In this document: piece by piece, positions 1 through 64,000 of the stretch
Position numbering within the stretch: position 1 is the first letter of the stretch
Layout of the letters: each line of letters begins with the position of its first letter
Source: Methanoculleus sp. 7T
GTDB lineage: Archaea; Halobacteriota; Methanomicrobia; Methanomicrobiales; Methanoculleaceae
Direction of reading: 5' to 3'
NCBI RefSeq assembly: GCF_023195915.1
Contig: NZ_JALPRP010000001.1
Location: 496,001-560,000 of the forward strand
Length of the DNA stretch: 64,000 nt
The notes under the pieces: generated by a model
Seen by the model: only the letters and a program-made list of their open reading frames with translations
Database searches by the model: none
What the model was told of the DNA's origin: nothing
Translations under genes and position numbers: made by a program

Positions 1-335
1 GCGAAGTCGAACCCGAAGAGGACGGCGGTGGCGTAGCCGCCTATCCACGGGATAATGACGCCGAGCAGCCCGATGACGCCGTAACGCAGATCGAGGATAT
101 CCCTGATATCGAACTCAAAACCGATGACGAAGAGGAGAATGATCGCCCCGAGGTGCGCCAGACTCTGTACGAAGTCCGTGTAGGTGATCAGGCCGAGCAC
201 GCTCGGTCCGACCAAGACCCCCACGAGAATGGCCCCGATCGTCGCCGACTGGTTGATTCTGGAGGCCACCAGGTAACCGGCGAGAGCGAGGAAGAGGAGG
301 AGGCTCATCTGGATCTCAATTGCTAGGGCTTCCAT
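1..335 (-). CDS. Kef/NapA-type cation:proton antiporter, N-terminal fragment
   Basis: The gene runs off the left edge of the window; only about the first 111 residues are visible, starting at the ATG ending at 335. The translation is strongly hydrophobic. It opens with a membrane segment containing LLLFLALAGYLVASRINQ, then a glycine-rich GAILVGVLVGPSVLGLI stretch and LGAIILLFVIGFEFDI. These are typical of the first three membrane segments of CPA2-family (Kef-type) sodium or potassium/proton antiporters. The ion cannot be decided from this part. No neighbour lies in an operon with it inside the window. Family call is fairly safe; function beyond that is inference. Confidence 0.8.
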   Translation of the reverse strand, partial: MEALAIEIQMSLLLFLALAGYLVASRINQSATIGAILVGVLVGPSVLGLITYTDFVQSLAHLGAIILLFVIGFEFDIRDILDLRYGVIGLLGVIIPWIGGYATAVLFGFDF

Positions 336-531
336 AACTTCTCGGGATTACTGGTAATCGAGGCCTTAAGAATCGTACGGAACTTTGGGTAGTTGCAGGG
401 CGGGGCTCTCGGCGATGGCATTTCGGAGCGGGATATCCGAGAGGCCGCACCTACATCTCCCGGCTCCGATGAACACGAACTCACGGAGGGTATGGGAAGC
501 AGGGCGAGTCGCCTAACTGGCGTTAATTCGG
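336..531. other. Intergenic gap, nothing recognised
   Basis: Short region between the antiporter start and the end of the glycosidase gene. It must hold the antiporter promoter. I see no RNA gene, repeat or convincing small ORF. Confidence 0.5.
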
Positions 532-1578
532 TTAATGTCGGCCAAGCTCGTCGATCAGCATGCGATAAACCTCGAACGCAGGCTTCGGGGAGTAATCGTC
601 GCGTAAGATGCCGAACTGACGGAAGAGATCCGGGTTGGAACTGTCTGCATCCCGGAGATCGAACAACTCGTAGCGAGTGACGTTATAATTGCCCCGATAC
701 TCGTAAACCGTGCGTATGATCGTTTCAAGAACTTCAGCCTGCTGCTCGTACGAGCGGTCCGGGCCGGTCGGCCACCCGTTCTCCGCCACATGTATCGGGA
801 CCGTTGCAGGTATGCCTGCCGAAGGTAGGGATGTTTCACAGAACGAACGCAGAGCGAACTCAACAAAGTGGCGTATGTCGCCCGGCAGACCCGATGGAGC
901 CAGCGGGAAGAAGACATCCGGATAAATGTCGAGGCCGACGTAGTCCAGAGACTTCACGAACGTATCCCCGCCGAGCGCGCCGATATCCGTCCAGAAATCG
1001 TGCGCATCCGTCTCGAAGAAGGGTACGGCGCTAAAACCGATCTGCAACGTGTCGAACCCGCACCGTCGGGCTTCTTCTTTCGCCGCAACGACGCCCCGTA
1101 CGAGCGCCTCCCGAACGTTCGGAAAACTGCCGTCGATGATAGGCACATGCGTGAGGTTAGGTTCCTCGGTCACCTGGAGCGACGCAATTTCCGACCCGTA
1201 ACGCCGAACTACGGTTCTGACAAACTCAACCCACCCAGCGACGTTTCCACTCTCCGACATATATGAGAGCACCAGATCCAGTTCCCTGCCGTCGCCGCCG
1301 TACTGTAAAAAGTCCTTGGGTTGGCTGCTGTCCGCCTTCGGGTCGGGAGATGAATCCGTGTAATGGAGATAGCACCGTACGGCGAACGATTTCGCGTCGC
1401 CCTCCAGTCTGCCGACCATCTCCCTGATGCACGCAGGATCATCGGGTTTACCGGACGCCATACCGACATCGGTCCCCAGGATTCCACCCGGATAGATCCC
1501 AAACACCAATTTAGGCGCCCCTGCAGAACGTGCAGGAGGCATCCAACCCTCTATTGCTTGGGGTTGTTCGTTACTCAT
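532..1578 (-). CDS. Clan GH-A-like glycoside hydrolase (TIM barrel)
   Basis: A 348-residue protein with the two acidic signatures expected of a clan A retaining glycosidase: TEEPN at residues 137-141, resembling the acid/base NEP motif, and ENGWPTG at 265-271, resembling the nucleophile motif of GH1/GH17/GH53-type enzymes. Barrel-like strands such as LDYVGLDIYPDVF lie between them. There is no signal peptide or membrane segment, so it is probably cytoplasmic, unusual for a polysaccharide-degrading enzyme. It stands alone, with its own TATA box at 1601-1610 only about 25 bases before the ATG. Substrate is unknown. It could act on a compatible solute, storage glycan or glycoside; family assignment is by motif only. 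Confidence 0.6.
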   Translation of the reverse strand: MSNEQPQAIEGWMPPARSAGAPKLVFGIYPGGILGTDVGMASGKPDDPACIREMVGRLEGDAKSFAVRCYLHYTDSSPDPKADSSQPKDFLQYGGDGRELDLVLSYMSESGNVAGWVEFVRTVVRRYGSEIASLQVTEEPNLTHVPIIDGSFPNVREALVRGVVAAKEEARRCGFDTLQIGFSAVPFFETDAHDFWTDIGALGGDTFVKSLDYVGLDIYPDVFFPLAPSGLPGDIRHFVEFALRSFCETSLPSAGIPATVPIHVAENGWPTGPDRSYEQQAEVLETIIRTVYEYRGNYNVTRYELFDLRDADSSNPDLFRQFGILRDDYSPKPAFEVYRMLIDELGRH

Positions 1579-1600
1579 CCCTCAGTATTGGGATGTCGGT

Positions 1601-1610
1601 CGTATAAATT
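1601..1610 (-). promoter_or_regulatory. TATA box of the glycosidase gene
   Basis: On the minus strand the sequence AATTTATACG is centred about 27 bases before the ATG at 1578. That places the expected start of transcription at or next to the start codon, so the mRNA may be leaderless. Confidence 0.5.
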
Positions 1611-2209
1611 CGCTAAGACCGGAGAACAGCCCGACTGTCGAAGCGGCCGGAACATTGATCTCGGGTACTCCGGAAACCGAACCGATACAAGAGATATCCG
1701 CCATGCCTCGGCCGTTCCCAAGCGGGGCGCACCACCGATGACTGCGGCTCGTACCTGCCCGGCAGTAGGTGTACGGAAGATCTGATACGTTGGTCTTGGT
1801 GCGGCTACGCTAACCCGACGTAGGGTGGAAGAAGGAGAGATTGTCCCAAAACGCTATTACCGGGAGGGGGACCCCCGCGGCGATACCCAATGAGAAGCCG
1901 TTTCACCCGCCTAGCCCAGAATATGGTTCAGATGGTGGATGTCCCGGATAAGTATCTTCGGAGGACGTGAAACCGTCACTCATACCCCCGGGCAATATCA
2001 GAACTTTAAGTTCAGTACCCCAGGCATACCGCGCAGATCACCTCAGTTCTATTCATCATAGTAGGCAGATCTACCTCTCATTAAAATTTAAGCAAGAGAG
2101 ACCCGGCGCCGAGGTGCCAGGTACATCAATCAATCAAACTCGCCGGCACCCTCCCCGATAATGCCGCAATGAGAGCAGTGCCGCAACGTCTGGGTCTTCC
2201 TGCTGTCCG
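1611..2209. other. Intergenic gap, no gene recognised
   Basis: About 600 bases with only short, unsupported open frames. I see no RNA gene fold. It lies between the glycosidase promoter and a YkgJ-like pseudogene, so part of it may be decayed sequence. Confidence 0.4.
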
Positions 2210-2544
2210 TCACGTGCTTCCCCCCTTCAGTTGTGGGCAGTCATCTACTGTTGAGTCCTCGTAGGGGAAGTGCTGGCACATCAAGGGCCGGTCTGGGCTG
2301 TCGTAGATCGCGCAGGTGCTTGCACGGGGTGTTGAAGACCAGCCACGTCCCGTGTTCGTCGTCGTGAGTGGAGATGCGGCTGCCTATGCCCACGAGCAGT
2401 TTGAACCGCTGGAACTCCGACCGGACGATATCGGGGTATGGAGGGAGCCGTCAGCGGGAGGATACCAGATCCCGAACACCTCGCAGCAGCGACCGCAGCC
2501 TTTGCAGTCGTCGGATGTCACCCGCTTGGAGGGTTGGGTTTCAT
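2210..2544 (-). pseudogene. YkgJ-family cysteine-cluster protein, frameshifted relic
   Basis: Three minus-strand frames together read as one YkgJ-type (putative zinc/iron-chelating) protein. Frame one carries the hallmark CKGCGRCCEVFGIWYPP. After a shift the reading continues as YPDIVRSEFQRFKLLVGIG through HGTWLVFNTPCKHL. After a second shift it reads CAIYDSPDRPLMCQHFPYE and DDCPQLKGG, then a stop at 2210-2212. The N-terminus also seems shifted, with MKPNPPSG in another frame. An intact family member lies at 30552-31094. At least two frameshifts separate parts that align in the right family order, so this is a decayed gene unless the assembly contains indel errors. Confidence 0.7.
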
Positions 2545-2796
2545 GCCGGCACCGCCTCCGACTGGGTCTGCTCGGGCGCCGGGGCCGGGGCATCCCACCG
2601 GAGGTATCGGCCGTCCGCAGTCCATGCGCGGAGGGTAGTCGGCCCCGGACGAGCGATGTGGCGAGCGTCGATGCCATTCCACAGGAGCGTTTTTAATTGA
2701 CTTCTCGGCTTCAGAAACGTGACCGGAACTCACAGAAAAGCGTGATGAACAGTGCTGTAAAAAACTATGCCATGAGTAGTGAACATAAGGTTTTCA

Positions 2797-2869
2797 TACC
2801 CCCGGGCGGATTCGAACCGCCGTCGCCGGATCCAAAGTCCTGCATGATTGACCGCTACACTACGGGGGT
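2797..2869 (-). tRNA. tRNA-Gln (anticodon UUG)
   Basis: The minus strand folds as a tRNA. The 7-bp acceptor stem is ACCCCCG with CGGGGGT, and the T arm is GGCGG-TTCGAAT-CCGCC. The anticodon loop CTTTGGA gives anticodon TTG (glutamine). The discriminator base is A. The 3' CCA is not encoded, as the next bases are TGA. The anticodon stem has one mismatch. No intron is seen. Confidence 0.9.
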
Positions 2870-2999
2870 GAACAAGGCGGACATGAGCCGCCGGGTACCG
2901 TCGGTACCAGCTCTTATATTCTATGCATCCCGGGATTATATCGGTTTGGTAAGCAAGCAACCGAGGGAGCCGGAGGAGTGGGGGTGAGGCGCCCCGGCC

Positions 3000-4352
3000 T
3001 CACGCCCGCTCGAAGTCGTCCTCGAACCTGACGATATCGTCCTCGCCGGTATACTCCCCGATCTGCACCTCGATCAGTTCGAGCGGCAGGAGGCCGGGGT
3101 TTGCAAGACGGTGAATCGTCCCCGCCGGGACGAAGGTGGACTCGCCGTTCCGAAGGAGGTAGGTCGCATCCCCGATCGTCACCTCTGCGCACCCGGTGAC
3201 GACCACCCAGTGCTCGGAGCGGTGATGGTGCATCTGGAGGGAGAGGCGGCGCTTCGGGGGGACGGTGACCCGCTTGATCTTGTAGGACTGTCCTTCCTCA
3301 AGGTTCGTGTAGGAGCCCCAAGGCCGGTGGACCTGTGTGTGGAAGAGCGCACGGGAGTCTCCCTTCTCGCGGAGGGCCTTTGCTATCTCACCCACCCGTT
3401 GGGCTTCGTTTCGGGCGGCGACCAGGATCGCGTCCTTTGTCTCGACGATGGCAAGGTCGTGGACCCCGACGGTGGCGACCAGGCGATCGGCGATGACCAA
3501 GTTCTCGGAAGAGTCGATCCCGATATGCTCGCCCCTGACCGCGTTGCCGCTCCCGTTCTTCGGCAGGGCGGCATAGAGGGCGTCGAAGTTCCCGACATCG
3601 TTCCAGTCGGCTTCAAGCGGCACGACCGCCGCCCGACGGGTCTTCTCCATGACCCCGTAGTCAATGGAGAGGGCCGGAGTCGCTCCGTATGCCTCCTCAA
3701 CGGGATGTTCGAACGCCCTGACCACCTCCGGCGCGCACGCCTCGCACTCGGCGAGGAAGAGACCTGCGTCAAAGCAGAACATGCCGGAGTTCCAGAGGTA
3801 GCCGTCGGCGACATACCGCTCGGCGGTCGCAAGGTCGGGCTTCTCCACGAAGGCGTCCACGAGCGAGCCCTCACCAAGAGGCTCGCCCGGCCGGATGTAG
3901 CCGTAGCCGGTGTGGGGGGAGGTCGGCCGCACCCCGAAGACCACCAGATAGTCCTTTGCGAGCCGCTCGGCGCGGAGGAAGGCCTCGTGGAAGAGCCCGT
4001 TCGCGGCGATCAGGTGGTCGGAAGGGAGCACGGCGACCGTATCGGGCCCGTCATCCCTCGTTACCTCCCGGACGCCGTAGTAGATCGCCGGCAGGGTGTT
4101 CTTCCCTATCGGCTCCACGATGACCCGGCAGTCGCACCCGATGGCGGCGAGTTGGTCCCTGACCAGAAACTTATGGTCCGTATTGGTGACGACGGCGATC
4201 TCCTGGGGGGAGGAGAAGAGGAGCGCCCTCTTTACTGTCTTCTGGAAGAGGGATTCGTCGTCGACCAGTGGGATGAACTGTTTCGGGTAGTGTTCCCTTG
4301 AGAGCGGGAAGAGGCGGGTGCCGCTCCCGCCTGCAAGAATGAGTGTCTTCAT
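3000..4352 (-). CDS. manC: Mannose-1-phosphate guanylyltransferase / mannose-6-phosphate isomerase
   Basis: A 450-residue two-domain enzyme of the ManC/AlgA type. Residues 1 to about 290 are a nucleotidyltransferase with the signature GGSGTRLFPLSREHYPKQF near the start, making GDP-mannose from mannose-1-phosphate and GTP. The C-terminal part, from HRPWGSY on, is a type II phosphomannose isomerase cupin with the metal-site stretch HHHRSEHWVVVTG. Length is normal for the bifunctional family. GDP-mannose feeds glycan and dolichol-mannose synthesis, which fits the glycosylation genes elsewhere in the window. It is a single gene with a promoter region near 4380-4415. Confidence 0.93.
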   Translation of the reverse strand: MKTLILAGGSGTRLFPLSREHYPKQFIPLVDDESLFQKTVKRALLFSSPQEIAVVTNTDHKFLVRDQLAAIGCDCRVIVEPIGKNTLPAIYYGVREVTRDDGPDTVAVLPSDHLIAANGLFHEAFLRAERLAKDYLVVFGVRPTSPHTGYGYIRPGEPLGEGSLVDAFVEKPDLATAERYVADGYLWNSGMFCFDAGLFLAECEACAPEVVRAFEHPVEEAYGATPALSIDYGVMEKTRRAAVVPLEADWNDVGNFDALYAALPKNGSGNAVRGEHIGIDSSENLVIADRLVATVGVHDLAIVETKDAILVAARNEAQRVGEIAKALREKGDSRALFHTQVHRPWGSYTNLEEGQSYKIKRVTVPPKRRLSLQMHHHRSEHWVVVTGCAEVTIGDATYLLRNGESTFVPAGTIHRLANPGLLPLELIEVQIGEYTGEDDIVRFEDDFERA

Positions 4353-4383
4353 GAGGATGACTCCGTGCCGCAGGGCACTCGAT

Positions 4384-4400
4384 TGTATTACTCTATTACA
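4384..4400. promoter_or_regulatory. Imperfect palindrome upstream of manC
   Basis: TGTATTACTCTATTACA is an almost symmetrical site about 32 bases before the manC start, beside an AT-rich, TATA-like TTTTTATT on the minus strand near 4407-4416. It could be an operator for a helix-turn-helix regulator; this rests on symmetry alone. Confidence 0.25.
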
Positions 4401-4696
4401 GTAAGGGGAATAAAAACATAGGGCCTCCGAAGAGGTTCGGGCGAACCGAGCACTCTGCCGGTACCGGACGGCGATAGCAGGGGTGGAAGAGCCTGACCGA
4501 CGGCCATGCAGGATGCTGCGATGAGATCCGGGCAGAGCAACCGGTTATATCGCATCAAGCGGTGTATGAACGCTCTGTCACGTACCTGGGGGCCTGTTGA
4601 AACCCAGTTCCGGTTCTATTCACCCCCACCCCGAGATGGGGAGAGATGCCGGGACCCGGATTGTTCCCCATGATTGGCCATTCAGATGCAGGGATA

Positions 4697-4760
4697 GCCC
4701 CGGGATTGTTGCGACCATTCGCAGTGAACTGGCGGGGGTTCAACAGAGCCGTACTTGGAT
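4697..4760 (+). repeat. Weak copy of a dispersed intergenic repeat
   Basis: The stretch GATTGTTGCGACCATTCGCA followed by a GAACTGGCGGGGGTTCAACA-type tail resembles 8838-8885, where GATTGCGACCTTCCGGAGCG is followed by a near-identical tail. The surrounding gap 4417-4790 holds no gene I can support. Confidence 0.35.
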
Positions 4761-4790
4761 GCTTCACCGTGACTGCACCTACCGGGCCCT

Positions 4791-4803
4791 AAAAAAAGAA
4801 TAA
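4791..4803 (-). terminator. T-rich terminator after the TPR gene
   Basis: On the minus strand, TTATTCTTTTTTT lies a few bases past the stop codon at 4811, a typical archaeal U-run terminator. Confidence 0.5.
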
Positions 4804-4810
4804 TACCTGC

Positions 4811-5275
4811 TCACGCCCGGGTCATCGTCAAGTTCCCGGGGTAAAGCGACCGGGCCTGCGGGTCGAGGTCTTCCGCGACCGCAAGGGCCTGTTCAGCTTC
4901 CCGATACTTCCCAAGCCTGCCGAGCACCATGCCGTAGGTGACCCAGGCGAAGATGCACAACCGGTCGAGGGCGAGCGCCCGGGTGCATGCGAGAACCGCC
5001 TCCTGAGGGCGGCCGAGCCGGGCGAGGATCACCGCTCGGTTGTTCCATGCATAGACATCTTCGTTGTCGCAGAGGAGCGCCGCACTGAATGCGGCGAGCG
5101 CCTCCTCATAGCGGCCTTGCCGTTCGAGCGCCACACCCTTGTTGTTCAGGGCCGCCGGATCGTGCGGGCCATCTGCTATCACATCGTTGTACGCCCGCAG
5201 CGCGTCTCTATCATCCCTTTTATAGGGGATCTCCGGTGTAAGTAATCGGGGCATACGTGTTACCTCGCACCCCAT
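4811..5275 (-). CDS. Tetratricopeptide-repeat protein
   Basis: A 154-residue soluble protein made mostly of three consecutive TPR units between about residues 40 and 145. The units are recognisable from AALNNKGVALERQGRYEEAL, AWNNRAVILARLGRPQEAV and AWVTYGMVLGRLGKYREAE. TPRs form helical hairpins that bind other proteins; there is no catalytic domain. It is transcribed alone and ends in a U-run terminator. Its partner cannot be guessed from the context, which is sugar-nucleotide metabolism on both sides. Confidence 0.8.
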   Translation of the reverse strand: MGCEVTRMPRLLTPEIPYKRDDRDALRAYNDVIADGPHDPAALNNKGVALERQGRYEEALAAFSAALLCDNEDVYAWNNRAVILARLGRPQEAVLACTRALALDRLCIFAWVTYGMVLGRLGKYREAEQALAVAEDLDPQARSLYPGNLTMTRA

Positions 5276-5415
5276 ACTGCGGAATGAAGATATATAGATT
5301 CCTGCAGCCGCAACAGCCCGGATGCGAGCAATCCTGAATCGGCCCGCCGGTCGCTCCGCCGCCCCGAAAAATCCGAAGGAGAATTGTTATGGGTCGATGG
5401 GAGGTTTTGGACCCC

Positions 5416-6360
5416 TCACCGGCGCAATCCGGCGACGCCGTCTCGGAACCATGCCACCGTCTCGCGGAGCCCCTCATCGACCGTGCAGCTGGGTGAGAAA
5501 CCGAATGCATCCTCGGCACGGGATATGTCGGCGAGCGAGTCACGCACATCCCCCGGCCGGGGCGGTTCGTATATCGGCCGGTGGTGTATGCCCGTGATCT
5601 CGGAGAGGTTCGCGGCAAGTTTGTTGAGGCTGATCCGGCGGCCCCCGGCGATGTTGAAGACGCCCGAGGCGCCGCTCTCCATTGCCAGGATGTTTGCCCG
5701 GACAACATCTGCAACGAAGACGAAGTCTCGAGTCTGCTCCCCGTCGCCGTAGATGATCGGCGGCTTCCCGTCGAGCAGGCGGGCGATGAACTTCGGGATC
5801 ACCGCCGCATACTCGGAGTTAGGGTCCTGCCGAGGACCGAAGACATTGAAGTAGCGGAGGAAGACCGCCCTGATGCCGTAGAGTTCCGAGAAGACCTTCC
5901 CATAGTACTCGCCCGCGAGTTTTGATACTGCGTAGGGGGAGAGGGGCGTCGCCGTCATCGCCTCGCGTTTGGGGAAGGTCGGGTCGTCGCCGTAGATCGC
6001 CGAGGTAGAAGCCGCCACAACCGCCGAGACGTTGCATTCCTTTGCCGCCCAGAGGACGTTGAGGGTCCCCACTACGTTCACCTCGTTCGTCTCTAGGGGT
6101 TTTTCCACGGAGCGGGGAACCGAGGCGACTGCCGCTTGGTGAAAGATGCCGTCTGCTCCGGCACAGGCATCGGTGAGCAGCGGGAGGTCGGTGACGCTCC
6201 CCTCGATGAACGTCACCCGGGGATGGCTGATGAGATGCTCGATATTCTCACGCCGCCCCGAGGAGAGGTCGTCGAGGATGACGACCTCATGGTCGCGGGC
6301 CAGCCGCTCCGCGAGGTTGGACCCAACGAACCCCGCCCCGCCTGTGACGATGTAGCGCAT
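5416..6360 (-). CDS. NAD-dependent nucleotide-sugar epimerase (UDP-glucose 4-epimerase family)
   Basis: A 314-residue extended short-chain dehydrogenase/reductase. The N-terminal MRYIVTGGAGFVGSNLAERL is the Rossmann dinucleotide-binding glycine motif. The catalytic YxxxK lies in SPYAVSKLAGEYYG, preceded by the serine-rich ASTSAIYGDD strand. RYFNVFGPRQDP and a C-terminal substrate-binding part complete the GalE/WbpP-like pattern. It probably interconverts UDP-glucose/galactose or their N-acetyl forms for surface glycans; the exact sugar is not readable. It is near manC but on its own transcript. A second family member lies at 61295-62227. Confidence 0.85.
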   Translation of the reverse strand: MRYIVTGGAGFVGSNLAERLARDHEVVILDDLSSGRRENIEHLISHPRVTFIEGSVTDLPLLTDACAGADGIFHQAAVASVPRSVEKPLETNEVNVVGTLNVLWAAKECNVSAVVAASTSAIYGDDPTFPKREAMTATPLSPYAVSKLAGEYYGKVFSELYGIRAVFLRYFNVFGPRQDPNSEYAAVIPKFIARLLDGKPPIIYGDGEQTRDFVFVADVVRANILAMESGASGVFNIAGGRRISLNKLAANLSEITGIHHRPIYEPPRPGDVRDSLADISRAEDAFGFSPSCTVDEGLRETVAWFRDGVAGLRR

Positions 6361-6706
6361 GTGGATACGGTAGGTGCTTCAGTGATTTGAGCGTTGCCGG
6401 AGGGGTCCAAGTTCGAGATAAGAGGGACGTGGTATACGACCTGTTCGGCGGAAGGAGGCATAAGGATGCCGCAGCAGAACCGCACCGCAACCGGGAGCAC
6501 CCGCCGCGAGGATGGGCAATCCATGAGGCCGGGCACCGCCGGAGTTTTTGGGAAAGCCGTGCCCTCGCACCCCAAGCCCCACGGTGGTCGTCTCACGCTC
6601 AAACACAAGTCCGGCGAACGGTGCTCGAGCACGCCCGGAGACTGCTGTACCGATTCGCACCCATATAGCATCATGTAGTTTATCCCCATCAACCGACCGA
6701 CCCGGA
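6361..6706. other. Intergenic gap with faint repeat resemblance
   Basis: No gene is supported here. A stretch around 6550-6565 (GGGAAAGCCGTGCC) matches the GGAAAGCCGTGCC motif of the dispersed repeats at 22427 and 39753, so part of this gap may be a worn copy. Confidence 0.35.
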
Positions 6707-7627
6707 TCACTCCTCTTTCTTTCCGTTCGAGAGAGGGAAATACTGCTGATAGACCCGTTTGCGCTCCTCGACGTCGGTGTGTAGGTAGATTTCAGTCGTC
6801 TTAATGGAAGAGTGCCCCAAGTTCTCCTGCACGACACGGAGGTTCTTCGACCGCCGGTAGAGTTCGCTCGCATAAGAATGACGGATTTTGTGCGGCGTAA
6901 TCCCGGCGGGAGCATACTGATTAAAGAGGTGCTGAACGGTCCGAGGAGAGATATGGGCCCCCTGCTGGCCCACAAAGAGCGGCCCCTCAATCTTGTTGCC
7001 GATGAACCGGTCGATATCCTCAAGGGTCTCTTCGTCGACGAAGACGGTCCGGATCTTATCGCCTTTCCCCTTTACCCGAATTGTCTGCTCCTCGAAATCG
7101 ATGTCCTCGACGTTGATCGCACAGAGCTCCGAGACGCGGACGCCGGTGGCGTAGATCAGGCGGACGATCAGCCGGTCCCGCTCATCTACAATAGAGTTGA
7201 TCAGGCGGATCACTTGACTATGTTTGAGGTATTTTAGTTCCTGATTCTTAATCCGGGGCCGTTCCACCCCGAGCATGGGGTTCGCGACCACGGCCCCCTG
7301 CGTATAGAGGTAGCGGTAGAACGAGGAGAGCGTCGATATCATCCGATGGAGGGTCTTCGGCTTATAATCCCGCCCTTCCGAGAGGCAGGAGAAGAAATCG
7401 GTGACGAGGGCCGCAGATACGTTGACGTCGGCATCCAGCGAGGCGTTATCAAATGCACCCTCATCGAACGAGATTTGGTCCGGGCCCGAATGCTCTCGGA
7501 GCCAGGCATACCGAGCGAAGCGTTCGATGGTCTGACCGTACTTTTTGATGGTCCGAGGGGAGTAATTCCGCATCCTGAGGTAGTTTCTGAAGCGATCCAG
7601 CCATTCCGAGAACGAGGTGTTTTCCAT
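6707..7627 (-). CDS. xerA: XerA-type tyrosine recombinase
   Basis: I place the start at the ATG ending at 7627, giving 306 residues beginning MENTSFSEWLDRFRNYL; the upstream extension of the open frame reads like non-coding sequence. Residues 1-110 form a SAM-like core-binding domain. The catalytic domain shows R164 (TGVRVSELCA), a lysine in VKGKGDKIR, H246 and R249 (HKIRH), H272 (LGHSSIKTT) and the nucleophile Y281. The size and compact fold match archaeal XerA, which resolves chromosome dimers at dif. A 28-bp dif-like site sits 34 bases upstream. An integrase of a lost element is the alternative. Confidence 0.85.
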   Translation of the reverse strand: MENTSFSEWLDRFRNYLRMRNYSPRTIKKYGQTIERFARYAWLREHSGPDQISFDEGAFDNASLDADVNVSAALVTDFFSCLSEGRDYKPKTLHRMISTLSSFYRYLYTQGAVVANPMLGVERPRIKNQELKYLKHSQVIRLINSIVDERDRLIVRLIYATGVRVSELCAINVEDIDFEEQTIRVKGKGDKIRTVFVDEETLEDIDRFIGNKIEGPLFVGQQGAHISPRTVQHLFNQYAPAGITPHKIRHSYASELYRRSKNLRVVQENLGHSSIKTTEIYLHTDVEERKRVYQQYFPLSNGKKEE

Positions 7628-7660
7628 TAGATAATGAATAGAATAAAGGAGCATATCAAA

Positions 7661-7688
7661 ATTGCGGTAAATCACTATTCCCCGCAAT
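7661..7688. other. dif-like recombination site (11-6-11 inverted repeat)
   Basis: Arm one is ATTGCGGTAAA, the spacer TCACTA, and arm two TTCCCCGCAAT. Reversed, arm two reads ATTGCGGGGAA, matching arm one at 9 of 11 positions. The 28-bp, 11-6-11 layout is that of Xer/dif sites, and it lies directly upstream of the tyrosine recombinase gene. It could instead be an operator for that gene. Confidence 0.45.
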
Positions 7689-8594
7689 CTTGATTTCCAC
7701 CGAGAAGTCACCACCGGACTCCGCCGGGGGTACCGGCCACGGCAGCACCGATCCCGGGGGAGCAAACCCCCGATATGCTCGCGAACCGGGCGCAGACCCG
7801 GCCAGGCCAAAGGCCGGGAGATCGGCGGCAAACGCCGGCGGTTCGAAGGGCAAACGGGGATCCGGGTTTCGCCCGAGGACCAGAAGCATGCCCGCCCAGA
7901 CCGCACTCTTCAGAAAGATATCGAGGAGCAGCCCCGCGAGCGATGTGGGGATTCCCGAAGTGATGCCGCGAAAATCGACGGGTTAGTTCCAAAAAAGGTA
8001 TTCGGGTGATGCAGGAGGTATTGGTGTTAGGAGGTATGGGGCTGCTCTCCGGGTGGTCGGAGGCAGACCCTGATGAATACGTTCTCATCCGAGTATATGA
8101 ACCCCATACCGCGCGGGGAGAAAGTGAACGGACATGGTGGCACACGCCAGGCCAAGCAGCCGCCGGGCCCCACCCATATATAAATGACCTCCACAGAAAC
8201 GCTCAGACGCCCGAACGTCCACTGAGACAATTGTTCATACGGGGAGGGCAACGATCGCGGCTTACAGACCCGATACGAGGACCCTGAAACTCGAGCGACC
8301 GTCCCGCAGAGGACATGACCCGACGTTCAAAACCCACGTGGACCACCCGAATTACGGCCCTGATGAATCCCCCAGACAACAACGATCAGATCTGTTGAGA
8401 CCCCATTCCGGTTCCGGCCTTCGTCCCCGCCCCCGATAAGGTTGGCACCGGACCGGGCTTGTTCCACGGGATCGCCGGCATAGCGGCGGAAAATCTCATC
8501 CCCCGGACTGCACACCCGGCAGTGCTCGAACTCTGCCTGCCCTCCGGGGCACGTATCGCGAGTCGCACCTTAACGGCGCTCCTGCTCTGTTCCC
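7689..8594. other. Long gap without a supported gene
   Basis: Several GC-rich open frames overlap here on both strands. A minus-strand frame at about 7656-7981 reads partly like a hydrophobic protein (SLAGLLLDIFLKSAVWAG), but it has no good start or recognised family and ends in low-complexity proline/alanine sequence. I leave it unassigned; it may be the tail of a decayed gene. Confidence 0.35.
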
Positions 8595-8890
8595 CCGGAA
8601 CATCGCATATCGCCACGCACGGCCCCCGCCCCCGAGGGGCGGGAAATCGACCGGCCGAAGGGCGGGAGCGTGAGAAACCCGAAGAGTTTCGAGTAACGAC
8701 GCCCCAGTAGGAGCGGAGTTTGAGCACCGCAGGTGTGAGTGAGGAGGCCGAAGGCCGGGCTGGGGACCACAACAGAAAGGAGTCCACTGGCGGCCCCTTG
8801 CGGGGAGGAGAGCCCGCCCCCCGAGTATGGCCCTAGGATTGCGACCTTCCGGAGCGAACAGGCCGGGTTTCAACAAAGCCCGAATTACGA
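8595..8890 (-). repeat. Dispersed hairpin-rich intergenic repeat, copy C
   Basis: Read on the minus strand, this block contains the GGCCTTCGGCC, TGCTCAAACTCCGCTCCTA, GAAACTC/GAGTTTC-like and CCCGCCCCTCGGGGGCGGGG modules in the same order as 54391-54485 on the plus strand. It also holds CGACCTTCCGGAGCGAACAG near 8842, shared with about 4700. The block is full of short hairpins with three-base loops and has no supported coding sequence. Confidence 0.6.
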
Positions 8891-9307
8891 CCGCACTCAA
8901 AGACCCGCGAGGCCCCCATGGATCACGCCCCGCAGCCGGGGCTGCCGACAAGAGCGGCGTTTCGCAGAGTGACGGCACCCGGCATGCATCCGCCCGGACA
9001 ACCTACCCGGGAGTCGACCCCACAAGGCCGGAAGCCCGCCGATTAGGGTCCGATTGGGGTTGAGCCACATCCAAACACCCCAAACATCAGTCCCGCCCCC
9101 GAGAACAAAGAGATAGATATAAACCACATAATGCTATACCTACAATGGGGCAGGGCAAATACGATACCGCAAGAGCATACAACCCAACCGGGTGCCCTGC
9201 AGCACACCCATTCTGCCCTATCGCCGTCCCACGACCACGGACATCACCGGCCGTTCAACCGACAAAGCGACTATTGAAATACCGATGTTGACAAGAAGGT
9301 ATGCAAA
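8891..9307. other. Gap before the 9308 gene, with a TATA-like site
   Basis: No gene is seen. AGATATAAACC near 9114-9124 is a plausible archaeal TATA element and may drive the 9308-11970 operon with a long leader. Confidence 0.3.
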
Positions 9308-9853
9308 ATGGAAGAGCCTGATAACCGCAAAGACCCAAACAAGTACCAGAAGTTCAAGAAAGTAGACGGAGCCACCTACCAGCGGGTCAACCAGTTCCTG
9401 CGCAAACACACCCACATCACCGCACGGGAGTGGGCGATCGCACGCCTCTGCGCAGACTTCAAGACCACCAGCGGCTCGGAGATGACATTCATCGGCGAGA
9501 ACCTCCCCGACCTCTGCCCATTCATGGTCGATACCTACACGCCGCAGGCGGTCAACCAAGCGAGGAGTTCGTTCAAGAAAAAAGTGAAGAAGGCGGGCGC
9601 CACATTCTTCTACGGGGCCATGTGCGGGTTCTTCACCGCAGAAGAACTCGACGAGATCCTCTTTGAGGCAAGCGAAGTCGCCCGGTTCCTGCTGGAGGTG
9701 GAAGGGACGAGCCTGAACATCGACGACGAGATCGAGATCGAGGACCGGATCACCGAGGTGATGCGCGGCGTGGCCGAGGCGGCGTCGGTCATCCTAAAGT
9801 CCAGACCCGGCCAGGACGAGAACACAACCGAAGAAGAGAACGAAGACCCATGA
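9308..9853 (+). CDS. Conserved archaeal protein of unknown function (DUF5806-like)
   Basis: A 181-residue soluble protein beginning MEEPDNRKDPNKYQKFKKVDG, with a charged N-terminus, a middle part containing WAIARLCADFKT and ENLPDLCPFMVDTYTP, and a strongly acidic tail. It resembles proteins of methanogens and haloarchaea annotated as DUF5806, but I recall that family only loosely. It overlaps the next gene by four bases (ATGA), so it is translationally coupled to the MobB-MoaE fusion. That suggests a link with molybdenum cofactor metabolism, but this is context only. No membrane segment or catalytic motif is visible. Confidence 0.6.
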   Translation: MEEPDNRKDPNKYQKFKKVDGATYQRVNQFLRKHTHITAREWAIARLCADFKTTSGSEMTFIGENLPDLCPFMVDTYTPQAVNQARSSFKKKVKKAGATFFYGAMCGFFTAEELDEILFEASEVARFLLEVEGTSLNIDDEIEIEDRITEVMRGVAEAASVILKSRPGQDENTTEEENEDP

Positions 9854-10605
9854 AGATCATCCAGATTGTCGGCAGTTCGAACGCCGGAAAGACCACATTC
9901 ATAAGGAGCCTGATCCCGGCGCTCTCCGCACACGGGACCGTCGGGGCGATCAAGCACCTGGGGCACCACGGGTTCGGACTCGAACCCGGAAAAGACACCA
10001 CCCTCTACTATGAATCGCATGCTGCTATATCCGGCGGCGTCGACGACGACAAGTCGGTCATCGTCAGGCGCGAAAACGACCTCGACTCATCTCTCGAGAC
10101 CCTCTGCAACGCCGGGATCGAGTACGCCATCCTTGAGGGGTTCAAGTCCCGCCTATTCCCTCGAGTCGTGATAGGCGACCTCCCGAGCGAGAACGTCGTC
10201 CTCCGGAACCCCACCGTCGACGAGGTGATCGCCGCACTCCCGAAGTTCGAGGACTACTACACCGTCGAAGGGCTGGCCAGGGAGTTGAAGCGCGAGTGCG
10301 GCGTCTCGCATGCCGGGGCCGTCCTCACATTCAACGGAATCGTCAGGGAATGGACCGGTACCGAGCGGACCGAATATCTGGAGTTCGACGAGACCGTCGA
10401 CGCCCTGACGGAGAGCATCAAAAGAGAGATTGAATCGGTCCCGGGGATCATCGGCGCACGGTTCTACCACCGGAAAGGACGGCTCTATGCCGGAGAAGAT
10501 ATAACCTATCTTGCTATACTTGCAGAGCACCGCGAGGAGGCGTTTGCCGCCGCGAGCAGTGCTATTGATCGGCTGAAACGGGAACTACACGACGCGGAGA
10601 AGTGA
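9850..10605 (+). CDS. MobB-MoaE fusion, molybdenum cofactor biosynthesis
   Basis: The N-terminal half (about residues 1-125) is a MobB-type GTPase with the P-loop GSSNAGKTT at 8-16 and KHLGHHGF, which assists guanine dinucleotide attachment to molybdopterin. The C-terminal half is a MoaE-like molybdopterin synthase large subunit: GAVLTFNGIVREWTG, EYLEFDETVDA, FYHRKGRLYAGEDITYLAI and HREEAFAA. The usual C-terminal P-[IF]-W-K motif of MoaE is missing; the protein stops at LKRELHDAEK, keeping only the first conserved lysine. The cofactor serves formate and formylmethanofuran dehydrogenases. It overlaps the upstream gene and is followed seven bases later by glmM. Confidence 0.85.
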   Translation: MKIIQIVGSSNAGKTTFIRSLIPALSAHGTVGAIKHLGHHGFGLEPGKDTTLYYESHAAISGGVDDDKSVIVRRENDLDSSLETLCNAGIEYAILEGFKSRLFPRVVIGDLPSENVVLRNPTVDEVIAALPKFEDYYTVEGLARELKRECGVSHAGAVLTFNGIVREWTGTERTEYLEFDETVDALTESIKREIESVPGIIGARFYHRKGRLYAGEDITYLAILAEHREEAFAAASSAIDRLKRELHDAEK

Positions 10606-10611
10606 CAAGAG

Positions 10612-11970
10612 ATGCGAAACGGAAAACGGATGTTTGGAACGAACGGCGTGCGGGGCGTGGTCGGAGAGGAGATGACACCGGCCCTCGTCCTCAAGATCGG
10701 CGCCGCGCTCGGATCGATGAGGAAAGGTACTATCGCCGTCGGCAGGGATACGAGGACATCCGGCGAAGCCCTGGCTTACGCCCTCAAGGCCGGACTCCTG
10801 ATGACCGGGTGCGACGTTGTGGACATGGGCATCCTCCCTACGCCGGCCCTACAGTACATCATAAAGACAAACCGGCTCAACGGCGGGGCGATGATCACCG
10901 CATCCCATAACCCCCCCGAGTACAACGGCGTGAAGATCATCGAGGCCGACGGCACCGAGATGCCGGACGACGAGATCATCCGGCTCGAAGACCGGTTCTT
11001 CGCCGGTGAGTTCGACGCAGCCCCATGGGACGGCGTCGGCACGGAGACCGCCGCACCCGACCGGCTTGAAGAGTACATCGAGGCCGTCGTAGGGCACTTC
11101 CCGGCAGGCATCGGAGAGGGCATGACCGTCGTCGTCGACCCCGGTTCCGGCCCCGCAGCCCTCACCACCCCGCTCATCCTCTCAAGGATGGGCTGCCGGG
11201 TCCATACCATCAACGCCCGGCTCGACGGCACCTTCCCGGGCCGAATGCCCGAACCGACACCCGAAGGGCTGCAGCCCCTCTCGGAGATGGTCGTCGCGAC
11301 GGGCGCCGACTTCGGGGTGGCGCACGACGGCGATGCCGACCGAGCGGTCTTCGTTGATAACAAAGGACGCTATATAGAAGAGAACTATGAGTTCGGGCTG
11401 GTCGAGGACTACGTCTGCGGCAAGAACAACGGGGGGCTCGTCGTCACCCCGGTCGCCACCTCCCGTCTGATCCGGGATATCGCAGAACGGCACGGATGCA
11501 CCGTCGACTACACCCCCGTAGGGAGCATCTACGTCGCAAGGAGGATGATCGAACTCATCGGACAGGGGAAGAAGGTTTCATTCGGGGGCGAAGGAAACGG
11601 CGGCCTGATCTACCCCGACCACCAGTTCTGCCGGGACGGGGGCATGACCGCCGCTATGATGGTGGCGGTTCTCGCAAACCGTAACGGCAGAGCACTCTCG
11701 GATATCCTCGATGAACTCCCTGCGTACCACCTCATCAAAGAGAAGCATCACACCCAAGACCCCCCCGCACTGGTCCGTGCCGTCGAGGAGGCGTTCTCGG
11801 GAGAGACCATCGAGAAGATCGACGGCATCAAGATCGTCAGGGACGATGCTTGGGCGCTGGTGCGGGCGTCGGGCACGGAACCGATGATCAGAATCATGAT
11901 CGAGTCCAAAGACCCGAATATCGCGGAAGCGATGCACCGAGAGATCATTCAGGCGGTCAGGCAGGCATGA
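10612..11970 (+). CDS. glmM: Phosphoglucosamine mutase / phosphomannomutase family
   Basis: A 452-residue alpha-D-phosphohexomutase. The phosphoserine loop TASHNPP has its serine at residue 98. The magnesium loop DGDADR is at 239-244. GGEGNGG carries the sugar-binding motif and RASGTEPM the phosphate-binding loop near the C-terminus. It converts glucosamine-6-phosphate to the 1-phosphate, or mannose-6-phosphate to the 1-phosphate, for UDP-GlcNAc or GDP-mannose synthesis; archaeal members can do both. It lies seven bases after the MobB-MoaE gene, apparently co-transcribed. A hairpin CACCTG...CAGGTG at 11977-12000 follows it. Confidence 0.88.
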   Translation: MRNGKRMFGTNGVRGVVGEEMTPALVLKIGAALGSMRKGTIAVGRDTRTSGEALAYALKAGLLMTGCDVVDMGILPTPALQYIIKTNRLNGGAMITASHNPPEYNGVKIIEADGTEMPDDEIIRLEDRFFAGEFDAAPWDGVGTETAAPDRLEEYIEAVVGHFPAGIGEGMTVVVDPGSGPAALTTPLILSRMGCRVHTINARLDGTFPGRMPEPTPEGLQPLSEMVVATGADFGVAHDGDADRAVFVDNKGRYIEENYEFGLVEDYVCGKNNGGLVVTPVATSRLIRDIAERHGCTVDYTPVGSIYVARRMIELIGQGKKVSFGGEGNGGLIYPDHQFCRDGGMTAAMMVAVLANRNGRALSDILDELPAYHLIKEKHHTQDPPALVRAVEEAFSGETIEKIDGIKIVRDDAWALVRASGTEPMIRIMIESKDPNIAEAMHREIIQAVRQA

Positions 11971-12186
11971 GCGTCGCACCTGTGCGGAGCTGTGCAGGTG
12001 AGACCAACCCCTCATTAAGCATTCCATTCATGGTGCCGCAAGGGACTCCTACCTTCCACCATATCTCAAGCATTTTTGAGGAACTCTCCAAATCCCATCA
12101 AAAGACGTTCTTGCAGGAGAGGGACAATCTATATATACGATAATTGATATGCATGATACAGAACCTACTGGAGAGCGCTGATCAAA
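11971..12186. other. Intergenic region with post-glmM hairpin
   Basis: A six-base-pair inverted repeat CACCTG/CAGGTG lies at 11977-12000, seven bases past the glmM stop, without a U-run. The rest is AT-richer leader sequence before the 12187 gene. Confidence 0.35.
12129..12138 (+). promoter_or_regulatory. TATA box of the 1188-residue protein gene
   Basis: CTATATATAC is a near-ideal archaeal TATA box, followed by a roughly 20-30 base leader that contains GGAGAG about ten bases before the ATG at 12187. Confidence 0.55.
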
Positions 12187-15100
12187 ATGAACGGTAAACC
12201 ACAAATGAAGCAGAAGATCAACTCCGCGATCTCTTCCGGTGATCTGCGTGAGGTTGAGAAAGTAGTTTTGGATATCTCAGAAACTCAGACGCGCAAAGAG
12301 AAGAAATCGCTCTACGAGCAGATGAATGCCGCTCTCGTAAAGACAGCGTTCGAAGAGAACCAACCGGAACTCTTGAGTCAACTCGTCGAACCGACAAAAG
12401 AGGAGGTATTCGATCTTGTCCGGCGTGTTGCCGGGCTCTACCGCGAAAATAAGAAAGATGCGTGGTTCTCCGCAATATTTACCTTAGTCGACAAACTCGA
12501 CCGTAAGAGTCACCAATCCGATATCCTCGCCGAGATCTCCCGCGATCTTGTCCAGGCCGGGGTCGACACCGGAGACGTTCACTACATCAAGAAAGGGGAG
12601 GAGACATTCGATCAGATCAGCATCCGTAAATACCGCTCGGCAATCCTCACCGAGATTATCCCGCTCTTCATCCAGTATGGGCAGAAATATCAAAACGTCG
12701 ATATCATGCAGTATGCTCTCCAAATACTCTCCGAGATCGGCGATATATCAAAACAGGCCCAACTTCATGCTGATCTGGCGAGGGCAATCGCCGGTTCCGG
12801 TATCGAGGCAGGCGACATCAACCTTGTGATCAACGGGCTTTTGAGCGCCACCGAGATCAACCAGAAGATCCGGCGCACCAACTCGATCGCCGACATCGTG
12901 GACGCATCCTGGAAGTCGTCGTTGAAGAAGGAGATCTCCGATATCGAACAGATCATAGACGCTCTCTCGGGGATCCCGGAAGAACGGCTTACAGAAGTCC
13001 TTGCGGTTCTGACCGAGCAACTTCTCGACCGCCAGCGGGACAAGAAACAGGTCTACGCAAAACTGCTCAGGCTCGACGATGAGAAGCCCTGGGCGGGCCA
13101 GACCCTCGTCCTCGAACTCCTGAAGAAAGCGGAGCGGAGCGGAGAGCGCTGGTACCTCGAGAAGGCGTTTGAGTTCAACGCCCGGAGTACGGTGGAGACG
13201 CAACTCCCCATCGAGGAGATCGTCCTCTCCGGGATCGCGGTCGTCGAGAAGAGCGGCAACCCGACCATCCTCCTCGACATCACGCCACTGATCGACGAGT
13301 CGTGCGACGCCGCAAAGGCGGCCCAACTCTACCGGCAGATCACCGACGCACTCTCCCGGATGGGCGACTTCTACCATGCGATCGAGGTCATGAAGATGGC
13401 CAGCGCCAGCGCACAGAGGATCAACGCCCAATTTTTCGATACCAGTGTCCGCCTGACCAAAGAGGGTATCCGTCGCGACGAGATCGGACTCGTCCGCGAG
13501 AATATCCTCGCCGCACTGGAGATCGATATCGCCGACTCGCTGGTACACCAGGCGGTGACCGACTTCTGCAAGGAGTATGACTTCGATGAAGTCGTCAGGC
13601 ACATACCGGCCATAAAGGAACTTGTCAGGTCGCACCAGGCACAGGACACCCTGCTCCTTGAGTGCAACACCATCCTGATTGATCGCGGGTTCGTTCGCCA
13701 GAAAGACTCGTCCGCCCTTGTGGACTTGGTGAGCCAGATCGAACAGCAGACTCTGCGCGAACAGGCGATCTCGACCATCGCCGTAGAGATGGCAAAAATC
13801 GGCGTCTCCCGAAAAGACCGGGACCTCCTCCGGCGTGCAACCGGGCTCACCTGTGAGATCATGAACCAGCAGGCGCGGGCGGAGGCGCTGGGGGGCATCG
13901 TGGACCAGGCGGCCGTGCTCGCAGTAGAGGACGGCGACCTCGACCTCCTCCACGGGATGCGGGTCCTCTCCGCATCTCTGCTGGAGCGGGACTACTGCCT
14001 CTTTGCAATGGGCAAGGTGATCCACGGCCTGATCATGTACGGGATCGAGCAACTCTCGCTCCGGGCGCTCGATGAGGCGACCCAGATCCTCACCCAGATC
14101 ACAGACCCGTCCCTGCAGAGGCAACTCGTAGACCCCCTCATCGAGGGCTACGTCCGGGTCGGGAGCCTGCAGGCGGCAGACCAACTTTCCCGGGGGAAGG
14201 CCCGAGTCTTTGAGGAGATGATGGAACCGTTCGAGATCGCGCTCGACCTCCTCCAGACCAGCACCCCGCGCGAGGAAGTCTCGATCAAGATAGCGAGTTA
14301 CGTCGATATCATGCTCGAGTACACGCAGGTCTATGCGAGCCCGATCTTTGCCGTCCCCATGGCCCTCTTCTCTCTGGAGATCGAGGGCGAGTACGAGCGG
14401 ACCGCCATGATCCAGCGGATCCTCACCATCTTCACCGACTACATCAAGGAGTTCGACTCGGCCGACCCCTACGAGGTGATGGCCTACCTCCTCGAGGGCA
14501 TCGAGGGGGCGACGGCGGCGCCGCAGGTGCTTGAGTTGATGTACCGCCTCTTCGAGCACACGGGCGACGTCTACGCCCGGTATTCGGGGATGTACCGTAT
14601 CGTGAGCGCCTACTCGGCTCTCGGAAACGTTGAGCGGGCCGAGGAGATCATCCGGAGGCTCCACGAGACCATCGGTACCATCGCCGAGCCGTCCATCCGC
14701 GCGATCATGCTCTCGGACCTTGCCGGGCTCATGGCGGCGATCGACCATGCCGCAGCAAGGGGGTACCTTGCCGAGGCGCAGGGGATGCTTGAGTTCGTCG
14801 GGCCGGAGCGGGAGGCGTTCGTCAGGAAGAACCTGATATACGCGGCAAGAAGCCTCAACGCCGTCAACCGGCAGGAGAAGGATATCGACTGGGCGGTCGA
14901 GCAGGTCGGCAAGATCGAGGACCCGGTGGAGTACGTGGATGCTCTCGCAGCCGTCTTCGATATGGTCAGCGAGCCTGCACAGAGAAAAGAGATCCTCTCG
15001 GCTATGTGCCACACCGTGGTGAGCATCCCCTCTCCCTATATCCGGCTCTCGATGCTCTTTGACGTGGCGCAGTTCGCCGAGACCTACGGCGATGAAGAAG

Positions 15101-15753
15101 AGGTCGAAGAACTGCTGGACGGCATGGAGAGGACCGCCGGATACGTCCAGATCCCGTTCATCACCGCGATGACGCGGCAGCGGATGGCTCAGATGCTCTT
15201 CTCGTTCTACCGGAAGAGCGGGAAACCGGCCATCCAGCAGCGGGCCGTCGATATCGTCTCAACGATCGACGACGACAGGATCCGCTACAGCCTGATGGTC
15301 CAACTTGAGCAGGCGATGCCCCAATCCTGGAAGAACACGGTCTACGGCAGGATCCTTGACTGCCGCGACAAGATCCGGAGCGGCGAGTATACCACGAAGG
15401 ATATGGTCGCGCTCGACCGGGCGATACGGGCGGCGCCCGACCGGGCGAAGCGGGCGGTTTATTACACCGAACTCTTCCTCATCGCCAGGAACGCAGGACA
15501 GCAGGAGGTTGCGGACAGGATGCTCCTCTGCGCGCTCGAAGAGGCGCGGATCATCAGGCCGCTCTCACGACGGGCCTTTGTCCTCGGAGACATGGCGTGC
15601 CGGGTTTATGCGGAGCGCTACGAGGACCGGTCGAGGGAGATCCTCGACATGGCCGTGAGCGAGGCCCTCAACATCCGCGACTCGGCGGTCAGAGACGAGG
15701 TATACGACGAACTGGATATGTCCGTGCGGATCATCCAGGAGCACTGGCTGTGA
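12187..15753 (+). CDS. Very large soluble alpha-helical repeat protein, function unknown
   Basis: A 1188-residue protein with no signal peptide, membrane segment or recognisable catalytic motif. It is made almost entirely of amphipathic helices with repeating signatures such as a hydrophobic helix ending in D/E-A-A, A-x-x-L and LLD/LLE, resembling TPR/HEAT-type solenoids though units are too diverged to count by eye. It starts MNGKPQMKQKINSAISSGDL; the second methionine is an alternative start. It has its own strong TATA box at 12129 and overlaps the acylphosphatase start by two bases. Such solenoids are usually scaffolds. I recall similar giant proteins in other Methanomicrobiales but cannot name the family. 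Confidence 0.75.
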   Translation: MNGKPQMKQKINSAISSGDLREVEKVVLDISETQTRKEKKSLYEQMNAALVKTAFEENQPELLSQLVEPTKEEVFDLVRRVAGLYRENKKDAWFSAIFTLVDKLDRKSHQSDILAEISRDLVQAGVDTGDVHYIKKGEETFDQISIRKYRSAILTEIIPLFIQYGQKYQNVDIMQYALQILSEIGDISKQAQLHADLARAIAGSGIEAGDINLVINGLLSATEINQKIRRTNSIADIVDASWKSSLKKEISDIEQIIDALSGIPEERLTEVLAVLTEQLLDRQRDKKQVYAKLLRLDDEKPWAGQTLVLELLKKAERSGERWYLEKAFEFNARSTVETQLPIEEIVLSGIAVVEKSGNPTILLDITPLIDESCDAAKAAQLYRQITDALSRMGDFYHAIEVMKMASASAQRINAQFFDTSVRLTKEGIRRDEIGLVRENILAALEIDIADSLVHQAVTDFCKEYDFDEVVRHIPAIKELVRSHQAQDTLLLECNTILIDRGFVRQKDSSALVDLVSQIEQQTLREQAISTIAVEMAKIGVSRKDRDLLRRATGLTCEIMNQQARAEALGGIVDQAAVLAVEDGDLDLLHGMRVLSASLLERDYCLFAMGKVIHGLIMYGIEQLSLRALDEATQILTQITDPSLQRQLVDPLIEGYVRVGSLQAADQLSRGKARVFEEMMEPFEIALDLLQTSTPREEVSIKIASYVDIMLEYTQVYASPIFAVPMALFSLEIEGEYERTAMIQRILTIFTDYIKEFDSADPYEVMAYLLEGIEGATAAPQVLELMYRLFEHTGDVYARYSGMYRIVSAYSALGNVERAEEIIRRLHETIGTIAEPSIRAIMLSDLAGLMAAIDHAAARGYLAEAQGMLEFVGPEREAFVRKNLIYAARSLNAVNRQEKDIDWAVEQVGKIEDPVEYVDALAAVFDMVSEPAQRKEILSAMCHTVVSIPSPYIRLSMLFDVAQFAETYGDEEEVEELLDGMERTAGYVQIPFITAMTRQRMAQMLFSFYRKSGKPAIQQRAVDIVSTIDDDRIRYSLMVQLEQAMPQSWKNTVYGRILDCRDKIRSGEYTTKDMVALDRAIRAAPDRAKRAVYYTELFLIARNAGQQEVADRMLLCALEEARIIRPLSRRAFVLGDMACRVYAERYEDRSREILDMAVSEALNIRDSAVRDEVYDELDMSVRIIQEHWL

Positions 15754-16043
15754 AGACGATCGAGATCAGGATCTCGGGAAGAGTGCAGGGTGTCGGCTTT
15801 CGTGCATGCATACGGAGGATCGCAACCAACCTCGGCGTCGGCGGCGAGGCGATGAACCTCCCCAACGGGAGGGTGCTCATCACCGCCACCGGCGAACCCG
15901 TCGTCCTCGATAAATTCGTCTCCATGCTGTATGGGTGCCCCCGGGCCGTCATCAGGGATCTCTCCCAGAGGGAGGTTCCTCTTGCCCCCTACGGGGAGTT
16001 TACGATCCAGCGGGGCGCCGACGCCTACCAGTACAGCACGTGA
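15750..16043 (+). CDS. acyP: Acylphosphatase
   Basis: A 97-residue protein read from the GTG at 15750, which overlaps the TGA of the preceding gene, so it is translationally coupled. It contains the family signature GRVQGVGFRACIRR, with the catalytic arginine in GFR, and NLPNGRV, where the conserved catalytic asparagine is expected. It hydrolyses acyl phosphates such as acetyl or carbamoyl phosphate. The C-terminal part, after about residue 60, is less typical. Its 3' end overlaps the convergent cas1 gene by 19 bases. Confidence 0.85.
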   Translation: MKTIEIRISGRVQGVGFRACIRRIATNLGVGGEAMNLPNGRVLITATGEPVVLDKFVSMLYGCPRAVIRDLSQREVPLAPYGEFTIQRGADAYQYST

Positions 16044-16960
16044 AACTCGGCATTCTCAAGAAGCGCCTCCCGCAGGATGCGCACCTGCGTATCGATCCGG
16101 GACTGCTCGATCGATTCGCGAAGCGCCTCCACCAGCCGGGTTGAGAGGCTCCCGTCAAGATAGCACCTCTTTTCGCTGCACTCGTAGTCTCCGTCCGAGA
16201 CTCCGTCCCGGGCAAACCCAAGGACGGTGCGGTCCACCATCCTCGCTTTCTGAGGTTCGATGAGATCGTAGACAAGGCTCCCGGCTCCCTCGTGGAGCAT
16301 GCCGAGGTCAGGGTCGAGATGGGCGCCGACGAGGGAGACACAGCAGTTGCCGTAGAGCATCGCGTACCCGAGCGAGAACATGGCGTTGACCGGGTCGCGG
16401 TAAGGGCGGCTTGCCCTGCGCCGGAACCCAAGTTCCGGCGGGAGCGTGCGGGAGAGTACCTCATAGTACATATCAGTGGTCAGGCGGGAGAGCCTCCGCA
16501 GTTCCTCCATGGTGACCGAGGCCGCAAGTTCCTCCCTGGCTTGGTGAAGGAAGTCCTGTTCCCCGGCATAGAAGAGATCCTGCCCGGCATGGCCGGAGAG
16601 TTCCTCAAGGAGGAGGAGCCTCGACTGCAACCCGGCCGTTGCGAGTGGCTGGGCGAACCGATGGGGGGCGGCACGTTCCTGGGCGAGGCGCACCGCCCCG
16701 TCCGGCCGGTAGCCGTAGGGGTAGAGGTAGCCGACGGGCGTGCCGTCGATATCGAAGAAGGTGATGGCAGCGCCGGCTTTGAGGAGGTTTGTCACCGCCG
16801 AGGTGTGCAGGGTATGGCCGCCGACGACCAGGAGGTGCTCCACCTCTTGGAGCGGGTACCGCCGGGTGGCGCTCCCGTGCGCGACGACCAGTTCCTGTGT
16901 CGTCGCCTTGATGTGCCCCCCGTAGCCGATGACGGGGAGCCAGGGTTCCGTCGCTGTCAT
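16025..16960 (-). CDS. cas1: Solo Cas1-family protein (no cas2, no CRISPR nearby)
   Basis: A 311-residue Cas1: N-terminal beta-sandwich (VIGYGGHIKA, LLVVGGHTLHTSAVTNLLKAGAAITFFD) and C-terminal helical catalytic domain. The domain contains RPYRDPVNAMFSLGYAMLYG, LVGAHLDPDLGMLHEG and SLVYDLIEP. H223, D232 and E235 occupy the expected C-terminal metal-ligand places. The first ligand, normally a glutamate in an E-G-x-A-A-x-x-Y context, aligns by eye with S158 in RRLSRLTTDMYY, so the site may be altered. No other cas gene or repeat array is in the window. It matches the stand-alone Cas1 proteins known from Methanomicrobia, distinct from casposons, as no polymerase is adjacent. Confidence 0.88.
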   Translation of the reverse strand: MTATEPWLPVIGYGGHIKATTQELVVAHGSATRRYPLQEVEHLLVVGGHTLHTSAVTNLLKAGAAITFFDIDGTPVGYLYPYGYRPDGAVRLAQERAAPHRFAQPLATAGLQSRLLLLEELSGHAGQDLFYAGEQDFLHQAREELAASVTMEELRRLSRLTTDMYYEVLSRTLPPELGFRRRASRPYRDPVNAMFSLGYAMLYGNCCVSLVGAHLDPDLGMLHEGAGSLVYDLIEPQKARMVDRTVLGFARDGVSDGDYECSEKRCYLDGSLSTRLVEALRESIEQSRIDTQVRILREALLENAEFHVLYW

Positions 16961-16978
16961 CAGATCACTCTGAAAGTG

Positions 16979-16986
16979 ACTATAAG
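16979..16986 (-). promoter_or_regulatory. TATA box of cas1
   Basis: CTTATAGT on the minus strand is centred about 23 bases before the ATG at 16960, giving a leaderless or nearly leaderless transcript. Confidence 0.45.
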
Positions 16987-17223
16987 GCGGTTTTTGGTGA
17001 TTAATGCATCGAACCGGCGGCGTACAGGTCGGCAGGGCGGGTGAGCGTCAGCGCCGCCGCTGCTCCCGCAAACGGTCGAACTCCGACGAATCAAGGACGT
17101 TGGCGCTTTTTCCGGAAAATATTCCTAGAAAGATGGACCAAGCCGGAGGCTGCTACGGTGTACCATGCCACAGGTTAACAAACCTTTTCCGCACCGACTA
17201 CCCATGTAAAGGTAGAGTATACC

Positions 17224-17321
17224 CGGCTGTATCGTCGCTACTGCGTAACGATGAGCCGCCGAGGATCTTGACGACCAGATAACAGCGTACGGCCGATGGG
17301 GGTTCGAATCCTCTTCGGCCG
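17224..17321 (+). ncRNA. Structured leader with tRNA-minihelix-like hairpin upstream of paaK
   Basis: Three stems can be drawn. Stem 1 (17224-17258): CGGCT, ATCGT and CGC pair with GCG, ACGAT and AGCCG around a TACT loop. The hairpin at 17290-17321 pairs CGGCCGA with TCGGCCG and GGGGG with CCTCT around TTCGAAT. That is exactly a 7-bp acceptor stem plus 5-bp T stem and 7-base T loop, with one unpaired T in place of the rest of a tRNA. A third stem, GCCG..GAGGAT (17255-17266) with ATCCTC..CGGC (17308-17319), competes with both. It ends 21 bases before the paaK ATG. A cis-regulatory RNA or a tRNA relic are both possible. Confidence 0.4.
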
Positions 17322-17342
17322 GCGGAATACCGATGGGATATT

Positions 17343-18632
17343 ATGTTCTGGAACAGAGCGATGGAGACAATCCGGCCTGATGAACTCGCGGAACTTCAAC
17401 TGAAGCGGCTGAAATGGACGCTTCGTCAGGCGCAGGAAGTAGGGCTATACCAGAGAAAGTTCAAAGAAGCGGACGTCTCGCCGGACGATATCAAGTCGCT
17501 CGACGATGTGGAGAAACTCCCCTTCACCTACAAAAAGGAACTCCAGGCCGGATACCCGTTCGGCCTCTTTGCAGTCCCGCTCAAGAAGATCGTGCGGATC
17601 CATACCACCTCCGGCACCACCGGCAAACCGACCGTCGTCGGTTACACCCGGCAGGACCTGGATAACTGGTCGGAGCTGGTCGCGCGGAACATGACCATGA
17701 TCGGCCTCGGGGAAGATGATATCTTCCAGAACGCGGTCAACTACGGCCTCTTCACCGGGGGTCTCGGGTTCCATTACGGCGCCGAGAAGGTCGGCATGAC
17801 CGTGATCCCGAGCGCAACCGGCAACACCCGCCGTCAGATCGAGATGATCGAGGATTTCGGGGTGACCGCCATCCACTGCACGCCGAGTTACGCCCTCCAC
17901 CTCGCCGAGGTGGCAGAGTCGATGGGAAAGACCCTCGATACCCTGCGGATCGGGATCTTCGGGGCCGAACCTTGGTCTGAGAGCATGCGGGCCGAACTCG
18001 AACGGCGCCTCGGCCTGAAGGCCTACGACAGTTACGGGCTCTCGGAGATGTACGGCCCGGGGGTGGCGTTCGAATGCCCGGAGCGGGACGGGCTCCACCT
18101 CTGGCACGACTGCTACCTTGCAGAGATCATCGACCCGAAGACTGGTGAGCGGCTCGCTCCCGGCGAGCGGGGGGAACTCGTCATCACGCCGCTCGTCAAG
18201 GAGGCCTTGCCGCTCGTCCGCTACCGCACCGGCGACGTGACCCGCTTGATCGAGGGCGAGTGCGCCTGCGGGCGCGGACAGAGGATCGAGAGGATCACCG
18301 GCCGCAGCGACGACATGCTGGTCATCCGGGGGATCAACGTCTTCCCGTCGCAGATCGAGCACGTGCTCCGGTCCCTCCCCGAGGTCGGGGAGCAGTTTAT
18401 GGTCTACGTCGACCGCACGAAACACCTCGACGAGATGACCATCGAAGTGGAGATGACCCGGGCCGGGTTCTCCGGCGAACTCCAAGACCTCGCTCGCGTC
18501 CAGAAGAAGATTGCAGGCGAGCTTCACAACACCCTCGGGCTCCGGACCGCGGTGAAATTGGTGGAGCCCGGGTCGCTGCCGCGGTTCGAGGGGAAGGCAA
18601 AGCGGGTCATCGACCGGCGGAGGATCCTGTGA
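17343..18632 (+). CDS. paaK: Phenylacetate-CoA ligase family protein (first copy)
   Basis: A 429-residue adenylate-forming ligase. The P-loop TTSGTTGKPTVVGYT begins at residue 88. Further motifs are YDSYGLSEMYGPG, a GELVITPL strand, LVRYRTGDVTRL and the C-terminal hinge with GRSDDMLVIRGINVFPSQIE. Archaeal members activate aryl acids such as phenylacetate or indoleacetate, or run in reverse to make ATP from the aryl-CoA produced by indolepyruvate oxidoreductase. It overlaps the second copy by three bases (TGATG frame). A structured leader precedes it. Substrate is inferred from the family only. Confidence 0.9.
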   Translation: MFWNRAMETIRPDELAELQLKRLKWTLRQAQEVGLYQRKFKEADVSPDDIKSLDDVEKLPFTYKKELQAGYPFGLFAVPLKKIVRIHTTSGTTGKPTVVGYTRQDLDNWSELVARNMTMIGLGEDDIFQNAVNYGLFTGGLGFHYGAEKVGMTVIPSATGNTRRQIEMIEDFGVTAIHCTPSYALHLAEVAESMGKTLDTLRIGIFGAEPWSESMRAELERRLGLKAYDSYGLSEMYGPGVAFECPERDGLHLWHDCYLAEIIDPKTGERLAPGERGELVITPLVKEALPLVRYRTGDVTRLIEGECACGRGQRIERITGRSDDMLVIRGINVFPSQIEHVLRSLPEVGEQFMVYVDRTKHLDEMTIEVEMTRAGFSGELQDLARVQKKIAGELHNTLGLRTAVKLVEPGSLPRFEGKAKRVIDRRRIL

Positions 18633-19933
18633 TGGGCTGCTGGAACCCGAAAGTGGAGCAGATGCCGGCCGAAGAACTGCGGCAGGTCCAGTATAAACTC
18701 GCGAAGGCGCAGATCCAGCGTGTTTACGAGGTGAGCGAGTTCTATCGGCGGCGAATGAAGGAGCAGGGAGTCAGACCCGATGACATAAGGTCGCTCGGCG
18801 ATATCAGGAAACTCCCGTTCATGTACAAGCGGGACCTGCGGGACAACTACCCTGACGGGCTCTTCTGTGCACCGAAAGATGAACTCGTCCGGTACCACGT
18901 CTCTTCGGGAACGACCGGGAAACCGACCGTCGTCGGATACACCAGGCGCGACATCGATAACTGGAGCGAGTCGCTGGCGCGTGCGTTCTCCTCCTGCGGC
19001 CTCGGGTGCGGGGACGTACTCCAGGTGAGTTACGGCTACGGTCTCTTCACCGGCGGCCTCGGGGTCCACTACGGCGCCGAGAAGGTCGGCGCAACCGTCC
19101 TCCCGACGAGCGTCGGGAACACCGAGCGGCAGATCGAATTGATGCAGGACCTTCACACCACCGCCATCGCATGCACCCCATCCTACCTCCTCCACCTCGG
19201 GGAGGTGGCGGAGAAGATGGGCGTCTCCATCAAGAACGACACCGATCTGCGTATCGGGATCCTCGGTGCGGAGCCTTGGTCCGAGCAGATGCGGATCCAG
19301 ATCCAAGATTGGCTCGGGATCCGCGCCTACGACATCTACGGCACAAGCGAACTCTCCGGCCCGATGTTCACCGAGTGCTCCGAGCAGCAGGGCATCCATA
19401 TCTGGGGTGACATCGCTCTTGCGGAGGTCGTCGATCCTGATACCGGCGAGGTGCTCCCGCCGGGCGAGCGCGGCGAACTGGTCGTCACCATCCTGCAGAA
19501 GGAGGCGTTCCCCATGATGAGATACCGGGTCGGGGACATCACTGTTCTGGACGAAGGCCCCTGCGCCTGCGGGCGGACCCATCCGAGGATCCGGAGGATT
19601 CAGGGGCGTGTGGACGATATGTTGATCGTCCGGGGCATCAATGTCTTCCCGTCGCAGGTGGAGCATGCTCTGCTTGAGATACCCGAGGTCGGCAGGCATT
19701 TCCAGATCGTCGTCGACCGGAAGGGTGCGCTCGATACCATGCTCGTGCGGGTGGAGGTGAGCGAGGAGGCGTTCTCCGATAAGATCACCGACCTCATGGT
19801 GATCAAGAAGATGGTGGAGTACCGCCTCAAAAGTGCCCTGAACGTGGGCGTGGCGGTGGAACTGGTCGAACCGGGAACCCTTCCGCGCTTCGAAGGCAAG
19901 TCGAAGAAAGTCATCGACAGGAGGTCGTTATAA
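18632..19933 (+). CDS. paaK: Phenylacetate-CoA ligase family protein (second copy)
   Basis: A 433-residue paralogue of the preceding gene, starting at the ATG that overlaps its stop codon. It repeats the same motif order: VSSGTTGKPTVVGYTRRDIDNW, YDIYGTSELSGPMFTEC, MMRYRVGDITVL, and GRVDDMLIVRGINVFPSQVE. The TTSG of copy one is VSSG here, and the substrate-pocket region YGTSELSGPM differs from YGLSEMYGPG, which suggests different acyl substrates. It overlaps the following ACT gene by one base (TAATG). The three genes form one tightly coupled operon. Confidence 0.9.
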   Translation: MGCWNPKVEQMPAEELRQVQYKLAKAQIQRVYEVSEFYRRRMKEQGVRPDDIRSLGDIRKLPFMYKRDLRDNYPDGLFCAPKDELVRYHVSSGTTGKPTVVGYTRRDIDNWSESLARAFSSCGLGCGDVLQVSYGYGLFTGGLGVHYGAEKVGATVLPTSVGNTERQIELMQDLHTTAIACTPSYLLHLGEVAEKMGVSIKNDTDLRIGILGAEPWSEQMRIQIQDWLGIRAYDIYGTSELSGPMFTECSEQQGIHIWGDIALAEVVDPDTGEVLPPGERGELVVTILQKEAFPMMRYRVGDITVLDEGPCACGRTHPRIRRIQGRVDDMLIVRGINVFPSQVEHALLEIPEVGRHFQIVVDRKGALDTMLVRVEVSEEAFSDKITDLMVIKKMVEYRLKSALNVGVAVELVEPGTLPRFEGKSKKVIDRRSL

Positions 19934-20364
19934 TGGAGAAATCGTATATCGTCAAACAGATCTCAATCTTCTCGGAGAACCGTCCCGGGCGCCTCGCGGC
20001 GATCGCCGTTGCGCTTCGGGATGCGGGAATCAATATCTTTGCATTCAGTATCGCTGAGGCAGACGGATTCGGGGTCGTCCGGGCGCTTGTTGACCGGCCG
20101 GAGGATGCGCACAGGACGCTGACCGAACTTGGGTTCCGCGTCTCGTTCACCGAGGTCATCGGCGTTAAGATGCGCGACGAGCCCGGCGGCCTCTCGGAGA
20201 TCGCGTCGATCCTCGGGGATGCCGGGATCAACATCGAGTACGCCTACGCCTACTCCGGTAAGGACGGGGCGGTCCTCATTGTGCGTGTGGACCAAGTCGA
20301 GGACGCCATCCGGCAGATCCTCGGCCACGGGGGAGAACTCCTCAAAGCGTCTCTCTTCCGGTGA
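19933..20364 (+). CDS. Double ACT-domain protein
   Basis: A 143-residue protein made of two ACT domains. The first is ISIFSENRPGRLAAIAVALRDAGINIFAFSIAEADGFGVVRALVD; the second is GVKMRDEPGGLSEIASILGDAGINIEYAYAYSGKDGAVLIVRVD. Both keep the ligand-binding glycine turn between strand one and helix one. ACT domains bind amino acids, so this small protein probably senses an aromatic amino acid or related acid and controls the ligases encoded just upstream. This pairing of PaaK with a stand-alone ACT protein recurs in archaea. Confidence 0.88.
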   Translation: MEKSYIVKQISIFSENRPGRLAAIAVALRDAGINIFAFSIAEADGFGVVRALVDRPEDAHRTLTELGFRVSFTEVIGVKMRDEPGGLSEIASILGDAGINIEYAYAYSGKDGAVLIVRVDQVEDAIRQILGHGGELLKASLFR

Positions 20365-20370
20365 CCGGGG

Positions 20371-20733
20371 TCAGACGGGAGCCCGGGGCACCTCCGGGCC
20401 CTCGTCTTTCCTGAACATGTGAACCCTCCCCACAACCTGCCGGACCGGGATGACGAATGCAAGCCCCATCCCAGGCCGGTCCAGTTCGGCGGCGGCGACG
20501 ATCGCCGCGAGCACCGCATCGGTTCGGGATGCGGCGACGACCGTCAGGATGATCTCTTTCTCAGGCTCGATGGCGATCCCAAGAAGCGTCTTTACCTCGT
20601 GGATCCCGGTCCCGCGGCCGAGGAGGATGGTCCCCCCCTCGGCCCCGGCCCGGCGGGCCGCTGCGATCACCGGCTCGGACCAGCCTCTTTTGACAATTGT
20701 GACGATCAGTTCGTTATCGGACTCGTTATTCAC
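20371..20733 (-). CDS. PII-like signalling protein paired with DUF1538 transporters
   Basis: A 120-residue protein with the ferredoxin-like PII core: LIVTIVKRGWSEPVIAAARRAGAEGGTILLGRG, then EKEIILTVVAASRTDAVLAAIVAAAEL and GLAFVIPVRQVVG. It lacks a classical uridylylation T-loop; the loop region is short (TGIHEVKTLLGIAIEPEK). It begins with GTG and overlaps the end of the upstream DUF1538 gene by four bases. Its location after two DUF1538 membrane proteins suggests a soluble regulator of that transporter, as GlnK is for Amt. That role is inference. Confidence 0.8.
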   Translation of the reverse strand: MNNESDNELIVTIVKRGWSEPVIAAARRAGAEGGTILLGRGTGIHEVKTLLGIAIEPEKEIILTVVAASRTDAVLAAIVAAAELDRPGMGLAFVIPVRQVVGRVHMFRKDEGPEVPRAPV

Positions 20734-21434
20734 GTCTCTTCACCTCGTCTTCTCCGGTAGAGGATGCCGAGCATCAGCACCGAGAGTATGGGTGCAAGCG
20801 CTATCAGCGCAATCAGCCCGAAGCCGTCGGTGACCGGGTTACGGCCCTCGATCCCTGCCGCGACCCCGACGGCGAGGGAGAGGAGGAAGGTGACCGCCAT
20901 CGGGCCGGTGGCGACACCCCCTGAGTCGAACGCTACCCCGACAAACTCTCCGTCCGAGAAGAGGAGAAGGAGGATAGCAAGGAAGTAGCCGGGGATGACG
21001 AAATAGAGCAGCGGGATCGCATAGACGAGACGGGCCATCCCGAGGGATACGGCGACGGCGACACCGAAAGAGAGGGTATAGAGGATCAGGGACTCCCCGA
21101 TGTAGCCGCTCGACGACTCTTCGACCTGATAACAGAGGACACGGACCGCCGGTTCCGCGTAAGTTGTAAGGAACCCGAGGAGAAATCCGAACGGTATCAG
21201 CAGCCATCGCTGGTCGAACGCGGCGAGGGCCTCCCCGATCTCCCGGCCCGCCGGGAGGAACGCGACATTGACGCCTTGGAGGAAGAGGACCATGCCGAGG
21301 AACGCAAGCAGGATGCCCTTCCCGAGGTTTGCGACGTAGACCCGCGGGAGTTTCAGGTAGAGCGCTTGGAACACCCCAAAGAAGAGGAGCAGGGGAAGGA
21401 GCGCCCGAGCCACTTCGAAGACGATCCGGTCCAC
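20730..21434 (-). CDS. DUF1538 membrane protein (second of pair)
   Basis: A 234-residue, very hydrophobic protein with about seven membrane segments, GTG start. Recognisable DUF1538 features are the opening ALLPLLLFFGVFQALYLKLP, the conserved acidic loop TTYAEPAVRVL after the third segment, and the glycine-rich AFDSGGVATGPMAVTFLLSLAVGVA near the C-terminus, which looks like a re-entrant or substrate-binding turn. It ends in a short arginine cluster in the cytoplasm. It is 23 bases downstream of a paralogue and overlaps a PII-like gene. A heteromeric transporter of unknown substrate is likely. Confidence 0.85.
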   Translation of the reverse strand: MDRIVFEVARALLPLLLFFGVFQALYLKLPRVYVANLGKGILLAFLGMVLFLQGVNVAFLPAGREIGEALAAFDQRWLLIPFGFLLGFLTTYAEPAVRVLCYQVEESSSGYIGESLILYTLSFGVAVAVSLGMARLVYAIPLLYFVIPGYFLAILLLLFSDGEFVGVAFDSGGVATGPMAVTFLLSLAVGVAAGIEGRNPVTDGFGLIALIALAPILSVLMLGILYRRRRGEET

Positions 21435-21457
21435 CCCGTCGAGGAGCGCCGCCGCCG

Positions 21458-22153
21458 TCAGGAGTAGACCACCCCCATCACCATGACGCCGAGGATGGGG
21501 CCGAGCGAGGCGAGCCCGATCAGGCCGAAACCGTCTGCAAGGGCCGATCGTCCGGCAAGGACCGCACTGACGCCGACCCCGAGAGCCAGGATGACCGGGA
21601 CCGTCAGGGGCCCGGTCGTCACGCCGCCCGCATCAAACGCGATGGCAAGGAAGTCCGGCGGAATGAAAGGAGCAAGGAGGAGGACGATGCCGTATCCTGC
21701 GGCGAAGAGATAGGCTATCGGGATCGCGAAGATGATCCGGAGGACCGCCACGGCGACAAAGAACCCGACGCCGACCGCGATGACGACGATCAGGGGCTCC
21801 TGCGGGATACCGCCCCGGGAGACGGTATCCACCATGCCCGCAAGGACACGGACGTCGGGCTCCGCCACGGTGGCAAGGAACCCGAAGAGGAACGCTCCGA
21901 GGACAACAAGGGCGAGCGAGCCCCGGGCGGGAAGTTCAGACCCTATCGCCTCGCCGACCGGAAGGAGGCCCGCCTTCACGCCTGAGAGAAAGAGCGCGAT
22001 CCCGAGAACGACCATGCCGCTCCCGAGCAGGAATTGGAGGAGGGCGGAGGGCGGCACCTTGAGCACGCCGACCTCAAGGATGACGATGACGAGGATGATG
22101 GGGAGGACTGCACGGATAACCTCGGTGGTCGACTTCCTGATATCCCGCATCAT
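21458..22153 (-). CDS. DUF1538 membrane protein (first of pair)
   Basis: A 231-residue paralogue of the next gene with the same layout: LPIILVIVILEVGVLKVPPS at the start, the acidic loop ATVAEPDVRVLAGMVD, and AFDAGGVTTGPLTVPVILALGVGVSAVLAG near the end. The matching EP-DVR/EP-AVR and FD-GGV-TGP motifs in both chains look functionally important. It is the first gene of a three-gene operon ending in the PII-like regulator. The substrate is unknown. Confidence 0.85.
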   Translation of the reverse strand: MMRDIRKSTTEVIRAVLPIILVIVILEVGVLKVPPSALLQFLLGSGMVVLGIALFLSGVKAGLLPVGEAIGSELPARGSLALVVLGAFLFGFLATVAEPDVRVLAGMVDTVSRGGIPQEPLIVVIAVGVGFFVAVAVLRIIFAIPIAYLFAAGYGIVLLLAPFIPPDFLAIAFDAGGVTTGPLTVPVILALGVGVSAVLAGRSALADGFGLIGLASLGPILGVMVMGVVYS

Positions 22154-22870
22154 GCCGCCGCTCCTCCCCGGGTGGCCGAGGGGATCGGCTACTGTGTCAC
22201 AAGATCAGATAAAGAAGTCGTCCCCGGATGGTCTGAGACCAGGAATCCATACATAAATCCCGGGTCCCGGCAGATCCTGGCTATCGCCACAGAGGAGGGA
22301 CCAGAGGGGGTTTCGCCCTCCCCCTGGCGCCACTCATAAGAGCGTCCCGACGAGCCCCCACTCCGCCCGGCCTGCGGCCTCCTCCCCGCCCCCCGGGGGG
22401 CGGGGGCAGTCATTGTGATATTCAGTGGGAAGCCGTGCCAGGGGCCACAGGTGGAGGGATGGTCTGGACCCTGGCCTTCCCCGGATTTGTCCTCAGGTTT
22501 ATCCCAGACACTGGACCGTGGTGGATATCACATCTGGGGGGGCTGACGGGGAGGGGGGCTTGCCCCCCTCCCCTGTCTCACCAGATAGCGACACCCGTAC
22601 TCCCAACTCGAAGACCTCCGATCTTTGAGTGTGTGAGCTAAAGCGAGCACAAGAAACTCAAAGGGTTTCGCGGAGAGACCGGATAGTGCATCCGGCGAAA
22701 CGACGGGTGCATGAGCACCGGAGGTGTGAGAAACGATTCCCCCCCGAAGGAGAGGAGTTCGAAGGGGTGTCCCGGCAGAGGCATTTGGAGATGGCCTCCA
22801 ACAGAGCCTGTGGCCGAAACGGTCACAGACGGGTTTGGTGATAACCTCAAAGACAGATGTCCGTCGCCGG
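22154..22870. repeat. Non-coding gap with dispersed repeat copy D
   Basis: From about 22270 to 22760 the gap contains modules shared with other gaps. These include the GGCCTGCGGCC hairpin (22369-22379), CCCCGCCCCCCGGGGGGCGGGG (22383-22405), and a ~97-base block 22427-22523 that matches 39753-39850 with roughly ten differences. It also has TGGACCGTGGTGGATATCAC at 22512-22531, a GGGGAGGGGGGC/GCCCCCCTCCCC hairpin at 22549-22574, and GAAACTC-type hairpins near 22652. No gene is supported. Confidence 0.65.
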
Positions 22871-24160
22871 TCAGTGCCGCGTCTCCCATTTCAGGAGTTC
22901 CACAACATCCGAGAGCGTCCGCCCGCGCCGGATCTCCTCGCGGATCCGCTCCTCGGTCTTCTTTACTTCCATTGCCCGGCGTGCGACCTCGTAGGCCCGT
23001 TCCCGGGGGACCACCACAACACCGCTCTCGTCGGCGACGATCCAGTCTCCCGGCCGCACCTCCTGCCCGCAACAGACGATCTCGGTGTTGATCTCCCCAA
23101 GACCCTTCGGCTCTCCGGCGTTCGGGGCGGTCGCCCGGGCAAAGACCGGGAACCCCATCTCTCTGATGTCGTCCACGTCCCGCACCGCCCCATCGATCAC
23201 GATGCCGACGACTCCGCGGTTTTCGGCGGAGTGGGTGGCAAGTTCGCCCCAAGGCGCGACGTGCGTCCCGCCGTCGTTGCTGATGACGAGGACATCCCCC
23301 GGCCCGGCGACATTGATCGCCTCGACGGGTTTTGCCCAGTCCCCGGCGATGGTTCTGACCGTCACCGCTCGGCCGACCGCTTTTGTCCGGCCGCAGATGG
23401 AGACGATGCCGGTCATAGCCCCTTTTCGGTGCATGGCGTCGGTGACGTTCGGCGCAGAGACCGCTTCCAGCAGGCGGCGGATGGCGGCATCGGGACTCTC
23501 CTCCTCCCGTGGGCGTATCTCGGGCCGGTCGATGGCGCCCCTGACCCGTTGCGCCGCCGCGGTCACGTCGGCAGCCTTGACGATGTTTCCGCCGACGATG
23601 ACGATCGAGGCCCCGGCGGCAACCGCTTCGGACGCGGTCGCCGCATCGAGCCCCCCTGCGACGGCGATGGGCGTGCTCACCTCCCCGGCAAGGCGGCGGA
23701 GGAGGTCGAGCGACGACCTCCCGATCATCTGCTGGTCGATACCTACGTGGGCGTTGATGTAGTCGACGCCGAGTTCAGCAAGTTCGCGGGACCGGGAGAC
23801 GGGGTCTTGGACGTTGATGAGGTCGGCCATGATCCTGACGCCGTACTTGCGGGCAGACCTGACCGCCTCGGCAATGACGGTATCATCCGCATCGCCGAGG
23901 ATGCAGACGATGTCGGCACCGGACTTCGCCGCCATCTCCACCTCGACGGCCCCGGTGTCGGCGACCTTCATGTCCGCGACGATCTCATGTCCGGGGAAAC
24001 GTTCCCGGAGCGTACGCACGGCCTGCATACCCTCGCTCTTGATCAGGGGTGTCCCGGCCTCTATCCAGTCCGCGCCACCACGGACCGCCTCATCCGCGAT
24101 CTCTACCGCACGATCGAGCTCGAGGAGATCGAGCGCCACCTGGAGAACCGGCGTTGCCAT
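22871..24160 (-). CDS. 3-hexulose-6-phosphate synthase fused to RraA-like domain
   Basis: I start at the ATG ending at 24160 (MATPVLQVALDLLELDRAVE), giving 429 residues. Residues 1 to about 205 are a hexulose-6-phosphate synthase barrel with DMKVADTGAVEVEMAAKSGAD and NAHVGIDQQ. The enzyme interconverts hexulose-6-phosphate with ribulose-5-phosphate and formaldehyde, the archaeal route to pentoses. From about residue 225 there is an RraA-like domain (VTDAMHRKGAMTGI, GDVLVISNDGG, GIVIDGAVRDVDDI, PGDWIVADESGVVVVP). Such proteins can be HMG/oxaloacetate-type aldolases rather than RNase inhibitors. The partner isomerase is at 58293-58919. Minus-strand AT-rich sequence at 24170-24192 probably holds the promoter. 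Confidence 0.9.
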   Translation of the reverse strand: MATPVLQVALDLLELDRAVEIADEAVRGGADWIEAGTPLIKSEGMQAVRTLRERFPGHEIVADMKVADTGAVEVEMAAKSGADIVCILGDADDTVIAEAVRSARKYGVRIMADLINVQDPVSRSRELAELGVDYINAHVGIDQQMIGRSSLDLLRRLAGEVSTPIAVAGGLDAATASEAVAAGASIVIVGGNIVKAADVTAAAQRVRGAIDRPEIRPREEESPDAAIRRLLEAVSAPNVTDAMHRKGAMTGIVSICGRTKAVGRAVTVRTIAGDWAKPVEAINVAGPGDVLVISNDGGTHVAPWGELATHSAENRGVVGIVIDGAVRDVDDIREMGFPVFARATAPNAGEPKGLGEINTEIVCCGQEVRPGDWIVADESGVVVVPRERAYEVARRAMEVKKTEERIREEIRRGRTLSDVVELLKWETRH

Positions 24161-24292
24161 ACCGTATAGTATAGCGGAGATTGTATTTATCAGATGCCGG
24201 GCCGGGGGAAACCTATATGAAATGAGATGTTTGAGGTAGCCGGAGCCCTGGAGACGGGCGGTTGTATCGGCAAGCACGGATGTGATTGAAGT

Positions 24293-25252
24293 ATGGTTGA
24301 AATAGGTTACAAACTAGCGAGCGAGGAGCACGGACCCCTCGACTTGGTCTGCAACGCCCGCCAGTCGGAAGATGCCGGCTTTGCGTTTGCCATGATATCG
24401 GATCACTACCACCCATGGACCACCCGGCAGGGGGAGAGCCCGTTCGTCTGGAGCGTCATCGGGGGCATATCACAGGTGACGGCGGAACTCCGACTGCTCA
24501 CAGGCGTTACCTGCCCGACAATCCGAATACACCCTGCGATCATCGCCCAGGCCGCAGCCACCGCCGCCGCGATGATGCCCGGACGGTTCATTCTCGGCCT
24601 TGGCTCGGGTGAGAACCTCAACGAACACATCTTCGGCGATCGCTGGCCCCCGGCACCGGTCAGGATAGAGATGCTCGAAGAGGCGGTGGATGTGATCAGG
24701 ACGCTCTGGAAAGGGGGTATGCGGGACTACTACGGCTCCTTCTACACCGTGGAGAACGCACAGGTCTTTTCGCTCCCGGAGACTCTCCCTCCGATCTACA
24801 TAGCGTCGGAAGGCCCGATCAGCGCCTCCATGGCTGCCCGGGCCGGCGAGGGGTTCATCAACGCAGGAACAAACGCGGAGGAGAGCCTCGTCGTCTTCCG
24901 GGACTCCGGGGGCGGGGATAAACCGGCCTACGTGGAGTTCTCGGTCTGCTGGGCGGAGAGCGAGGAGGAGGGACGGATGACCGCATACGAACAGTGGCCC
25001 ATCACGGCGAACAAAGGAGAACTGAACCGGGTCCTCCCCACGCCGGCCCACTACGAACAACTGGCGACGATGGTGACCCCCGAGGATGTGGTGGAAGATG
25101 TTCCCTGCGGTCCCGACCCGGAGGTGCACATCAAAAAGATCGAGGAGAGCGTCCGGAAAGGGTTCGACCACGTCTGCGTCCACCAGATCGGGCGGCAGCA
25201 ACGGGAGTTCATGGAGTTTTACATGAACGAGGTCCTGCCGCACTTCCGCTGA
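24293..25252 (+). CDS. F420-dependent oxidoreductase, glucose-6-phosphate dehydrogenase-like (catalytic copy)
   Basis: A 319-residue luciferase-like (LLM) protein closely patterned on F420-dependent glucose-6-phosphate dehydrogenase. By alignment from memory to mycobacterial FGD1, the catalytic residues are present. H38 and W42 sit in SDHYHPW (FGD1 H40, W44), E107 in LGSGENLNE (E109), and a histidine in HVCVHQIG (H260 region). It would reduce F420 with an unknown substrate; a methanogen is unlikely to use glucose-6-phosphate itself. A near-identical paralogue begins five bases downstream, so they form a tandem pair. Confidence 0.85.
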   Translation: MVEIGYKLASEEHGPLDLVCNARQSEDAGFAFAMISDHYHPWTTRQGESPFVWSVIGGISQVTAELRLLTGVTCPTIRIHPAIIAQAAATAAAMMPGRFILGLGSGENLNEHIFGDRWPPAPVRIEMLEEAVDVIRTLWKGGMRDYYGSFYTVENAQVFSLPETLPPIYIASEGPISASMAARAGEGFINAGTNAEESLVVFRDSGGGDKPAYVEFSVCWAESEEEGRMTAYEQWPITANKGELNRVLPTPAHYEQLATMVTPEDVVEDVPCGPDPEVHIKKIEESVRKGFDHVCVHQIGRQQREFMEFYMNEVLPHFR

Positions 25253-25257
25253 TAGAC

Positions 25258-26217
25258 ATGGTAGAGATCGGTTATGCGCTCGCAAGCGAGGAACATGGAC
25301 CGCGCGACCTGGTGAGGTGCGCCCGCACCGCCGAGGAGGCGGGCTTCTCGTTTGCCGCCGTCACCGACCGCTACCATCCCCGGACCACCCGGCAGGGAGA
25401 GAGCTCGTTCGTCTGGACCGTCATCGGGGCGATTGCGCAGGCAACTACGAGCCTCCGGGTGATGGCCGCTGTGACCTGCCCAACGGTCCGTATGCACCCC
25501 GCGATCATCGCCCAGGCCGCGGCAACTGCGGCGGCCATGATGCCGGGGCGGTTTACGCTCGGCGTCGGGTCGGGGGAGTTCCTTAACGAGCACATCCTCG
25601 GCGACCGCTGGCCCCCAGCACCGATCAGGACCCAGATGCTCGTTGAGGCGGTCGCGATCATCCGGGCTCTCTGGCAGGGAGGCAAGACGAGTTATTCAGG
25701 CCGGTTCTTCACCCTTGACCGGGCCCGGATCTTCACGCTCCCAAAAGAGTTACCGCCGATCATGTTCGCCGCCGAAGGAGCGCTCAGCGCCGGGGCCGCC
25801 GGGCGGGTCGGAGACGGCCTCGTGAACCCGAACAAGGAGGCCGGGTTGATCTGCAGGCTCTTCCGGGAGAACGGAGGAGAAGGAAAACCCGCATACCTCC
25901 TTCTCCCGGTCTCCCCGGCAGAGAGCGAGGAGGCCGGCCTATGCACCGCATATGAGCGCTGGCCGACTTTCGGAAACACGGCCGGGCTCAACCGGATCGT
26001 CCCGACGCCAGAACAATTCGAGCACCTCGCAACGATGGTATCCCCCGAGGCCCTTGCGAGGCGGGTTATCGCCGGGCCCGACCCGGAGCGCTATATCAAG
26101 GCCGTCGAAGAGGGCGTCAGGGCCGGATACGACCATATCGCACTCCTCCCGGTCGGGCCGGAACGGGAGGCGTCCATCCGGTTCTTCGGGCACGAGATCT
26201 TGCCGCACGTCCGGTAG
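25258..26217 (+). CDS. F420-dependent oxidoreductase paralogue with altered active site
   Basis: A 319-residue tandem copy of the preceding gene, starting at the ATG at 25258. The fold motifs are the same (MVEIGYALASEEHGPRDL, AIIAQAAATAAAMMPGRF, GVGSGEFLNEH), but catalytic positions differ. TDRYHPR replaces SDHYHPW, so H38 becomes R and W42 becomes R. HIALLPVG replaces HVCVHQIG, losing another histidine. E107 is kept. The F420-binding shell seems intact. It may use another substrate, or act as a partner of the first copy. The duplication is clear; the functional reading is inference. Confidence 0.82.
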   Translation: MVEIGYALASEEHGPRDLVRCARTAEEAGFSFAAVTDRYHPRTTRQGESSFVWTVIGAIAQATTSLRVMAAVTCPTVRMHPAIIAQAAATAAAMMPGRFTLGVGSGEFLNEHILGDRWPPAPIRTQMLVEAVAIIRALWQGGKTSYSGRFFTLDRARIFTLPKELPPIMFAAEGALSAGAAGRVGDGLVNPNKEAGLICRLFRENGGEGKPAYLLLPVSPAESEEAGLCTAYERWPTFGNTAGLNRIVPTPEQFEHLATMVSPEALARRVIAGPDPERYIKAVEEGVRAGYDHIALLPVGPEREASIRFFGHEILPHVR

Positions 26218-26239
26218 CGCACGCCAATAATCAGAAGGG

Positions 26240-27774
<1,535 letters not shown>

Positions 27775-27796
27775 GACCGGCGCCCCCTGTTCCCTA

Positions 27797-27870
27797 GTGA
27801 GGTCAGGCTCACAGGGCTACCAAATACTGTTGCTGCCGGCCAGGCGAGCCCCCTGCTATAACGGCAGGGG
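27797..27870 (-). other. Hairpins in the amt leader
   Basis: Two inverted repeats lie in the presumed 5' untranslated region. GTGAG...CTCAC is at about 27797-27813. A strong seven-base-pair stem at 27850-27870 pairs CCCCTGC with GCAGGGG around a seven-base loop. They may affect translation of amt. Confidence 0.4.
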
Positions 27871-27930
27871 TAACATCGCGTGGTCCGTCCACCTCTCCTG
27901 CGCGGTTGCAGGTCATTGTCGCCGATCATC

Positions 27931-27948
27931 GGAAGGAAGTTTCCTTCC
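27931..27948. promoter_or_regulatory. Double NrpR-type operator of amt-glnK
   Basis: GGAAGGAAGTTTCCTTCC is a perfect palindrome (8-2-8). It contains two overlapping copies of GGAA-N6-TTCC, the operator consensus of the methanogen nitrogen repressor NrpR. It lies just downstream of the minus-strand TATA box at 27952-27961, where a bound repressor would block polymerase. Confidence 0.65.
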
Positions 27949-27951
27949 ATG

Positions 27952-27961
27952 CATTATAAAG
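27952..27961 (-). promoter_or_regulatory. TATA box of amt-glnK
   Basis: On the minus strand CTTTATAATG forms a good archaeal TATA box next to the operator. The expected start of transcription is near 27930, giving a leader of about 155 bases. The same AT-rich stretch could also serve the plus-strand gene at 28040. Confidence 0.5.
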
Positions 27962-28039
27962 TTACCTAATGGAGCTGAATCGTAGACCGAGGTCGCTGCC
28001 GAACAGCCCTAGGCGCCCGTCAAGGCATATACCAAGGGT

Positions 28040-28633
28040 ATGATTCATGCGCCATGGCGATCAAAATCCTGGATGATGAGTTCGGGAAGAGGCGAGACAA
28101 ACACCCGTCGGGTCTGCGCCCGCCTGCGGTCGGCAAAGACCCGAGCGGAACTCGCGGCAATTCTCTACCGGGAAGTATCAGGTTACTCGCTCTTCGAACT
28201 TCAGGCGTTGCGGGGGAGGGTGGACCGGGACCTCCGGTCCGTTCCCGCCGGGTACCGGCGGCGCCTCTATCCCCGGATAATAGAGCAGCTCTTTGACACC
28301 CACCACACCCTCGTCTCCGCCGGCCGCCGGGGCGGCTTGGACGTACGGGACGAGCCGCTCACCGAGGAGTTTCAGGATTTCTGCGAGATGGTCGAGAGGA
28401 CGTGCCTTGCCGGAGGCGAGGGGGGGCAACACCTCGAACTCCTCTACTTCCTTCTTGCCGCCTTCAACCTCTTCGTCCTCGACCGCCCCGGCCACCCTGT
28501 GGGCACGCCGTTTCCGGGCGGGTTCGAGGTCGAGGTCAGAGGCGGGGAGTACCTCTGTCCCGTCCGGGAGAAGGCCAACGACGTCGAGAACGCCCTTTGC
28601 CCCTACTGCCCGGCAAAGCAGAGCGATCTGTGA
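28040..28633 (+). CDS. DUF2115 (UPF0305) family protein
   Basis: Up to 197 residues; the start is uncertain, with ATG codons at 28040 and 28073. The recognisable part begins RAELAAILYREVSGYSLFELQALRGRV. It ends with the cysteine motif of the family, YLCPVREKANDVENALCPYCPAKQ. The three clustered cysteines (CPV, LCPYC) suggest metal binding. DUF2115 proteins are confined largely to methanogens and have no established role. It is transcribed divergently from amt and sits close to its operator, so shared nitrogen control is possible but unproven. Confidence 0.7.
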   Translation: MIHAPWRSKSWMMSSGRGETNTRRVCARLRSAKTRAELAAILYREVSGYSLFELQALRGRVDRDLRSVPAGYRRRLYPRIIEQLFDTHHTLVSAGRRGGLDVRDEPLTEEFQDFCEMVERTCLAGGEGGQHLELLYFLLAAFNLFVLDRPGHPVGTPFPGGFEVEVRGGEYLCPVREKANDVENALCPYCPAKQSDL

Positions 28634-28726
28634 GAGAACGTTCCGGCGTCCTTGAGGGCGCGATGGGGTTTTCGACCCTGCCGGCCACGGACGATACCCA
28701 TAAGTGCCGGAGATCCGAAGCGCGAT

Positions 28727-28735
28727 AAAAAAAAA
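28727..28735 (-). terminator. U-run terminator after the nitroreductase gene
   Basis: Nine consecutive T on the minus strand, about 22 bases past the stop codon at 28757. Confidence 0.5.
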
Positions 28736-28756
28736 GTTACTTCAGGGAGTACTGCT

Positions 28757-29287
28757 CTACTCTTCTTCCTCGTAGCGCTCGGTGAACACGACTTCGTCGA
28801 GGATCTTCTTCTTTGCGATCTGGATATCTGCAGGGTATCCTGCAGGCACGAGAGAGACGAGGGTGTATTCCTCCGGAACATTGAGGAGTTTCCTGACATC
28901 CTCGACGTAATCCTTCTTTTCCCCCGCAACCCAGCAGGACCCGACCCCCCACGCTTGGAGCGCAAGAATCAGCTGGGTCGTCGCCGCACAGCAGTCTTCG
29001 AGGTAGTACTTCGCATCCCGCTTCCCGAAGACGGCGAAACAGATGGGCGCATCGGCGATGAACCTGGCGTTCTCGGCCAGATCCGCAATCGCCTTCAGCG
29101 TCTCGCGGTTCTGGATCGTGCCGAAGAGCCATGGCTGCTCGTTCCTGGCGGTCGGGGCAAGGCGTGCGCAGTCAAGGGCATCTCTGACGATCTTATCTTC
29201 TACTGGGCTGTCTTTGTACTTCCGCACGCTGTGCCTGCTCCGGATGACGGTGACACCGAGATTAACCGTTCCACCAATCGGACTCAT
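28757..29287 (-). CDS. Nitroreductase-family FMN protein
   Basis: A 176-residue flavoprotein of the nitroreductase fold. It has the FMN-phosphate motif IRSRHSVRKYKDSPVEDKIV near the start, LAPTARNEQPWLF, and the C-terminal QAWGVGSCWVAG segment followed by SLVPAGYPAD. It is a single-domain, short family member. Physiological substrates are unknown; archaeal relatives reduce flavins or quinone-like compounds with NAD(P)H. It is monocistronic, with a U-run terminator downstream. Confidence 0.88.
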   Translation of the reverse strand: MSPIGGTVNLGVTVIRSRHSVRKYKDSPVEDKIVRDALDCARLAPTARNEQPWLFGTIQNRETLKAIADLAENARFIADAPICFAVFGKRDAKYYLEDCCAATTQLILALQAWGVGSCWVAGEKKDYVEDVRKLLNVPEEYTLVSLVPAGYPADIQIAKKKILDEVVFTERYEEEE

Positions 29288-29332
29288 GCAACGATGGTGG
29301 GCACTCCAGGCCTAAATACCTTGGGGAAACGG

Positions 29333-29338
29333 AAAAAA
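29333..29338 (-). terminator. U-run after the TraB gene
   Basis: Six T on the minus strand, 25 bases past the stop of the TraB-family gene at 29363. Confidence 0.4.
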
Positions 29339-29362
29339 TAGGAGATGCCTGCAAAGGAGGCC

Positions 29363-30559
29363 TCAGAAGAGGCCCTGTATCGTCTGCAGCATGTTCGAGA
29401 AGCCGTCGACGATGACCACCGTCGGATCGATTCCGAGAACCGGAAAGATGAATATAAAGTAGGCGACGGTCCCGAGCGTGCTCCCGACGTTGGCAAGAGC
29501 AGCGACCAGCACCACCCGGAAGAGCGGGATCCGCCGCATCTCCGAGAAGGTTTCGGCCTCGAGGATCTTATGGAGTTCCCCGGCGGTGGGTTTGCGGATC
29601 TTCGCCTCGACGATGGCGGCAAACCATCCTGCCGCAAGCATCGGGTTGAGCGACGTCAGCCACGAGACGCCAAACGCCGTGGCTGCCGAGAGGGGATGCC
29701 CGCCGGCAAGCAGTGTGAATGCGGCGCTTAAGACACCGTTAATCAAGATCCAGTAGAGGAGAGCGGTCAGCAGGACGTCGAGTCCCACGCCCGAGAACGC
29801 TATGGCAGCGAGCAGGAGGGCGAAGAGGAGGGTGACGCCCGCCCCGAGGATCTTTGCCCACGGCAGGCCCTTCACATCGGCGGTCAGAGACGGGAGCGGC
29901 GGCAGCGTCTCCGGTGCATCGAGGTAGCGCTGCACACCTCTGATGTGTCCGGCACCGACGACCGCCAGCACCCGCTCGTACCGACTCCCGAGCATCAGGA
30001 TCTGATGGGCAAGATACGCGTCCCGCTCATCGATCAGGGCCTGAGCGCCCCACGGAGAGAACTTTCGGAACTCCTCCATCGCCGCACTCACCACATCTTG
30101 GTTCGTGAACTCGTCCACATCGATCTCTTGTCCCTCGACGCCCACGAGCGAGTAGATGAGAGCCCCGATAAGTTTGATCTTCTCCCAGATCCTCATCTTC
30201 CCCCAGAACCGCGCAAGCGTGATCCGGATATCTCGGTCGATGAGCGCCACGGGCCTCTGGTGCGCCTCAGCCTCCTCGATAGCGGCCAGCATCTCGGCAC
30301 CGGGTTTCACGCCGGTCTCGGCACCGATCCGCTGCTGGATGTAGGCAAGCACCCACTGGACGAGGAGCCGGCCGAAGTTTCCGCCTTTCAGGATATCCGT
30401 GACCGAGGGTTCGGGAGTCTCCTGCGTGAGCGATACAAACCGGCCCCGGTCGAGTTCGACACCGACGATATCGGGCTGAAACTCCTCGATAGCGGACCGG
30501 ACGTCCTCGACACTCTTCTGCGAGACGTGGGCCGTCCCGACAAGGCGGATCTCAGCCAT
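29363..30559 (-). CDS. TraB/PrgY-family membrane protein
   Basis: A 398-residue protein. The soluble N-terminal TraB domain (about 1-215) has LVGTAHVSQKSVEDV, GVELDRGRF, and an AHQIL...VVGAGHIRGV segment. The paired GTAH and GAGH motifs are those proposed to form a metal-dependent protease-like site related to Tiki proteins. The C-terminal 150 residues contain about four membrane segments. The family was named for pheromone shutdown in Enterococcus; its archaeal role is unknown. It overlaps the following start region of the YkgJ gene by eight bases, so the two are co-transcribed with guaAa. Confidence 0.85.
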   Translation of the reverse strand: MAEIRLVGTAHVSQKSVEDVRSAIEEFQPDIVGVELDRGRFVSLTQETPEPSVTDILKGGNFGRLLVQWVLAYIQQRIGAETGVKPGAEMLAAIEEAEAHQRPVALIDRDIRITLARFWGKMRIWEKIKLIGALIYSLVGVEGQEIDVDEFTNQDVVSAAMEEFRKFSPWGAQALIDERDAYLAHQILMLGSRYERVLAVVGAGHIRGVQRYLDAPETLPPLPSLTADVKGLPWAKILGAGVTLLFALLLAAIAFSGVGLDVLLTALLYWILINGVLSAAFTLLAGGHPLSAATAFGVSWLTSLNPMLAAGWFAAIVEAKIRKPTAGELHKILEAETFSEMRRIPLFRVVLVAALANVGSTLGTVAYFIFIFPVLGIDPTVVIVDGFSNMLQTIQGLF

Positions 30560-31094
30560 GGAGCACCTTCACGCCTTCGCTGTCGATCACGGCACGTTCT
30601 CCCGGCGGCACCCTTGCTCCGCGGTAGACTGCCCGAACACCGACTTCCTCCGCCGCCTCGGCGGCCTGCCTTCTGCAGAGGTCCGCCGCCGCATCGTGTG
30701 CGGCGACGACCGAGAGGGGTGTGCCGAGACCGGGGCATTCAGAGACCAGAAGTTCGTCGCCCTCCAGCATAAACGGGTAGGTGCGGCAGATCCAGGGGCG
30801 GTGAGCGTAAATGGAGCACCGTCCGTCCCGGAGAAAGATGCAGGCGTCGGGGGTGCGTCGGATGCACCAAGCAAGGGTGTATTCCCCGCCGTTCCCGGAT
30901 TCAATGAAGTCGGGATAGGGCTCGGCGACCTCATCCCAAGCCATCCCGGTCGCCGCCATGATCGCCCGCACCTCGGCCGGGCTCACGATCACGAGGTTCG
31001 AGTCCTCCGTGACCCGGCGGCAGCAGGCGCCGCATCCCAGACATCCAAACCCGACGGACCCGACCCTGTCCGCAACGTCGTCTATTCCGAGCAT
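30552..31094 (-). CDS. YkgJ-family cysteine-cluster protein
   Basis: A 180-residue protein with the N-terminal cluster CLGCGACCRR (residues 18-27). Further conserved cysteines lie in CIRRTPDACIFLRDGRCSIYAHRPWICRTYPF. This is the typical pattern of YkgJ (putative zinc/iron-chelating) proteins, which may bind an iron-sulfur cluster or zinc and are sometimes linked to protein modification. It overlaps guaAa by 13 bases upstream and traB downstream. An inactivated relative lies at 2210-2544. Confidence 0.85.
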   Translation of the reverse strand: MLGIDDVADRVGSVGFGCLGCGACCRRVTEDSNLVIVSPAEVRAIMAATGMAWDEVAEPYPDFIESGNGGEYTLAWCIRRTPDACIFLRDGRCSIYAHRPWICRTYPFMLEGDELLVSECPGLGTPLSVVAAHDAAADLCRRQAAEAAEEVGVRAVYRGARVPPGERAVIDSEGVKVLHG

Positions 31095-31636
31095 ATCCGG
31101 TCAAAGTTCTCAAAGAGAAGCCGCCCGTTGACGGTATGACTGACCTCCGGGTGCCACTGGACGCCGTAGAGGCGCTCATTCGGAGACGCCATCGCCTCCA
31201 CACCACAGATGGCCGACTCTGCAAGCCGGATAAACCCTTCCGGGACCACCGAGACCTCATCGGCATGCGACGCCCAGACACGGATCCGGTTCGGGTAGCC
31301 CTGCAGGAGATCGTTCTGTTCGAGTATATCGACCTCGACCGCACCGAAACCCCCGCTCGCACCCTGACGGACTGCGCCTCCTCGAGCCGTCGCCATGATG
31401 TGCAGCCCAAGGCAGATGCCGAGGACCGGGAGGTCGAGGTCAAGATATTCGGCAGCGACCCCGGCGCGGTCGAGGGTCGGACCGCCGCCGAGGATGATAC
31501 CCCGACAGCCCCGAGCAACCTCGGCCGGCGGCGTATCGTTTGAGATCATTGTGGTCGGAATATCCATATCACGGAGCACCCTCTGGATCAGGTGGTTAAA
31601 TTGCCCGTGATTGTTGACCACATATAAAGGAAGCAT
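31082..31636 (-). CDS. guaAa: GMP synthase glutamine amidotransferase subunit
   Basis: A 184-residue class I glutamine amidotransferase. The nucleophile is C75 in VLGICLGLHIMA, and the His/Glu pair is in QWHPEVSHT. GGGPTLDRAG forms the oxyanion region. Archaeal GMP synthase is split; this subunit passes ammonia to the separate ATP-pyrophosphatase subunit (not in the window) to make GMP from XMP. It is the first gene of a three-gene unit with the YkgJ and TraB genes, a grouping with no obvious logic. Confidence 0.93.
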   Translation of the reverse strand: MLPLYVVNNHGQFNHLIQRVLRDMDIPTTMISNDTPPAEVARGCRGIILGGGPTLDRAGVAAEYLDLDLPVLGICLGLHIMATARGGAVRQGASGGFGAVEVDILEQNDLLQGYPNRIRVWASHADEVSVVPEGFIRLAESAICGVEAMASPNERLYGVQWHPEVSHTVNGRLLFENFDRICSE

Positions 31637-31653
31637 TGCTTATAGGTGGATGT

Positions 31654-31658
31654 AAAAA
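31654..31658 (-). terminator. Short U-run after the cobT-like gene
   Basis: Five T on the minus strand, 16 bases past the stop at 31674. Confidence 0.3.
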
Positions 31659-31673
31659 GGTATAGTCCTTCCC

Positions 31674-32690
31674 TCAGGCATACTTCTTGACGAAATCGAA
31701 GACTTTCCGGGTGATTTCTTCGGGCTCGTGGCCCATGAGATAGGCGAGCGCGAGCGCCCCGCCGGCGCCCATCCCTTCCTTGACCTCACCGATGCAGTAG
31801 CGGGCAAGCCCGACGTGTCCGATGCCGGCGAAGTTCGGGTCGACGTAGTACGCGGTGGTGCCGACGTCGGCGACCGACCGGGGGAACTCGGCAGAGGGAT
31901 CGTCCCTGACATAGACTGTCGTTGCCTGGTGCGGCACCCTTTTTCCGAGCGCCTTTAAGGTGGCCGTCACGGCAAGCATCTGGGTCCCGCCGGCGAATAT
32001 GATATCCCCGGTATAGGCGCTCGCGATCCCCGCCGCCACCGGCATCATGGGGTCGCCCGCGGCACGAAGGATATCAAGGGGCTCTTTTGCGCCCGTCTCA
32101 TCGATGCGGGCGAGAACTTCCCTGCAGACGGCTTCCTTCAGGTTCATCGGGTTCTTGACGAAGGCGCTGCTGACCGAGGCTTCGTAGCCGAGCGCCCGTA
32201 GCACGCAGAGAGCGGTGGTCGTTCCCCCGGGAACGCACTCGCCGAGCATCAGGAAGTCGCTGTACTGCGAGAGAAGCCGGCCGACCATCTCACCCCGCTC
32301 AAAGAGGAGCGCCGCCTGCGGCACCGCGTCCCCCTTCCTGGGGTCGCCGCCGGGGCTCCCGTAGACGTCCAGGCAGGGGACGGTGGGGGCATGGGCGAGC
32401 CCGGCGTTGATGAGGACGGGGGCAAGACCGGTCAGTTCTATCATGGACCTGGTGATCGTCGCCGGCGTCGGGCATCCGGTGGGGGTGTTCGGCCGGGCCG
32501 GCACGCTCGTGATCGCGCCGGTCGTGACCAATTCTGCATCCAGGTTCGGGGTGAGGAGGGTCTTTTCCGGAGTCGGCCCGGCACCCGATATGCCGGGAAC
32601 GGTGGAGAGCATGGTGTTAGCGAGGATCACCGCCATCATCGGGCGGCGCGGCCTGATACCGGGGTCTTCCGAGAGAAAAGGGTTAGACAT
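31674..32690 (-). CDS. CobT-like nicotinate-nucleotide phosphoribosyltransferase family (UPF0284)
   Basis: A 338-residue protein of the archaeal CobT-like family (UPF0284). It has GGTQMLAVTATLKALGK near the middle, and LGECVPGGTTTALCVLRALG and AGLAHAPTVPCLDVYG, as in bacterial CobT. The expected reaction is transfer of phosphoribose from nicotinate mononucleotide to the lower-ligand base of cobalamin. The C-terminal DPNFAGIGHVGLARYCIGEVKEGMGAGGALALAY contains the glutamate expected as the general base. cobZ and cobS are transcribed divergently beyond a 679-base gap, supporting a cobamide role. Confidence 0.85.
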   Translation of the reverse strand: MSNPFLSEDPGIRPRRPMMAVILANTMLSTVPGISGAGPTPEKTLLTPNLDAELVTTGAITSVPARPNTPTGCPTPATITRSMIELTGLAPVLINAGLAHAPTVPCLDVYGSPGGDPRKGDAVPQAALLFERGEMVGRLLSQYSDFLMLGECVPGGTTTALCVLRALGYEASVSSAFVKNPMNLKEAVCREVLARIDETGAKEPLDILRAAGDPMMPVAAGIASAYTGDIIFAGGTQMLAVTATLKALGKRVPHQATTVYVRDDPSAEFPRSVADVGTTAYYVDPNFAGIGHVGLARYCIGEVKEGMGAGGALALAYLMGHEPEEITRKVFDFVKKYA

Positions 32691-33369
32691 CAGGTATTAG
32701 GTAGGCGCCAAGGAGTAGTAGAGATTGCTGTCGGTGGCCCGGCACCGGGCAGCGGGTCTCCGGCGCAAGAATCGATGGGGCGCGCAATCGTCCCATGGCC
32801 CGTGACAGGGGTGCCTAGTGCTCCTGCTCCCGCTGCCCGCCCGGTTGCTCATGCACCTTCCGCTACCGGAAGTCGCACAACGCCATTGGTCTTCCTGAAC
32901 TCTGCCCCCCTAGAAGATGACCCAATAGAGTCCAATCAGGTAATGCCTATGGCACCTACCGTTCGTTCTAGGCAAATACAGTTTGGATGAATATTCCAAT
33001 GGATCTGGAAATAGAGTCCTGTTTATCGTGCTCCAGAATTCGGATTCCCAACGGTTATCGCGCCTTGGGGAGGGGCTGACGGGGAGGGGGGCTCGCCCCC
33101 CTCCCCTGTCCCCACCCCCGGATGTGATAGCCACTACGGTCCAGTGCACGGGGATTGGCAAGAAAACTGGGTCCCATCTACTCCTGCAACAATGCACTGG
33201 CATTTGCTCATCCAGCCGGGAGCCCACTAACTGCGAATGAGTACAAACCCCAAACAGCCGCAGACATCTTCCAGGAGAGCCCAAACACCTGACTAAACCC
33301 CACCCCCAAGCGCCGCCGCCCACCCAAATCCAAATGCCGAAATACCAGGCCGGGCTCAATATATGAACA
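32691..33369. other. Gap between cobT-like and cobZ, contains repeat copy E
   Basis: No gene is supported. The central part holds a repeat copy, listed separately. The rest (32691-33050 and 33150-33369) has no recognisable RNA; a cobalamin riboswitch was looked for by its conserved box and not seen. Confidence 0.4.
33068..33143 (-). repeat. Dispersed intergenic repeat, copy E
   Basis: On the minus strand the block starts TGGACCGTAGTGGCTATCAC (33143-33124), one of the shared cores, followed by CATCCGGGGG and the GGGGAGGGGGGC/GCCCCCCTCCCC hairpin (33080-33105). The sequence flanking the hairpin is in the opposite order from copy D, meaning the hairpin module is inverted relative to the core. 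Confidence 0.6.
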
Positions 33370-33813
33370 ATGTTCGAGATCGAGCGCAGACTGGAAGAGA
33401 AAGGTATCGGGCGGAAAGATATCGTCGCCACCGCAATGGAACTCTATGTTCCGCACGGCATCGGGGCGGATGAGGCTGCGCGGAGGCTGGATGCAAAGAT
33501 CGGGGCGGCCCTCCGGGACCCCAACGTATCGTCGCTCCTCCTCGGCGCCGTCCTGCTTGAGGACGAACTCTACTGGAAGCGGAAGAACTCCGAGATCGCC
33601 GACGACCCCGTCTTCCTCCTCTCGGATGAGATCATCGGAATGGCCATCGCCGAGGTGATCGGGGGGACCTATGCACGGTTCGAGTTCACCCGCTACGACC
33701 AGAAGAAACCGGGAATTCTGGGCGAACTCGGGCCGTTCCTCGACGACGCCGTCGCCGGGCTGATCGCCGGCTGCACATCGCGCCTCTACAGCGAGTCGAT
33801 GGAGCCGGCGTGA
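33370..33813 (+). CDS. cobZ: Alpha-ribazole phosphatase CobZ-like protein
   Basis: A 147-residue protein of the phosphatidylglycerophosphatase A-related family that includes the archaeal alpha-ribazole-5'-phosphate phosphatase CobZ. The start MFEIERRLEEKGIGRKDIVATAMELYVPHG is typical, as are DDPVFLLSDEIIGMAIAEVIGGTYA and the GPFLDDAVAGLIAG ending. It would remove phosphate from the lower-ligand nucleoside, or its cobamide precursor, at the end of cobamide assembly. It overlaps cobS by four bases (GTGA), which strongly supports this function over lipid metabolism. Confidence 0.85.
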   Translation: MFEIERRLEEKGIGRKDIVATAMELYVPHGIGADEAARRLDAKIGAALRDPNVSSLLLGAVLLEDELYWKRKNSEIADDPVFLLSDEIIGMAIAEVIGGTYARFEFTRYDQKKPGILGELGPFLDDAVAGLIAGCTSRLYSESMEPA

Positions 33814-34520
33814 AGTCCGTCCTCGCCCTTCTACAGTTCTGCACATCGCTTCCTCTCGGGAGACCGGTCGACTTCGAGCACTTCGCCCGCCGCTCCTACC
33901 TCTATCCGATCGCCGGGTATGTGATCGGCGGGATAGCGGCCGGCATCGCGTACTGGATAGCATCCCCGACAATCGGTGCGGCTGTCGCCCTCGCGGCGGT
34001 GCTCGCCCTCTCAGGGTGCAACCACTTCGACGGCCTGCTGGACTTCGGCGACGGGCTCATGGCCCACGGGAGCCGGGAGAAGCGGATTTCGGCTATGACC
34101 GACCGGACCACGGGGGCCGGCGCCGTCGCGGCGGGCATCGTCGTCACGCTCATCGCGTTCGCCGGGCTCCAGAGCGCGGCACCGCTCTGGGCGGCCATCC
34201 TCATCGCCGAGGTCTGCGCGAAGGTCGCGATGTCGTACCTGACCACGCTCGGCGTGCCGTTCCGTGAGGGGATACACTCCTACCTCCACGGGTTTGCGAG
34301 ACCCTGGTTCCTCGTCCCGGCCACTCTGCTCGCGCTCCCCCTCTTCCTGTTGCCGCTGCCCGGGGTGAAGATCGCGCTTGCGCTCGCAGCCGCGGCAGTC
34401 ATCGCCGCACTGATGATATTTCTTGCCCGGCACCTCTTCGGCGGCGTCAACGGCGACGTTGTCGGCGCCGCAAACGAGATCACCCGAGCGGGCGTCCTCC
34501 TCATCCTCGCCCTCCTGTAA
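33810..34520 (+). CDS. cobS: Adenosylcobinamide-GDP ribazoletransferase (cobalamin synthase)
   Basis: A 236-residue integral membrane enzyme starting with GTG inside the cobZ stop. The motif NHFDGLLDFGDGLMA supplies the acidic metal-binding residues, and DRTTGAGAVAAGIVV follows, both hallmarks of CobS. About six membrane segments are visible. It joins adenosylcobinamide-GDP to alpha-ribazole to complete the cobamide, needed here for the methyl-transferring corrinoid of the Mtr complex. Length is slightly short of bacterial CobS. Confidence 0.92.
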   Translation: MKSVLALLQFCTSLPLGRPVDFEHFARRSYLYPIAGYVIGGIAAGIAYWIASPTIGAAVALAAVLALSGCNHFDGLLDFGDGLMAHGSREKRISAMTDRTTGAGAVAAGIVVTLIAFAGLQSAAPLWAAILIAEVCAKVAMSYLTTLGVPFREGIHSYLHGFARPWFLVPATLLALPLFLLPLPGVKIALALAAAAVIAALMIFLARHLFGGVNGDVVGAANEITRAGVLLILALL

Positions 34521-34557
34521 CCACCTTTTTTAACCCGGCGGCCGCTACTACTGTAGG

Positions 34558-35439
34558 ATGATGAAAGACTATTCCCTCTACAGCCGGGGAGGGGTCATCA
34601 CCGAGCGGAATGCAGACTATGCAACGATACGGTTGCGGATCCCGGCAGGGGTTCTCTCCGCAGCCCAGATCCGGCAGCTCGCCAAGATCAGTGAGAAGTA
34701 CGGAGACGGCTCTCTCCACCTCACCATGCGCCAGACGGCGGAGATCCCGCACGTGAACCCGGATAACCTCGAGAAGGTGGCCAAAGCCCTCGAGAAGAAC
34801 GGGACGCCCATCGGGGCGGAGAAGAACGAAGTAGTGAACATCATGGCCTGCCCGGGCACGGAGCGGTGCAAGTATGCCAACTGCGAGACGATCGATCTTG
34901 CGAAGAAGATCGACGAGCGGGTCTTCGGGAAGGAACTGCCGATACGACTCCGCATCGCCATATCCGGCTGCACCTACATGTGCAACAGTCCGCTTCTAAA
35001 CGACATCGGCATCATCGGCAGGATCCGGCCGCTGCGTACGCCCGGGCTCTGCACGGGGTGCGGCACTTGCGTGGAGTACTGCAAGCAGTGCGCCATAGCG
35101 CTGAAGAACGGCGTCTCCGTCCTCGAAGAGAGCAAATGCGTCCAGTGCGGCATCTGCATCCACTCCTGCCCCTACCACCTCCTGAAATCCGAGTACGATC
35201 ACTACCAGATCACGGTCGGCGGCCGGCGCGGGGCCTCACCCCAGATAGGGCGCGAACTCGTCACCGTCGAGACCGAGGAGGAGGCCATCGAGGTCGTCGA
35301 CCGCATCGTCTACTGGGTCTACCGGAGCGCCTGGAGCGACCGACTCCTTGCCGATCAGATGGATGAGATTGGGTTTGATAAGTTCAAGGAAGAGATCCAG
35401 AAAGCGTTCGGGCCGAAGGAACGTGCGGCAGGGGCTTGA
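34558..35439 (+). CDS. Small dissimilatory sulfite reductase-like protein (DsrLP)
   Basis: A 293-residue siroheme protein. The iron-sulfur/siroheme ligands are C98, C104, C138 and C142, in the order CX5C...CX3C (CPGTERC, CTYMC). A two-cluster ferredoxin insert follows (CTGCGTCVEYC at 165-175, CVQCGICIHSC at 194-204). The N-terminal ferrodoxin-like half contains LHLTMRQTAEIPHV. This matches the short methanogen proteins related to Fsr and DsrAB whose physiological role is unsettled; sulfite, nitrite or other reductions are proposed. It stands alone, ending in two U-runs. Siroheme shares precursors with cobamides, made by the upstream genes, but that link is inference. Confidence 0.88.
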   Translation: MMKDYSLYSRGGVITERNADYATIRLRIPAGVLSAAQIRQLAKISEKYGDGSLHLTMRQTAEIPHVNPDNLEKVAKALEKNGTPIGAEKNEVVNIMACPGTERCKYANCETIDLAKKIDERVFGKELPIRLRIAISGCTYMCNSPLLNDIGIIGRIRPLRTPGLCTGCGTCVEYCKQCAIALKNGVSVLEESKCVQCGICIHSCPYHLLKSEYDHYQITVGGRRGASPQIGRELVTVETEEEAIEVVDRIVYWVYRSAWSDRLLADQMDEIGFDKFKEEIQKAFGPKERAAGA

Positions 35440-35509
35440 AGCCCGGACCAGCAACCGGATCTAAAACACACAGGTAAGCAGGGCGGGAGTTCATTACATA
35501 AAGCACCCA

Positions 35510-35547
35510 TTTTTTAATTCAACCGAACCCCTGCAACTTTTCCTTTT
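35510..35547 (+). terminator. Double U-run after the DsrLP gene
   Basis: Runs of six T at 35510-35515 and a T-rich ACTTTTCCTTTTT ending about 35547 follow the stop at 35439 by 70-100 bases. Confidence 0.4.
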
Positions 35548-35731
35548 TGGGATACGATAATACTTCCATCCAAAGTGCGGGGGGAGCGGAGCTGAGGAGG
35601 ACCGGGCGGATATCAGCTACCCTAAGACCGGAAAGAGGAGCGCACGGATCGCGCCCCTACCCCCGCGCAAGAAGAGACGGCGATACGAAACCATGTTTTT
35701 GCACAAAAGGGGGCGCGGCCGGGGCCGGGAT

Positions 35732-36034
35732 CTAATAGCGGTACATCGAGCAGAACCCTTCGCCCGCATCGTCTTCGCACTCGATCGCAGAGCCGTCTCG
35801 GACAAGGGTGTTGAACATGACGGCGGCGTTGAGCAGGTTATCGTCCGGGTTTGCGCCTTGCCGGACACCGGTGAGGGCCTGCCGCTGCGGCGCCGGGATC
35901 GTCCGCTTGCCCACACGGACACCTGCACAGTGCCGACAGTAACCGCAGTGGGAGTAGACCGACACCTCGCGATCTGCGCACGCAACCGTCACCCGATCCT
36001 TCGCCTCGTCACGGTGAAACTCAAGCGTCTTCAT
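35732..36034 (-). CDS. Small cysteine-containing protein, function unknown
   Basis: A 100-residue protein starting MKTLEFHRDEAKDRVTVACADREVSV. It carries a tight cluster YSHCGYCRHCAGVR (three cysteines and two histidines) and a final cysteine in GFCSMYRY, so metal or iron-sulfur binding is likely. There is no membrane segment. It is divergent from tuf across a 178-base region. I do not recognise the family. Composition and a clean start support a real gene; no partner can be named. Confidence 0.55.
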   Translation of the reverse strand: MKTLEFHRDEAKDRVTVACADREVSVYSHCGYCRHCAGVRVGKRTIPAPQRQALTGVRQGANPDDNLLNAAVMFNTLVRDGSAIECEDDAGEGFCSMYRY

Positions 36035-36124
36035 GGTATGAAGAACGTAGATTTCCGGAGAATAAGATTCTGTCGATTACCAAGGTATTTCTTGAAATGC
36101 ACGCTCTTGGCGTGGATAGAAATG

Positions 36125-36134
36125 CTTTATATAG
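36125..36134 (+). promoter_or_regulatory. Strong TATA box of tuf
   Basis: CTTTATATAG preceded by purine-rich GAAATG (BRE-like) is the expected strong promoter of the elongation factor gene. GGAGG at about 36198-36203 serves as ribosome binding site before the ATG at 36213. Confidence 0.7.
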
Positions 36135-36212
36135 AGAACGTCGTATGTATAAGATACTCGCATAAGCAGGCTGTTCGAGCTGACAGGCCTATTTGAGTGG
36201 AGGATATTATCT

Positions 36213-37490
36213 ATGGCAGTTGAAAAGCCCCACATGAATTTAGCAGTAATCGGACACATCGACCACGGTAAGTCTACTACCGTCGGCCGGTTGCTCTTTG
36301 AGACCGGAGCCGTGCCGCCCCACATCATCGAGTCGTACAGGAAGGAAGCTGAATCCAAGGGTAAGGGCTCGTTCGAGTTCGCCTGGGTTATGGACAGCCT
36401 CAAGGAAGAGCGTGAACGTGGTATTACCATCGATATCGCCCACAAGCGGTTCGACACCGACAAGTACTACTTCACCGTTGTGGACTGCCCCGGCCACCGT
36501 GACTTCGTCAAGAACATGATCACGGGCGCATCTCAGGCAGACGCCGCACTGCTGGTCGTCGCCGCACCCGATGGCGTGATGGAGCAGACCAAGGAGCACG
36601 TCTTCCTGTCCCGTACGCTCGGCATCAACCAGTTGATCATCGGCATCAACAAGATGGATGTCGTCAAGTACGACGAGAAGCGCTACAACGAGGTCAAGGA
36701 CCAACTCTCTCAGCTGATCAAGATGGTCGGCTACAAGCCCGACGCCATCAGCTTCATCCCGATGAGCTCGTTCGTCGGTGACAACATCGGCAAGCGCAGC
36801 GAGAACACCCCTTGGTACAAGGGCCAGACGGTGCTCGAAGCACTCAACGCGCTCGTCGAACCCGAAAAGCCCACGAACCTTCCCATGCGTCTCCCCATTC
36901 AGGACGTCTACTCCATCTCCGGTATCGGAACCGTGCCCGTCGGCCGTGTCGAAACCGGTATCATGAAGAAGGGAATGAAGGTCAGTTTCATGCCCGCGAA
37001 CAAGGAGGGTGAGGTCAAGTCCATCGAGATGCACCACGAAGAGATCCCGCAGGCGCTTCCGGGCGACAACGTCGGGTTCAACGTCCGTGGCATCGGCAAG
37101 GGTGACATCCGCCGTGGCGACGTCTGCGGTCCCGCCGACGTGCCCCCGACCGTTGCAGACGAGTTCATCGCACAGGTCGTCGTGCTCCACCACCCAAGCG
37201 CCCTGACCGTCGGCTACACCCCGGTCTTCCACTGCCACACCGCACAGATCGCGTGCACCTTCGTCGAGCTCCAGAAGAAACTCGACCCCCGCACCGGTCA
37301 GGTCAAGGAAGAGAACCCCACGTTCCTCAAGACCGGCGATGCAGCAATCGTCAAGATCAAGCCCACGCGGCCCATGGTCATCGAGAAGGTCAAGGAGATC
37401 CCGCAGCTCGGACGGTTCGCTGTCCGTGATATGGGGTCGACTATCGCGGCAGGCATGTGTATCAACATCACGCCCAAGCAGATGAGATAA
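36213..37490 (+). CDS. tuf: Translation elongation factor 1-alpha
   Basis: A 425-residue archaeal EF-1A. The GTPase motifs are [15 protein letters not shown] (P-loop), [15 protein letters not shown] (G3) and NKMD (G4). The switch region contains [13 protein letters not shown]. Domains 2 and 3 follow, with [24 protein letters not shown]. It delivers aminoacyl-tRNA to the ribosome. It is preceded by a strong TATA box and Shine-Dalgarno sequence, and followed 31 bases later by the S10 gene. The codon use is highly biased, as expected for a highly expressed gene. Confidence 0.98.
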
Positions 37491-37520
37491 GAAGGTACCC
37501 ATAATTTTTTGGTGGCAGAT

Positions 37521-37829
37521 ATGCAAAAGGCCAGAATACGTCTTTCCGGAACTGACTTCGAAAAAATCGAGATGGTCTGTGATAGGATCAAAGAGATAGC
37601 AGAGCGCACCGGCGTCAATCTGGCAGGTCCGATCCCGCTACCCACGAAGAAACTCGTGGTGCCCACCAGGAAGAGCCCTGACGGCGAAGGTACCGCAACC
37701 TGGGATCGCTGGCAGATGCGGGTGCACAAGAGGCTCATCGACATCGACGCCGACGAGCGTGCACTGCGCCAGTTGATGCGCATTCAGGTTCCAAAAGACA
37801 TCGGCATTGAGATCGTGCTGGAGAGTTGA
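37521..37829 (+). CDS. rpsJ: 30S ribosomal protein S10
   Basis: A 102-residue archaeal S10. I use the ATG at 37521 ([23 protein letters not shown]) rather than the TTG at 37509, as it gives the normal length and follows GGTGG. The conserved [40 protein letters not shown] is present. It follows tuf as in most archaea and precedes a glycosylation-related membrane protein gene by 12 bases. Confidence 0.97.
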
Positions 37830-37841
37830 GGTGAGAGCGGC

Positions 37842-39566
37842 GTGAAGGCCGCCGTGTTCACGACACGGGTCCGTGAACGACTCTCATTCGAGGGGCTTTT
37901 CCTCCTCATACTTCTGGCCACAATTGCCCTCCGTTTTTACGCTCTCGACCTGAAGTTATTTCACCACGACGAGGCTATCCACGCGTGGTTCTCCTATAAG
38001 TTGCTGACCGAGGGGACCTATATCTACGACCCCATGTATCATGGGCCGTTCCTCTACTACACCACGGCCGGGATCTTCTCGCTCCTCGGAGACTCCGACC
38101 TTGTGGGCCGGATCATTCCAGCACTCTTCGGCACCGTGCTCGTCGCGCTGGTCTACCCGATCTACAAACTCGGCTATCTCGACAAGAAGCAGGCCCTAGT
38201 AGCAGCGCTCTTCCTTGCCGTGTCGCCGAATATGGTCTACTTCTCGCGGTTCCTCAGGAACGACATCTATATCGCCGTCTTCACGATGGCGCTCCTCGTC
38301 GCCCTCCTCTACTATTTCGAGCGGCACAAGATGCGGTATGCGCTGCTCGCCGGGGCGGCGATCGGTCTTGGGATGTCCGCAAAGGAGAACATGCCGATCA
38401 TCGTCCTGATCTTCGGAGTTTACCTCCTCTATCTGATCTGGACGCGGAAGGTGCGGCTGCCGGCCCACTGGGTCAGGGACTTTGCGCTCGGCGCCCTCGT
38501 CGTGGTCGGGATCATGGCGGTCTTCTACTCATCGTTCGGCGCCCATCCGGAGGTGCTCCTCGATGGATGGCTCCGGGCAATCGAGCACTGGACCTCCATG
38601 CACCAGATGCAGCGCCTCGGGGGGCCGCCGTACTTCTACCTCCTGCTCTTCATCCTCTACGAGGTGCCGATCCTGATCCTCGCTATCGTTGGGGTTCTGC
38701 AGTTCCTCGACCTCCGCGGCGCCGTCACCCGCTGGAGAGAGCGGAGGACACTGCATGATGATGTGCCGGGGGTTGCAACCCCGCCCGGAGATTCCGGAGA
38801 GGGTCCGGCGGTAGAGGAATCACCGGAGGCTGCAACCCTGCCTGTGGAACACGGGACGGCAACTGAGAACGAACCGAAGGCACAGAGATGGATAGACCGG
38901 CTCCGGGGAATCGTTACAGGCGGCGATAGGGGGTTCCAACCGGTCGACCGACAGAAAGAGTTCGCACGGTTCGCCATCTTCTGGATGCTCCTCTCGCTTG
39001 CGGCCTACGCTTACATCGGCGAGAAGGTGCCGTGGCTGATCCTCCACCAACTTCTGCCCATGATCTTCGTTGCAGTCTATGCGATGACGACGAAAAAGGC
39101 GGTCATCGCCGTCGCGGCGAGTATCTTCCTGGTCGTCATGACATTCCATGTGGCGTTCACCCCGGCGGACATCAACGAACCCATCGTGCAGGTGCAGAAC
39201 TCCGAAGACCTGCGGGAGGTCTTTGCGAAGATCGATGCCGCGGACCGCGTGGCAGTCGCGAGCGACTCATACTGGCCGCTGCCCTGGTATTACCGGGGCG
39301 AAAGAGCCTCGAAACTCTCTTACTATAGCCAGAAGGTAAGCGAGCCGACAATATACGGTGGAGATTTCGACCTCGTGATCACCCAAGACGCCGATACGTA
39401 TCCGACCTTGGACGGCTACACGAAGGCGACCTCTCGGCTGAACTACTGGTTCTCGTACGAGGAGAACAAGGATAGGCTGCTTGAGTACTACTTCCTACGG
39501 GACGGGAAGGTGGGGAGCAGAAACCTCGAGGTCTTCTCGAGGGTCCCCGCCGGGCCGACCGCGTAA
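37842..39566 (+). CDS. Agl23-type membrane glycosyltransferase-like protein
   Basis: A 574-residue membrane protein starting with GTG, related to dolichyl-phosphate-mannose mannosyltransferases and the archaeal flippase-associated Agl23 family. The first loop contains LKLFHHDEAIHAWFSYKLL with the acidic residue expected for catalysis, and YDPMYHGPFLYYTTAG. About ten membrane segments are visible. A charged low-complexity loop near residues 310-365 is poorly conserved. It likely moves a lipid-linked sugar in surface protein glycosylation. It follows rpsJ by 12 bases and may be partly read through from the tuf operon. Confidence 0.85.
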   Translation: MKAAVFTTRVRERLSFEGLFLLILLATIALRFYALDLKLFHHDEAIHAWFSYKLLTEGTYIYDPMYHGPFLYYTTAGIFSLLGDSDLVGRIIPALFGTVLVALVYPIYKLGYLDKKQALVAALFLAVSPNMVYFSRFLRNDIYIAVFTMALLVALLYYFERHKMRYALLAGAAIGLGMSAKENMPIIVLIFGVYLLYLIWTRKVRLPAHWVRDFALGALVVVGIMAVFYSSFGAHPEVLLDGWLRAIEHWTSMHQMQRLGGPPYFYLLLFILYEVPILILAIVGVLQFLDLRGAVTRWRERRTLHDDVPGVATPPGDSGEGPAVEESPEAATLPVEHGTATENEPKAQRWIDRLRGIVTGGDRGFQPVDRQKEFARFAIFWMLLSLAAYAYIGEKVPWLILHQLLPMIFVAVYAMTTKKAVIAVAASIFLVVMTFHVAFTPADINEPIVQVQNSEDLREVFAKIDAADRVAVASDSYWPLPWYYRGERASKLSYYSQKVSEPTIYGGDFDLVITQDADTYPTLDGYTKATSRLNYWFSYEENKDRLLEYYFLRDGKVGSRNLEVFSRVPAGPTA

Positions 39567-40300
39567 GGAACCTTTCAATTCGTTTTGAACTCGGGCCCGG
39601 CCGCCCTTACCCACCGACAGGGCAGGTGCCGGGATCGGTTCCCTTGTCGGGCTTCCCGGGACTGTGGACCGTGGTGGCCTATACATCTAGCGGGGCTCGA
39701 ACGCCTACTGTGCCACCAGGCCTACTGCGCACCGCCAGGTGCGCAGGCTGAGGGAAAGCCGTGCCCGGGGCCACAGGCGGAGGGATAGTCTGGGCCCTGG
39801 CCTTCCCCGGGCCTGTCCCCAGGTTCATCCCTAGACACTGGACCGTGGCGGCCAGCGCACCTGACGGTGCTCGAACGCCCGCTGTGCCACCGGGCGTTTA
39901 TCGCATCCGGGGGAGGGGACAGGGGAGGGGGGTGGGCTCCCCTCCCCGCAGGGGGACACGGGTCAGTTCCTCCCGCCCCCCACCCCGCCCGCGCTTCGCG
40001 CTCCTCACTCATATCTAACGGTGCTCAAGCTCCGCTCCTGCCGGGAGCGTCGTTACTCGAAGACCTTCGGTCTTCTCACGCTCACTTCGGTCGACGACTC
40101 ACAGCCTCGCGTGCTCGGTCTCCTTCCACATCGGAGAGGCCGCCCCAAACTCCTCCCGGTCTCCCCTCACCAGAGGAACTTCAGGACGGCTAGATAAACA
40201 TAGGGCACGTATCAAGAGAGAAAAGAAAACCAAAACAGCAGGCACCGGTTGTGAGATACAACCGAAAATTGGGTGCGAAAAGAGGGTTTTTCGCCGAGCG
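39567..40300 (+). repeat. Non-coding gap with dispersed repeat copy F
   Basis: The gap holds two tandem versions of the TGGACCG...GCTCGAACGCC...GTGCCACC module (39664-39722 and 39839-39898), and the GGAAAGCCGTGCC block shared with 22427-22523. It also has an inverted G-rich hairpin (39921-39948), a GCTCAAGCTCCGCTCCTGCC module, and AAGACC-TTC-GGTCTT at 40058-40077. It ends in ordinary sequence by about 40190. No gene is supported. Confidence 0.65.
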
Positions 40301-41386
40301 TTATCCAAGCTCGTCCCAACCGGTCTTTCTCCGGTAGAGCACAATACCCGCGACGACGAGGACGACAACAACCCCAATACCGACATAGAGGAGAAGGTTA
40401 CCGCCGAAGTTGAAGCCCTCCCCGATCTTCTCCCGGAGGGCGGTCGCCTCACCCAGTGCTTCGTTTGCTTTCGCCGTGCCGTCGGCCGCCTTCGAGCGTG
40501 CCAGCGGATAGTTGTTCGCATTCAGGTTATCCTTTGCCTGAGTGTAGAACTGGACGGCGCTCTCGCGCTTGGTCACGATGGAGACTACCTGCGGGTCGCC
40601 GCCCATGGAGCGGTTCTCGACGAAGTAGGTGATCAGGCCATCGAGGGATTCGAGCGTCGCGGCGGTGTTGGAGACTTCCTTCTCGGCCCATGCCTTGTCA
40701 AGGAGCGACTTCGCCTCGTCCATGTCTTTCGTGGCGGTGGCAAGGTATCCCGCCGCCTTCGACGGCCCTGCGGATGCAGCGTCATTGAGCGCCTTGCTGG
40801 CCTCATCGTACTTGGCCTGCGCGGCAGAGACGTCCACACCCTGTGAGGCTTTGTCGTCGATATCGGCCTTCAGGTCTTTGAGTTGCTGCTGCTGGGCGGA
40901 GAGCGAACTCTCGACCTGGTCCGGGTTCACGACATCGCGGGTCACGATATGTTCGTCGACGACCTCTTTGTCCTTAAGGTGCTGGATCCTCGTCACCTCG
41001 ATCTTCCCGCTCGTGCTCGAGGGCACGGTGCCGTGCATGTCGACGACCAATTCGATCTTTCCCTCCCCGTACGAGAGTTCGAACTCGGTCATAACGGGGT
41101 AGTATCCACCCTTCGCGACCTTGTTGATCTCAATCCCGTCACGGAGGATCTTGAATTCCCAAGAGGGATTCTGCAGCCCGGTGCTGAACTCAAACGATTC
41201 ATCGTTCGAATTAGAGCGGTCCATGCTGTAGGTTAGCACATAGTGCGCGGTCACCTTCTGGTTGGGTTCGAGGGCCCCACTCTCGGGGTTGATCTTCTCG
41301 GTCTTGACATTGAACGCCGATGCCGCCTGCACGACACAGATCAGTGCCAGCAGGAGGATGATCCATCTGCCGATATTTGCCTTCAT
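40301..41386 (-). CDS. Exported coiled-coil protein with C-terminal membrane anchor
   Basis: A 361-residue protein with four parts. A signal peptide (IILLLALICVVQAASAF) leads a beta-rich outer domain (to about residue 155). An alanine-rich helical/coiled-coil region follows (about 165-320, with QQQQLKDLKADIDDKA and TATKDMDEAKSLLDKA). A single membrane segment, LLLYVGIGVVVVLVVAGIVLY, is followed by a short basic tail. It should face outside and be anchored by its C-terminus. It starts nine bases after cetZ in the same direction, so the two are co-transcribed; a link between the tubulin-like filament and the cell surface is an attractive inference. I know no characterised relative. Confidence 0.75.
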   Translation of the reverse strand: MKANIGRWIILLLALICVVQAASAFNVKTEKINPESGALEPNQKVTAHYVLTYSMDRSNSNDESFEFSTGLQNPSWEFKILRDGIEINKVAKGGYYPVMTEFELSYGEGKIELVVDMHGTVPSSTSGKIEVTRIQHLKDKEVVDEHIVTRDVVNPDQVESSLSAQQQQLKDLKADIDDKASQGVDVSAAQAKYDEASKALNDAASAGPSKAAGYLATATKDMDEAKSLLDKAWAEKEVSNTAATLESLDGLITYFVENRSMGGDPQVVSIVTKRESAVQFYTQAKDNLNANNYPLARSKAADGTAKANEALGEATALREKIGEGFNFGGNLLLYVGIGVVVVLVVAGIVLYRRKTGWDELG

Positions 41387-41395
41387 AACGCCTCC

Positions 41396-42562
41396 TCACT
41401 CGAATAGCGGCTCTATGCCGTCGTCGAACATGTTAGAGCGTTTCTCCTTCGATTTGAGGACATCTTCCTTCGTGGATTTTGCAATCTCGAGGAGTTCGGT
41501 GATCCGGGGAGCGTTCCCGATAGTCGCGAGAACCACCACAGCTGCAACGTAGTCGCTCTGCACCGGGTAATCACCGCCACGCACCTCGACGCCGGCGATG
41601 TTCTCCTCCACCCAACTCTTCGACTTCTCCACGCCCTTCCGGTCCATCTCATCCGGCGGGCCCGCGAGGAGGACCAGCGCCCGTTCGGCCGTCGAGTAGT
41701 CGCACGGCAGGGTCAGGCGTCCGAGCATGGCCCGCCTGACGAGGGCTATGATCTTCGCCGACTTGTCCTCACCGGTCAGCACCTCCTCGGTCTTCTCCTT
41801 CTTCCGCAAGAGGCCGGAGAAGATCCCCTGCGACTGCTTCGTTCGGGGGCTGACCTTCTCGCTGATGGCATATCCGACGGAACTGATGCCGCCGCCGCGC
41901 AGGGTGTTGATGACCTCGCTTGAGTCCACGACCATCTCACCGACGCCCGCCTTGCCGACCTCCCCTGCACGGAAGAGCACGCCGAACCGGCGGACGATCT
42001 CGTCGTTCAGCCGCGTGTAGGCATCCTTGACGCTCTCTCCCTCGTTCTTCCATGCGCTGTTATCGAAAATAAAGGTGTTATCCGCCTCGTTCACCAGGGT
42101 GCTCAGGGAACGGGCCGCATTATACGAATAGAGCCGGCCTTCTTCAGGGGCAGGCAGGATGCCGATTGCATAGACAGGCTCCCGATAGATACGCTTTAAG
42201 TGCCGGGCAAGGACCGGTGAACCACCCGAGCCCGTTCCGCCGCCGAGGCCTGCGACGATGACGAAGGCATCGACATCGTGCGTGCCCCTTGAGTCGATGG
42301 CGTTGATGATGCTGTCGATCTCATCGGCGGTCACCCGAGCCCCGGTCACGTTATCGGTCCCGACACCGTGGCCCTTGACCACCGTCTGCCCGATGAGGAG
42401 CCGGTCCTTGAGCTCGATGTTCTTAAGCCCCATCAGATCGGTGCGTGCCGTGTTTACTACGATTCCTCTGAAATTCTGAGACTGCAATCGTTTATCCTGT
42501 TCTATGAACATATCGACGATTTTGCCCCCTGCTTGACCGAATCCTATGAAGAAGACCCTCAT
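41396..42562 (-). CDS. cetZ: CetZ-type tubulin/FtsZ-family GTPase
   Basis: A 388-residue tubulin-superfamily protein. It has the start MRVFFIGFGQAGGKIVDMFI, an AVNT-like VVNTARTDL and the GTP signature GGGTGSG at residues 107-113, then YSYNAARSL. The C-terminal half is longer and distinct from FtsZ, as in CetZ proteins that control cell shape in haloarchaea. Catalytic T7-like residues lie around NDEIVRRFG. It is divergent from the oxidoreductase at 42677 and co-transcribed with a membrane-anchored coiled-coil protein. Its role in shape or motility here is inferred. Confidence 0.88.
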   Translation of the reverse strand: MRVFFIGFGQAGGKIVDMFIEQDKRLQSQNFRGIVVNTARTDLMGLKNIELKDRLLIGQTVVKGHGVGTDNVTGARVTADEIDSIINAIDSRGTHDVDAFVIVAGLGGGTGSGGSPVLARHLKRIYREPVYAIGILPAPEEGRLYSYNAARSLSTLVNEADNTFIFDNSAWKNEGESVKDAYTRLNDEIVRRFGVLFRAGEVGKAGVGEMVVDSSEVINTLRGGGISSVGYAISEKVSPRTKQSQGIFSGLLRKKEKTEEVLTGEDKSAKIIALVRRAMLGRLTLPCDYSTAERALVLLAGPPDEMDRKGVEKSKSWVEENIAGVEVRGGDYPVQSDYVAAVVVLATIGNAPRITELLEIAKSTKEDVLKSKEKRSNMFDDGIEPLFE

Positions 42563-42602
42563 TCAGCTTCACACCCTCATATTAACTAATCAATAATATC
42601 GA

Positions 42603-42619
42603 CGTTTATGTATAAAGAC
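42603..42619 (-). promoter_or_regulatory. TATA box of cetZ
   Basis: On the minus strand GTCTTTATACATAAACG forms a TATA element. It is followed by a leader of about 25-30 bases with GAGGGTG shortly before the ATG at 42562. Confidence 0.5.
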
Positions 42620-42646
42620 GTTGTATACTGTATTACCCAAAAATGT

Positions 42647-42655
42647 TCTTATAAT
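42647..42655 (+). promoter_or_regulatory. TATA box of the FAD oxidoreductase gene
   Basis: TCTTATAAT is centred 26 bases before the ATG at 42677, so transcription should start at the start codon (leaderless). Confidence 0.45.
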
Positions 42656-42676
42656 TATCAGACGCCGTGGTGAGAA

Positions 42677-43909
42677 ATGAAGATCTGCATTGTAGGGGGA
42701 GGTCTATGCGGTCTGGTCTCGGCTCTCGAACTCGCCGGAGCACACCAAGTAGATCTCTTCGAGCGAAGGCCTATTCCGGGCGGCTGTCTCGGTTCGTACC
42801 GGATAGGCGATTACTGGATCGAAGAGTACTACCACCATTGCTTCTCCGGCGATACCAGCCTGCTCGGCCTCCTCGATAGGCTCCAGGTGACCGACCGGCT
42901 GGAATGGCTCCGAGGATCCACCGGCTACTACGTCGACGGAACCATTCATCCGCTCACCACCCCGCTCGAGATCCTGCGATATCCTCACCTCACGTTCACC
43001 GAGAAGGCCCGCCTTGGTCTGCTGACCCTGCGTTCCCGGCGGCTCGATGTATCGGACCTCGACGGCATCACCGCAAAGGACTTTATCCTGGAGAACCTCG
43101 GCCCCGGCATCTACGCCTCGTTCTTCGAACCGCTCCTAAAGAGCAAGTTTGGGGAGCGCCGCGGCGAGGTCTCCGCAGCCTGGCTCATATCCCGAATTGC
43201 GATCAGATCGGACCGGGGCGCCGGGGGCGAGCGTCTGGGCTACCTGAAGGGGGGGTTCCAACACCTCATCGCCCGGCTCCAAGAAGAGGTGACGGGACGG
43301 GGCGGATCGGTCATGCTCGACTCTCCCATCAAAGAGATACGGCGAGAAGGCAAGGGTTGGCTCGTCGACGGAGAAGTCTACGACGCGGTCGTATCGACAC
43401 TCCCCCCGCAGGTGACCGCGGACCTCACGGGTCTGGATATCGCCCCGGTCCCCTATCAAGGCGCCGCCTGCATGACCCTCGCACTCGACCGAGACGTCAC
43501 CGACGGCATCTACTGGCTAAACATGAAGGATGCGGCTCCCTACGGTGCAGTGGTCTCGCACACCAACTTCGCCCCGCTGGAATGGTACGGGGAGCATCTT
43601 GTCTACCTTGCCTCGTACTTCACCGACCGGCTCCCGGAGGGCTTCGAGCAGTCGATGCTTGCTGACTTCTGCAGGCGGTTCTCCGTCAGCGAGGACGAGG
43701 TGCACTGGCACCGGCTTGCCGTCGACCCGTATGCGGGCCCGGTCTACACGACCGGACTCCGGGACCGCCTGCCCGCGTACGAAGAGCACGGCCTCTTCCT
43801 CGCCGGGATGTTCAGCCCCCCGAACTACCCTGAGCGGAGCATGAACGGCTCCATCGTCGCCGGAGAGGAAGTGGCGAAACGGGTTCTCGCGAGGTATCCG
43901 GATGCATGA
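42677..43909 (+). CDS. FAD-dependent amine-oxidase-like oxidoreductase
   Basis: A 410-residue flavoprotein with the N-terminal Rossmann motif IVGGGLCGLVSALELAG and ERRPIPGGCLGSY. It also has the C-terminal FAD signature GLFLAGMFSPPNYPERSMNGSI. It resembles protoporphyrinogen-oxidase/phytoene-desaturase and UDP-galactopyranose-mutase-like proteins. In glycosylation clusters such enzymes often reduce or rearrange polyprenyl or sugar substrates. It overlaps the GT2 gene by eight bases and is the first of a four-gene cluster of membrane glycolipid genes. The substrate is not known. Confidence 0.85.
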   Translation: MKICIVGGGLCGLVSALELAGAHQVDLFERRPIPGGCLGSYRIGDYWIEEYYHHCFSGDTSLLGLLDRLQVTDRLEWLRGSTGYYVDGTIHPLTTPLEILRYPHLTFTEKARLGLLTLRSRRLDVSDLDGITAKDFILENLGPGIYASFFEPLLKSKFGERRGEVSAAWLISRIAIRSDRGAGGERLGYLKGGFQHLIARLQEEVTGRGGSVMLDSPIKEIRREGKGWLVDGEVYDAVVSTLPPQVTADLTGLDIAPVPYQGAACMTLALDRDVTDGIYWLNMKDAAPYGAVVSHTNFAPLEWYGEHLVYLASYFTDRLPEGFEQSMLADFCRRFSVSEDEVHWHRLAVDPYAGPVYTTGLRDRLPAYEEHGLFLAGMFSPPNYPERSMNGSIVAGEEVAKRVLARYPDA

Positions 43910-44621
43910 GATCGAGGTGAGCGCTGTCCTCCCGGTCTACAACGATCGAGAGGCGCTCATGACCGCCGTACCGCAGTCGCTTGAGGTGCTGGAAGCAATC
44001 GCACCCGGGAGTTTTGAGTTAATCGTCGCCGAGGACGGGAGCAGCGACGGGAGCGCCGAGTTTGTCGGGGAGTGGGAAGCAAGAGAACCCCGGGTGCGCC
44101 TGATGCATAGCGACGAGCGGCTCGGGCGGGGCCGGGCGCTCAACCGTGCATTTGCCGGAGCGAAGGGGTCCATCGTCTGCTACTACGATGTCGACCTCGC
44201 CACCGATATGCAGCACCTTGCGGAACTTATCGGCGCCGTCCGCGACGGCTATGATATCGTAACAGGCTCCCGCCTCCTCCCCAAAAGCGACATCACTCGG
44301 AGCGGCGGGCGGGAGATCGCAAGCCGCGGCTACAACATGCTGGTCAGGATGGTCCTCGGGAGCTCGCTCCACGACCACCAGTGTGGGTTCAAGGCATTCC
44401 GCCGTGACCGTCTCCTCGACCTGCTTCCGTCGGTCTCTGCGGACCACTGGTTCTGGGACACCGAGGTGCTGGTGCGGGCACAGAAGAGGGGATACCGGGT
44501 CCGAGAGTTCCCCGTCAGGTGGCGGCAAGGGCCGGGGACGACGGTGCGCAGAAAAGACGTCGTCGAGATGGGATCGGCGGTTATAGCCCTTTGGTGGCGG
44601 CTCCATGTGGAAAAAGGCTAG
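43902..44621 (+). CDS. Family 2 glycosyltransferase (dolichol-phosphate sugar synthase-like)
   Basis: A 239-residue GT-A enzyme: SAVLPVYNDREAL, the nucleotide-binding VAEDGSSDGSAEF, the DVD motif in CYYDVDLATDMQHL, and the acceptor-side HQCGFKAFRRDRLL and WFWDTEVLVRAQ. There are no membrane segments, as in DPM-synthase-type enzymes that load a sugar onto a polyprenyl phosphate at the cytoplasmic face. It overlaps its neighbours on both sides (8 and 17 bases), showing tight coupling to the flippase-like gene. Confidence 0.88.
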   Translation: MHEIEVSAVLPVYNDREALMTAVPQSLEVLEAIAPGSFELIVAEDGSSDGSAEFVGEWEAREPRVRLMHSDERLGRGRALNRAFAGAKGSIVCYYDVDLATDMQHLAELIGAVRDGYDIVTGSRLLPKSDITRSGGREIASRGYNMLVRMVLGSSLHDHQCGFKAFRRDRLLDLLPSVSADHWFWDTEVLVRAQKRGYRVREFPVRWRQGPGTTVRRKDVVEMGSAVIALWWRLHVEKG

Positions 44622-45585
44622 CGCGGTCGCCATCCCCACTCTGATCGCAGTCGGGATCATCGTCTATATGCTCTACCGCGTATGGGACGACCTCCTGATA
44701 ACGCTCGAGCACGCCGTAATACCCTTCCTCTTTGCGGCCATAGGGATATGCGCCGTAGCGTGGGTTCTCCGGGGGCTCCGGTACCGGTTCATCCTGCGCG
44801 GGCTCGACATCCATAAGAGCATCAAGTTCTCGACCGCCTGCATCTTCATCTCCCAGACGGCGAACCTCATCGTTCCCGCACGACTCGGCGATTTCGTGAG
44901 GATGCTCATCCTCAAGCACGAGGACGACGCCACCTACTCGCAGGGATTCTCATCCATCGTCGTCGAGCGTGTCTTCGACATCCTGATGATCGCGGTGCTC
45001 GGCGCCGTCGCCCTCCCGTTTATCCTGGCCGTCCTGAACGTTCCCGACTGGTTCACCACCGTCATTATCGTCCCGCTCGCCGCAGGAGGCATCTTCTTTG
45101 CCGTGCTCCTTGGGTCGGGCAGGATGAAGTCCGAGAACCGGATCGTCGTTGCCATCCAGAGAATGCTCGATGAGGTGAAGCAGGCCTCCCTCAATCCCAG
45201 GGCCCTCGCTACGCTCAGCGGATCCTCGCTCCTCATATGGCTCGTCGACATCTTGGTCTGCTTTGCGGTCGTCCTGATGTTCCAAGAACCGGTCCCGTTC
45301 GGCATCGTCGTCCTCGCGATCGTCATCGGCAACCTCGTCAAAGCGGTCCCGGTCACCCCAGGAGGGGTGGGGACCTATGAACTGGCGCTCGCGCTGACCT
45401 TCGGCCTTGCAGGGATGCCGGCGGCAACGGCGACGCTGATTGCGGTCATCGACCATCTGATCAAGAATATGGTCACGCTCGTCGGGGGCGTCGGGTCGAT
45501 CTACTACTTCGGCGACTGGTCGATGGACATCTTAAAGAAGGTCTTCAGCAAGGAGATCAAGAAGGAGGAGACGTTTGGCAGGTGA
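44605..45585 (+). CDS. UPF0104/lysylphosphatidylglycerol-synthase-like membrane protein
   Basis: A 326-residue membrane protein with about eight membrane segments. It matches the family of flippase-like proteins with the LPG synthase transmembrane domain: WVLRGLRYRFILRGLDI, the conserved ACIFISQTANLIVPARLGDFVRM, VVERVFDILMIAVLG and KAVPVTPGGVGTYELAL. In archaea such proteins are fused to, or sit beside, AglD-type glycosyltransferases, as here. It likely moves or modifies a lipid-linked sugar across the membrane. Confidence 0.86.
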   Translation: MWKKASAVAIPTLIAVGIIVYMLYRVWDDLLITLEHAVIPFLFAAIGICAVAWVLRGLRYRFILRGLDIHKSIKFSTACIFISQTANLIVPARLGDFVRMLILKHEDDATYSQGFSSIVVERVFDILMIAVLGAVALPFILAVLNVPDWFTTVIIVPLAAGGIFFAVLLGSGRMKSENRIVVAIQRMLDEVKQASLNPRALATLSGSSLLIWLVDILVCFAVVLMFQEPVPFGIVVLAIVIGNLVKAVPVTPGGVGTYELALALTFGLAGMPAATATLIAVIDHLIKNMVTLVGGVGSIYYFGDWSMDILKKVFSKEIKKEETFGR

Positions 45586-47575
45586 GTTCGTCCTCTCGGT
45601 CCTGCTCTGGCTCGCGGTCGTCAAGATGCTCCAACTCGGCACGTGGCCGGTGCTCGACCGCACCCTCGGCAGGCTCTCGGCCGCCGCCGCATACCCGGCA
45701 TCGGTCCTCCTCTTCACCTTGGCGTCTTGGTACTGCGGGCTTCTGGGCCTTCCGGTCTGGCTTGCCCTCCTGCCGTTCGTGGGTGCGATCGCCTATGCCG
45801 GGTCGCGGCGGTTCTACACGGTGGATCGCTTGCGTTCGACAATTCTCTGGGACCTCGCCTTCCTGATCCCCTTCCTCTTCATGCTCGAGGTGCGCTGGAT
45901 CAACCCGACCATCTCCTATGCCGAGAAGTTCATGGACCACGCGTTCCTTGCATCGATCATGCGCCAGCCGATCGTCCCGCCGCTCGATCCTTGGTATGCG
46001 GGCGGAACGCTGGACGTCTACTACTACATCGGCTACTGGATGAGCGGGGCGCTCGGCCTTGCGGCCGGCGTGCCTTCGACGGTGACGTTCAACCTCATCC
46101 TCCCGACCGTGCTCGGTCTCGCCGTCGTCTCGCTCTACGCCCTCGGGCATCTCCTCCTAGAACGTTACCGGTGGCTCCCGGTGCTCGTGCTCTTCATCCC
46201 CAACCCCTCTGCGGTCTATCACATCCTGATCGGCGATCCCTGGTCCGAGATCCTCTGGGCGAGCACACGCACGATCGCGAACACCATCAACGAGTACCCT
46301 CTCTTCTCGATGCTCTGGGGCGACGTACATCCGCACGTCATCGGCCTCTTTAACCAGACGTTCCTGCTCTTCCTCTTAGTCTTTGCCTACGCCCGGTGGG
46401 GGAGCCTCTCGACGCGGGGGCGAGCAATCCTCTGCGGGCTTGCCGCCCTCGCCCTCGGGTCGATGCCTGGGATCAACTCCTGGGACGTATTGGTCTATGC
46501 CCCGGTCACGCTGGTCTTCGGCTTCCTCATCTGGCGGCGCTACGGGAACTTTACTTGGGACAAAGAGAGGTCTTGGATGGTGCTTGCAGCCGTGCCGCCG
46601 CTTGCGATCCTAACCTACCTCCCGTTTTACCTGCAACTCAACAGCCCCGGCATCGGGGGGATCGGGATCGTCCCGACACCCTCGGAGCCGGCAGAGTTCC
46701 TGCTGGTCCACGGGTTCTTCCTCGCGGTGCTCATCGCCTACTGCATCCCGGATATCCGGCGGCGTCCCTACCTCCTGGCCGCTGCGGTTCCGTTCGTGCT
46801 CGCCGGTTACCCAGTCGCGGCCGTCGTCGCCGTCCCGCTGGTCTATCTCGTGGCACGGGGCCGGTTCTCGGCCGCCGATACGCTCGCCGTGCTCGGGCTC
46901 CTGATCATCCTCATGACCGAGATCATCTACCTCAAGGACAACATGGGGGAGACCTACTTCCGGATGAACACGGTCTTTAAGTTCTACCTCCCCGCCTGGA
47001 TCCTGATGGGGACGGCGAGCCTTGCCGTCATCGGGGACTGGCTCCGGAGCGCCGGGATCGGCCGGCGCATCCCGGCCCGGATAGAGCGCGTGCTGCCGGT
47101 CCTTGCCGCAGCGGCGCTCCTCGCCGCACCCTTCGCGATCAACATCGACTTCGGCTACGGGAGCCGTACCCTTGACGGGGCGGCCTACCTTCAGGCGTCG
47201 CATCCGGGAGATGCGGCGGCGATCGCGTTCCTCCGGGACCTCCCGGGCGACCATATCGTCATCGAGGCCGAAGGTGGAGACTACACCTACTACTCACGGG
47301 TATCGTCGTTCTCCGGCATCCCGACGATCATCGGAATGCCGTTCCACGAATACATGTGGCGCGGAGACGAGGGGCGTATAAGCGAGCGGAGCGCCGACGT
47401 GCAGGCGATCTACGAGCAGCCTTCACGGACCGTCGACCTTGCGCGGGCATACAATGCAACCCTTCTCTACGTGGGTGCCGAAGAGCGCGATCGCTACCGG
47501 GTCTCGATCCCGACGGAGGCGCTTAAACTCATCTACGACGCAGAGGGAGTCCGGATCTACCGGATCCCTACATAA
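45575..47575 (+). CDS. DUF2298 large membrane protein (YYY family)
   Basis: A 666-residue protein with about 14 membrane segments, read from the TTG at 45575, which follows AAGGAGGAG. The family hallmark GGTLDVYYYIGYWMSGAL (tyrosine-rich YYY motif) and the loop NTINEYPLFSMLWGDVHPHVIGL are clear. The C-terminal soluble part of about 120 residues contains IVIEAEGGDYTYYSRVSSFSG. These proteins are distantly related to oligosaccharyl- and mannosyl-transferases and are found in archaea and Chloroflexi. It closes the four-gene glycosylation cluster; its donor and acceptor are not known. Confidence 0.85.
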   Translation: MAGEFVLSVLLWLAVVKMLQLGTWPVLDRTLGRLSAAAAYPASVLLFTLASWYCGLLGLPVWLALLPFVGAIAYAGSRRFYTVDRLRSTILWDLAFLIPFLFMLEVRWINPTISYAEKFMDHAFLASIMRQPIVPPLDPWYAGGTLDVYYYIGYWMSGALGLAAGVPSTVTFNLILPTVLGLAVVSLYALGHLLLERYRWLPVLVLFIPNPSAVYHILIGDPWSEILWASTRTIANTINEYPLFSMLWGDVHPHVIGLFNQTFLLFLLVFAYARWGSLSTRGRAILCGLAALALGSMPGINSWDVLVYAPVTLVFGFLIWRRYGNFTWDKERSWMVLAAVPPLAILTYLPFYLQLNSPGIGGIGIVPTPSEPAEFLLVHGFFLAVLIAYCIPDIRRRPYLLAAAVPFVLAGYPVAAVVAVPLVYLVARGRFSAADTLAVLGLLIILMTEIIYLKDNMGETYFRMNTVFKFYLPAWILMGTASLAVIGDWLRSAGIGRRIPARIERVLPVLAAAALLAAPFAINIDFGYGSRTLDGAAYLQASHPGDAAAIAFLRDLPGDHIVIEAEGGDYTYYSRVSSFSGIPTIIGMPFHEYMWRGDEGRISERSADVQAIYEQPSRTVDLARAYNATLLYVGAEERDRYRVSIPTEALKLIYDAEGVRIYRIPT

Positions 47576-47652
47576 CACCGCGACCAGCCACGCTCATACA
47601 GGTAGGCGCGAAAATGACCGAACAACATCCCCCTAGAGCGGGGTCAAATGAC

Positions 47653-47663
47653 AAACCTTTATC
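47653..47663 (+). promoter_or_regulatory. TATA box of the L7Ae operon
   Basis: AAACCTTTATC lies about 100 bases before rpl7ae. GAGGTGAG just before the ATG at 47761 is its ribosome binding site. Confidence 0.45.
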
Positions 47664-47760
47664 ACTCCTCCTATTGACATAATAGAGCACATTCGATCAG
47701 CTACGCTACTGATGAATGATGACGGGGCAGTAGAAGACCTGCCCCCGAAAGAGGTGAGTT

Positions 47761-48129
47761 ATGGCAAAGGCATACGTAAAATTTGAGATTCCGGAAGAGA
47801 TCCAGAATAAGGCCCTTGAAGCCCTTGAGGTAGCAAGAGATACCGGCAAAGTGAAGAAAGGGTCCAACGAGGCGACAAAAGCAGTTGAGCGGAACATTGC
47901 CCAGCTGGTTCTCATCGGTTCGGACGTTGAGCCTGAAGAAATTGTAATGCATCTGCCGCAGCTCTGCGAAGAGAAGCAGATTCCTTTCGTCTACATCACG
48001 AAGCAGAACGATATCGGTTCCGCAAGCGGCCTTGAGGTCGGATCGGCAGCCGCCGCTATCGTCAAGCCCGGCAAGGCAAAGGAACTCGTCGAAGAGATCG
48101 CCAAGCAGATTGCAGCACTGAGAGAGTGA
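47761..48129 (+). CDS. rpl7ae: 50S ribosomal protein L7Ae
   Basis: A 122-residue RNA-binding protein of the L7Ae/L30e fold: [22 protein letters not shown], the kink-turn-binding [21 protein letters not shown], and [12 protein letters not shown]. In archaea it is part of the ribosome and also of box C/D, H/ACA and RNase P particles. It leads an operon with S28e, L24e and ndk, the standard archaeal order. Confidence 0.97.
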
Positions 48130-48139
48130 GGAGTAAACC

Positions 48140-48349
48140 ATGGCAAACGACGGAACGCCCGCAGAAGTTATTGAGGTCATCGGCATCACCGGCATGCATG
48201 GCGAAGCCCAGCAGGTGAAGTGCCGAGTCCTCGATGGCCCGAACAAGGGGCGGATCATCACCCGCAACACCGTGGGCCCCATTAGGGAGGGAGACATCCT
48301 CTCGCTGCTCGAGACCGAGCGTGAAGCCAAGAAACTCTCGAGGCGGTAA
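48140..48349 (+). CDS. rps28e: 30S ribosomal protein S28e
   Basis: A 69-residue protein with the conserved [42 protein letters not shown] and a basic C-terminus. Archaeal/eukaryotic-specific small-subunit protein. It starts ten bases after rpl7ae. Confidence 0.96.
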
Positions 48350-48351
48350 TC

Positions 48352-48543
48352 ATGGTCGAGAGATACGTCTGCACTTTCTGCGGAGAGCCCCTGGAGCCCG
48401 GCACCGGCAAGATGTTCGTCAAGAGGGACGGGACCATATACTACTTCTGCAGCACCAAGTGCCAGAACAACTATAAACTCGGCCGTGTGCCACGCCGCGT
48501 CGAGTGGACTGCGGCCGGACGGAAGGCCCGCGGCAAAGAGTGA
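48352..48543 (+). CDS. rpl24e: 50S ribosomal protein L24e
   Basis: A 63-residue zinc-ribbon ribosomal protein. The four cysteines lie in [13 protein letters not shown] and [14 protein letters not shown]. It begins two bases after the S28e stop and precedes ndk by six bases. Confidence 0.96.
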
Positions 48544-48549
48544 TCCGGC

Positions 48550-48999
48550 ATGGATCGCACCTTTGTGATGGTCAAGCCCGACGGCGTCCAGCGCGGACTC
48601 GTCGGGGAGATCGTCTCCCGGTTCGAGGCGAAGGGACTCAAACTCGCAGGAGCGAAACTCGAGCTCCTCCCCGAGAAGCGGGTCGTCGAACAGTACCGGG
48701 AACACCTGGAGAAGCCCTTCTTCCCGGGCTTGAAGGCCTACATCATGAGCGGCCCCTGCTTCCTGATGGTCTGGGAAGGGAAGGGTGCAGTCGCGGTCGT
48801 CCGCAGGATGATCGGCGCCACAAATCCTGCAGAGGCTGCGCCAGGGTCCATCCGCGGCGACTTCGCTCTCGACATCGGACGGAACGTGATTCACGCATCC
48901 GACTCCCCCGAGAGTGCAGCCCGTGAGATCGGCATCCATTTCGCACCCGGCGAACTGGTCGAATACTCGAAGATCGACGAGCCCGTCCTCTACGAGTGA
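48550..48999 (+). CDS. ndk: Nucleoside diphosphate kinase
   Basis: A 149-residue enzyme. [26 protein letters not shown] is the N-terminal signature, and the phosphohistidine lies in [18 protein letters not shown]. It transfers phosphate from ATP to other nucleoside diphosphates. It ends the L7Ae operon; a U-run at 49037 follows. Confidence 0.97.
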
Positions 49000-49036
49000 A
49001 CGGCGGGGACCGCCCGATGCCGGCGGAAACCGATTC

Positions 49037-49043
49037 TTTTTTT
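49037..49043 (+). terminator. U-run terminator after ndk
   Basis: Seven T preceded by ATTC and followed by CTTC, about 38 bases past the ndk stop. Confidence 0.5.
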
Positions 49044-49285
49044 CTTCGGACATTGCGAGCGTCCGGCCGACGGAGTGCGTAATGTTTTGAGGGAGCGACT
49101 TCCAACACCACAAATCCGCCCCGACCAATAAGGACACATTTGCAGGGATGACCCCTAATCCTGCGCCGTCGAGGTCTGCCGGCCCGAGGGGGCTCCTCAA
49201 AGTAAGATTTTCGGAAAGATGAACTATTTATCCTGCCGGCAAACCACAAGTGCTAATATTGAACCTGCCGCATAATTGATCATCG

Positions 49286-49939
49286 ATGGTAGACCTTCTG
49301 AGTTTTGCGCTGCTGAGTTTCTCTTCGATCATCATCGTAGTGAACCCGCTCGCAGCCACCCTGATCTTCGTTTCCCTCACCGGCACGATGGACAGGGCAA
49401 CAAAACTCAAGGTCGCCCGCGACTCAAGCGAGTTCGCCCTGATCATCCTGTTAATCTTCACCATCGCAGGCGGTTGGATCCTGCAACTCTTCGGGATCTC
49501 TATCGAAGCGTTCCGCATCGCAGGCGGCCTCCTCCTCTTCGGCATCGGTATGGACATGGTCTATGCGAAGACGTCGCGGACGCAGATGACCGCAACCGAG
49601 AAGTACGAAGGTCAGGATGCAGACGATATCGCCGTCATGCCGCTTGCAATCCCGATGATCGCAGGGCCGGGAGCCATCACTTCAGCGATCGTACTGATGA
49701 ACGAGGCGATAGGGATGGGAATCGCCGCAATCGCCATCGTCCCGGTGGCCGCCGTGACCGCCATCGGGGTTACTTACTACATGATGCGGCACTCCGACGT
49801 CATCGTCCAGCGCATCGGCCAGCGCGAGTATCGCGCCGTCAACCGGCTGATGGGTATGCTCCTCATCGCGATCGCGGTCCAGTTCATTATTATCGGGCTT
49901 CGGACTGCGTTCCCCATCCTCACCGGAGGCCCCGCATGA
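49286..49939 (+). CDS. MarC-family membrane protein
   Basis: A 217-residue protein with six membrane segments. It has the MarC repeats SSIIIVVNPLAATLIFVSLT near the start and MPLAIPMIAGPGAITSAIVLM in the middle. MarC proteins are widespread; the name came from an antibiotic-resistance locus but transport function is unproven. A TATA-like AACTATTTATCC at 49221-49232 lies upstream. It overlaps the next small membrane gene by four bases. Confidence 0.9.
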   Translation: MVDLLSFALLSFSSIIIVVNPLAATLIFVSLTGTMDRATKLKVARDSSEFALIILLIFTIAGGWILQLFGISIEAFRIAGGLLLFGIGMDMVYAKTSRTQMTATEKYEGQDADDIAVMPLAIPMIAGPGAITSAIVLMNEAIGMGIAAIAIVPVAAVTAIGVTYYMMRHSDVIVQRIGQREYRAVNRLMGMLLIAIAVQFIIIGLRTAFPILTGGPA

Positions 49940-50142
49940 AACCCGACCTTATGCTTCCCGGGGCGATGTTGGTCGGCGGCTGCATCATCATAGGCGGGAT
50001 CCTCATCGGAGCCCTGACGTTCTCGGTCGAAGTCCCGTTCGCCCCGTATGTCATGATAGCGCTCGCCGTACTCGTCGTCCTCGGTGCCGTGGTGCTCGTT
50101 CTCTCCTGCCGGGACCAGGACAGAGAGCCGGCCCGACGATGA
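49936..50142 (+). CDS. Small membrane protein, unknown
   Basis: A 68-residue protein from the ATG at 49936, in a frame overlapping marC and the nitrilase gene by four bases each. It has two membrane segments (MLVGGCIIIGGILIGALTF and YVMIALAVLVVLGAVVLVL) and a short charged tail (CRDQDREPARR). Overlapping start/stop codons at both ends support that it is translated. It probably accompanies the MarC protein. I know no family. Confidence 0.65.
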   Translation: MKPDLMLPGAMLVGGCIIIGGILIGALTFSVEVPFAPYVMIALAVLVVLGAVVLVLSCRDQDREPARR

Positions 50143-50939
50143 CGAAGATAGCGCTCGCTCAGGTTACGGCGGAGGGCCGAGGCAGCCCTGCCGCGGCGCT
50201 TGAGACGGCCAGCCTGATGACAGAGGAGGCCGCCGCGGCGGGAGCGTCGCTCATCTGTTTTCCCGAGCAGTTCGTGACCGGATGGTCCCCGGAGATATCC
50301 CCGGAGTCCGGGGAGCCTCTAGACGGCCCGCTTACCGCCGCGTTCGGACGGATGGCGCAAGAGAGCGGGATCGCGGTTGTGGGGTCGATCGTCGAAGCGG
50401 GACAGGGGCGCCGCCCAAAAAACACCGCCGTAGTGCTCGACGCAGACGGCGAGATCATCGCCGCCTACGCTAAGATCCATCTCTTCTCTCCCGACGGGGA
50501 AGACTGCAACTACACGGCAGGCGACCGCATCGCAACCTTTACCGTCGACGGGACGACGTTCGGGCTTGCCGTCTGCTACGACCTCCGGTTCCCGGAGGTC
50601 TTCCGCATCTACGCACTCGCCGGGGCGGAGTGCGTATTGGTCCCGGCAGCTTGGCCTTGTCTCCGGATACGCCACTGGGAGACCTTGCTCCCTGCGCGGG
50701 CGCTCGAGAACCGGTTTTACGTGGCCGGAGTCAACACAGCAGGTGGGTCCGGCGGGGTCTACTGCGGGGGGTCGCTCGCCGCCGACCCCGACGGTGAGGT
50801 CATTGCCAAAGGCGGGTCCGGCGAAGAAGTCATCTTCGTCGACCTCGATCCGGCGGCGGTTCATGAGGCACAAAGGCGTCTCCCTTCACTTTCGGACCGC
50901 AGAAGTGACCTTTATCACAGACTGCTCTCCAATTTATAG
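50139..50939 (+). CDS. Carbon-nitrogen hydrolase (nitrilase superfamily)
   Basis: A 266-residue hydrolase with the Glu-Lys-Cys triad: E43 in CFPEQFVTG, K112 in YAKIHLFS and C146 in AVCYDLRFPE. GVNTAGGSGGVYCGGSL and the end of the alpha-beta-beta-alpha fold are present. It probably hydrolyses an omega-amide such as 2-oxoglutaramate or another small amide. It is coupled by a four-base overlap to the small membrane protein upstream; the substrate is not readable. Confidence 0.88.
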   Translation: MTKIALAQVTAEGRGSPAAALETASLMTEEAAAAGASLICFPEQFVTGWSPEISPESGEPLDGPLTAAFGRMAQESGIAVVGSIVEAGQGRRPKNTAVVLDADGEIIAAYAKIHLFSPDGEDCNYTAGDRIATFTVDGTTFGLAVCYDLRFPEVFRIYALAGAECVLVPAAWPCLRIRHWETLLPARALENRFYVAGVNTAGGSGGVYCGGSLAADPDGEVIAKGGSGEEVIFVDLDPAAVHEAQRRLPSLSDRRSDLYHRLLSNL

Positions 50940-50948
50940 AGATATTCC

Positions 50949-51692
50949 ATGCGGGGCGACCAGCACGTATATCTCAGTCTCACCACAGCCGGACTCCTCA
51001 TCGCTCCCTGGCTCCCCGCCCTCGACCCGGCCCTGATCGCCGTCCTCTTCTTCGGCGTCTTCGTAGGGTCGCTGGCACCGGACGCAGATGCCGTCGATGC
51101 GGCTATCTTCAACGGCCGGATCGGCGGGGTGAAAGGCAAGAGGGGACAGGTCTTAAACGGCCTTGCAGTGGTGCTCCCGGTCTTCGGCTACACCATCAGG
51201 TACCTCATCTACTACCCGCTCTCCCTCATATTCTCGCTCGTCCTCCGGAAGAGTTACCGGCACCGGCACCGGGGGCTGCTCCACTCGTTCGCGGGCGTCG
51301 GGCTGACCTCCCTGATCCTCTCCGGCTACTTGACCCTCATCTTCACCTGGCTTGGGGGGCCTTTCGCACTCATTCCCGCCTTTGGATGCGCATTCTTTGC
51401 GGGATGCGTCCTCCACCTCATAGAGGACACCTGCACCCCGGCCGGCGTCGCTTGGCTCTACCCCTTCTCCCGGCGGCGGGTGGCGGGCCGCGTCCGGACG
51501 CAGGGAGACCTTGAGGTGCGGCCGACGGCGTTCGCCATCATTCTCGCGCTGGCGGCCGCCGGAATGCTCGTCGCACAGTTCGCGACCTCCGCAACCCCAG
51601 AGGAACTCAAGCGGCTCGCACTCGGCGGCACGCTGGCTCTCTGGCTGATCTTCATGCTCGTCTGCCGCGTACGGCCGCAGAGGCACCGGTGA
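50949..51692 (+). CDS. YdjM-family membrane-bound metal-dependent hydrolase
   Basis: A 247-residue membrane protein. The metal-ligand motifs are QHVYLSLTTAG and FVGSLAPDADAVD near the N-terminus, YRHRHRGLLHSFAGVG in the middle, and CVLHLIEDTCTPAGVAWLYPFS. These His/Asp clusters at the ends of membrane segments are the YdjM (DUF457) pattern. Function is unknown, possibly phospholipid or membrane-related hydrolysis. It starts nine bases after the nitrilase gene. Confidence 0.85.
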   Translation: MRGDQHVYLSLTTAGLLIAPWLPALDPALIAVLFFGVFVGSLAPDADAVDAAIFNGRIGGVKGKRGQVLNGLAVVLPVFGYTIRYLIYYPLSLIFSLVLRKSYRHRHRGLLHSFAGVGLTSLILSGYLTLIFTWLGGPFALIPAFGCAFFAGCVLHLIEDTCTPAGVAWLYPFSRRRVAGRVRTQGDLEVRPTAFAIILALAAAGMLVAQFATSATPEELKRLALGGTLALWLIFMLVCRVRPQRHR

Positions 51693-51764
51693 TCGACCCC
51701 TGCCGTACCCGACTCCGATCCCCGATACCATATCTATACGTATCCGTGCGTTCAACGATTTTCT

Positions 51765-52970
51765 ATGTACCGTCTCGTCTGCGTTCATTGTGGTGCAACC
51801 TACACACCGGACCAGATCATCTATACGTGCAAACACTGCGGACACCTGCTGACCGTCGAATACGACCTGGACGGCATCGACGTCTCCCGGGACGAATGGG
51901 ACCGGCGCCCCCTCTCGGTCTGGCGCTACCGCGAACTCCTCCCGGTTCGGGGCGAACCGGTCTCCCTCCAGGAAGGAGGCACCCCGCTCTACCACCTAAA
52001 GAATATCGGCAAAGAACTGGGCCTTCCCGAACTCTACGCCAAGCATGAGGGGATGAACCCGACCGGCTCGTTCAAGGACAGAGGTATGACCGTCGGCGTC
52101 AGCATGGCCCGTCAGCTTGGAATGACGAGCGTCGCCTGCGCGAGCACCGGGAACACCTCGGCAAGCCTCGCGGCCTACGCGGCGAAGGCCGGCATCCCCT
52201 GCGTCGTCCTCCTGCCTGCAGGGAAGGTGGCCCTCGGCAAGGTCGCTCAGGCGCTGATGCACGGCGCAAGGGTCATCTCCATCCGCGGCAACTTTGATCG
52301 GGCGCTTGAGATGGTACACGAACTCTGCATCAGCCAGGGACTCTACCTCCTAAACTCGGTCAACCCCTACCGTCTGGAGGGACAGAAGACCATCGGGTTT
52401 GAGGTGATCGACCAACTCGGCGGCGAGGTGCCCGACCGAATGGTCCTTCCGGTCGGAAACGCAGGCAACATCTCGGCGGTCTACAAAGGGCTCCGGGAAC
52501 TCGAGGCTCTCGGGTTCATCGACCGGCTGCCGATGATGACCGGGATCCAGGCGGCCGGCTCACAGCCGCTCGTGAAGGCGATAGCACAGAACCTTGAGGA
52601 ACTGGTCCCTGAGACCGCACCCGAGACGGTTGCTACCGCTATCCGGATCGGCGCCCCGGTGAACGCAGAGAAAGCGCTCGTCGCCATCCGCGCGACCGGC
52701 GGGACGGCGGCGGCGGTGACCGACGACGAGATCCTTGCCATGCAGCGGGACCTTGCAAGAAAGGAAGGCATCGGGGTTGAGCCGGCATCCGCGGCCTCGG
52801 TCGCCGGGATACGGAAACTTGCCGAACTCGGCCTGATCGATAAGGATGAGCGGATCGTCTGTGTGGTGACCGGCCATCTCTTAAAAGACCCCGAAACTGT
52901 GGTACGACAATGCGAGCCTCCCCTCGAGATCGACGCGGACCTGCAATCGTTGCTCTCTGCCTTGCGCTGA
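51765..52970 (+). CDS. thrC: Threonine synthase
   Basis: A 401-residue PLP enzyme. The N-terminal zinc-ribbon has C6, C9, C22 and C25 (CVHCG, CKHCG). The PLP lysine is K104 in MNPTGSFKDRGM. ASTGNTSASLAAYA and the phosphate-binding LPVGNAGNISAV follow. It converts O-phosphohomoserine to threonine. Its 3' end overlaps the next gene by 61 bases, which is unusually long for an operon pair. Confidence 0.95.
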   Translation: MYRLVCVHCGATYTPDQIIYTCKHCGHLLTVEYDLDGIDVSRDEWDRRPLSVWRYRELLPVRGEPVSLQEGGTPLYHLKNIGKELGLPELYAKHEGMNPTGSFKDRGMTVGVSMARQLGMTSVACASTGNTSASLAAYAAKAGIPCVVLLPAGKVALGKVAQALMHGARVISIRGNFDRALEMVHELCISQGLYLLNSVNPYRLEGQKTIGFEVIDQLGGEVPDRMVLPVGNAGNISAVYKGLRELEALGFIDRLPMMTGIQAAGSQPLVKAIAQNLEELVPETAPETVATAIRIGAPVNAEKALVAIRATGGTAAAVTDDEILAMQRDLARKEGIGVEPASAASVAGIRKLAELGLIDKDERIVCVVTGHLLKDPETVVRQCEPPLEIDADLQSLLSALR

Positions 52971-53521
52971 TCCTGCTCTGCACCCCGGCGGCGGCCGAGG
53001 AAGCCGCCTTCCGGGTGCTCGCCGGCGGCACCGCCTACGAAGCCTCGATCCAGGTCGACGGCAGCGAGTATGCGTTCTGGAGCCCGGGGCTGATGGGAGA
53101 ACGGGTTCCGCTGCAAGTCGAGGAGATCCGGGTGCTCGGCCCTTCGGGCCCGGTCGAGTACCGAGATATAGGCAGGGGCACCATCACCTTCCCGGAGGGC
53201 AACTACACCGTCACGTATCGGGCCCCTTTGAGGGGTAACCACTTCGTGGCGGCCTTCGACGAACCGTATACCGTTACGCTCGTCCTCCCCAAAGGGCTCG
53301 ACGTCAGGAACCCGCTCATCGGCATGATCAGCCCCGGCGGCGCCGTCTCCTCCGGGCCCAACGGGACCGTGGAGGTCCTCTGGGACCGGACGGCAGCCGT
53401 GGAAGTTCGGTTCTACGCTCCGGAACGTGAGGTTTTGCTCGGTGCCTTCGGCACCATCTGGCTCTCGGTCGCAATCGTCCTGATCCTTCCCCTCCTCATC
53501 TCACGGAAGAGAGACGAATGA
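52910..53521 (+). CDS. Exported membrane-anchored protein, DUF5803-like
   Basis: A 203-residue protein with a signal peptide (PAIVALCLALILLCTPAAAEE), a beta-rich extracellular domain (FRVLAGGTAYEASIQVDGSEYAFW, TFPEGNYTVTYRAP, TVTLVLPKGLDV) and a C-terminal membrane segment (TIWLSVAIVLILPLLIS) with a short basic tail. It resembles archaeal DUF5803 proteins, though I recall that family loosely. The annotated start overlaps thrC by 61 bases; no good later start precedes the signal peptide, so I keep it. It overlaps lysE by four bases. Confidence 0.65.
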   Translation: MRASPRDRRGPAIVALCLALILLCTPAAAEEAAFRVLAGGTAYEASIQVDGSEYAFWSPGLMGERVPLQVEEIRVLGPSGPVEYRDIGRGTITFPEGNYTVTYRAPLRGNHFVAAFDEPYTVTLVLPKGLDVRNPLIGMISPGGAVSSGPNGTVEVLWDRTAAVEVRFYAPEREVLLGAFGTIWLSVAIVLILPLLISRKRDE

Positions 53522-54093
53522 TCGATATCGTCATCGCATCGTTTCTGATCGGGCTCTCCGGGGCTGCAGCCCCCGGCCCCATGACCGCTTCGGTCCTCGG
53601 CCTCGGGTCGCGGCGGCCGGGGCCGTTCGTCGCAGGGTTAATCGCGGGGCATGGCATCCCGGAAGCCGCCATGGTCGCGGCCATCGCCTGCGGCGTGCGC
53701 GAGGTTCCATACATCAACCTCGTCGCGCTCCTCGGGTCGGGCGTGCTGATCGTACTCGGCATCGGACAGTTCCTCCATGCAGGCGATGCCGTCGTCGCGA
53801 ACGAGGAGGCCGGGATACCGGTCGCCTTCGGGGCCGCCTGCACACTCGGCAACCCCTACTGGTGGGTCTGGTGGCTCACGTTCGGCGTCGGGTTTCTTGC
53901 GCTCCACCCGTCGTTTACCGCGTTCTACGTCGGGCATATCGGTGCGGATGTCGCTTGGCTTGGACTGCTCGGGATAGCGGTCTCGCGCGGGGCGAACGTG
54001 CTCGGACCCCATTACAAAAAAGTGGTGCAGGCGAGCGGACTCGCCATGGTTCTCTTTGGGTTGTATTTCATCGTGACTGTTCTCTCGGCCTGA
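53518..54093 (+). CDS. LysE/RhtB-family transporter
   Basis: A 191-residue protein with six membrane segments. It has the LysE start ASFLIGLSGAAAPGPMTASVLGLG and the central GAACTLGNPYWWVWWLTFGVGF motif. LysE proteins export amino acids or related compounds; the substrate cannot be told, but the threonine synthase gene just upstream suggests an amino acid. It is the last gene before a long repeat-rich gap. Confidence 0.88.
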   Translation: MIDIVIASFLIGLSGAAAPGPMTASVLGLGSRRPGPFVAGLIAGHGIPEAAMVAAIACGVREVPYINLVALLGSGVLIVLGIGQFLHAGDAVVANEEAGIPVAFGAACTLGNPYWWVWWLTFGVGFLALHPSFTAFYVGHIGADVAWLGLLGIAVSRGANVLGPHYKKVVQASGLAMVLFGLYFIVTVLSA

Positions 54094-55231
54094 TGGCATC
54101 GAGCCGTCTCTGAGGACAGAGGCCTTTTGTGTCACGCAGACGTTCTGTTGAACCCCTGTGCCAGTCCTGCTGTTCGTCTTGCGCCCTAAATGGAGTGGGT
54201 GCTGGACCAGGGTGAGCCGGGGAGCAACCTGGACAGTAGACCAAGGGGGCCAGTGCACCTCGCGGTGCTCGAACGCCCGCCGGCACGCCCGGGCGTTTAT
54301 CCCACCGGAGGGTGGGGGGCCGGGGAAGGGGCTTACCCCCTCCCCGGTCTCACCTGGTGGCGATTCCTGTAACCCCTACCCCGCCCGGCCTGCGGCCTCC
54401 TCATTCGCACCTTCGGTGCTCAAACTCCGCTCCTATCGGAGCGTCGATTCCCCGCCCCGGGGGCGGGGGCAGTGTGTGGCGATACTCGGTGGAAAGCCGC
54501 GTCCGGGAGAAACTCTGGACCGTGGTGGATATCACCCTTGGGGGAACGATGCTCTGGAGTGCGACCAAAGGGAGCTTGAGAAACTCGAAGAGTTTCAAGG
54601 AAGCGGAGTTCTAGAAACCCGAAGGGTTTCGCTGTGTGAGTTAAAGCGAACACGAGAAGGCCTCTGGTCTTCGCTGCGGGGCCGACGAGGAGGGGGGCTT
54701 ACCCCCTCCCCGCACACGGCGGCACCCCGGCAATCCCCCACTCGAAGACCTTCGGTCTTCTCGAACACCTGCCGTTCCGGCAGTCGATTCCCCGCCCCGG
54801 GGGGACGGGGGCAGTGCGTTGGGATAAACGACGGACGGCACGTCCGGAGTTCGAGCACCGTTAGGTGCGCAGTCCGGTGGAAATCGGCTGACGAGGAGGC
54901 TGTTCTGAAGACTGGTGCTCGGGTCCTGACCGAACTACAGAACCCGTGGACGTGATGACAAAGCCTAGGACAGTGGACCGTGGCGGATATCCCCCCGTCC
55001 CTGCAAGGCAAAGCCTGTAACCTCCACTCTGTGAGCTTGAGAAACTCGGAGGGTTTCGATGGGGTCTCCCCACCCCGCAAAAGCCATGCCCGGGGCCTGA
55101 TGAAACTTGAGCGCCAGGTTACCAACAATCACCAAAACCTAGGCGGTCGCCGAGAAAAATCCCAGGAGGACGCAACACCTAGGAAGCAGGCCGCTTCGCC
55201 CGGCTCCCCGGCCCCAAAAAAGAGAGTGGGG
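54094..55231 (+). repeat. Non-coding gap with the longest repeat copy (G)
   Basis: About 54185-55060 is packed with shared modules. These are the GCTCGAACGCCCGC block (54268-54281), G-rich hairpins at 54323-54346 and 54690-54711, GGCCTGCGGCC (54388-54398), and GCACCTTCGGTGC (54408-54420). The TCGATTCCCCGCCCC hairpin occurs twice (54444 and 54783). The core TGGACCGTGGTGGATATCAC is at 54516-54535 with a variant at 54974-54993. Stem-loops GAAACTC-GAA-GAGTTTC (54580-54596) and GAAACCC-GAA-GGGTTTC (54614-54630) and AAGACC-TTC-GGTCTT (54745-54759) follow. A 265-codon open frame crosses it but reads like translated repeat. Confidence 0.65.
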
Positions 55232-55234
55232 CTA

Positions 55235-55256
55235 TAAAAACCCTGCCGTGCAGGTT
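55235..55256 (-). terminator. Intrinsic-type terminator of the por operon
   Basis: On the minus strand AACCTGC and GCAGGGTT form a stem with an ACG loop, directly followed by TTTTTAT; the stem overlaps the porB stop codon. A second T-run at 55216-55221 follows. Confidence 0.6.
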
Positions 55257-56167
55257 TATTCTGACGATTCTTTCCGCTTGACGTCGATCCCGAACCGCTC
55301 GGCGTTCGCATCAGCGATCGCCTGGATCTTCGCGATCTCGGCGTCCTGCCGGGTGGGCTTGAAGAGATGCCGGAAGCGCTTCTGCTTGGCAAGGTACTCC
55401 TCGACGGGTTTGCGCCTCACCTTCTTCGCCTTCTCTACCACACCGTTGACCATCTCGTAGTTCACCCAGAGGCCGGTATCGATGGCGAGTTTGGCCATGG
55501 CAAGCGTCTCGCCGGACTCAAAGCCCCATCCCGTGCAGCAGGGCGTATGCACCTGGATGTAGCAGGGTCCGGGGGTGTTGATGGCCCGCTCGACTTTCTG
55601 GACAAAGTCGTTCGGGTAAGCAATCGAGGCGGTCGCCACGTAAGGTGCACCGTGAGCGGCGAGGATCCGGGGCATGTCCTTCTTCGGGAGCGAGTTGCCG
55701 CCGGGGGCACATGCCCCTGCAGGGCTTGTCGTGGTGCTGGCACCATAGGGCGTCGCACCCGACCGCTGGATCCCTGTGTTCATGTAGGCCTCGTTGTCGT
55801 AGCAGATGTAGGTGATGTCGTGACCCCGCTCAAAAGCGCCGCTGATGCAGAGCACCCCGATATCGAGCGTGGCTCCGTCGCCGGCGATACAGACGACCTT
55901 CTCGCTGCGCCCCTGCCTCTTCAGCGACGCCTCGATGCCGGACGCGACCGCGGCGGCGTTCTCGAAGAGCGAGTGGATCCACGGGACCCCCCATGCGGTC
56001 TCCGGATAGGGCGTAGAGAAGACCTCCATGCATCCCGTGGCGGCGGCAATGATGACGTTCTTTCCTGTCGCCTTGAGGAGGAGCCGGGCCGCAAGCGCCG
56101 GGCCGCACCCTCCGCACGCTCGGTGCCCGGCCGAGAAGAGCTCGCATCCCTGCTCTACTTCAGCCAT
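55256..56167 (-). CDS. porB: Pyruvate:ferredoxin oxidoreductase, beta subunit
   Basis: A 303-residue thiamine-diphosphate subunit. The N-terminal [20 protein letters not shown] begins the iron-sulfur cysteine set, [23 protein letters not shown] is the TPP motif, and [21 protein letters not shown] follows. It carries the active site for reversible oxidation of pyruvate with CoA and ferredoxin, mainly pyruvate synthesis from acetyl-CoA in an autotroph. It is the last of four genes in order porC-porD-porA-porB and ends in a stem-loop terminator. Confidence 0.96.
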
Positions 56168-57322
56168 TCAGAGCACCTCCGTCCTTAGTCCATAAAACAT
56201 ATCTCCTTCTCCTTTCTCGGCAAGGTCAACGACCGCGGCGATATCCCGTTTGCGGACGTCACGCCCGCCGAGAGCGATGATGTAGTCGTATACGGCCGCA
56301 CCGGAGCCGTAGAGCGCCGACTTCACCTCGGTGCCGACTGCTCCGCCGTTGCCGAGCGAGATGTTCTTGTCGAGCACCGCCACCGTCGAGACGTCTTTGA
56401 GCGCATCCGCGATCTCCTCGGTCGGGAACGGCCGGAACGTCCTGATCTTCAAGAGTCCGACCTTCTTGCCTGCGTCGCGCATCTCGTCGACGGCATCCTT
56501 TGCCGTGCCGCAGATCGAGCCCATGGCGACGAGCGCGGTATCGGCGTCCTCGAGGCGGTAGCCCTCCACGAGCGAAGAGTAATCCCTGCCGAACTGCTCG
56601 CCGAACTCACGCCCAGCCTTGATGAACGACTGTTTGGCGCGGCGCATCGCCCGGTCGACCTCGTACCGGAACTCCATGTAGTACTCGGGCGTCGCGTACA
56701 TCCCCATGCTCAGCGGCTTTTCAGCGTCCAGCCGCTGATAGGGCGCAAAGGCGGGCAGGTAGGCGTCCACCTCCTCTTGGGTGGGGAGGTCGACCGGCTC
56801 GTAGGTGTGTGAGAGGATGAACCCGTCGAAACAGACGAACGCCGGCAGAAGGACGTCGTAATCTTCGCAGACTTTGTAGGCAATCATGTGAAGATCGGCG
56901 GCCTCCTGGTTATCCTCCGCGTAGAACTGCAGCCACCCGGAGTCGCGCAGCGATATCGAGTCCTGCTGATCGTTCCAGATCGAGAGCGGCGCGCCGAGAG
57001 AACGGTTTGCGATCGTCATCACGATCGGCTGGCGCATCCCCGCCACGTTGAAGCAGACCTCAAACATCAGGGCAAGGCCCTGGGAGGTCGTTGCCGAGTA
57101 GACCCGGGAACCTGCTGCGCTCGCGCCGAGGCAGGCCGAGAGTGCCGAGAACTCGCTCTCGACGGTGATATATTCGGCATCGATTTCGCAGTTCGCCACC
57201 ATCTGAGCGAGATCTTCGACGATATGCGTCTGCGGGGTGATTGGGTAGGCCGCGATCACCTGCGGACGGCAGCGTTTCACGATCTCGGCCACCGCATGCG
57301 ACCCTTCCATAATCTCCATCAT
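56168..57322 (-). CDS. porA: Pyruvate:ferredoxin oxidoreductase, alpha subunit
   Basis: A 384-residue subunit: MEGSHAVAEIVKRCRPQVIAAYPITPQTHIVE, SATTSQGLALMFEVCFNVAG and MTIANRSLGAPLSIWNDQQD, which contribute to TPP and pyruvate binding, then GSICGTAKDAVDEMRDAGKKVG in the C-terminal domain. It directly adjoins porB (no gap) and overlaps the porD stop by one base. Confidence 0.96.
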   Translation of the reverse strand: MMEIMEGSHAVAEIVKRCRPQVIAAYPITPQTHIVEDLAQMVANCEIDAEYITVESEFSALSACLGASAAGSRVYSATTSQGLALMFEVCFNVAGMRQPIVMTIANRSLGAPLSIWNDQQDSISLRDSGWLQFYAEDNQEAADLHMIAYKVCEDYDVLLPAFVCFDGFILSHTYEPVDLPTQEEVDAYLPAFAPYQRLDAEKPLSMGMYATPEYYMEFRYEVDRAMRRAKQSFIKAGREFGEQFGRDYSSLVEGYRLEDADTALVAMGSICGTAKDAVDEMRDAGKKVGLLKIRTFRPFPTEEIADALKDVSTVAVLDKNISLGNGGAVGTEVKSALYGSGAAVYDYIIALGGRDVRKRDIAAVVDLAEKGEGDMFYGLRTEVL

Positions 57323-57582
57323 TATTTCTCCTCCTTCTCCATCCGGATCGATTTCTTCGGGCAGACCTCTTCGCAGATGCCGCAGCCCTTGCAGTAGTCG
57401 AGGTCGGGCTCAAACGTGCCCTCCTCAGTCTCGCGGACGCACCCCTCCGGGCATACCAAGGCGCACATGCCACACCGACTGCACTTCTCCGGCTCAAAGA
57501 CCGGTTTGAAGACCCGCCAGGCGCCGGTCTTATTCTCAAGAGCCTTGCCCGGCGGTGCGGCGCAGCCGACTCGCAGCGCCAT
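57322..57582 (-). CDS. porD: Pyruvate:ferredoxin oxidoreductase, delta subunit
   Basis: An 86-residue 2[4Fe-4S] ferredoxin-like subunit. The cluster motifs are CSRCGMCALVCPEGC and CKGCGICEEVCPKKS. It passes electrons from PorB to ferredoxin. It overlaps porA and porC by one base each. Confidence 0.95.
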   Translation of the reverse strand: MALRVGCAAPPGKALENKTGAWRVFKPVFEPEKCSRCGMCALVCPEGCVRETEEGTFEPDLDYCKGCGICEEVCPKKSIRMEKEEK

Positions 57583-58127
57583 TACGCGGCACCTCCGATC
57601 AGGTTGTATGCGCGCTCTGCCGCCTTGACGTTCTTATCGGCCATGCTCCCGGAGAACCGGTTCCGGAGCGCGTGTTCCAGCGGTTCCAGTTGAATCTCGC
57701 CCGTAGCCGCGGCAAAAGCGCCCATCAGGGTCGTATTGGTGATGGGCACGCCCAACTCCTCAAGCGCGATGGTGGTCGCATCGATGGTGTAGACCTTCAC
57801 GCCCTCTGGGACCCTAGCATCGAAATCGGGCTTCTCGGTATTGATGATGGCGATGCCGCCCGCTTTCATGCCCATAAAGACGTCTACGTCCTTGATCAGA
57901 GTCGGGTCCTGCACGATGATGTAGTCCGGCTCATACACCTGGCTGCGCAGCCGGACTTTCTCATCGCTGAAGCGGACGAACGCCTGAACCGGGGCGCCCC
58001 GCCGCTCCACGCCGAAGGCCGGGAATGCTTGGGCATACACGCCGCCCTCGAATGCTGCGAAGGCGATGAGCTCGGCGGCGGTCACGGAACCTTGACCGCC
58101 CCTCCCATGGATTCGTAACTCTCTCAA
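57582..58127 (-). CDS. porC: Pyruvate:ferredoxin oxidoreductase, gamma subunit
   Basis: A 181-residue subunit, read from a TTG at 58127: RELRIHGRGGQGSVTAAELIAFAAFEGG, FGVERRGAPVQAFVRFSD, and NTTLMGAFAAATG. This is the complete gamma domain. The upstream AAAGGGGG is a good ribosome binding site, and GTATTTATAT at 58161-58170 is the operon TATA box on the minus strand. The first gene of the por operon. Confidence 0.93.
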   Translation of the reverse strand: MRELRIHGRGGQGSVTAAELIAFAAFEGGVYAQAFPAFGVERRGAPVQAFVRFSDEKVRLRSQVYEPDYIIVQDPTLIKDVDVFMGMKAGGIAIINTEKPDFDARVPEGVKVYTIDATTIALEELGVPITNTTLMGAFAAATGEIQLEPLEHALRNRFSGSMADKNVKAAERAYNLIGGAA

Positions 58128-58160
58128 ACAAAAACCCCCTTTAAATCTAAATGATTAATA

Positions 58161-58170
58161 ATATAAATAC
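58161..58170 (-). promoter_or_regulatory. TATA box of the por operon
   Basis: GTATTTATAT on the minus strand is about 38 bases before the porC start codon, allowing a short leader with the AAAGGGGG ribosome binding site. Confidence 0.55.
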
Positions 58171-58292
58171 ACCGGCGCCTTGCCCGCGCCGCCGGAATCT
58201 CAGGCATGCCGAATCGTCCACTACCCGCGGGAAACCTAAGTGCGATCTCCAGATGCGACAAAAAGAGAGCGTGGGTAGGAGACGGCACCCAC

Positions 58293-58919
58293 TCACTGAA
58301 CATTGGCGAGGCGGCCCCTGAGTTCCTCGACGGTGCAGTGTTTCACTTCCATCAGGGCGGAGATGATCGCATCGGAGAATACCAGCGCTGCGGTCTCAAA
58401 TAGCGTCCCGAGAGGGGCAAACGACTGGGAGACCGACCGGTACTGCCCGGTGAGTTGGCGGATCTCGAAGTCGCGCGGGATATCCGTGTCCTTGAGCCGA
58501 TTGTTCCCGATCTCGACGATACAGTCCGCCATACGCCCGATATGAGAACTGGGCGTGGCTGTAATCAGGCAGATCTTCCCCCCGATCTCCCGGGCGGTCT
58601 CACAGACATCCACAACCGATTGAGTCTCCCCCGAGCCGGAGAAAGCGACGAGCACATCCCCAAGCCCGAACGCCGGCGTAATGGTCTCACCGATGACGTA
58701 ACTCTCGAATCCGAGGTGCATCAAGCGTTGAGCGAACGCCTTGGCAACCAGACCCGAGCGCCCGGCACCCGCCACATAGATCCGCTTTGCGTTGAGGATC
58801 TCATCGAGGAACCGGCCCGCATCCTCCTGATTGATGGCGTGCGCCACTTCCTCGATACTCGACGCCATCAAGAGCATGAGGTCGGCGATGCTGGAGCATT
58901 CTTGGCGCATGCTTCTCAC
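58293..58919 (-). CDS. hxlB: 6-phospho-3-hexuloisomerase
   Basis: A SIS-domain sugar-phosphate isomerase of about 208 residues: RIYVAGAGRSGLVAKAFAQRLMHLG, ETITPAFGLGDVLVAFSGSGET and ICLITATPSSHIGRMAD. I prefer the GTG at 58919, five bases after the ribosome binding site GAGGAGGG; the longer reading from 58937 would place that site inside the gene. It isomerises hexulose-6-phosphate to fructose-6-phosphate and so works with the HPS encoded at 22871-24160 to make ribulose-5-phosphate. A TATA-like CTTTTATGA lies near 58960. Confidence 0.9.
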   Translation of the reverse strand: MRSMRQECSSIADLMLLMASSIEEVAHAINQEDAGRFLDEILNAKRIYVAGAGRSGLVAKAFAQRLMHLGFESYVIGETITPAFGLGDVLVAFSGSGETQSVVDVCETAREIGGKICLITATPSSHIGRMADCIVEIGNNRLKDTDIPRDFEIRQLTGQYRSVSQSFAPLGTLFETAALVFSDAIISALMEVKHCTVEELRGRLANVQ

Positions 58920-59001
58920 TAGTCCCTCCTCTTTCAATGCACTATACTACCCGGCACCTCATAAAAGAGTACGGAGGGAAGATGCGGAGCCCAAAACAAG
59001 G

Positions 59002-59874
59002 TTATCGGTCCACCGCGAGCCCAAGGATCCCGGATGCCCCGGAAAAGACATCCCGGGCAATCCTCGCTAAGCCCCGGGCAGCACACCACTCGTCGTAGAC
59101 GGCGACCTCCCGCGAGAGGAGCGCCTTCACACCGGATGCGATTGCGGGCGCCAAGGAGCCGGCAAGGGCGACCTTTGCGCCGGGGTTCAGGAGGAGCATC
59201 GAGGCGCACTCCATCGCGGCAAACATGGCCGCCGTCTCTATCCGGAGTTCCGGAGGCACCGTATAGTTCACTCCCGCATGGAGGAAGGCGTCGTTCGCCG
59301 TGGAGTCGCCCCGGTCGATCCGGCGGATCGCATCCACATCGAGAGCGCCGTGCTGGGTGCCGGGGGCAAAGAGGCAGGCATCGAACGCGCCGGTGATCCG
59401 GCCGCCGGTCACGAGGAGAGTGACGGTGTTCGAACTCGCGTCGCAGACCACGATCTCGTTCCCGAGGTCGCGCGAAACCTCGTATAGGATCCCAACCTTC
59501 TCAGGGCTTGCCTGGTGGGAGTACGCCTTGAACCGCGGATCGGTCGGGGAGCCCCGATGCAACCCGGGGATCACGACGGCCGGAAGGCCGCTCTCCCTGA
59601 TCTGGTCATAGACCCGGGTGCCGCCGCCGATGTGCTTGCCGGCACCCTCCCGCGAGATGATGCCCCGGTTTTTGACCTTCCTGATATCGGTGATGGCCGA
59701 GATGCCGTCACCCATCGAGTAGCAGACGGCAATACCCTCAATCTCATCGAGGGGACAGAGGCGGCCGAGGTCGCCGACCGAGAAGTGTCTCGCCTCTTCG
59801 CGGGAGATCTTGAACTCCTGCGTCCCGGTGGAGAAGCGCATCGCGGTAGTGCCGTGATCGATGCCGATGAACAT
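59002..59874 (-). CDS. Methanogenesis marker protein 12
   Basis: A 290-residue protein of the ASKHA (actin/sugar kinase) fold: MFIGIDHGTTAMRFSTGTQEF is the phosphate-1 motif and EIVVCDASSNTVTLLVTGG the phosphate-2 motif. KVALAGSLAPAIASGVKALL lies near the C-terminus. The family is found in almost all methanogens and used as a methanogenesis marker; its function is not established. It is transcribed in the same direction as DUF368, 69 bases downstream of it. Confidence 0.9.
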   Translation of the reverse strand: MFIGIDHGTTAMRFSTGTQEFKISREEARHFSVGDLGRLCPLDEIEGIAVCYSMGDGISAITDIRKVKNRGIISREGAGKHIGGGTRVYDQIRESGLPAVVIPGLHRGSPTDPRFKAYSHQASPEKVGILYEVSRDLGNEIVVCDASSNTVTLLVTGGRITGAFDACLFAPGTQHGALDVDAIRRIDRGDSTANDAFLHAGVNYTVPPELRIETAAMFAAMECASMLLLNPGAKVALAGSLAPAIASGVKALLSREVAVYDEWCAARGLARIARDVFSGASGILGLAVDR

Positions 59875-59928
59875 GATACTGTACCTCTTTGCACGTTCGG
59901 GCGGAAGTAAGTTTTCCGATCACTCAAG

Positions 59929-59935
59929 AAAAAAA
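59929..59935 (-). terminator. U-run after the DUF368 gene
   Basis: Seven T on the minus strand, nine bases past the stop at 59944. Confidence 0.45.
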
Positions 59936-59943
59936 GGCGGGAA

Positions 59944-60816
59944 TCAGGCCCCGCTGCCCTGATAATGCCTCTTCAGGTATTCCACAGCGCCGACGACGAG
60001 GACACCGACAAGGAAGAAGATCCAGCCGCCGGTCACCATATCCCCGGCCAAGGACCCTTTCTCCCAGAGCATCCTAGCCGAACCGAGCATCAGCCCGGTG
60101 AGGAGGGCGAGCATCGCCCCCGGGTAGGTCTTCAGGAGGTACTTGAGAGCCTTCGTGAAGAGGAGGAGGCCGACGACGCCCCCGGCGATATAGGCGAAGA
60201 TCTCGGGGAGAGAGAGGGCCCGGAGCGCGGCGAGCATGAACTCGTACTGGTTGAGGACGAGGGTCACGTAGGCGCCCGATATTCCGGGAAGGATCATGGC
60301 GCAGAGCGCCACCATCCCGGTGATGAAGAGGACCGGCAGAGAATGACCGACGTCAAGGTGCCCGAGGCCTCCAAAGAGGTAGCCAGCGCCGGTCCCGACG
60401 GCAAGGTAGGCAAGGGTGGCCGCACCCGGAGAGCGGATCTCGAGGAAGAGTACGACGGCAGAGGCTATGATCAGCCCGAGGAAGAACGAGTACGTCCCTA
60501 CTGCATGGTCGGTGAGGAGGGAGAGGATCACTCCCGACATGAGGAGGAAGGCGGTGCCGATCCCGGCAAGAAGGACCACAAGAAACGGGAGATCGATCTT
60601 CCCGAGGTCCGACAGGAAGGACCCGAAGTCACCTCTGGCAAGGTGCTTCGCCGAGGCCGGTTCGATGCTGCCGATGGCCCCGACCAACCGCTCGTAGATC
60701 CCGGTGATGAGAGCGATCGTCCCCCCCGAGACGCCGGGGATGATATCGCAGGCGCCCATCATCAGCCCGCGCAGGTAGATCCCTGCGTGTTCCCGTATGC
60801 CCGGGCGAGGGGTCAT
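59944..60816 (-). CDS. DUF368 membrane protein, probable polyprenyl-phosphate translocase
   Basis: I start at the ATG ending at 60816 (MTPRPGIREHAGIYLRGL), giving 290 residues; a TTG at 60834 is possible. About eight membrane segments, with the family motifs LMMGACDIIPGVSGGTIALITGIYERL near the start and MILPGISGAYVTLVLNQYE in the middle. DUF368 proteins in bacteria have been shown to recycle undecaprenyl phosphate across the membrane. In this archaeon a role with dolichyl-type phosphate for surface glycans is a reasonable inference. Confidence 0.88.
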   Translation of the reverse strand: MTPRPGIREHAGIYLRGLMMGACDIIPGVSGGTIALITGIYERLVGAIGSIEPASAKHLARGDFGSFLSDLGKIDLPFLVVLLAGIGTAFLLMSGVILSLLTDHAVGTYSFFLGLIIASAVVLFLEIRSPGAATLAYLAVGTGAGYLFGGLGHLDVGHSLPVLFITGMVALCAMILPGISGAYVTLVLNQYEFMLAALRALSLPEIFAYIAGGVVGLLLFTKALKYLLKTYPGAMLALLTGLMLGSARMLWEKGSLAGDMVTGGWIFFLVGVLVVGAVEYLKRHYQGSGA

Positions 60817-60834
60817 GGCCAGGCCCCGCAGCAA

Positions 60835-61294
60835 TCATCGATAGACCCGGTCGCCGGGACTCCGCCGGCGCCCATGGGTCGGGCGTGCAGGAGAACTCTA
60901 GCGCCGCTGGACTCAGCGGCGATCAACTCGGCAGCGGTGACCGGGGATCGGTCGTCTCTGTTATGGGTGCACGACTCTCTCAATCAGACAACTCCTTATG
61001 ACTCTCATAACCGGGAGGGGATACTTGTAAAATATGCCCCAATATAAACTAACAGATCAAGAACTGCGTCCGGTGCGGGCATAAACCTTTCTCGTGCTGC
61101 CGAACACTCGATTTCCTTTGAGATAGAGGGAAAAGGTTCTCCTCTGAAAACCTGATGCCCATTACTTCCTTTGCGGGACATGGGTAGGCTTCGCCGCACA
61201 GTGTGGTACCTGCATGCAAATACCCATGGCTGCCGGCCCATGGTCTCCTCCGACGCCAGCCAGTAATCCTATAGCATGGGAGGGATATTATTCT
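60835..61294. other. Intergenic gap, nothing recognised
   Basis: It must contain divergent promoters for the DUF368 and epimerase genes. CATGGGAGGGATATTATT just before the ATG at 61295 supplies its ribosome binding site. No RNA or repeat is seen. Confidence 0.4.
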
Positions 61295-62227
61295 ATGATG
61301 TTCTGTATCGTAACGGGCGGTGCCGGCTTCATCGGTTCGCACGTCGTCGACGCCCTGGTCGCGGCGGGAAACGACGTGCTGGTCATCGATGACTGCAGCG
61401 CGGGCACCCAGGAGAACCTCGCACGGCATCTGGCGAGCGGACGGGTCGCCTTTATCAGGCAGAACCTGCTCGACGACGGCTGGCAGGAGCACATGGAGGG
61501 CGCAGACCGGGTCTACCACATCGCCGCAGACCCAGATGTCCGGCAGAGCGCCGTGGCCCCCGATTCCCAAGTGAGGAACAACATCGTCGCCACCTACCGG
61601 GTGCTTGAGGCGATGCGGGCGCACGGCGTGCCTGAACTGGTCTTCACCTCGACCTCGACCGTCTACGGCGATGCCGCGGTCATCCCGACACCGGAGACCT
61701 ACACCCCGCTCGAACCGATATCGGTCTACGGCGCGACGAAACTTGCCTGTGAGGCACTCATATCGTCGTACTGCCACTCGTTTGATATGCGGGCGTGGGT
61801 CTACCGGTTTGCGAACATCATCGGGGAGCGGAGCAACCACGGCGTCATCTGGGACTTCATCAGGAAACTCGGGGAGAACCCGCGGGAACTCGAGATCCTC
61901 GGCGACGGCAGGCAGACGAAGTCGTATCTGGAGGTTGGGGAGTGTGTTCGTGCCGTCCAGTTCGGGATCGACCACTCGCGCGACCCGGTGAACACCTTCA
62001 ATATCGGGTCAGAAGACTGGATCGACGTCGTCGCCATCGCCGAGATCGTCGCTGAAGAGATGGGTCTCTCCGGTGTCCGGCACCGGTTCACCGGCGGCGC
62101 ACGCGGTTGGGTCGGCGATGTACCGAAGATGCAACTCTCGGTCGAGAAACTCAAGAGTCTCGGCTGGCGGTGCGGGACCACCTCGGAAGAGAGCGTGCGC
62201 ACGGCAGTCCGCGCCATGCTCAGATAG
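61295..62227 (+). CDS. NAD-dependent nucleotide-sugar epimerase
   Basis: A 310-residue extended SDR from the ATG at 61295 (a second ATG follows directly), preceded by GGGAGGG. It has VTGGAGFIGSHVVDALVAAG, the strand TSTSTVYGDA and the catalytic YxxxK in SVYGATKLACEALI. It resembles UDP-glucose 4-epimerase/dTDP-glucose dehydratase-like enzymes, and is more diverged from GalE than the protein at 5416-6360. It probably makes a sugar for surface glycans. The next gene starts 87 bases on. Confidence 0.87.
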   Translation: MMFCIVTGGAGFIGSHVVDALVAAGNDVLVIDDCSAGTQENLARHLASGRVAFIRQNLLDDGWQEHMEGADRVYHIAADPDVRQSAVAPDSQVRNNIVATYRVLEAMRAHGVPELVFTSTSTVYGDAAVIPTPETYTPLEPISVYGATKLACEALISSYCHSFDMRAWVYRFANIIGERSNHGVIWDFIRKLGENPRELEILGDGRQTKSYLEVGECVRAVQFGIDHSRDPVNTFNIGSEDWIDVVAIAEIVAEEMGLSGVRHRFTGGARGWVGDVPKMQLSVEKLKSLGWRCGTTSEESVRTAVRAMLR

Positions 62228-62313
62228 GGAAGTTAAAGAGGCTTTTGCCGGCGATAGCGGCAGGGGCGTTCGCCGGCAGCATCAGGCATTATCAGACTAC
62301 TGAAAGGATTCAC

Positions 62314-63468
62314 ATGAAGTACGTCATCATTCTCGGAGACGGCATGGCGGACGAGCCGCTTGCCGAACTGGGGGGCAAGACGCCCCTTGAGTATGCGGAT
62401 ATACCGAACATGGACAAGATTGCACGGGATGGCCGGTGCGGGATGCTCCGAACCGTGCCGGACGGGTTTGAGCCGGGGAGCGATGTCGCAAACCTCTCCA
62501 TCCTGGGCTACGACCCCCACACCGCCTATACCGGCAGGGGGCCGCTGGAGGCGGCCAGCATGGGAGTCACTCTCCGGGACGGGGAGGTCGCCTACCGGTG
62601 CAACCTCGTCGCGGTTCGGGACGGAGTGATGGAGGACTTCAACGCCGGGCACATCTCCAGCGCCGAGGGCGTCGAACTCCTCAAAGACCTGGATGCCGCG
62701 CTCGGGGATGTCAGGGTCTACCCGGGGGTCGGTTATCGGAACCTTATGGTCGTTCCCCGGGCGCTCGGTGCCGAGACCACAGCTCCCCACGACATCGTCG
62801 GCCGGTCCGTCGGAGACTACCTCCCGCGCGGCGGGGATGCCGAGGTCCTCCTCGACTGCATAGAGCGGTCCCGAGAGGTCTTTGCCGACCACCCGGTCAA
62901 CCGGCGACGCCTGCAGGAGGGAAAGACCCCGGCAACCGAGGTCTGGCCGTGGAGCGGCGGTAAGAAGCCGTCGCTTGCACCCTTCCGCGAGAAGTACGGC
63001 CTTGCCGGCGGGGTGATCTCCGCAGTCGACCTCTTAAACGGCATCGCCCACCTCGCCGGGATGGAGGTTATCCGTGTCCCGGGCGCCACCGGGTTCCTGG
63101 ACACCGACTATGAGGCGAAGGCCCGGTACGCGGTCGACGCCCTCGACCGTCTCGACTTCGTCTACATGCACGTCGAGGCTCCCGACGAGGCCGGGCACAT
63201 GGGGAGCATAGAGGAGAAGGTACGGGCGATCGAGCGGCTCGACGAGGCTATCGGGCTCGTCCTCGACCGGCCGGAGACGACCGTCGCGGTCCTCCCCGAC
63301 CACCCGACCCCGATACGGTGTAAGACCCATACAGCGGACCCGATACCGTTTGCGATACTCGGGAAGGGAAGAGACAGCGTCCAGGCGTTCTCCGAACGCG
63401 AGGCGGCGAAGGGGTCGTTCGGGCTCGTGCAGGCCCCGGATTTCCTCTCTTTGTTCTTCTCAAAGTAA
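62314..63468 (+). CDS. apgM: 2,3-bisphosphoglycerate-independent phosphoglycerate mutase (archaeal)
   Basis: A 384-residue alkaline-phosphatase-fold enzyme, from the ATG at 62314 after GAAAGGATT. MKYVIILGDGMADEPLAELGG holds the first metal aspartates. SDVANLSILGYDPHTAYTGRGPLEAAS contains the nucleophile serine. VYMHVEAPDEAGHMGSIEEKVRAIE and LPDHPTPIRCKTHTADPIPFAI complete the metal site. It interconverts 3- and 2-phosphoglycerate in gluconeogenesis. A U-run at 63498-63502 follows. Confidence 0.95.
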   Translation: MKYVIILGDGMADEPLAELGGKTPLEYADIPNMDKIARDGRCGMLRTVPDGFEPGSDVANLSILGYDPHTAYTGRGPLEAASMGVTLRDGEVAYRCNLVAVRDGVMEDFNAGHISSAEGVELLKDLDAALGDVRVYPGVGYRNLMVVPRALGAETTAPHDIVGRSVGDYLPRGGDAEVLLDCIERSREVFADHPVNRRRLQEGKTPATEVWPWSGGKKPSLAPFREKYGLAGGVISAVDLLNGIAHLAGMEVIRVPGATGFLDTDYEAKARYAVDALDRLDFVYMHVEAPDEAGHMGSIEEKVRAIERLDEAIGLVLDRPETTVAVLPDHPTPIRCKTHTADPIPFAILGKGRDSVQAFSEREAAKGSFGLVQAPDFLSLFFSK

Positions 63469-63497
63469 GCCGGCGGGCAGAATACCCCGGCACCATC

Positions 63498-63502
63498 TTT
63501 TT
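63498..63502 (+). terminator. Short U-run after apgM
   Basis: Five T about 30 bases past the apgM stop. Confidence 0.3.
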
Positions 63503-63534
63503 GTAGTCTCCGTGTACACCACATCTATTCTGGT

Positions 63535-64000
63535 ATGGAACCACTGACGGCAGAGAAGATCAGCGAGAAGATCCGGGAGATCGAGCAACGCGTCGGACGG
63601 CTCTCTCCGATGCAGAAGATCCTCATCGGGACCGACGGATCGGTAACGAACCTCCTTGAGATGGCGACCGGGCACCCAGTCGGCATCACCACCCTGGTGC
63701 AGGAGGTCGTCGCCGCCGACCCCACGACGGCGGCCGCACTTGAGATCGAACCGGGGGACGAGGTCAACTACCGTGTTGTGGAGTTAAGGGACAGCGTAAC
63801 GGGTGAGGCGCTCATCTACGCGGTCTCCCGCACCCCGCTCAGGAGGCTTGCCCCCGAGTTCAGGCAGGACCTCATGCGGGCCGACATCCCCATCGGCAGG
63901 ATCCTCTGCCGCCACCGGATAGAATCGCGCCGGGAGATCACCGACGCCCGCATCGTTCAGGCCGGGACGGACCTCGCCCGGACGTTCAACATCCACCGGT
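63535..64000 (+). CDS. DUF98 chorismate pyruvate-lyase-like protein (partial)
   Basis: The gene runs off the right edge; 155 residues are visible from the ATG at 63535. It matches DUF98: RLSPMQKILIGTDGSVTNLLEMATGHPVGI at the start, then EPGDEVNYRVVELRDSVTGEALIYAVSRTPLRRL and a DIPIGRILCRHRIESRREI stretch with the catalytic arginine. In Methanocaldococcus the DUF98 protein makes 4-hydroxybenzoate from chorismate for methanopterin synthesis, the likely role here. The last few residues are missing. Confidence 0.85.
   Translation, partial: MEPLTAEKISEKIREIEQRVGRLSPMQKILIGTDGSVTNLLEMATGHPVGITTLVQEVVAADPTTAAALEIEPGDEVNYRVVELRDSVTGEALIYAVSRTPLRRLAPEFRQDLMRADIPIGRILCRHRIESRREITDARIVQAGTDLARTFNIHR

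Follow-up and report, generated by a model that had tools for sequence, protein, structure and literature searches.

A solo Cas1 with an incomplete active site, conserved across Methanomicrobiales and probably serving a role other than spacer integration

A description of Cas1-solo group 1, the described group nearest to the gene analysed here, is reportedly to be credited to Makarova 2013, among other sources. According to Krupovic et al. 2014 (PMC4046053), the group is confined to Methanomicrobiales, shows no horizontal transfer and has no member with a full active site; it is covered also in PMC9939771. Such genes were called probably vestigial in a 2022 paper (PMC9755687), and no expression or genetic data for the solo cas1 gene turned up in literature searches. 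For another archaeal Cas1, that of Haloferax volcanii, a role in chromosome repair has been proposed that requires the active site; the E158A variant is described as catalytically dead and fails in repair (PMC9051519).

The window examined here, the whole 64-kb stretch of Methanoculleus sp. 7T DNA that was analysed, carries a solo cas1 gene. Judged from its order-wide distribution and from the single clade that it forms with its orthologues, the gene appears to belong to Cas1-solo group 1; since a 2014 paper (PMC4046053) had already described the group with its defective active site, it represents a further member of a known group. The best-supported role would be that of a non-catalytic Cas1 which serves chromosome maintenance by binding either branched DNA or a partner, a reading that we hold with as much doubt as confidence.

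The solo cas1 gene and its surroundings

The original prediction described a complete Cas1 (Table 1), and this description was borne out: the open reading frame is exact, the Pfam profile PF01867 matches residues 10-281 (E=2.2e-51), NCBIfam cas1 also matches, and an AlphaFold2 model built from 55 aligned sequences reaches a pLDDT of 92.9 and a pTM of 0.92. When the model was compared with the PDB by Foldseek, Cas1 proteins and a casposase ranked highest (4n06, 6opm, 7kft; TM-score 0.80-0.85 by query length). Profile and fold both place the protein in the Cas1 family, and its Cas1 fold is predicted to be intact.

The gene had also been described as standing alone, and it does: the 64 kb contain no CRISPR-like repeats, no Rfam CRISPR elements and no second Cas1, and among the nine nearest neighbours of solo cas1 there are no cas genes and no PolB, HNH or HTH genes, while synteny is fixed. 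Across the order, 83 of 100 loci have a convergent acylphosphatase gene beside solo cas1; this gene is a conserved neighbour and, as far as known, is not recognized as a functional partner. Genes for a phosphomutase, an AMP-ligase and an ACT-domain protein lie beyond it. Clustering of the neighbours at 60 loci revealed no conserved operon partner in the same direction near cas1. The large protein probably composed of helical repeats (Table 1) is conserved next to the acylphosphatase and cas1 pair in roughly half of the loci of the order. Elsewhere in the window, a P-II-like protein adjoins two DUF1538 proteins.

Table 1. Coordinates of the features discussed (window positions unless another location is given)
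Feature	Position	Strand	Remark	Basis
Solo cas1, 311 aa	16025..16960	(-)	start ATG 16960, stop 16025-16027	ORF list, Pfam; AlphaFold model
Codon 156 (Arg)	16493..16495	(-)	solo-invariant; Gly in most CRISPR Cas1s	
Codon 158 (Ser)	16487..16489	(-)	E. coli E141 position, first metal ligand	alignments
Codons 164-167 (MYYE)	16460..16469	(-)	solo signature	
Codon 171 (Arg)	16448..16450	(-)	solo-invariant	
Codon 223 (His)	16292..16294	(-)	E. coli H208 position	alignments
Codon 232 (Asp)	16265..16267	(-)	E. coli D218 position	
Codon 235 (Glu)	16256..16258	(-)	E. coli D221 position	alignments
Codons 265-266 (Arg-Cys)	16163..16168	(-)	solo-specific pair, nearly invariant	
Acylphosphatase	15744..16043	(+)	convergent with cas1, 19-bp overlap at cas1 3' end	
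1188-aa protein	12187-15753	(+)	no Pfam match, probably helical repeats	
P-II-like protein and DUF1538 proteins	20371-22153	(-)		
Type I-E CRISPR-Cas locus L113	G000:C1:58000-77000		same contig, ~440 kb from solo cas1	
Solo cas1 L093	genome G125, 7972-8895	(-)		

The former active site in the window protein and in the family

The serine that had been placed at the position of the first metal-ligand glutamate is indeed found there by sequence alignment. The phmmer alignments with solved Cas1 chains set, without gaps, the glutamate of the G-I-E-G motif over S158. Column 158 holds Glu in 19 of 19 CRISPR Cas1s of Methanomicrobiales but Ser in the window protein, and the register of this column is fixed by Tyr165, which no aligned sequence lacks. 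E. coli numbering was transferred through the Cas1e of the same genome (Table 1; K224 corresponds to 238), and by this alignment H223, D232 and E235 are retained, as had been proposed. The quartet of the window protein is S-H-D-E, and the E-H-D-D/E metal site of a CRISPR Cas1 integrase is absent. Glutamates 152, 153 and 167, considered as substitute metal ligands, were rejected on alignment register and helix geometry: all three are out of register, and E167 sits on the side of the predicted helix 151-170 opposite S158, 180 degrees round. The possibility raised by the original prediction itself, that E152 or E167 occupies the metal site, is contradicted by the same evidence.

Residue counts over 144 solo Cas1 orthologues give a wider picture. 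Position 158 is occupied by His in 64, Ser in 36, Glu in 11, Phe in 10, Tyr in 6, Gln in 5, Asp in 5, Ala in 3, Asn in 3 and Leu in 1. Every member of the window's genus (32/32) has Ser158, which is rare elsewhere, so that the serine, whose conservation the original prediction had proposed to check, proved to be a genus marker, with His the commonest residue family-wide; as read from the alignment, what characterizes the family is that Glu at 158 has gone, not that serine stands there. Position 223 is His in 78 orthologues and position 232 is Asp in 142, while 235 is Glu in 81, Asp in 47, Asn in 12, Ala in 3 and Gly in 1, hence acidic in 128. The catalytic quartet is incomplete in 143 of the 144 members. 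The sole E-H-D-E quartet belongs to L093, which counts against the non-catalytic reading; its genus-mates have E-N-D-E or E-K-D-E, that is, N or K at 223. Three members of one genus (L049, L051 and L053; genus g13, family f3) show a short insertion beside 223 and aromatic residues (F/Y) at 158 and 223.

By parsimony, the tree requires no fewer than 22 changes at 158, 29 at 223, 20 at 235 and 2 at 232, and 18 of the 29 or more at 223 are exchanges between His and another residue. Of the ten columns that never vary among the 19 CRISPR Cas1s of the order, four (E158, H223, E235 and F237) are lost in the solo family, which holds Q94, Y165, R182, N192, D232 and D243 at ≥99%. It has also fixed residues of its own, with E134, R156, E167 and R171 each in 144/144, C266 in 143/144 and R265 in 142/144. 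Conservation along helix 151-170 has flipped from the catalytic to the opposite face, the moment lying at 33 degrees in CRISPR Cas1s and at -176 degrees in the solo family. These counts show three of the four metal-ligand positions as released from selection, and the fold, the other Cas1 invariants and the new charged invariants as strongly constrained. A loss of Cas1 chemistry in the solo family is well supported by this sequence comparison.

It may be supposed that the protein has kept an enzymatic activity at a modified metal site, in which D232 and E/D235 together with H158 and/or H223 bind metal and serve a nuclease or another hydrolase; the site would consist of two His and two carboxylates, and S158 lineages such as that of the window would manage on three ligands. 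The corresponding quartets (158-223-232-235) are common and widely spread, HHDE occurring in 18/144 and HHDD in 14/144, and the near-invariance of D232 and the mostly acidic position 235 mean that metal might still bind, which counts against the preferred explanation. However, frequent change at 158, 223 and 235, the genus with F/Y at both 158 and 223, and the abolition of Haloferax Cas1 function by Ala at the equivalent Glu (PMC9051519) make such an enzyme unlikely.

For a non-catalytic Cas1 binding branched DNA or a maintenance partner, the basic residues near the old site are relevant: R155 is found in 89% and R156 in 100% of the family, and positions 159 (R159) and 238 (K238) are basic in 81% and 92%. 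The median pI of solo Cas1 is 6.1 (acidic) vs 8.95 for CRISPR Cas1s, although acidity as an argument against DNA binding is weakened by several CRISPR Cas1s of the order being acidic as well. Taken together, the local arginines would favour phosphate binding, and the overall acidic charge would speak mildly against it. Were nucleic-acid binding gone altogether, the Cas1 dimer fold would be reused for partner contact in a protein scaffold or regulator. The acidic overall charge, the charged residues newly invariant on the helix face away from the catalytic site, the Arg-Cys pair 265-266 and the location among metabolic genes are all consistent with this, but the retention of basic R155, R182 and K238, the arginines gained beside the old active site, and neighbours that are not co-directional and include no conserved partner gene render a scaffold improbable.

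Descent, selection and relation to CRISPR

Solo cas1 is present in 217 of 232 Methanomicrobiales genomes and in 133 of the 135 high-quality ones, carriers including Methanoculleus, Methanogenium, Methanoregula, Methanolinea and Methanocalculus; a class-level search covers the same 232 genomes. Outside the order no orthologue was detected in a phylum sample of 394 genomes, in which solo matches score at least ~380 bits and the best outsider 158.5. The solo Cas1s form a single clade with support 100, apart from CRISPR Cas1s. On the gene tree the six host families are separated near-perfectly (6 changes, the least possible being 5), and the proposed vertical retention thus gains support from an order-wide phylogeny that tracks host families. 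The reading frame is open over the whole order, and dN/dS has a median of 0.165 and a maximum of 0.29 over 465 close pairs, comparable with the housekeeping neighbours, for which the same method of counting yields 0.14-0.23. Solo cas1 is under purifying selection and hence maintained. As its metal-binding residues are lost yet its conservation is housekeeping-like, the protein probably has a different job.

Elsewhere in the same genome there is a complete type I-E system, whose cas1e and cas2e are accompanied by an array with dozens of repeats spaced 61 bp apart; the linked cas2 and array expected for a CRISPR Cas1 integrase are absent from the solo locus. Among 57 high-quality genomes, 18 have the solo protein as their sole Cas1 and possess neither Cas2 nor Cas2e, from which it follows that its role is independent of CRISPR adaptation. 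Spacer integration, deemed improbable from the start, is accordingly disfavoured by the lost first ligand, by the genome's own type I-E system and by these solo-only genomes; a CRISPR-cas locus elsewhere in the genome that uses the solo protein, which had been named as the contrary case, is countered by the separate cas1e of the type I-E system. Two genomes, G105 and G108, have an intact solo cas1 alongside fragments of a CRISPR-type Cas1 that contain an internal stop.

The protein might instead join active Cas1 as a dominant-negative or regulatory subunit and in this way modulate casposons or CRISPR adaptation; the co-occurrence of an active CRISPR Cas1 in the window's genome and in many others could be cited for this. 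As a general role this is disfavoured, and we regard it as very improbable, because the gene is kept in the solo-only genomes and the coexisting CRISPR Cas1s are of very different types. That it is a functionless relic, as suggested in print (PMC9755687), would fit the decay of the active site but is barely tenable in view of the dN/dS, the near-universal presence, the open frames and the many invariant residues. The solo Cas1 is so neither a spacer integrase nor vestigial.

Possible role and comparison with known systems

In the preferred explanation, a non-catalytic Cas1 holding branched DNA or a partner, a Cas1 branch would have been fixed in the Methanomicrobiales ancestor as a single-gene core chromosomal function, and the solo protein would act without cutting or joining DNA. 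Its Cas1-type dimer, assumed from the fold, would hold either a chromosome-maintenance partner protein or nucleic acid, for which branched or flapped DNA is the likeliest candidate. The DNA binding or branch recognition that the original prediction had suggested would thus be compatible with the data. Phosphate contacts could be provided by the arginines acquired next to the old active site (R155, R156, R159) and by the kept R182 and K238, and the invariant stripe R156-D163-E167-R171 on the opposite helix face may serve internal packing or partner binding. Since Haloferax Cas1 with the equivalent E-to-A change is treated as dead and fails in repair (PMC9051519), a repair role of the solo protein could not rest on that chemistry. 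More tentatively, and with doubt somewhat outweighing confidence, it may be hypothesized that Cas1 was domesticated in the order's ancestor, giving up its chemistry to become a core, CRISPR-independent chromosome-maintenance protein with invariants of its own (R156, MYYE 164-167, R171 and R265-C266). A Cas1 free of its catalytic residues and kept by nearly a whole order, even without CRISPR, is a natural example that argues strongly for a role of Cas1 other than integration, and its conservation argues against the vestigial view of such genes (PMC9755687).

With CRISPR Cas1, of which one of the highest-scoring examples in the order adjoins type III-B cmr genes, the solo protein shares fold, length and the residues Q94, Y165, R182, N192, D232 and D243, whereas it lacks the first ligand, Cas2 and an array, carries RxxR in place of GxEG and forms its separate clade. 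The casposase (Cas1-solo group 2) likewise has a Cas1 fold without CRISPR, 6opm being among the best fold matches, but the solo protein lacks the catalytic quartet, and neither its fixed synteny nor its host-like tree gives a sign of mobility. Haloferax volcanii Cas1 is also archaeal, although its repair role needs the active-site Glu that is absent here. From Cas1-solo group 1 the window gene does not differ in kind: it too is found in Methanomicrobiales only, stands alone, is vertically inherited and has an incomplete active site. What is new are the near-universality, the purifying selection, the retention without CRISPR, the residue composition at position 158, the invariants specific to the solo family and the one E-H-D-E exception, L093 of genome G125, which runs contrary to the published view that the full set is found in no member (PMC4046053).
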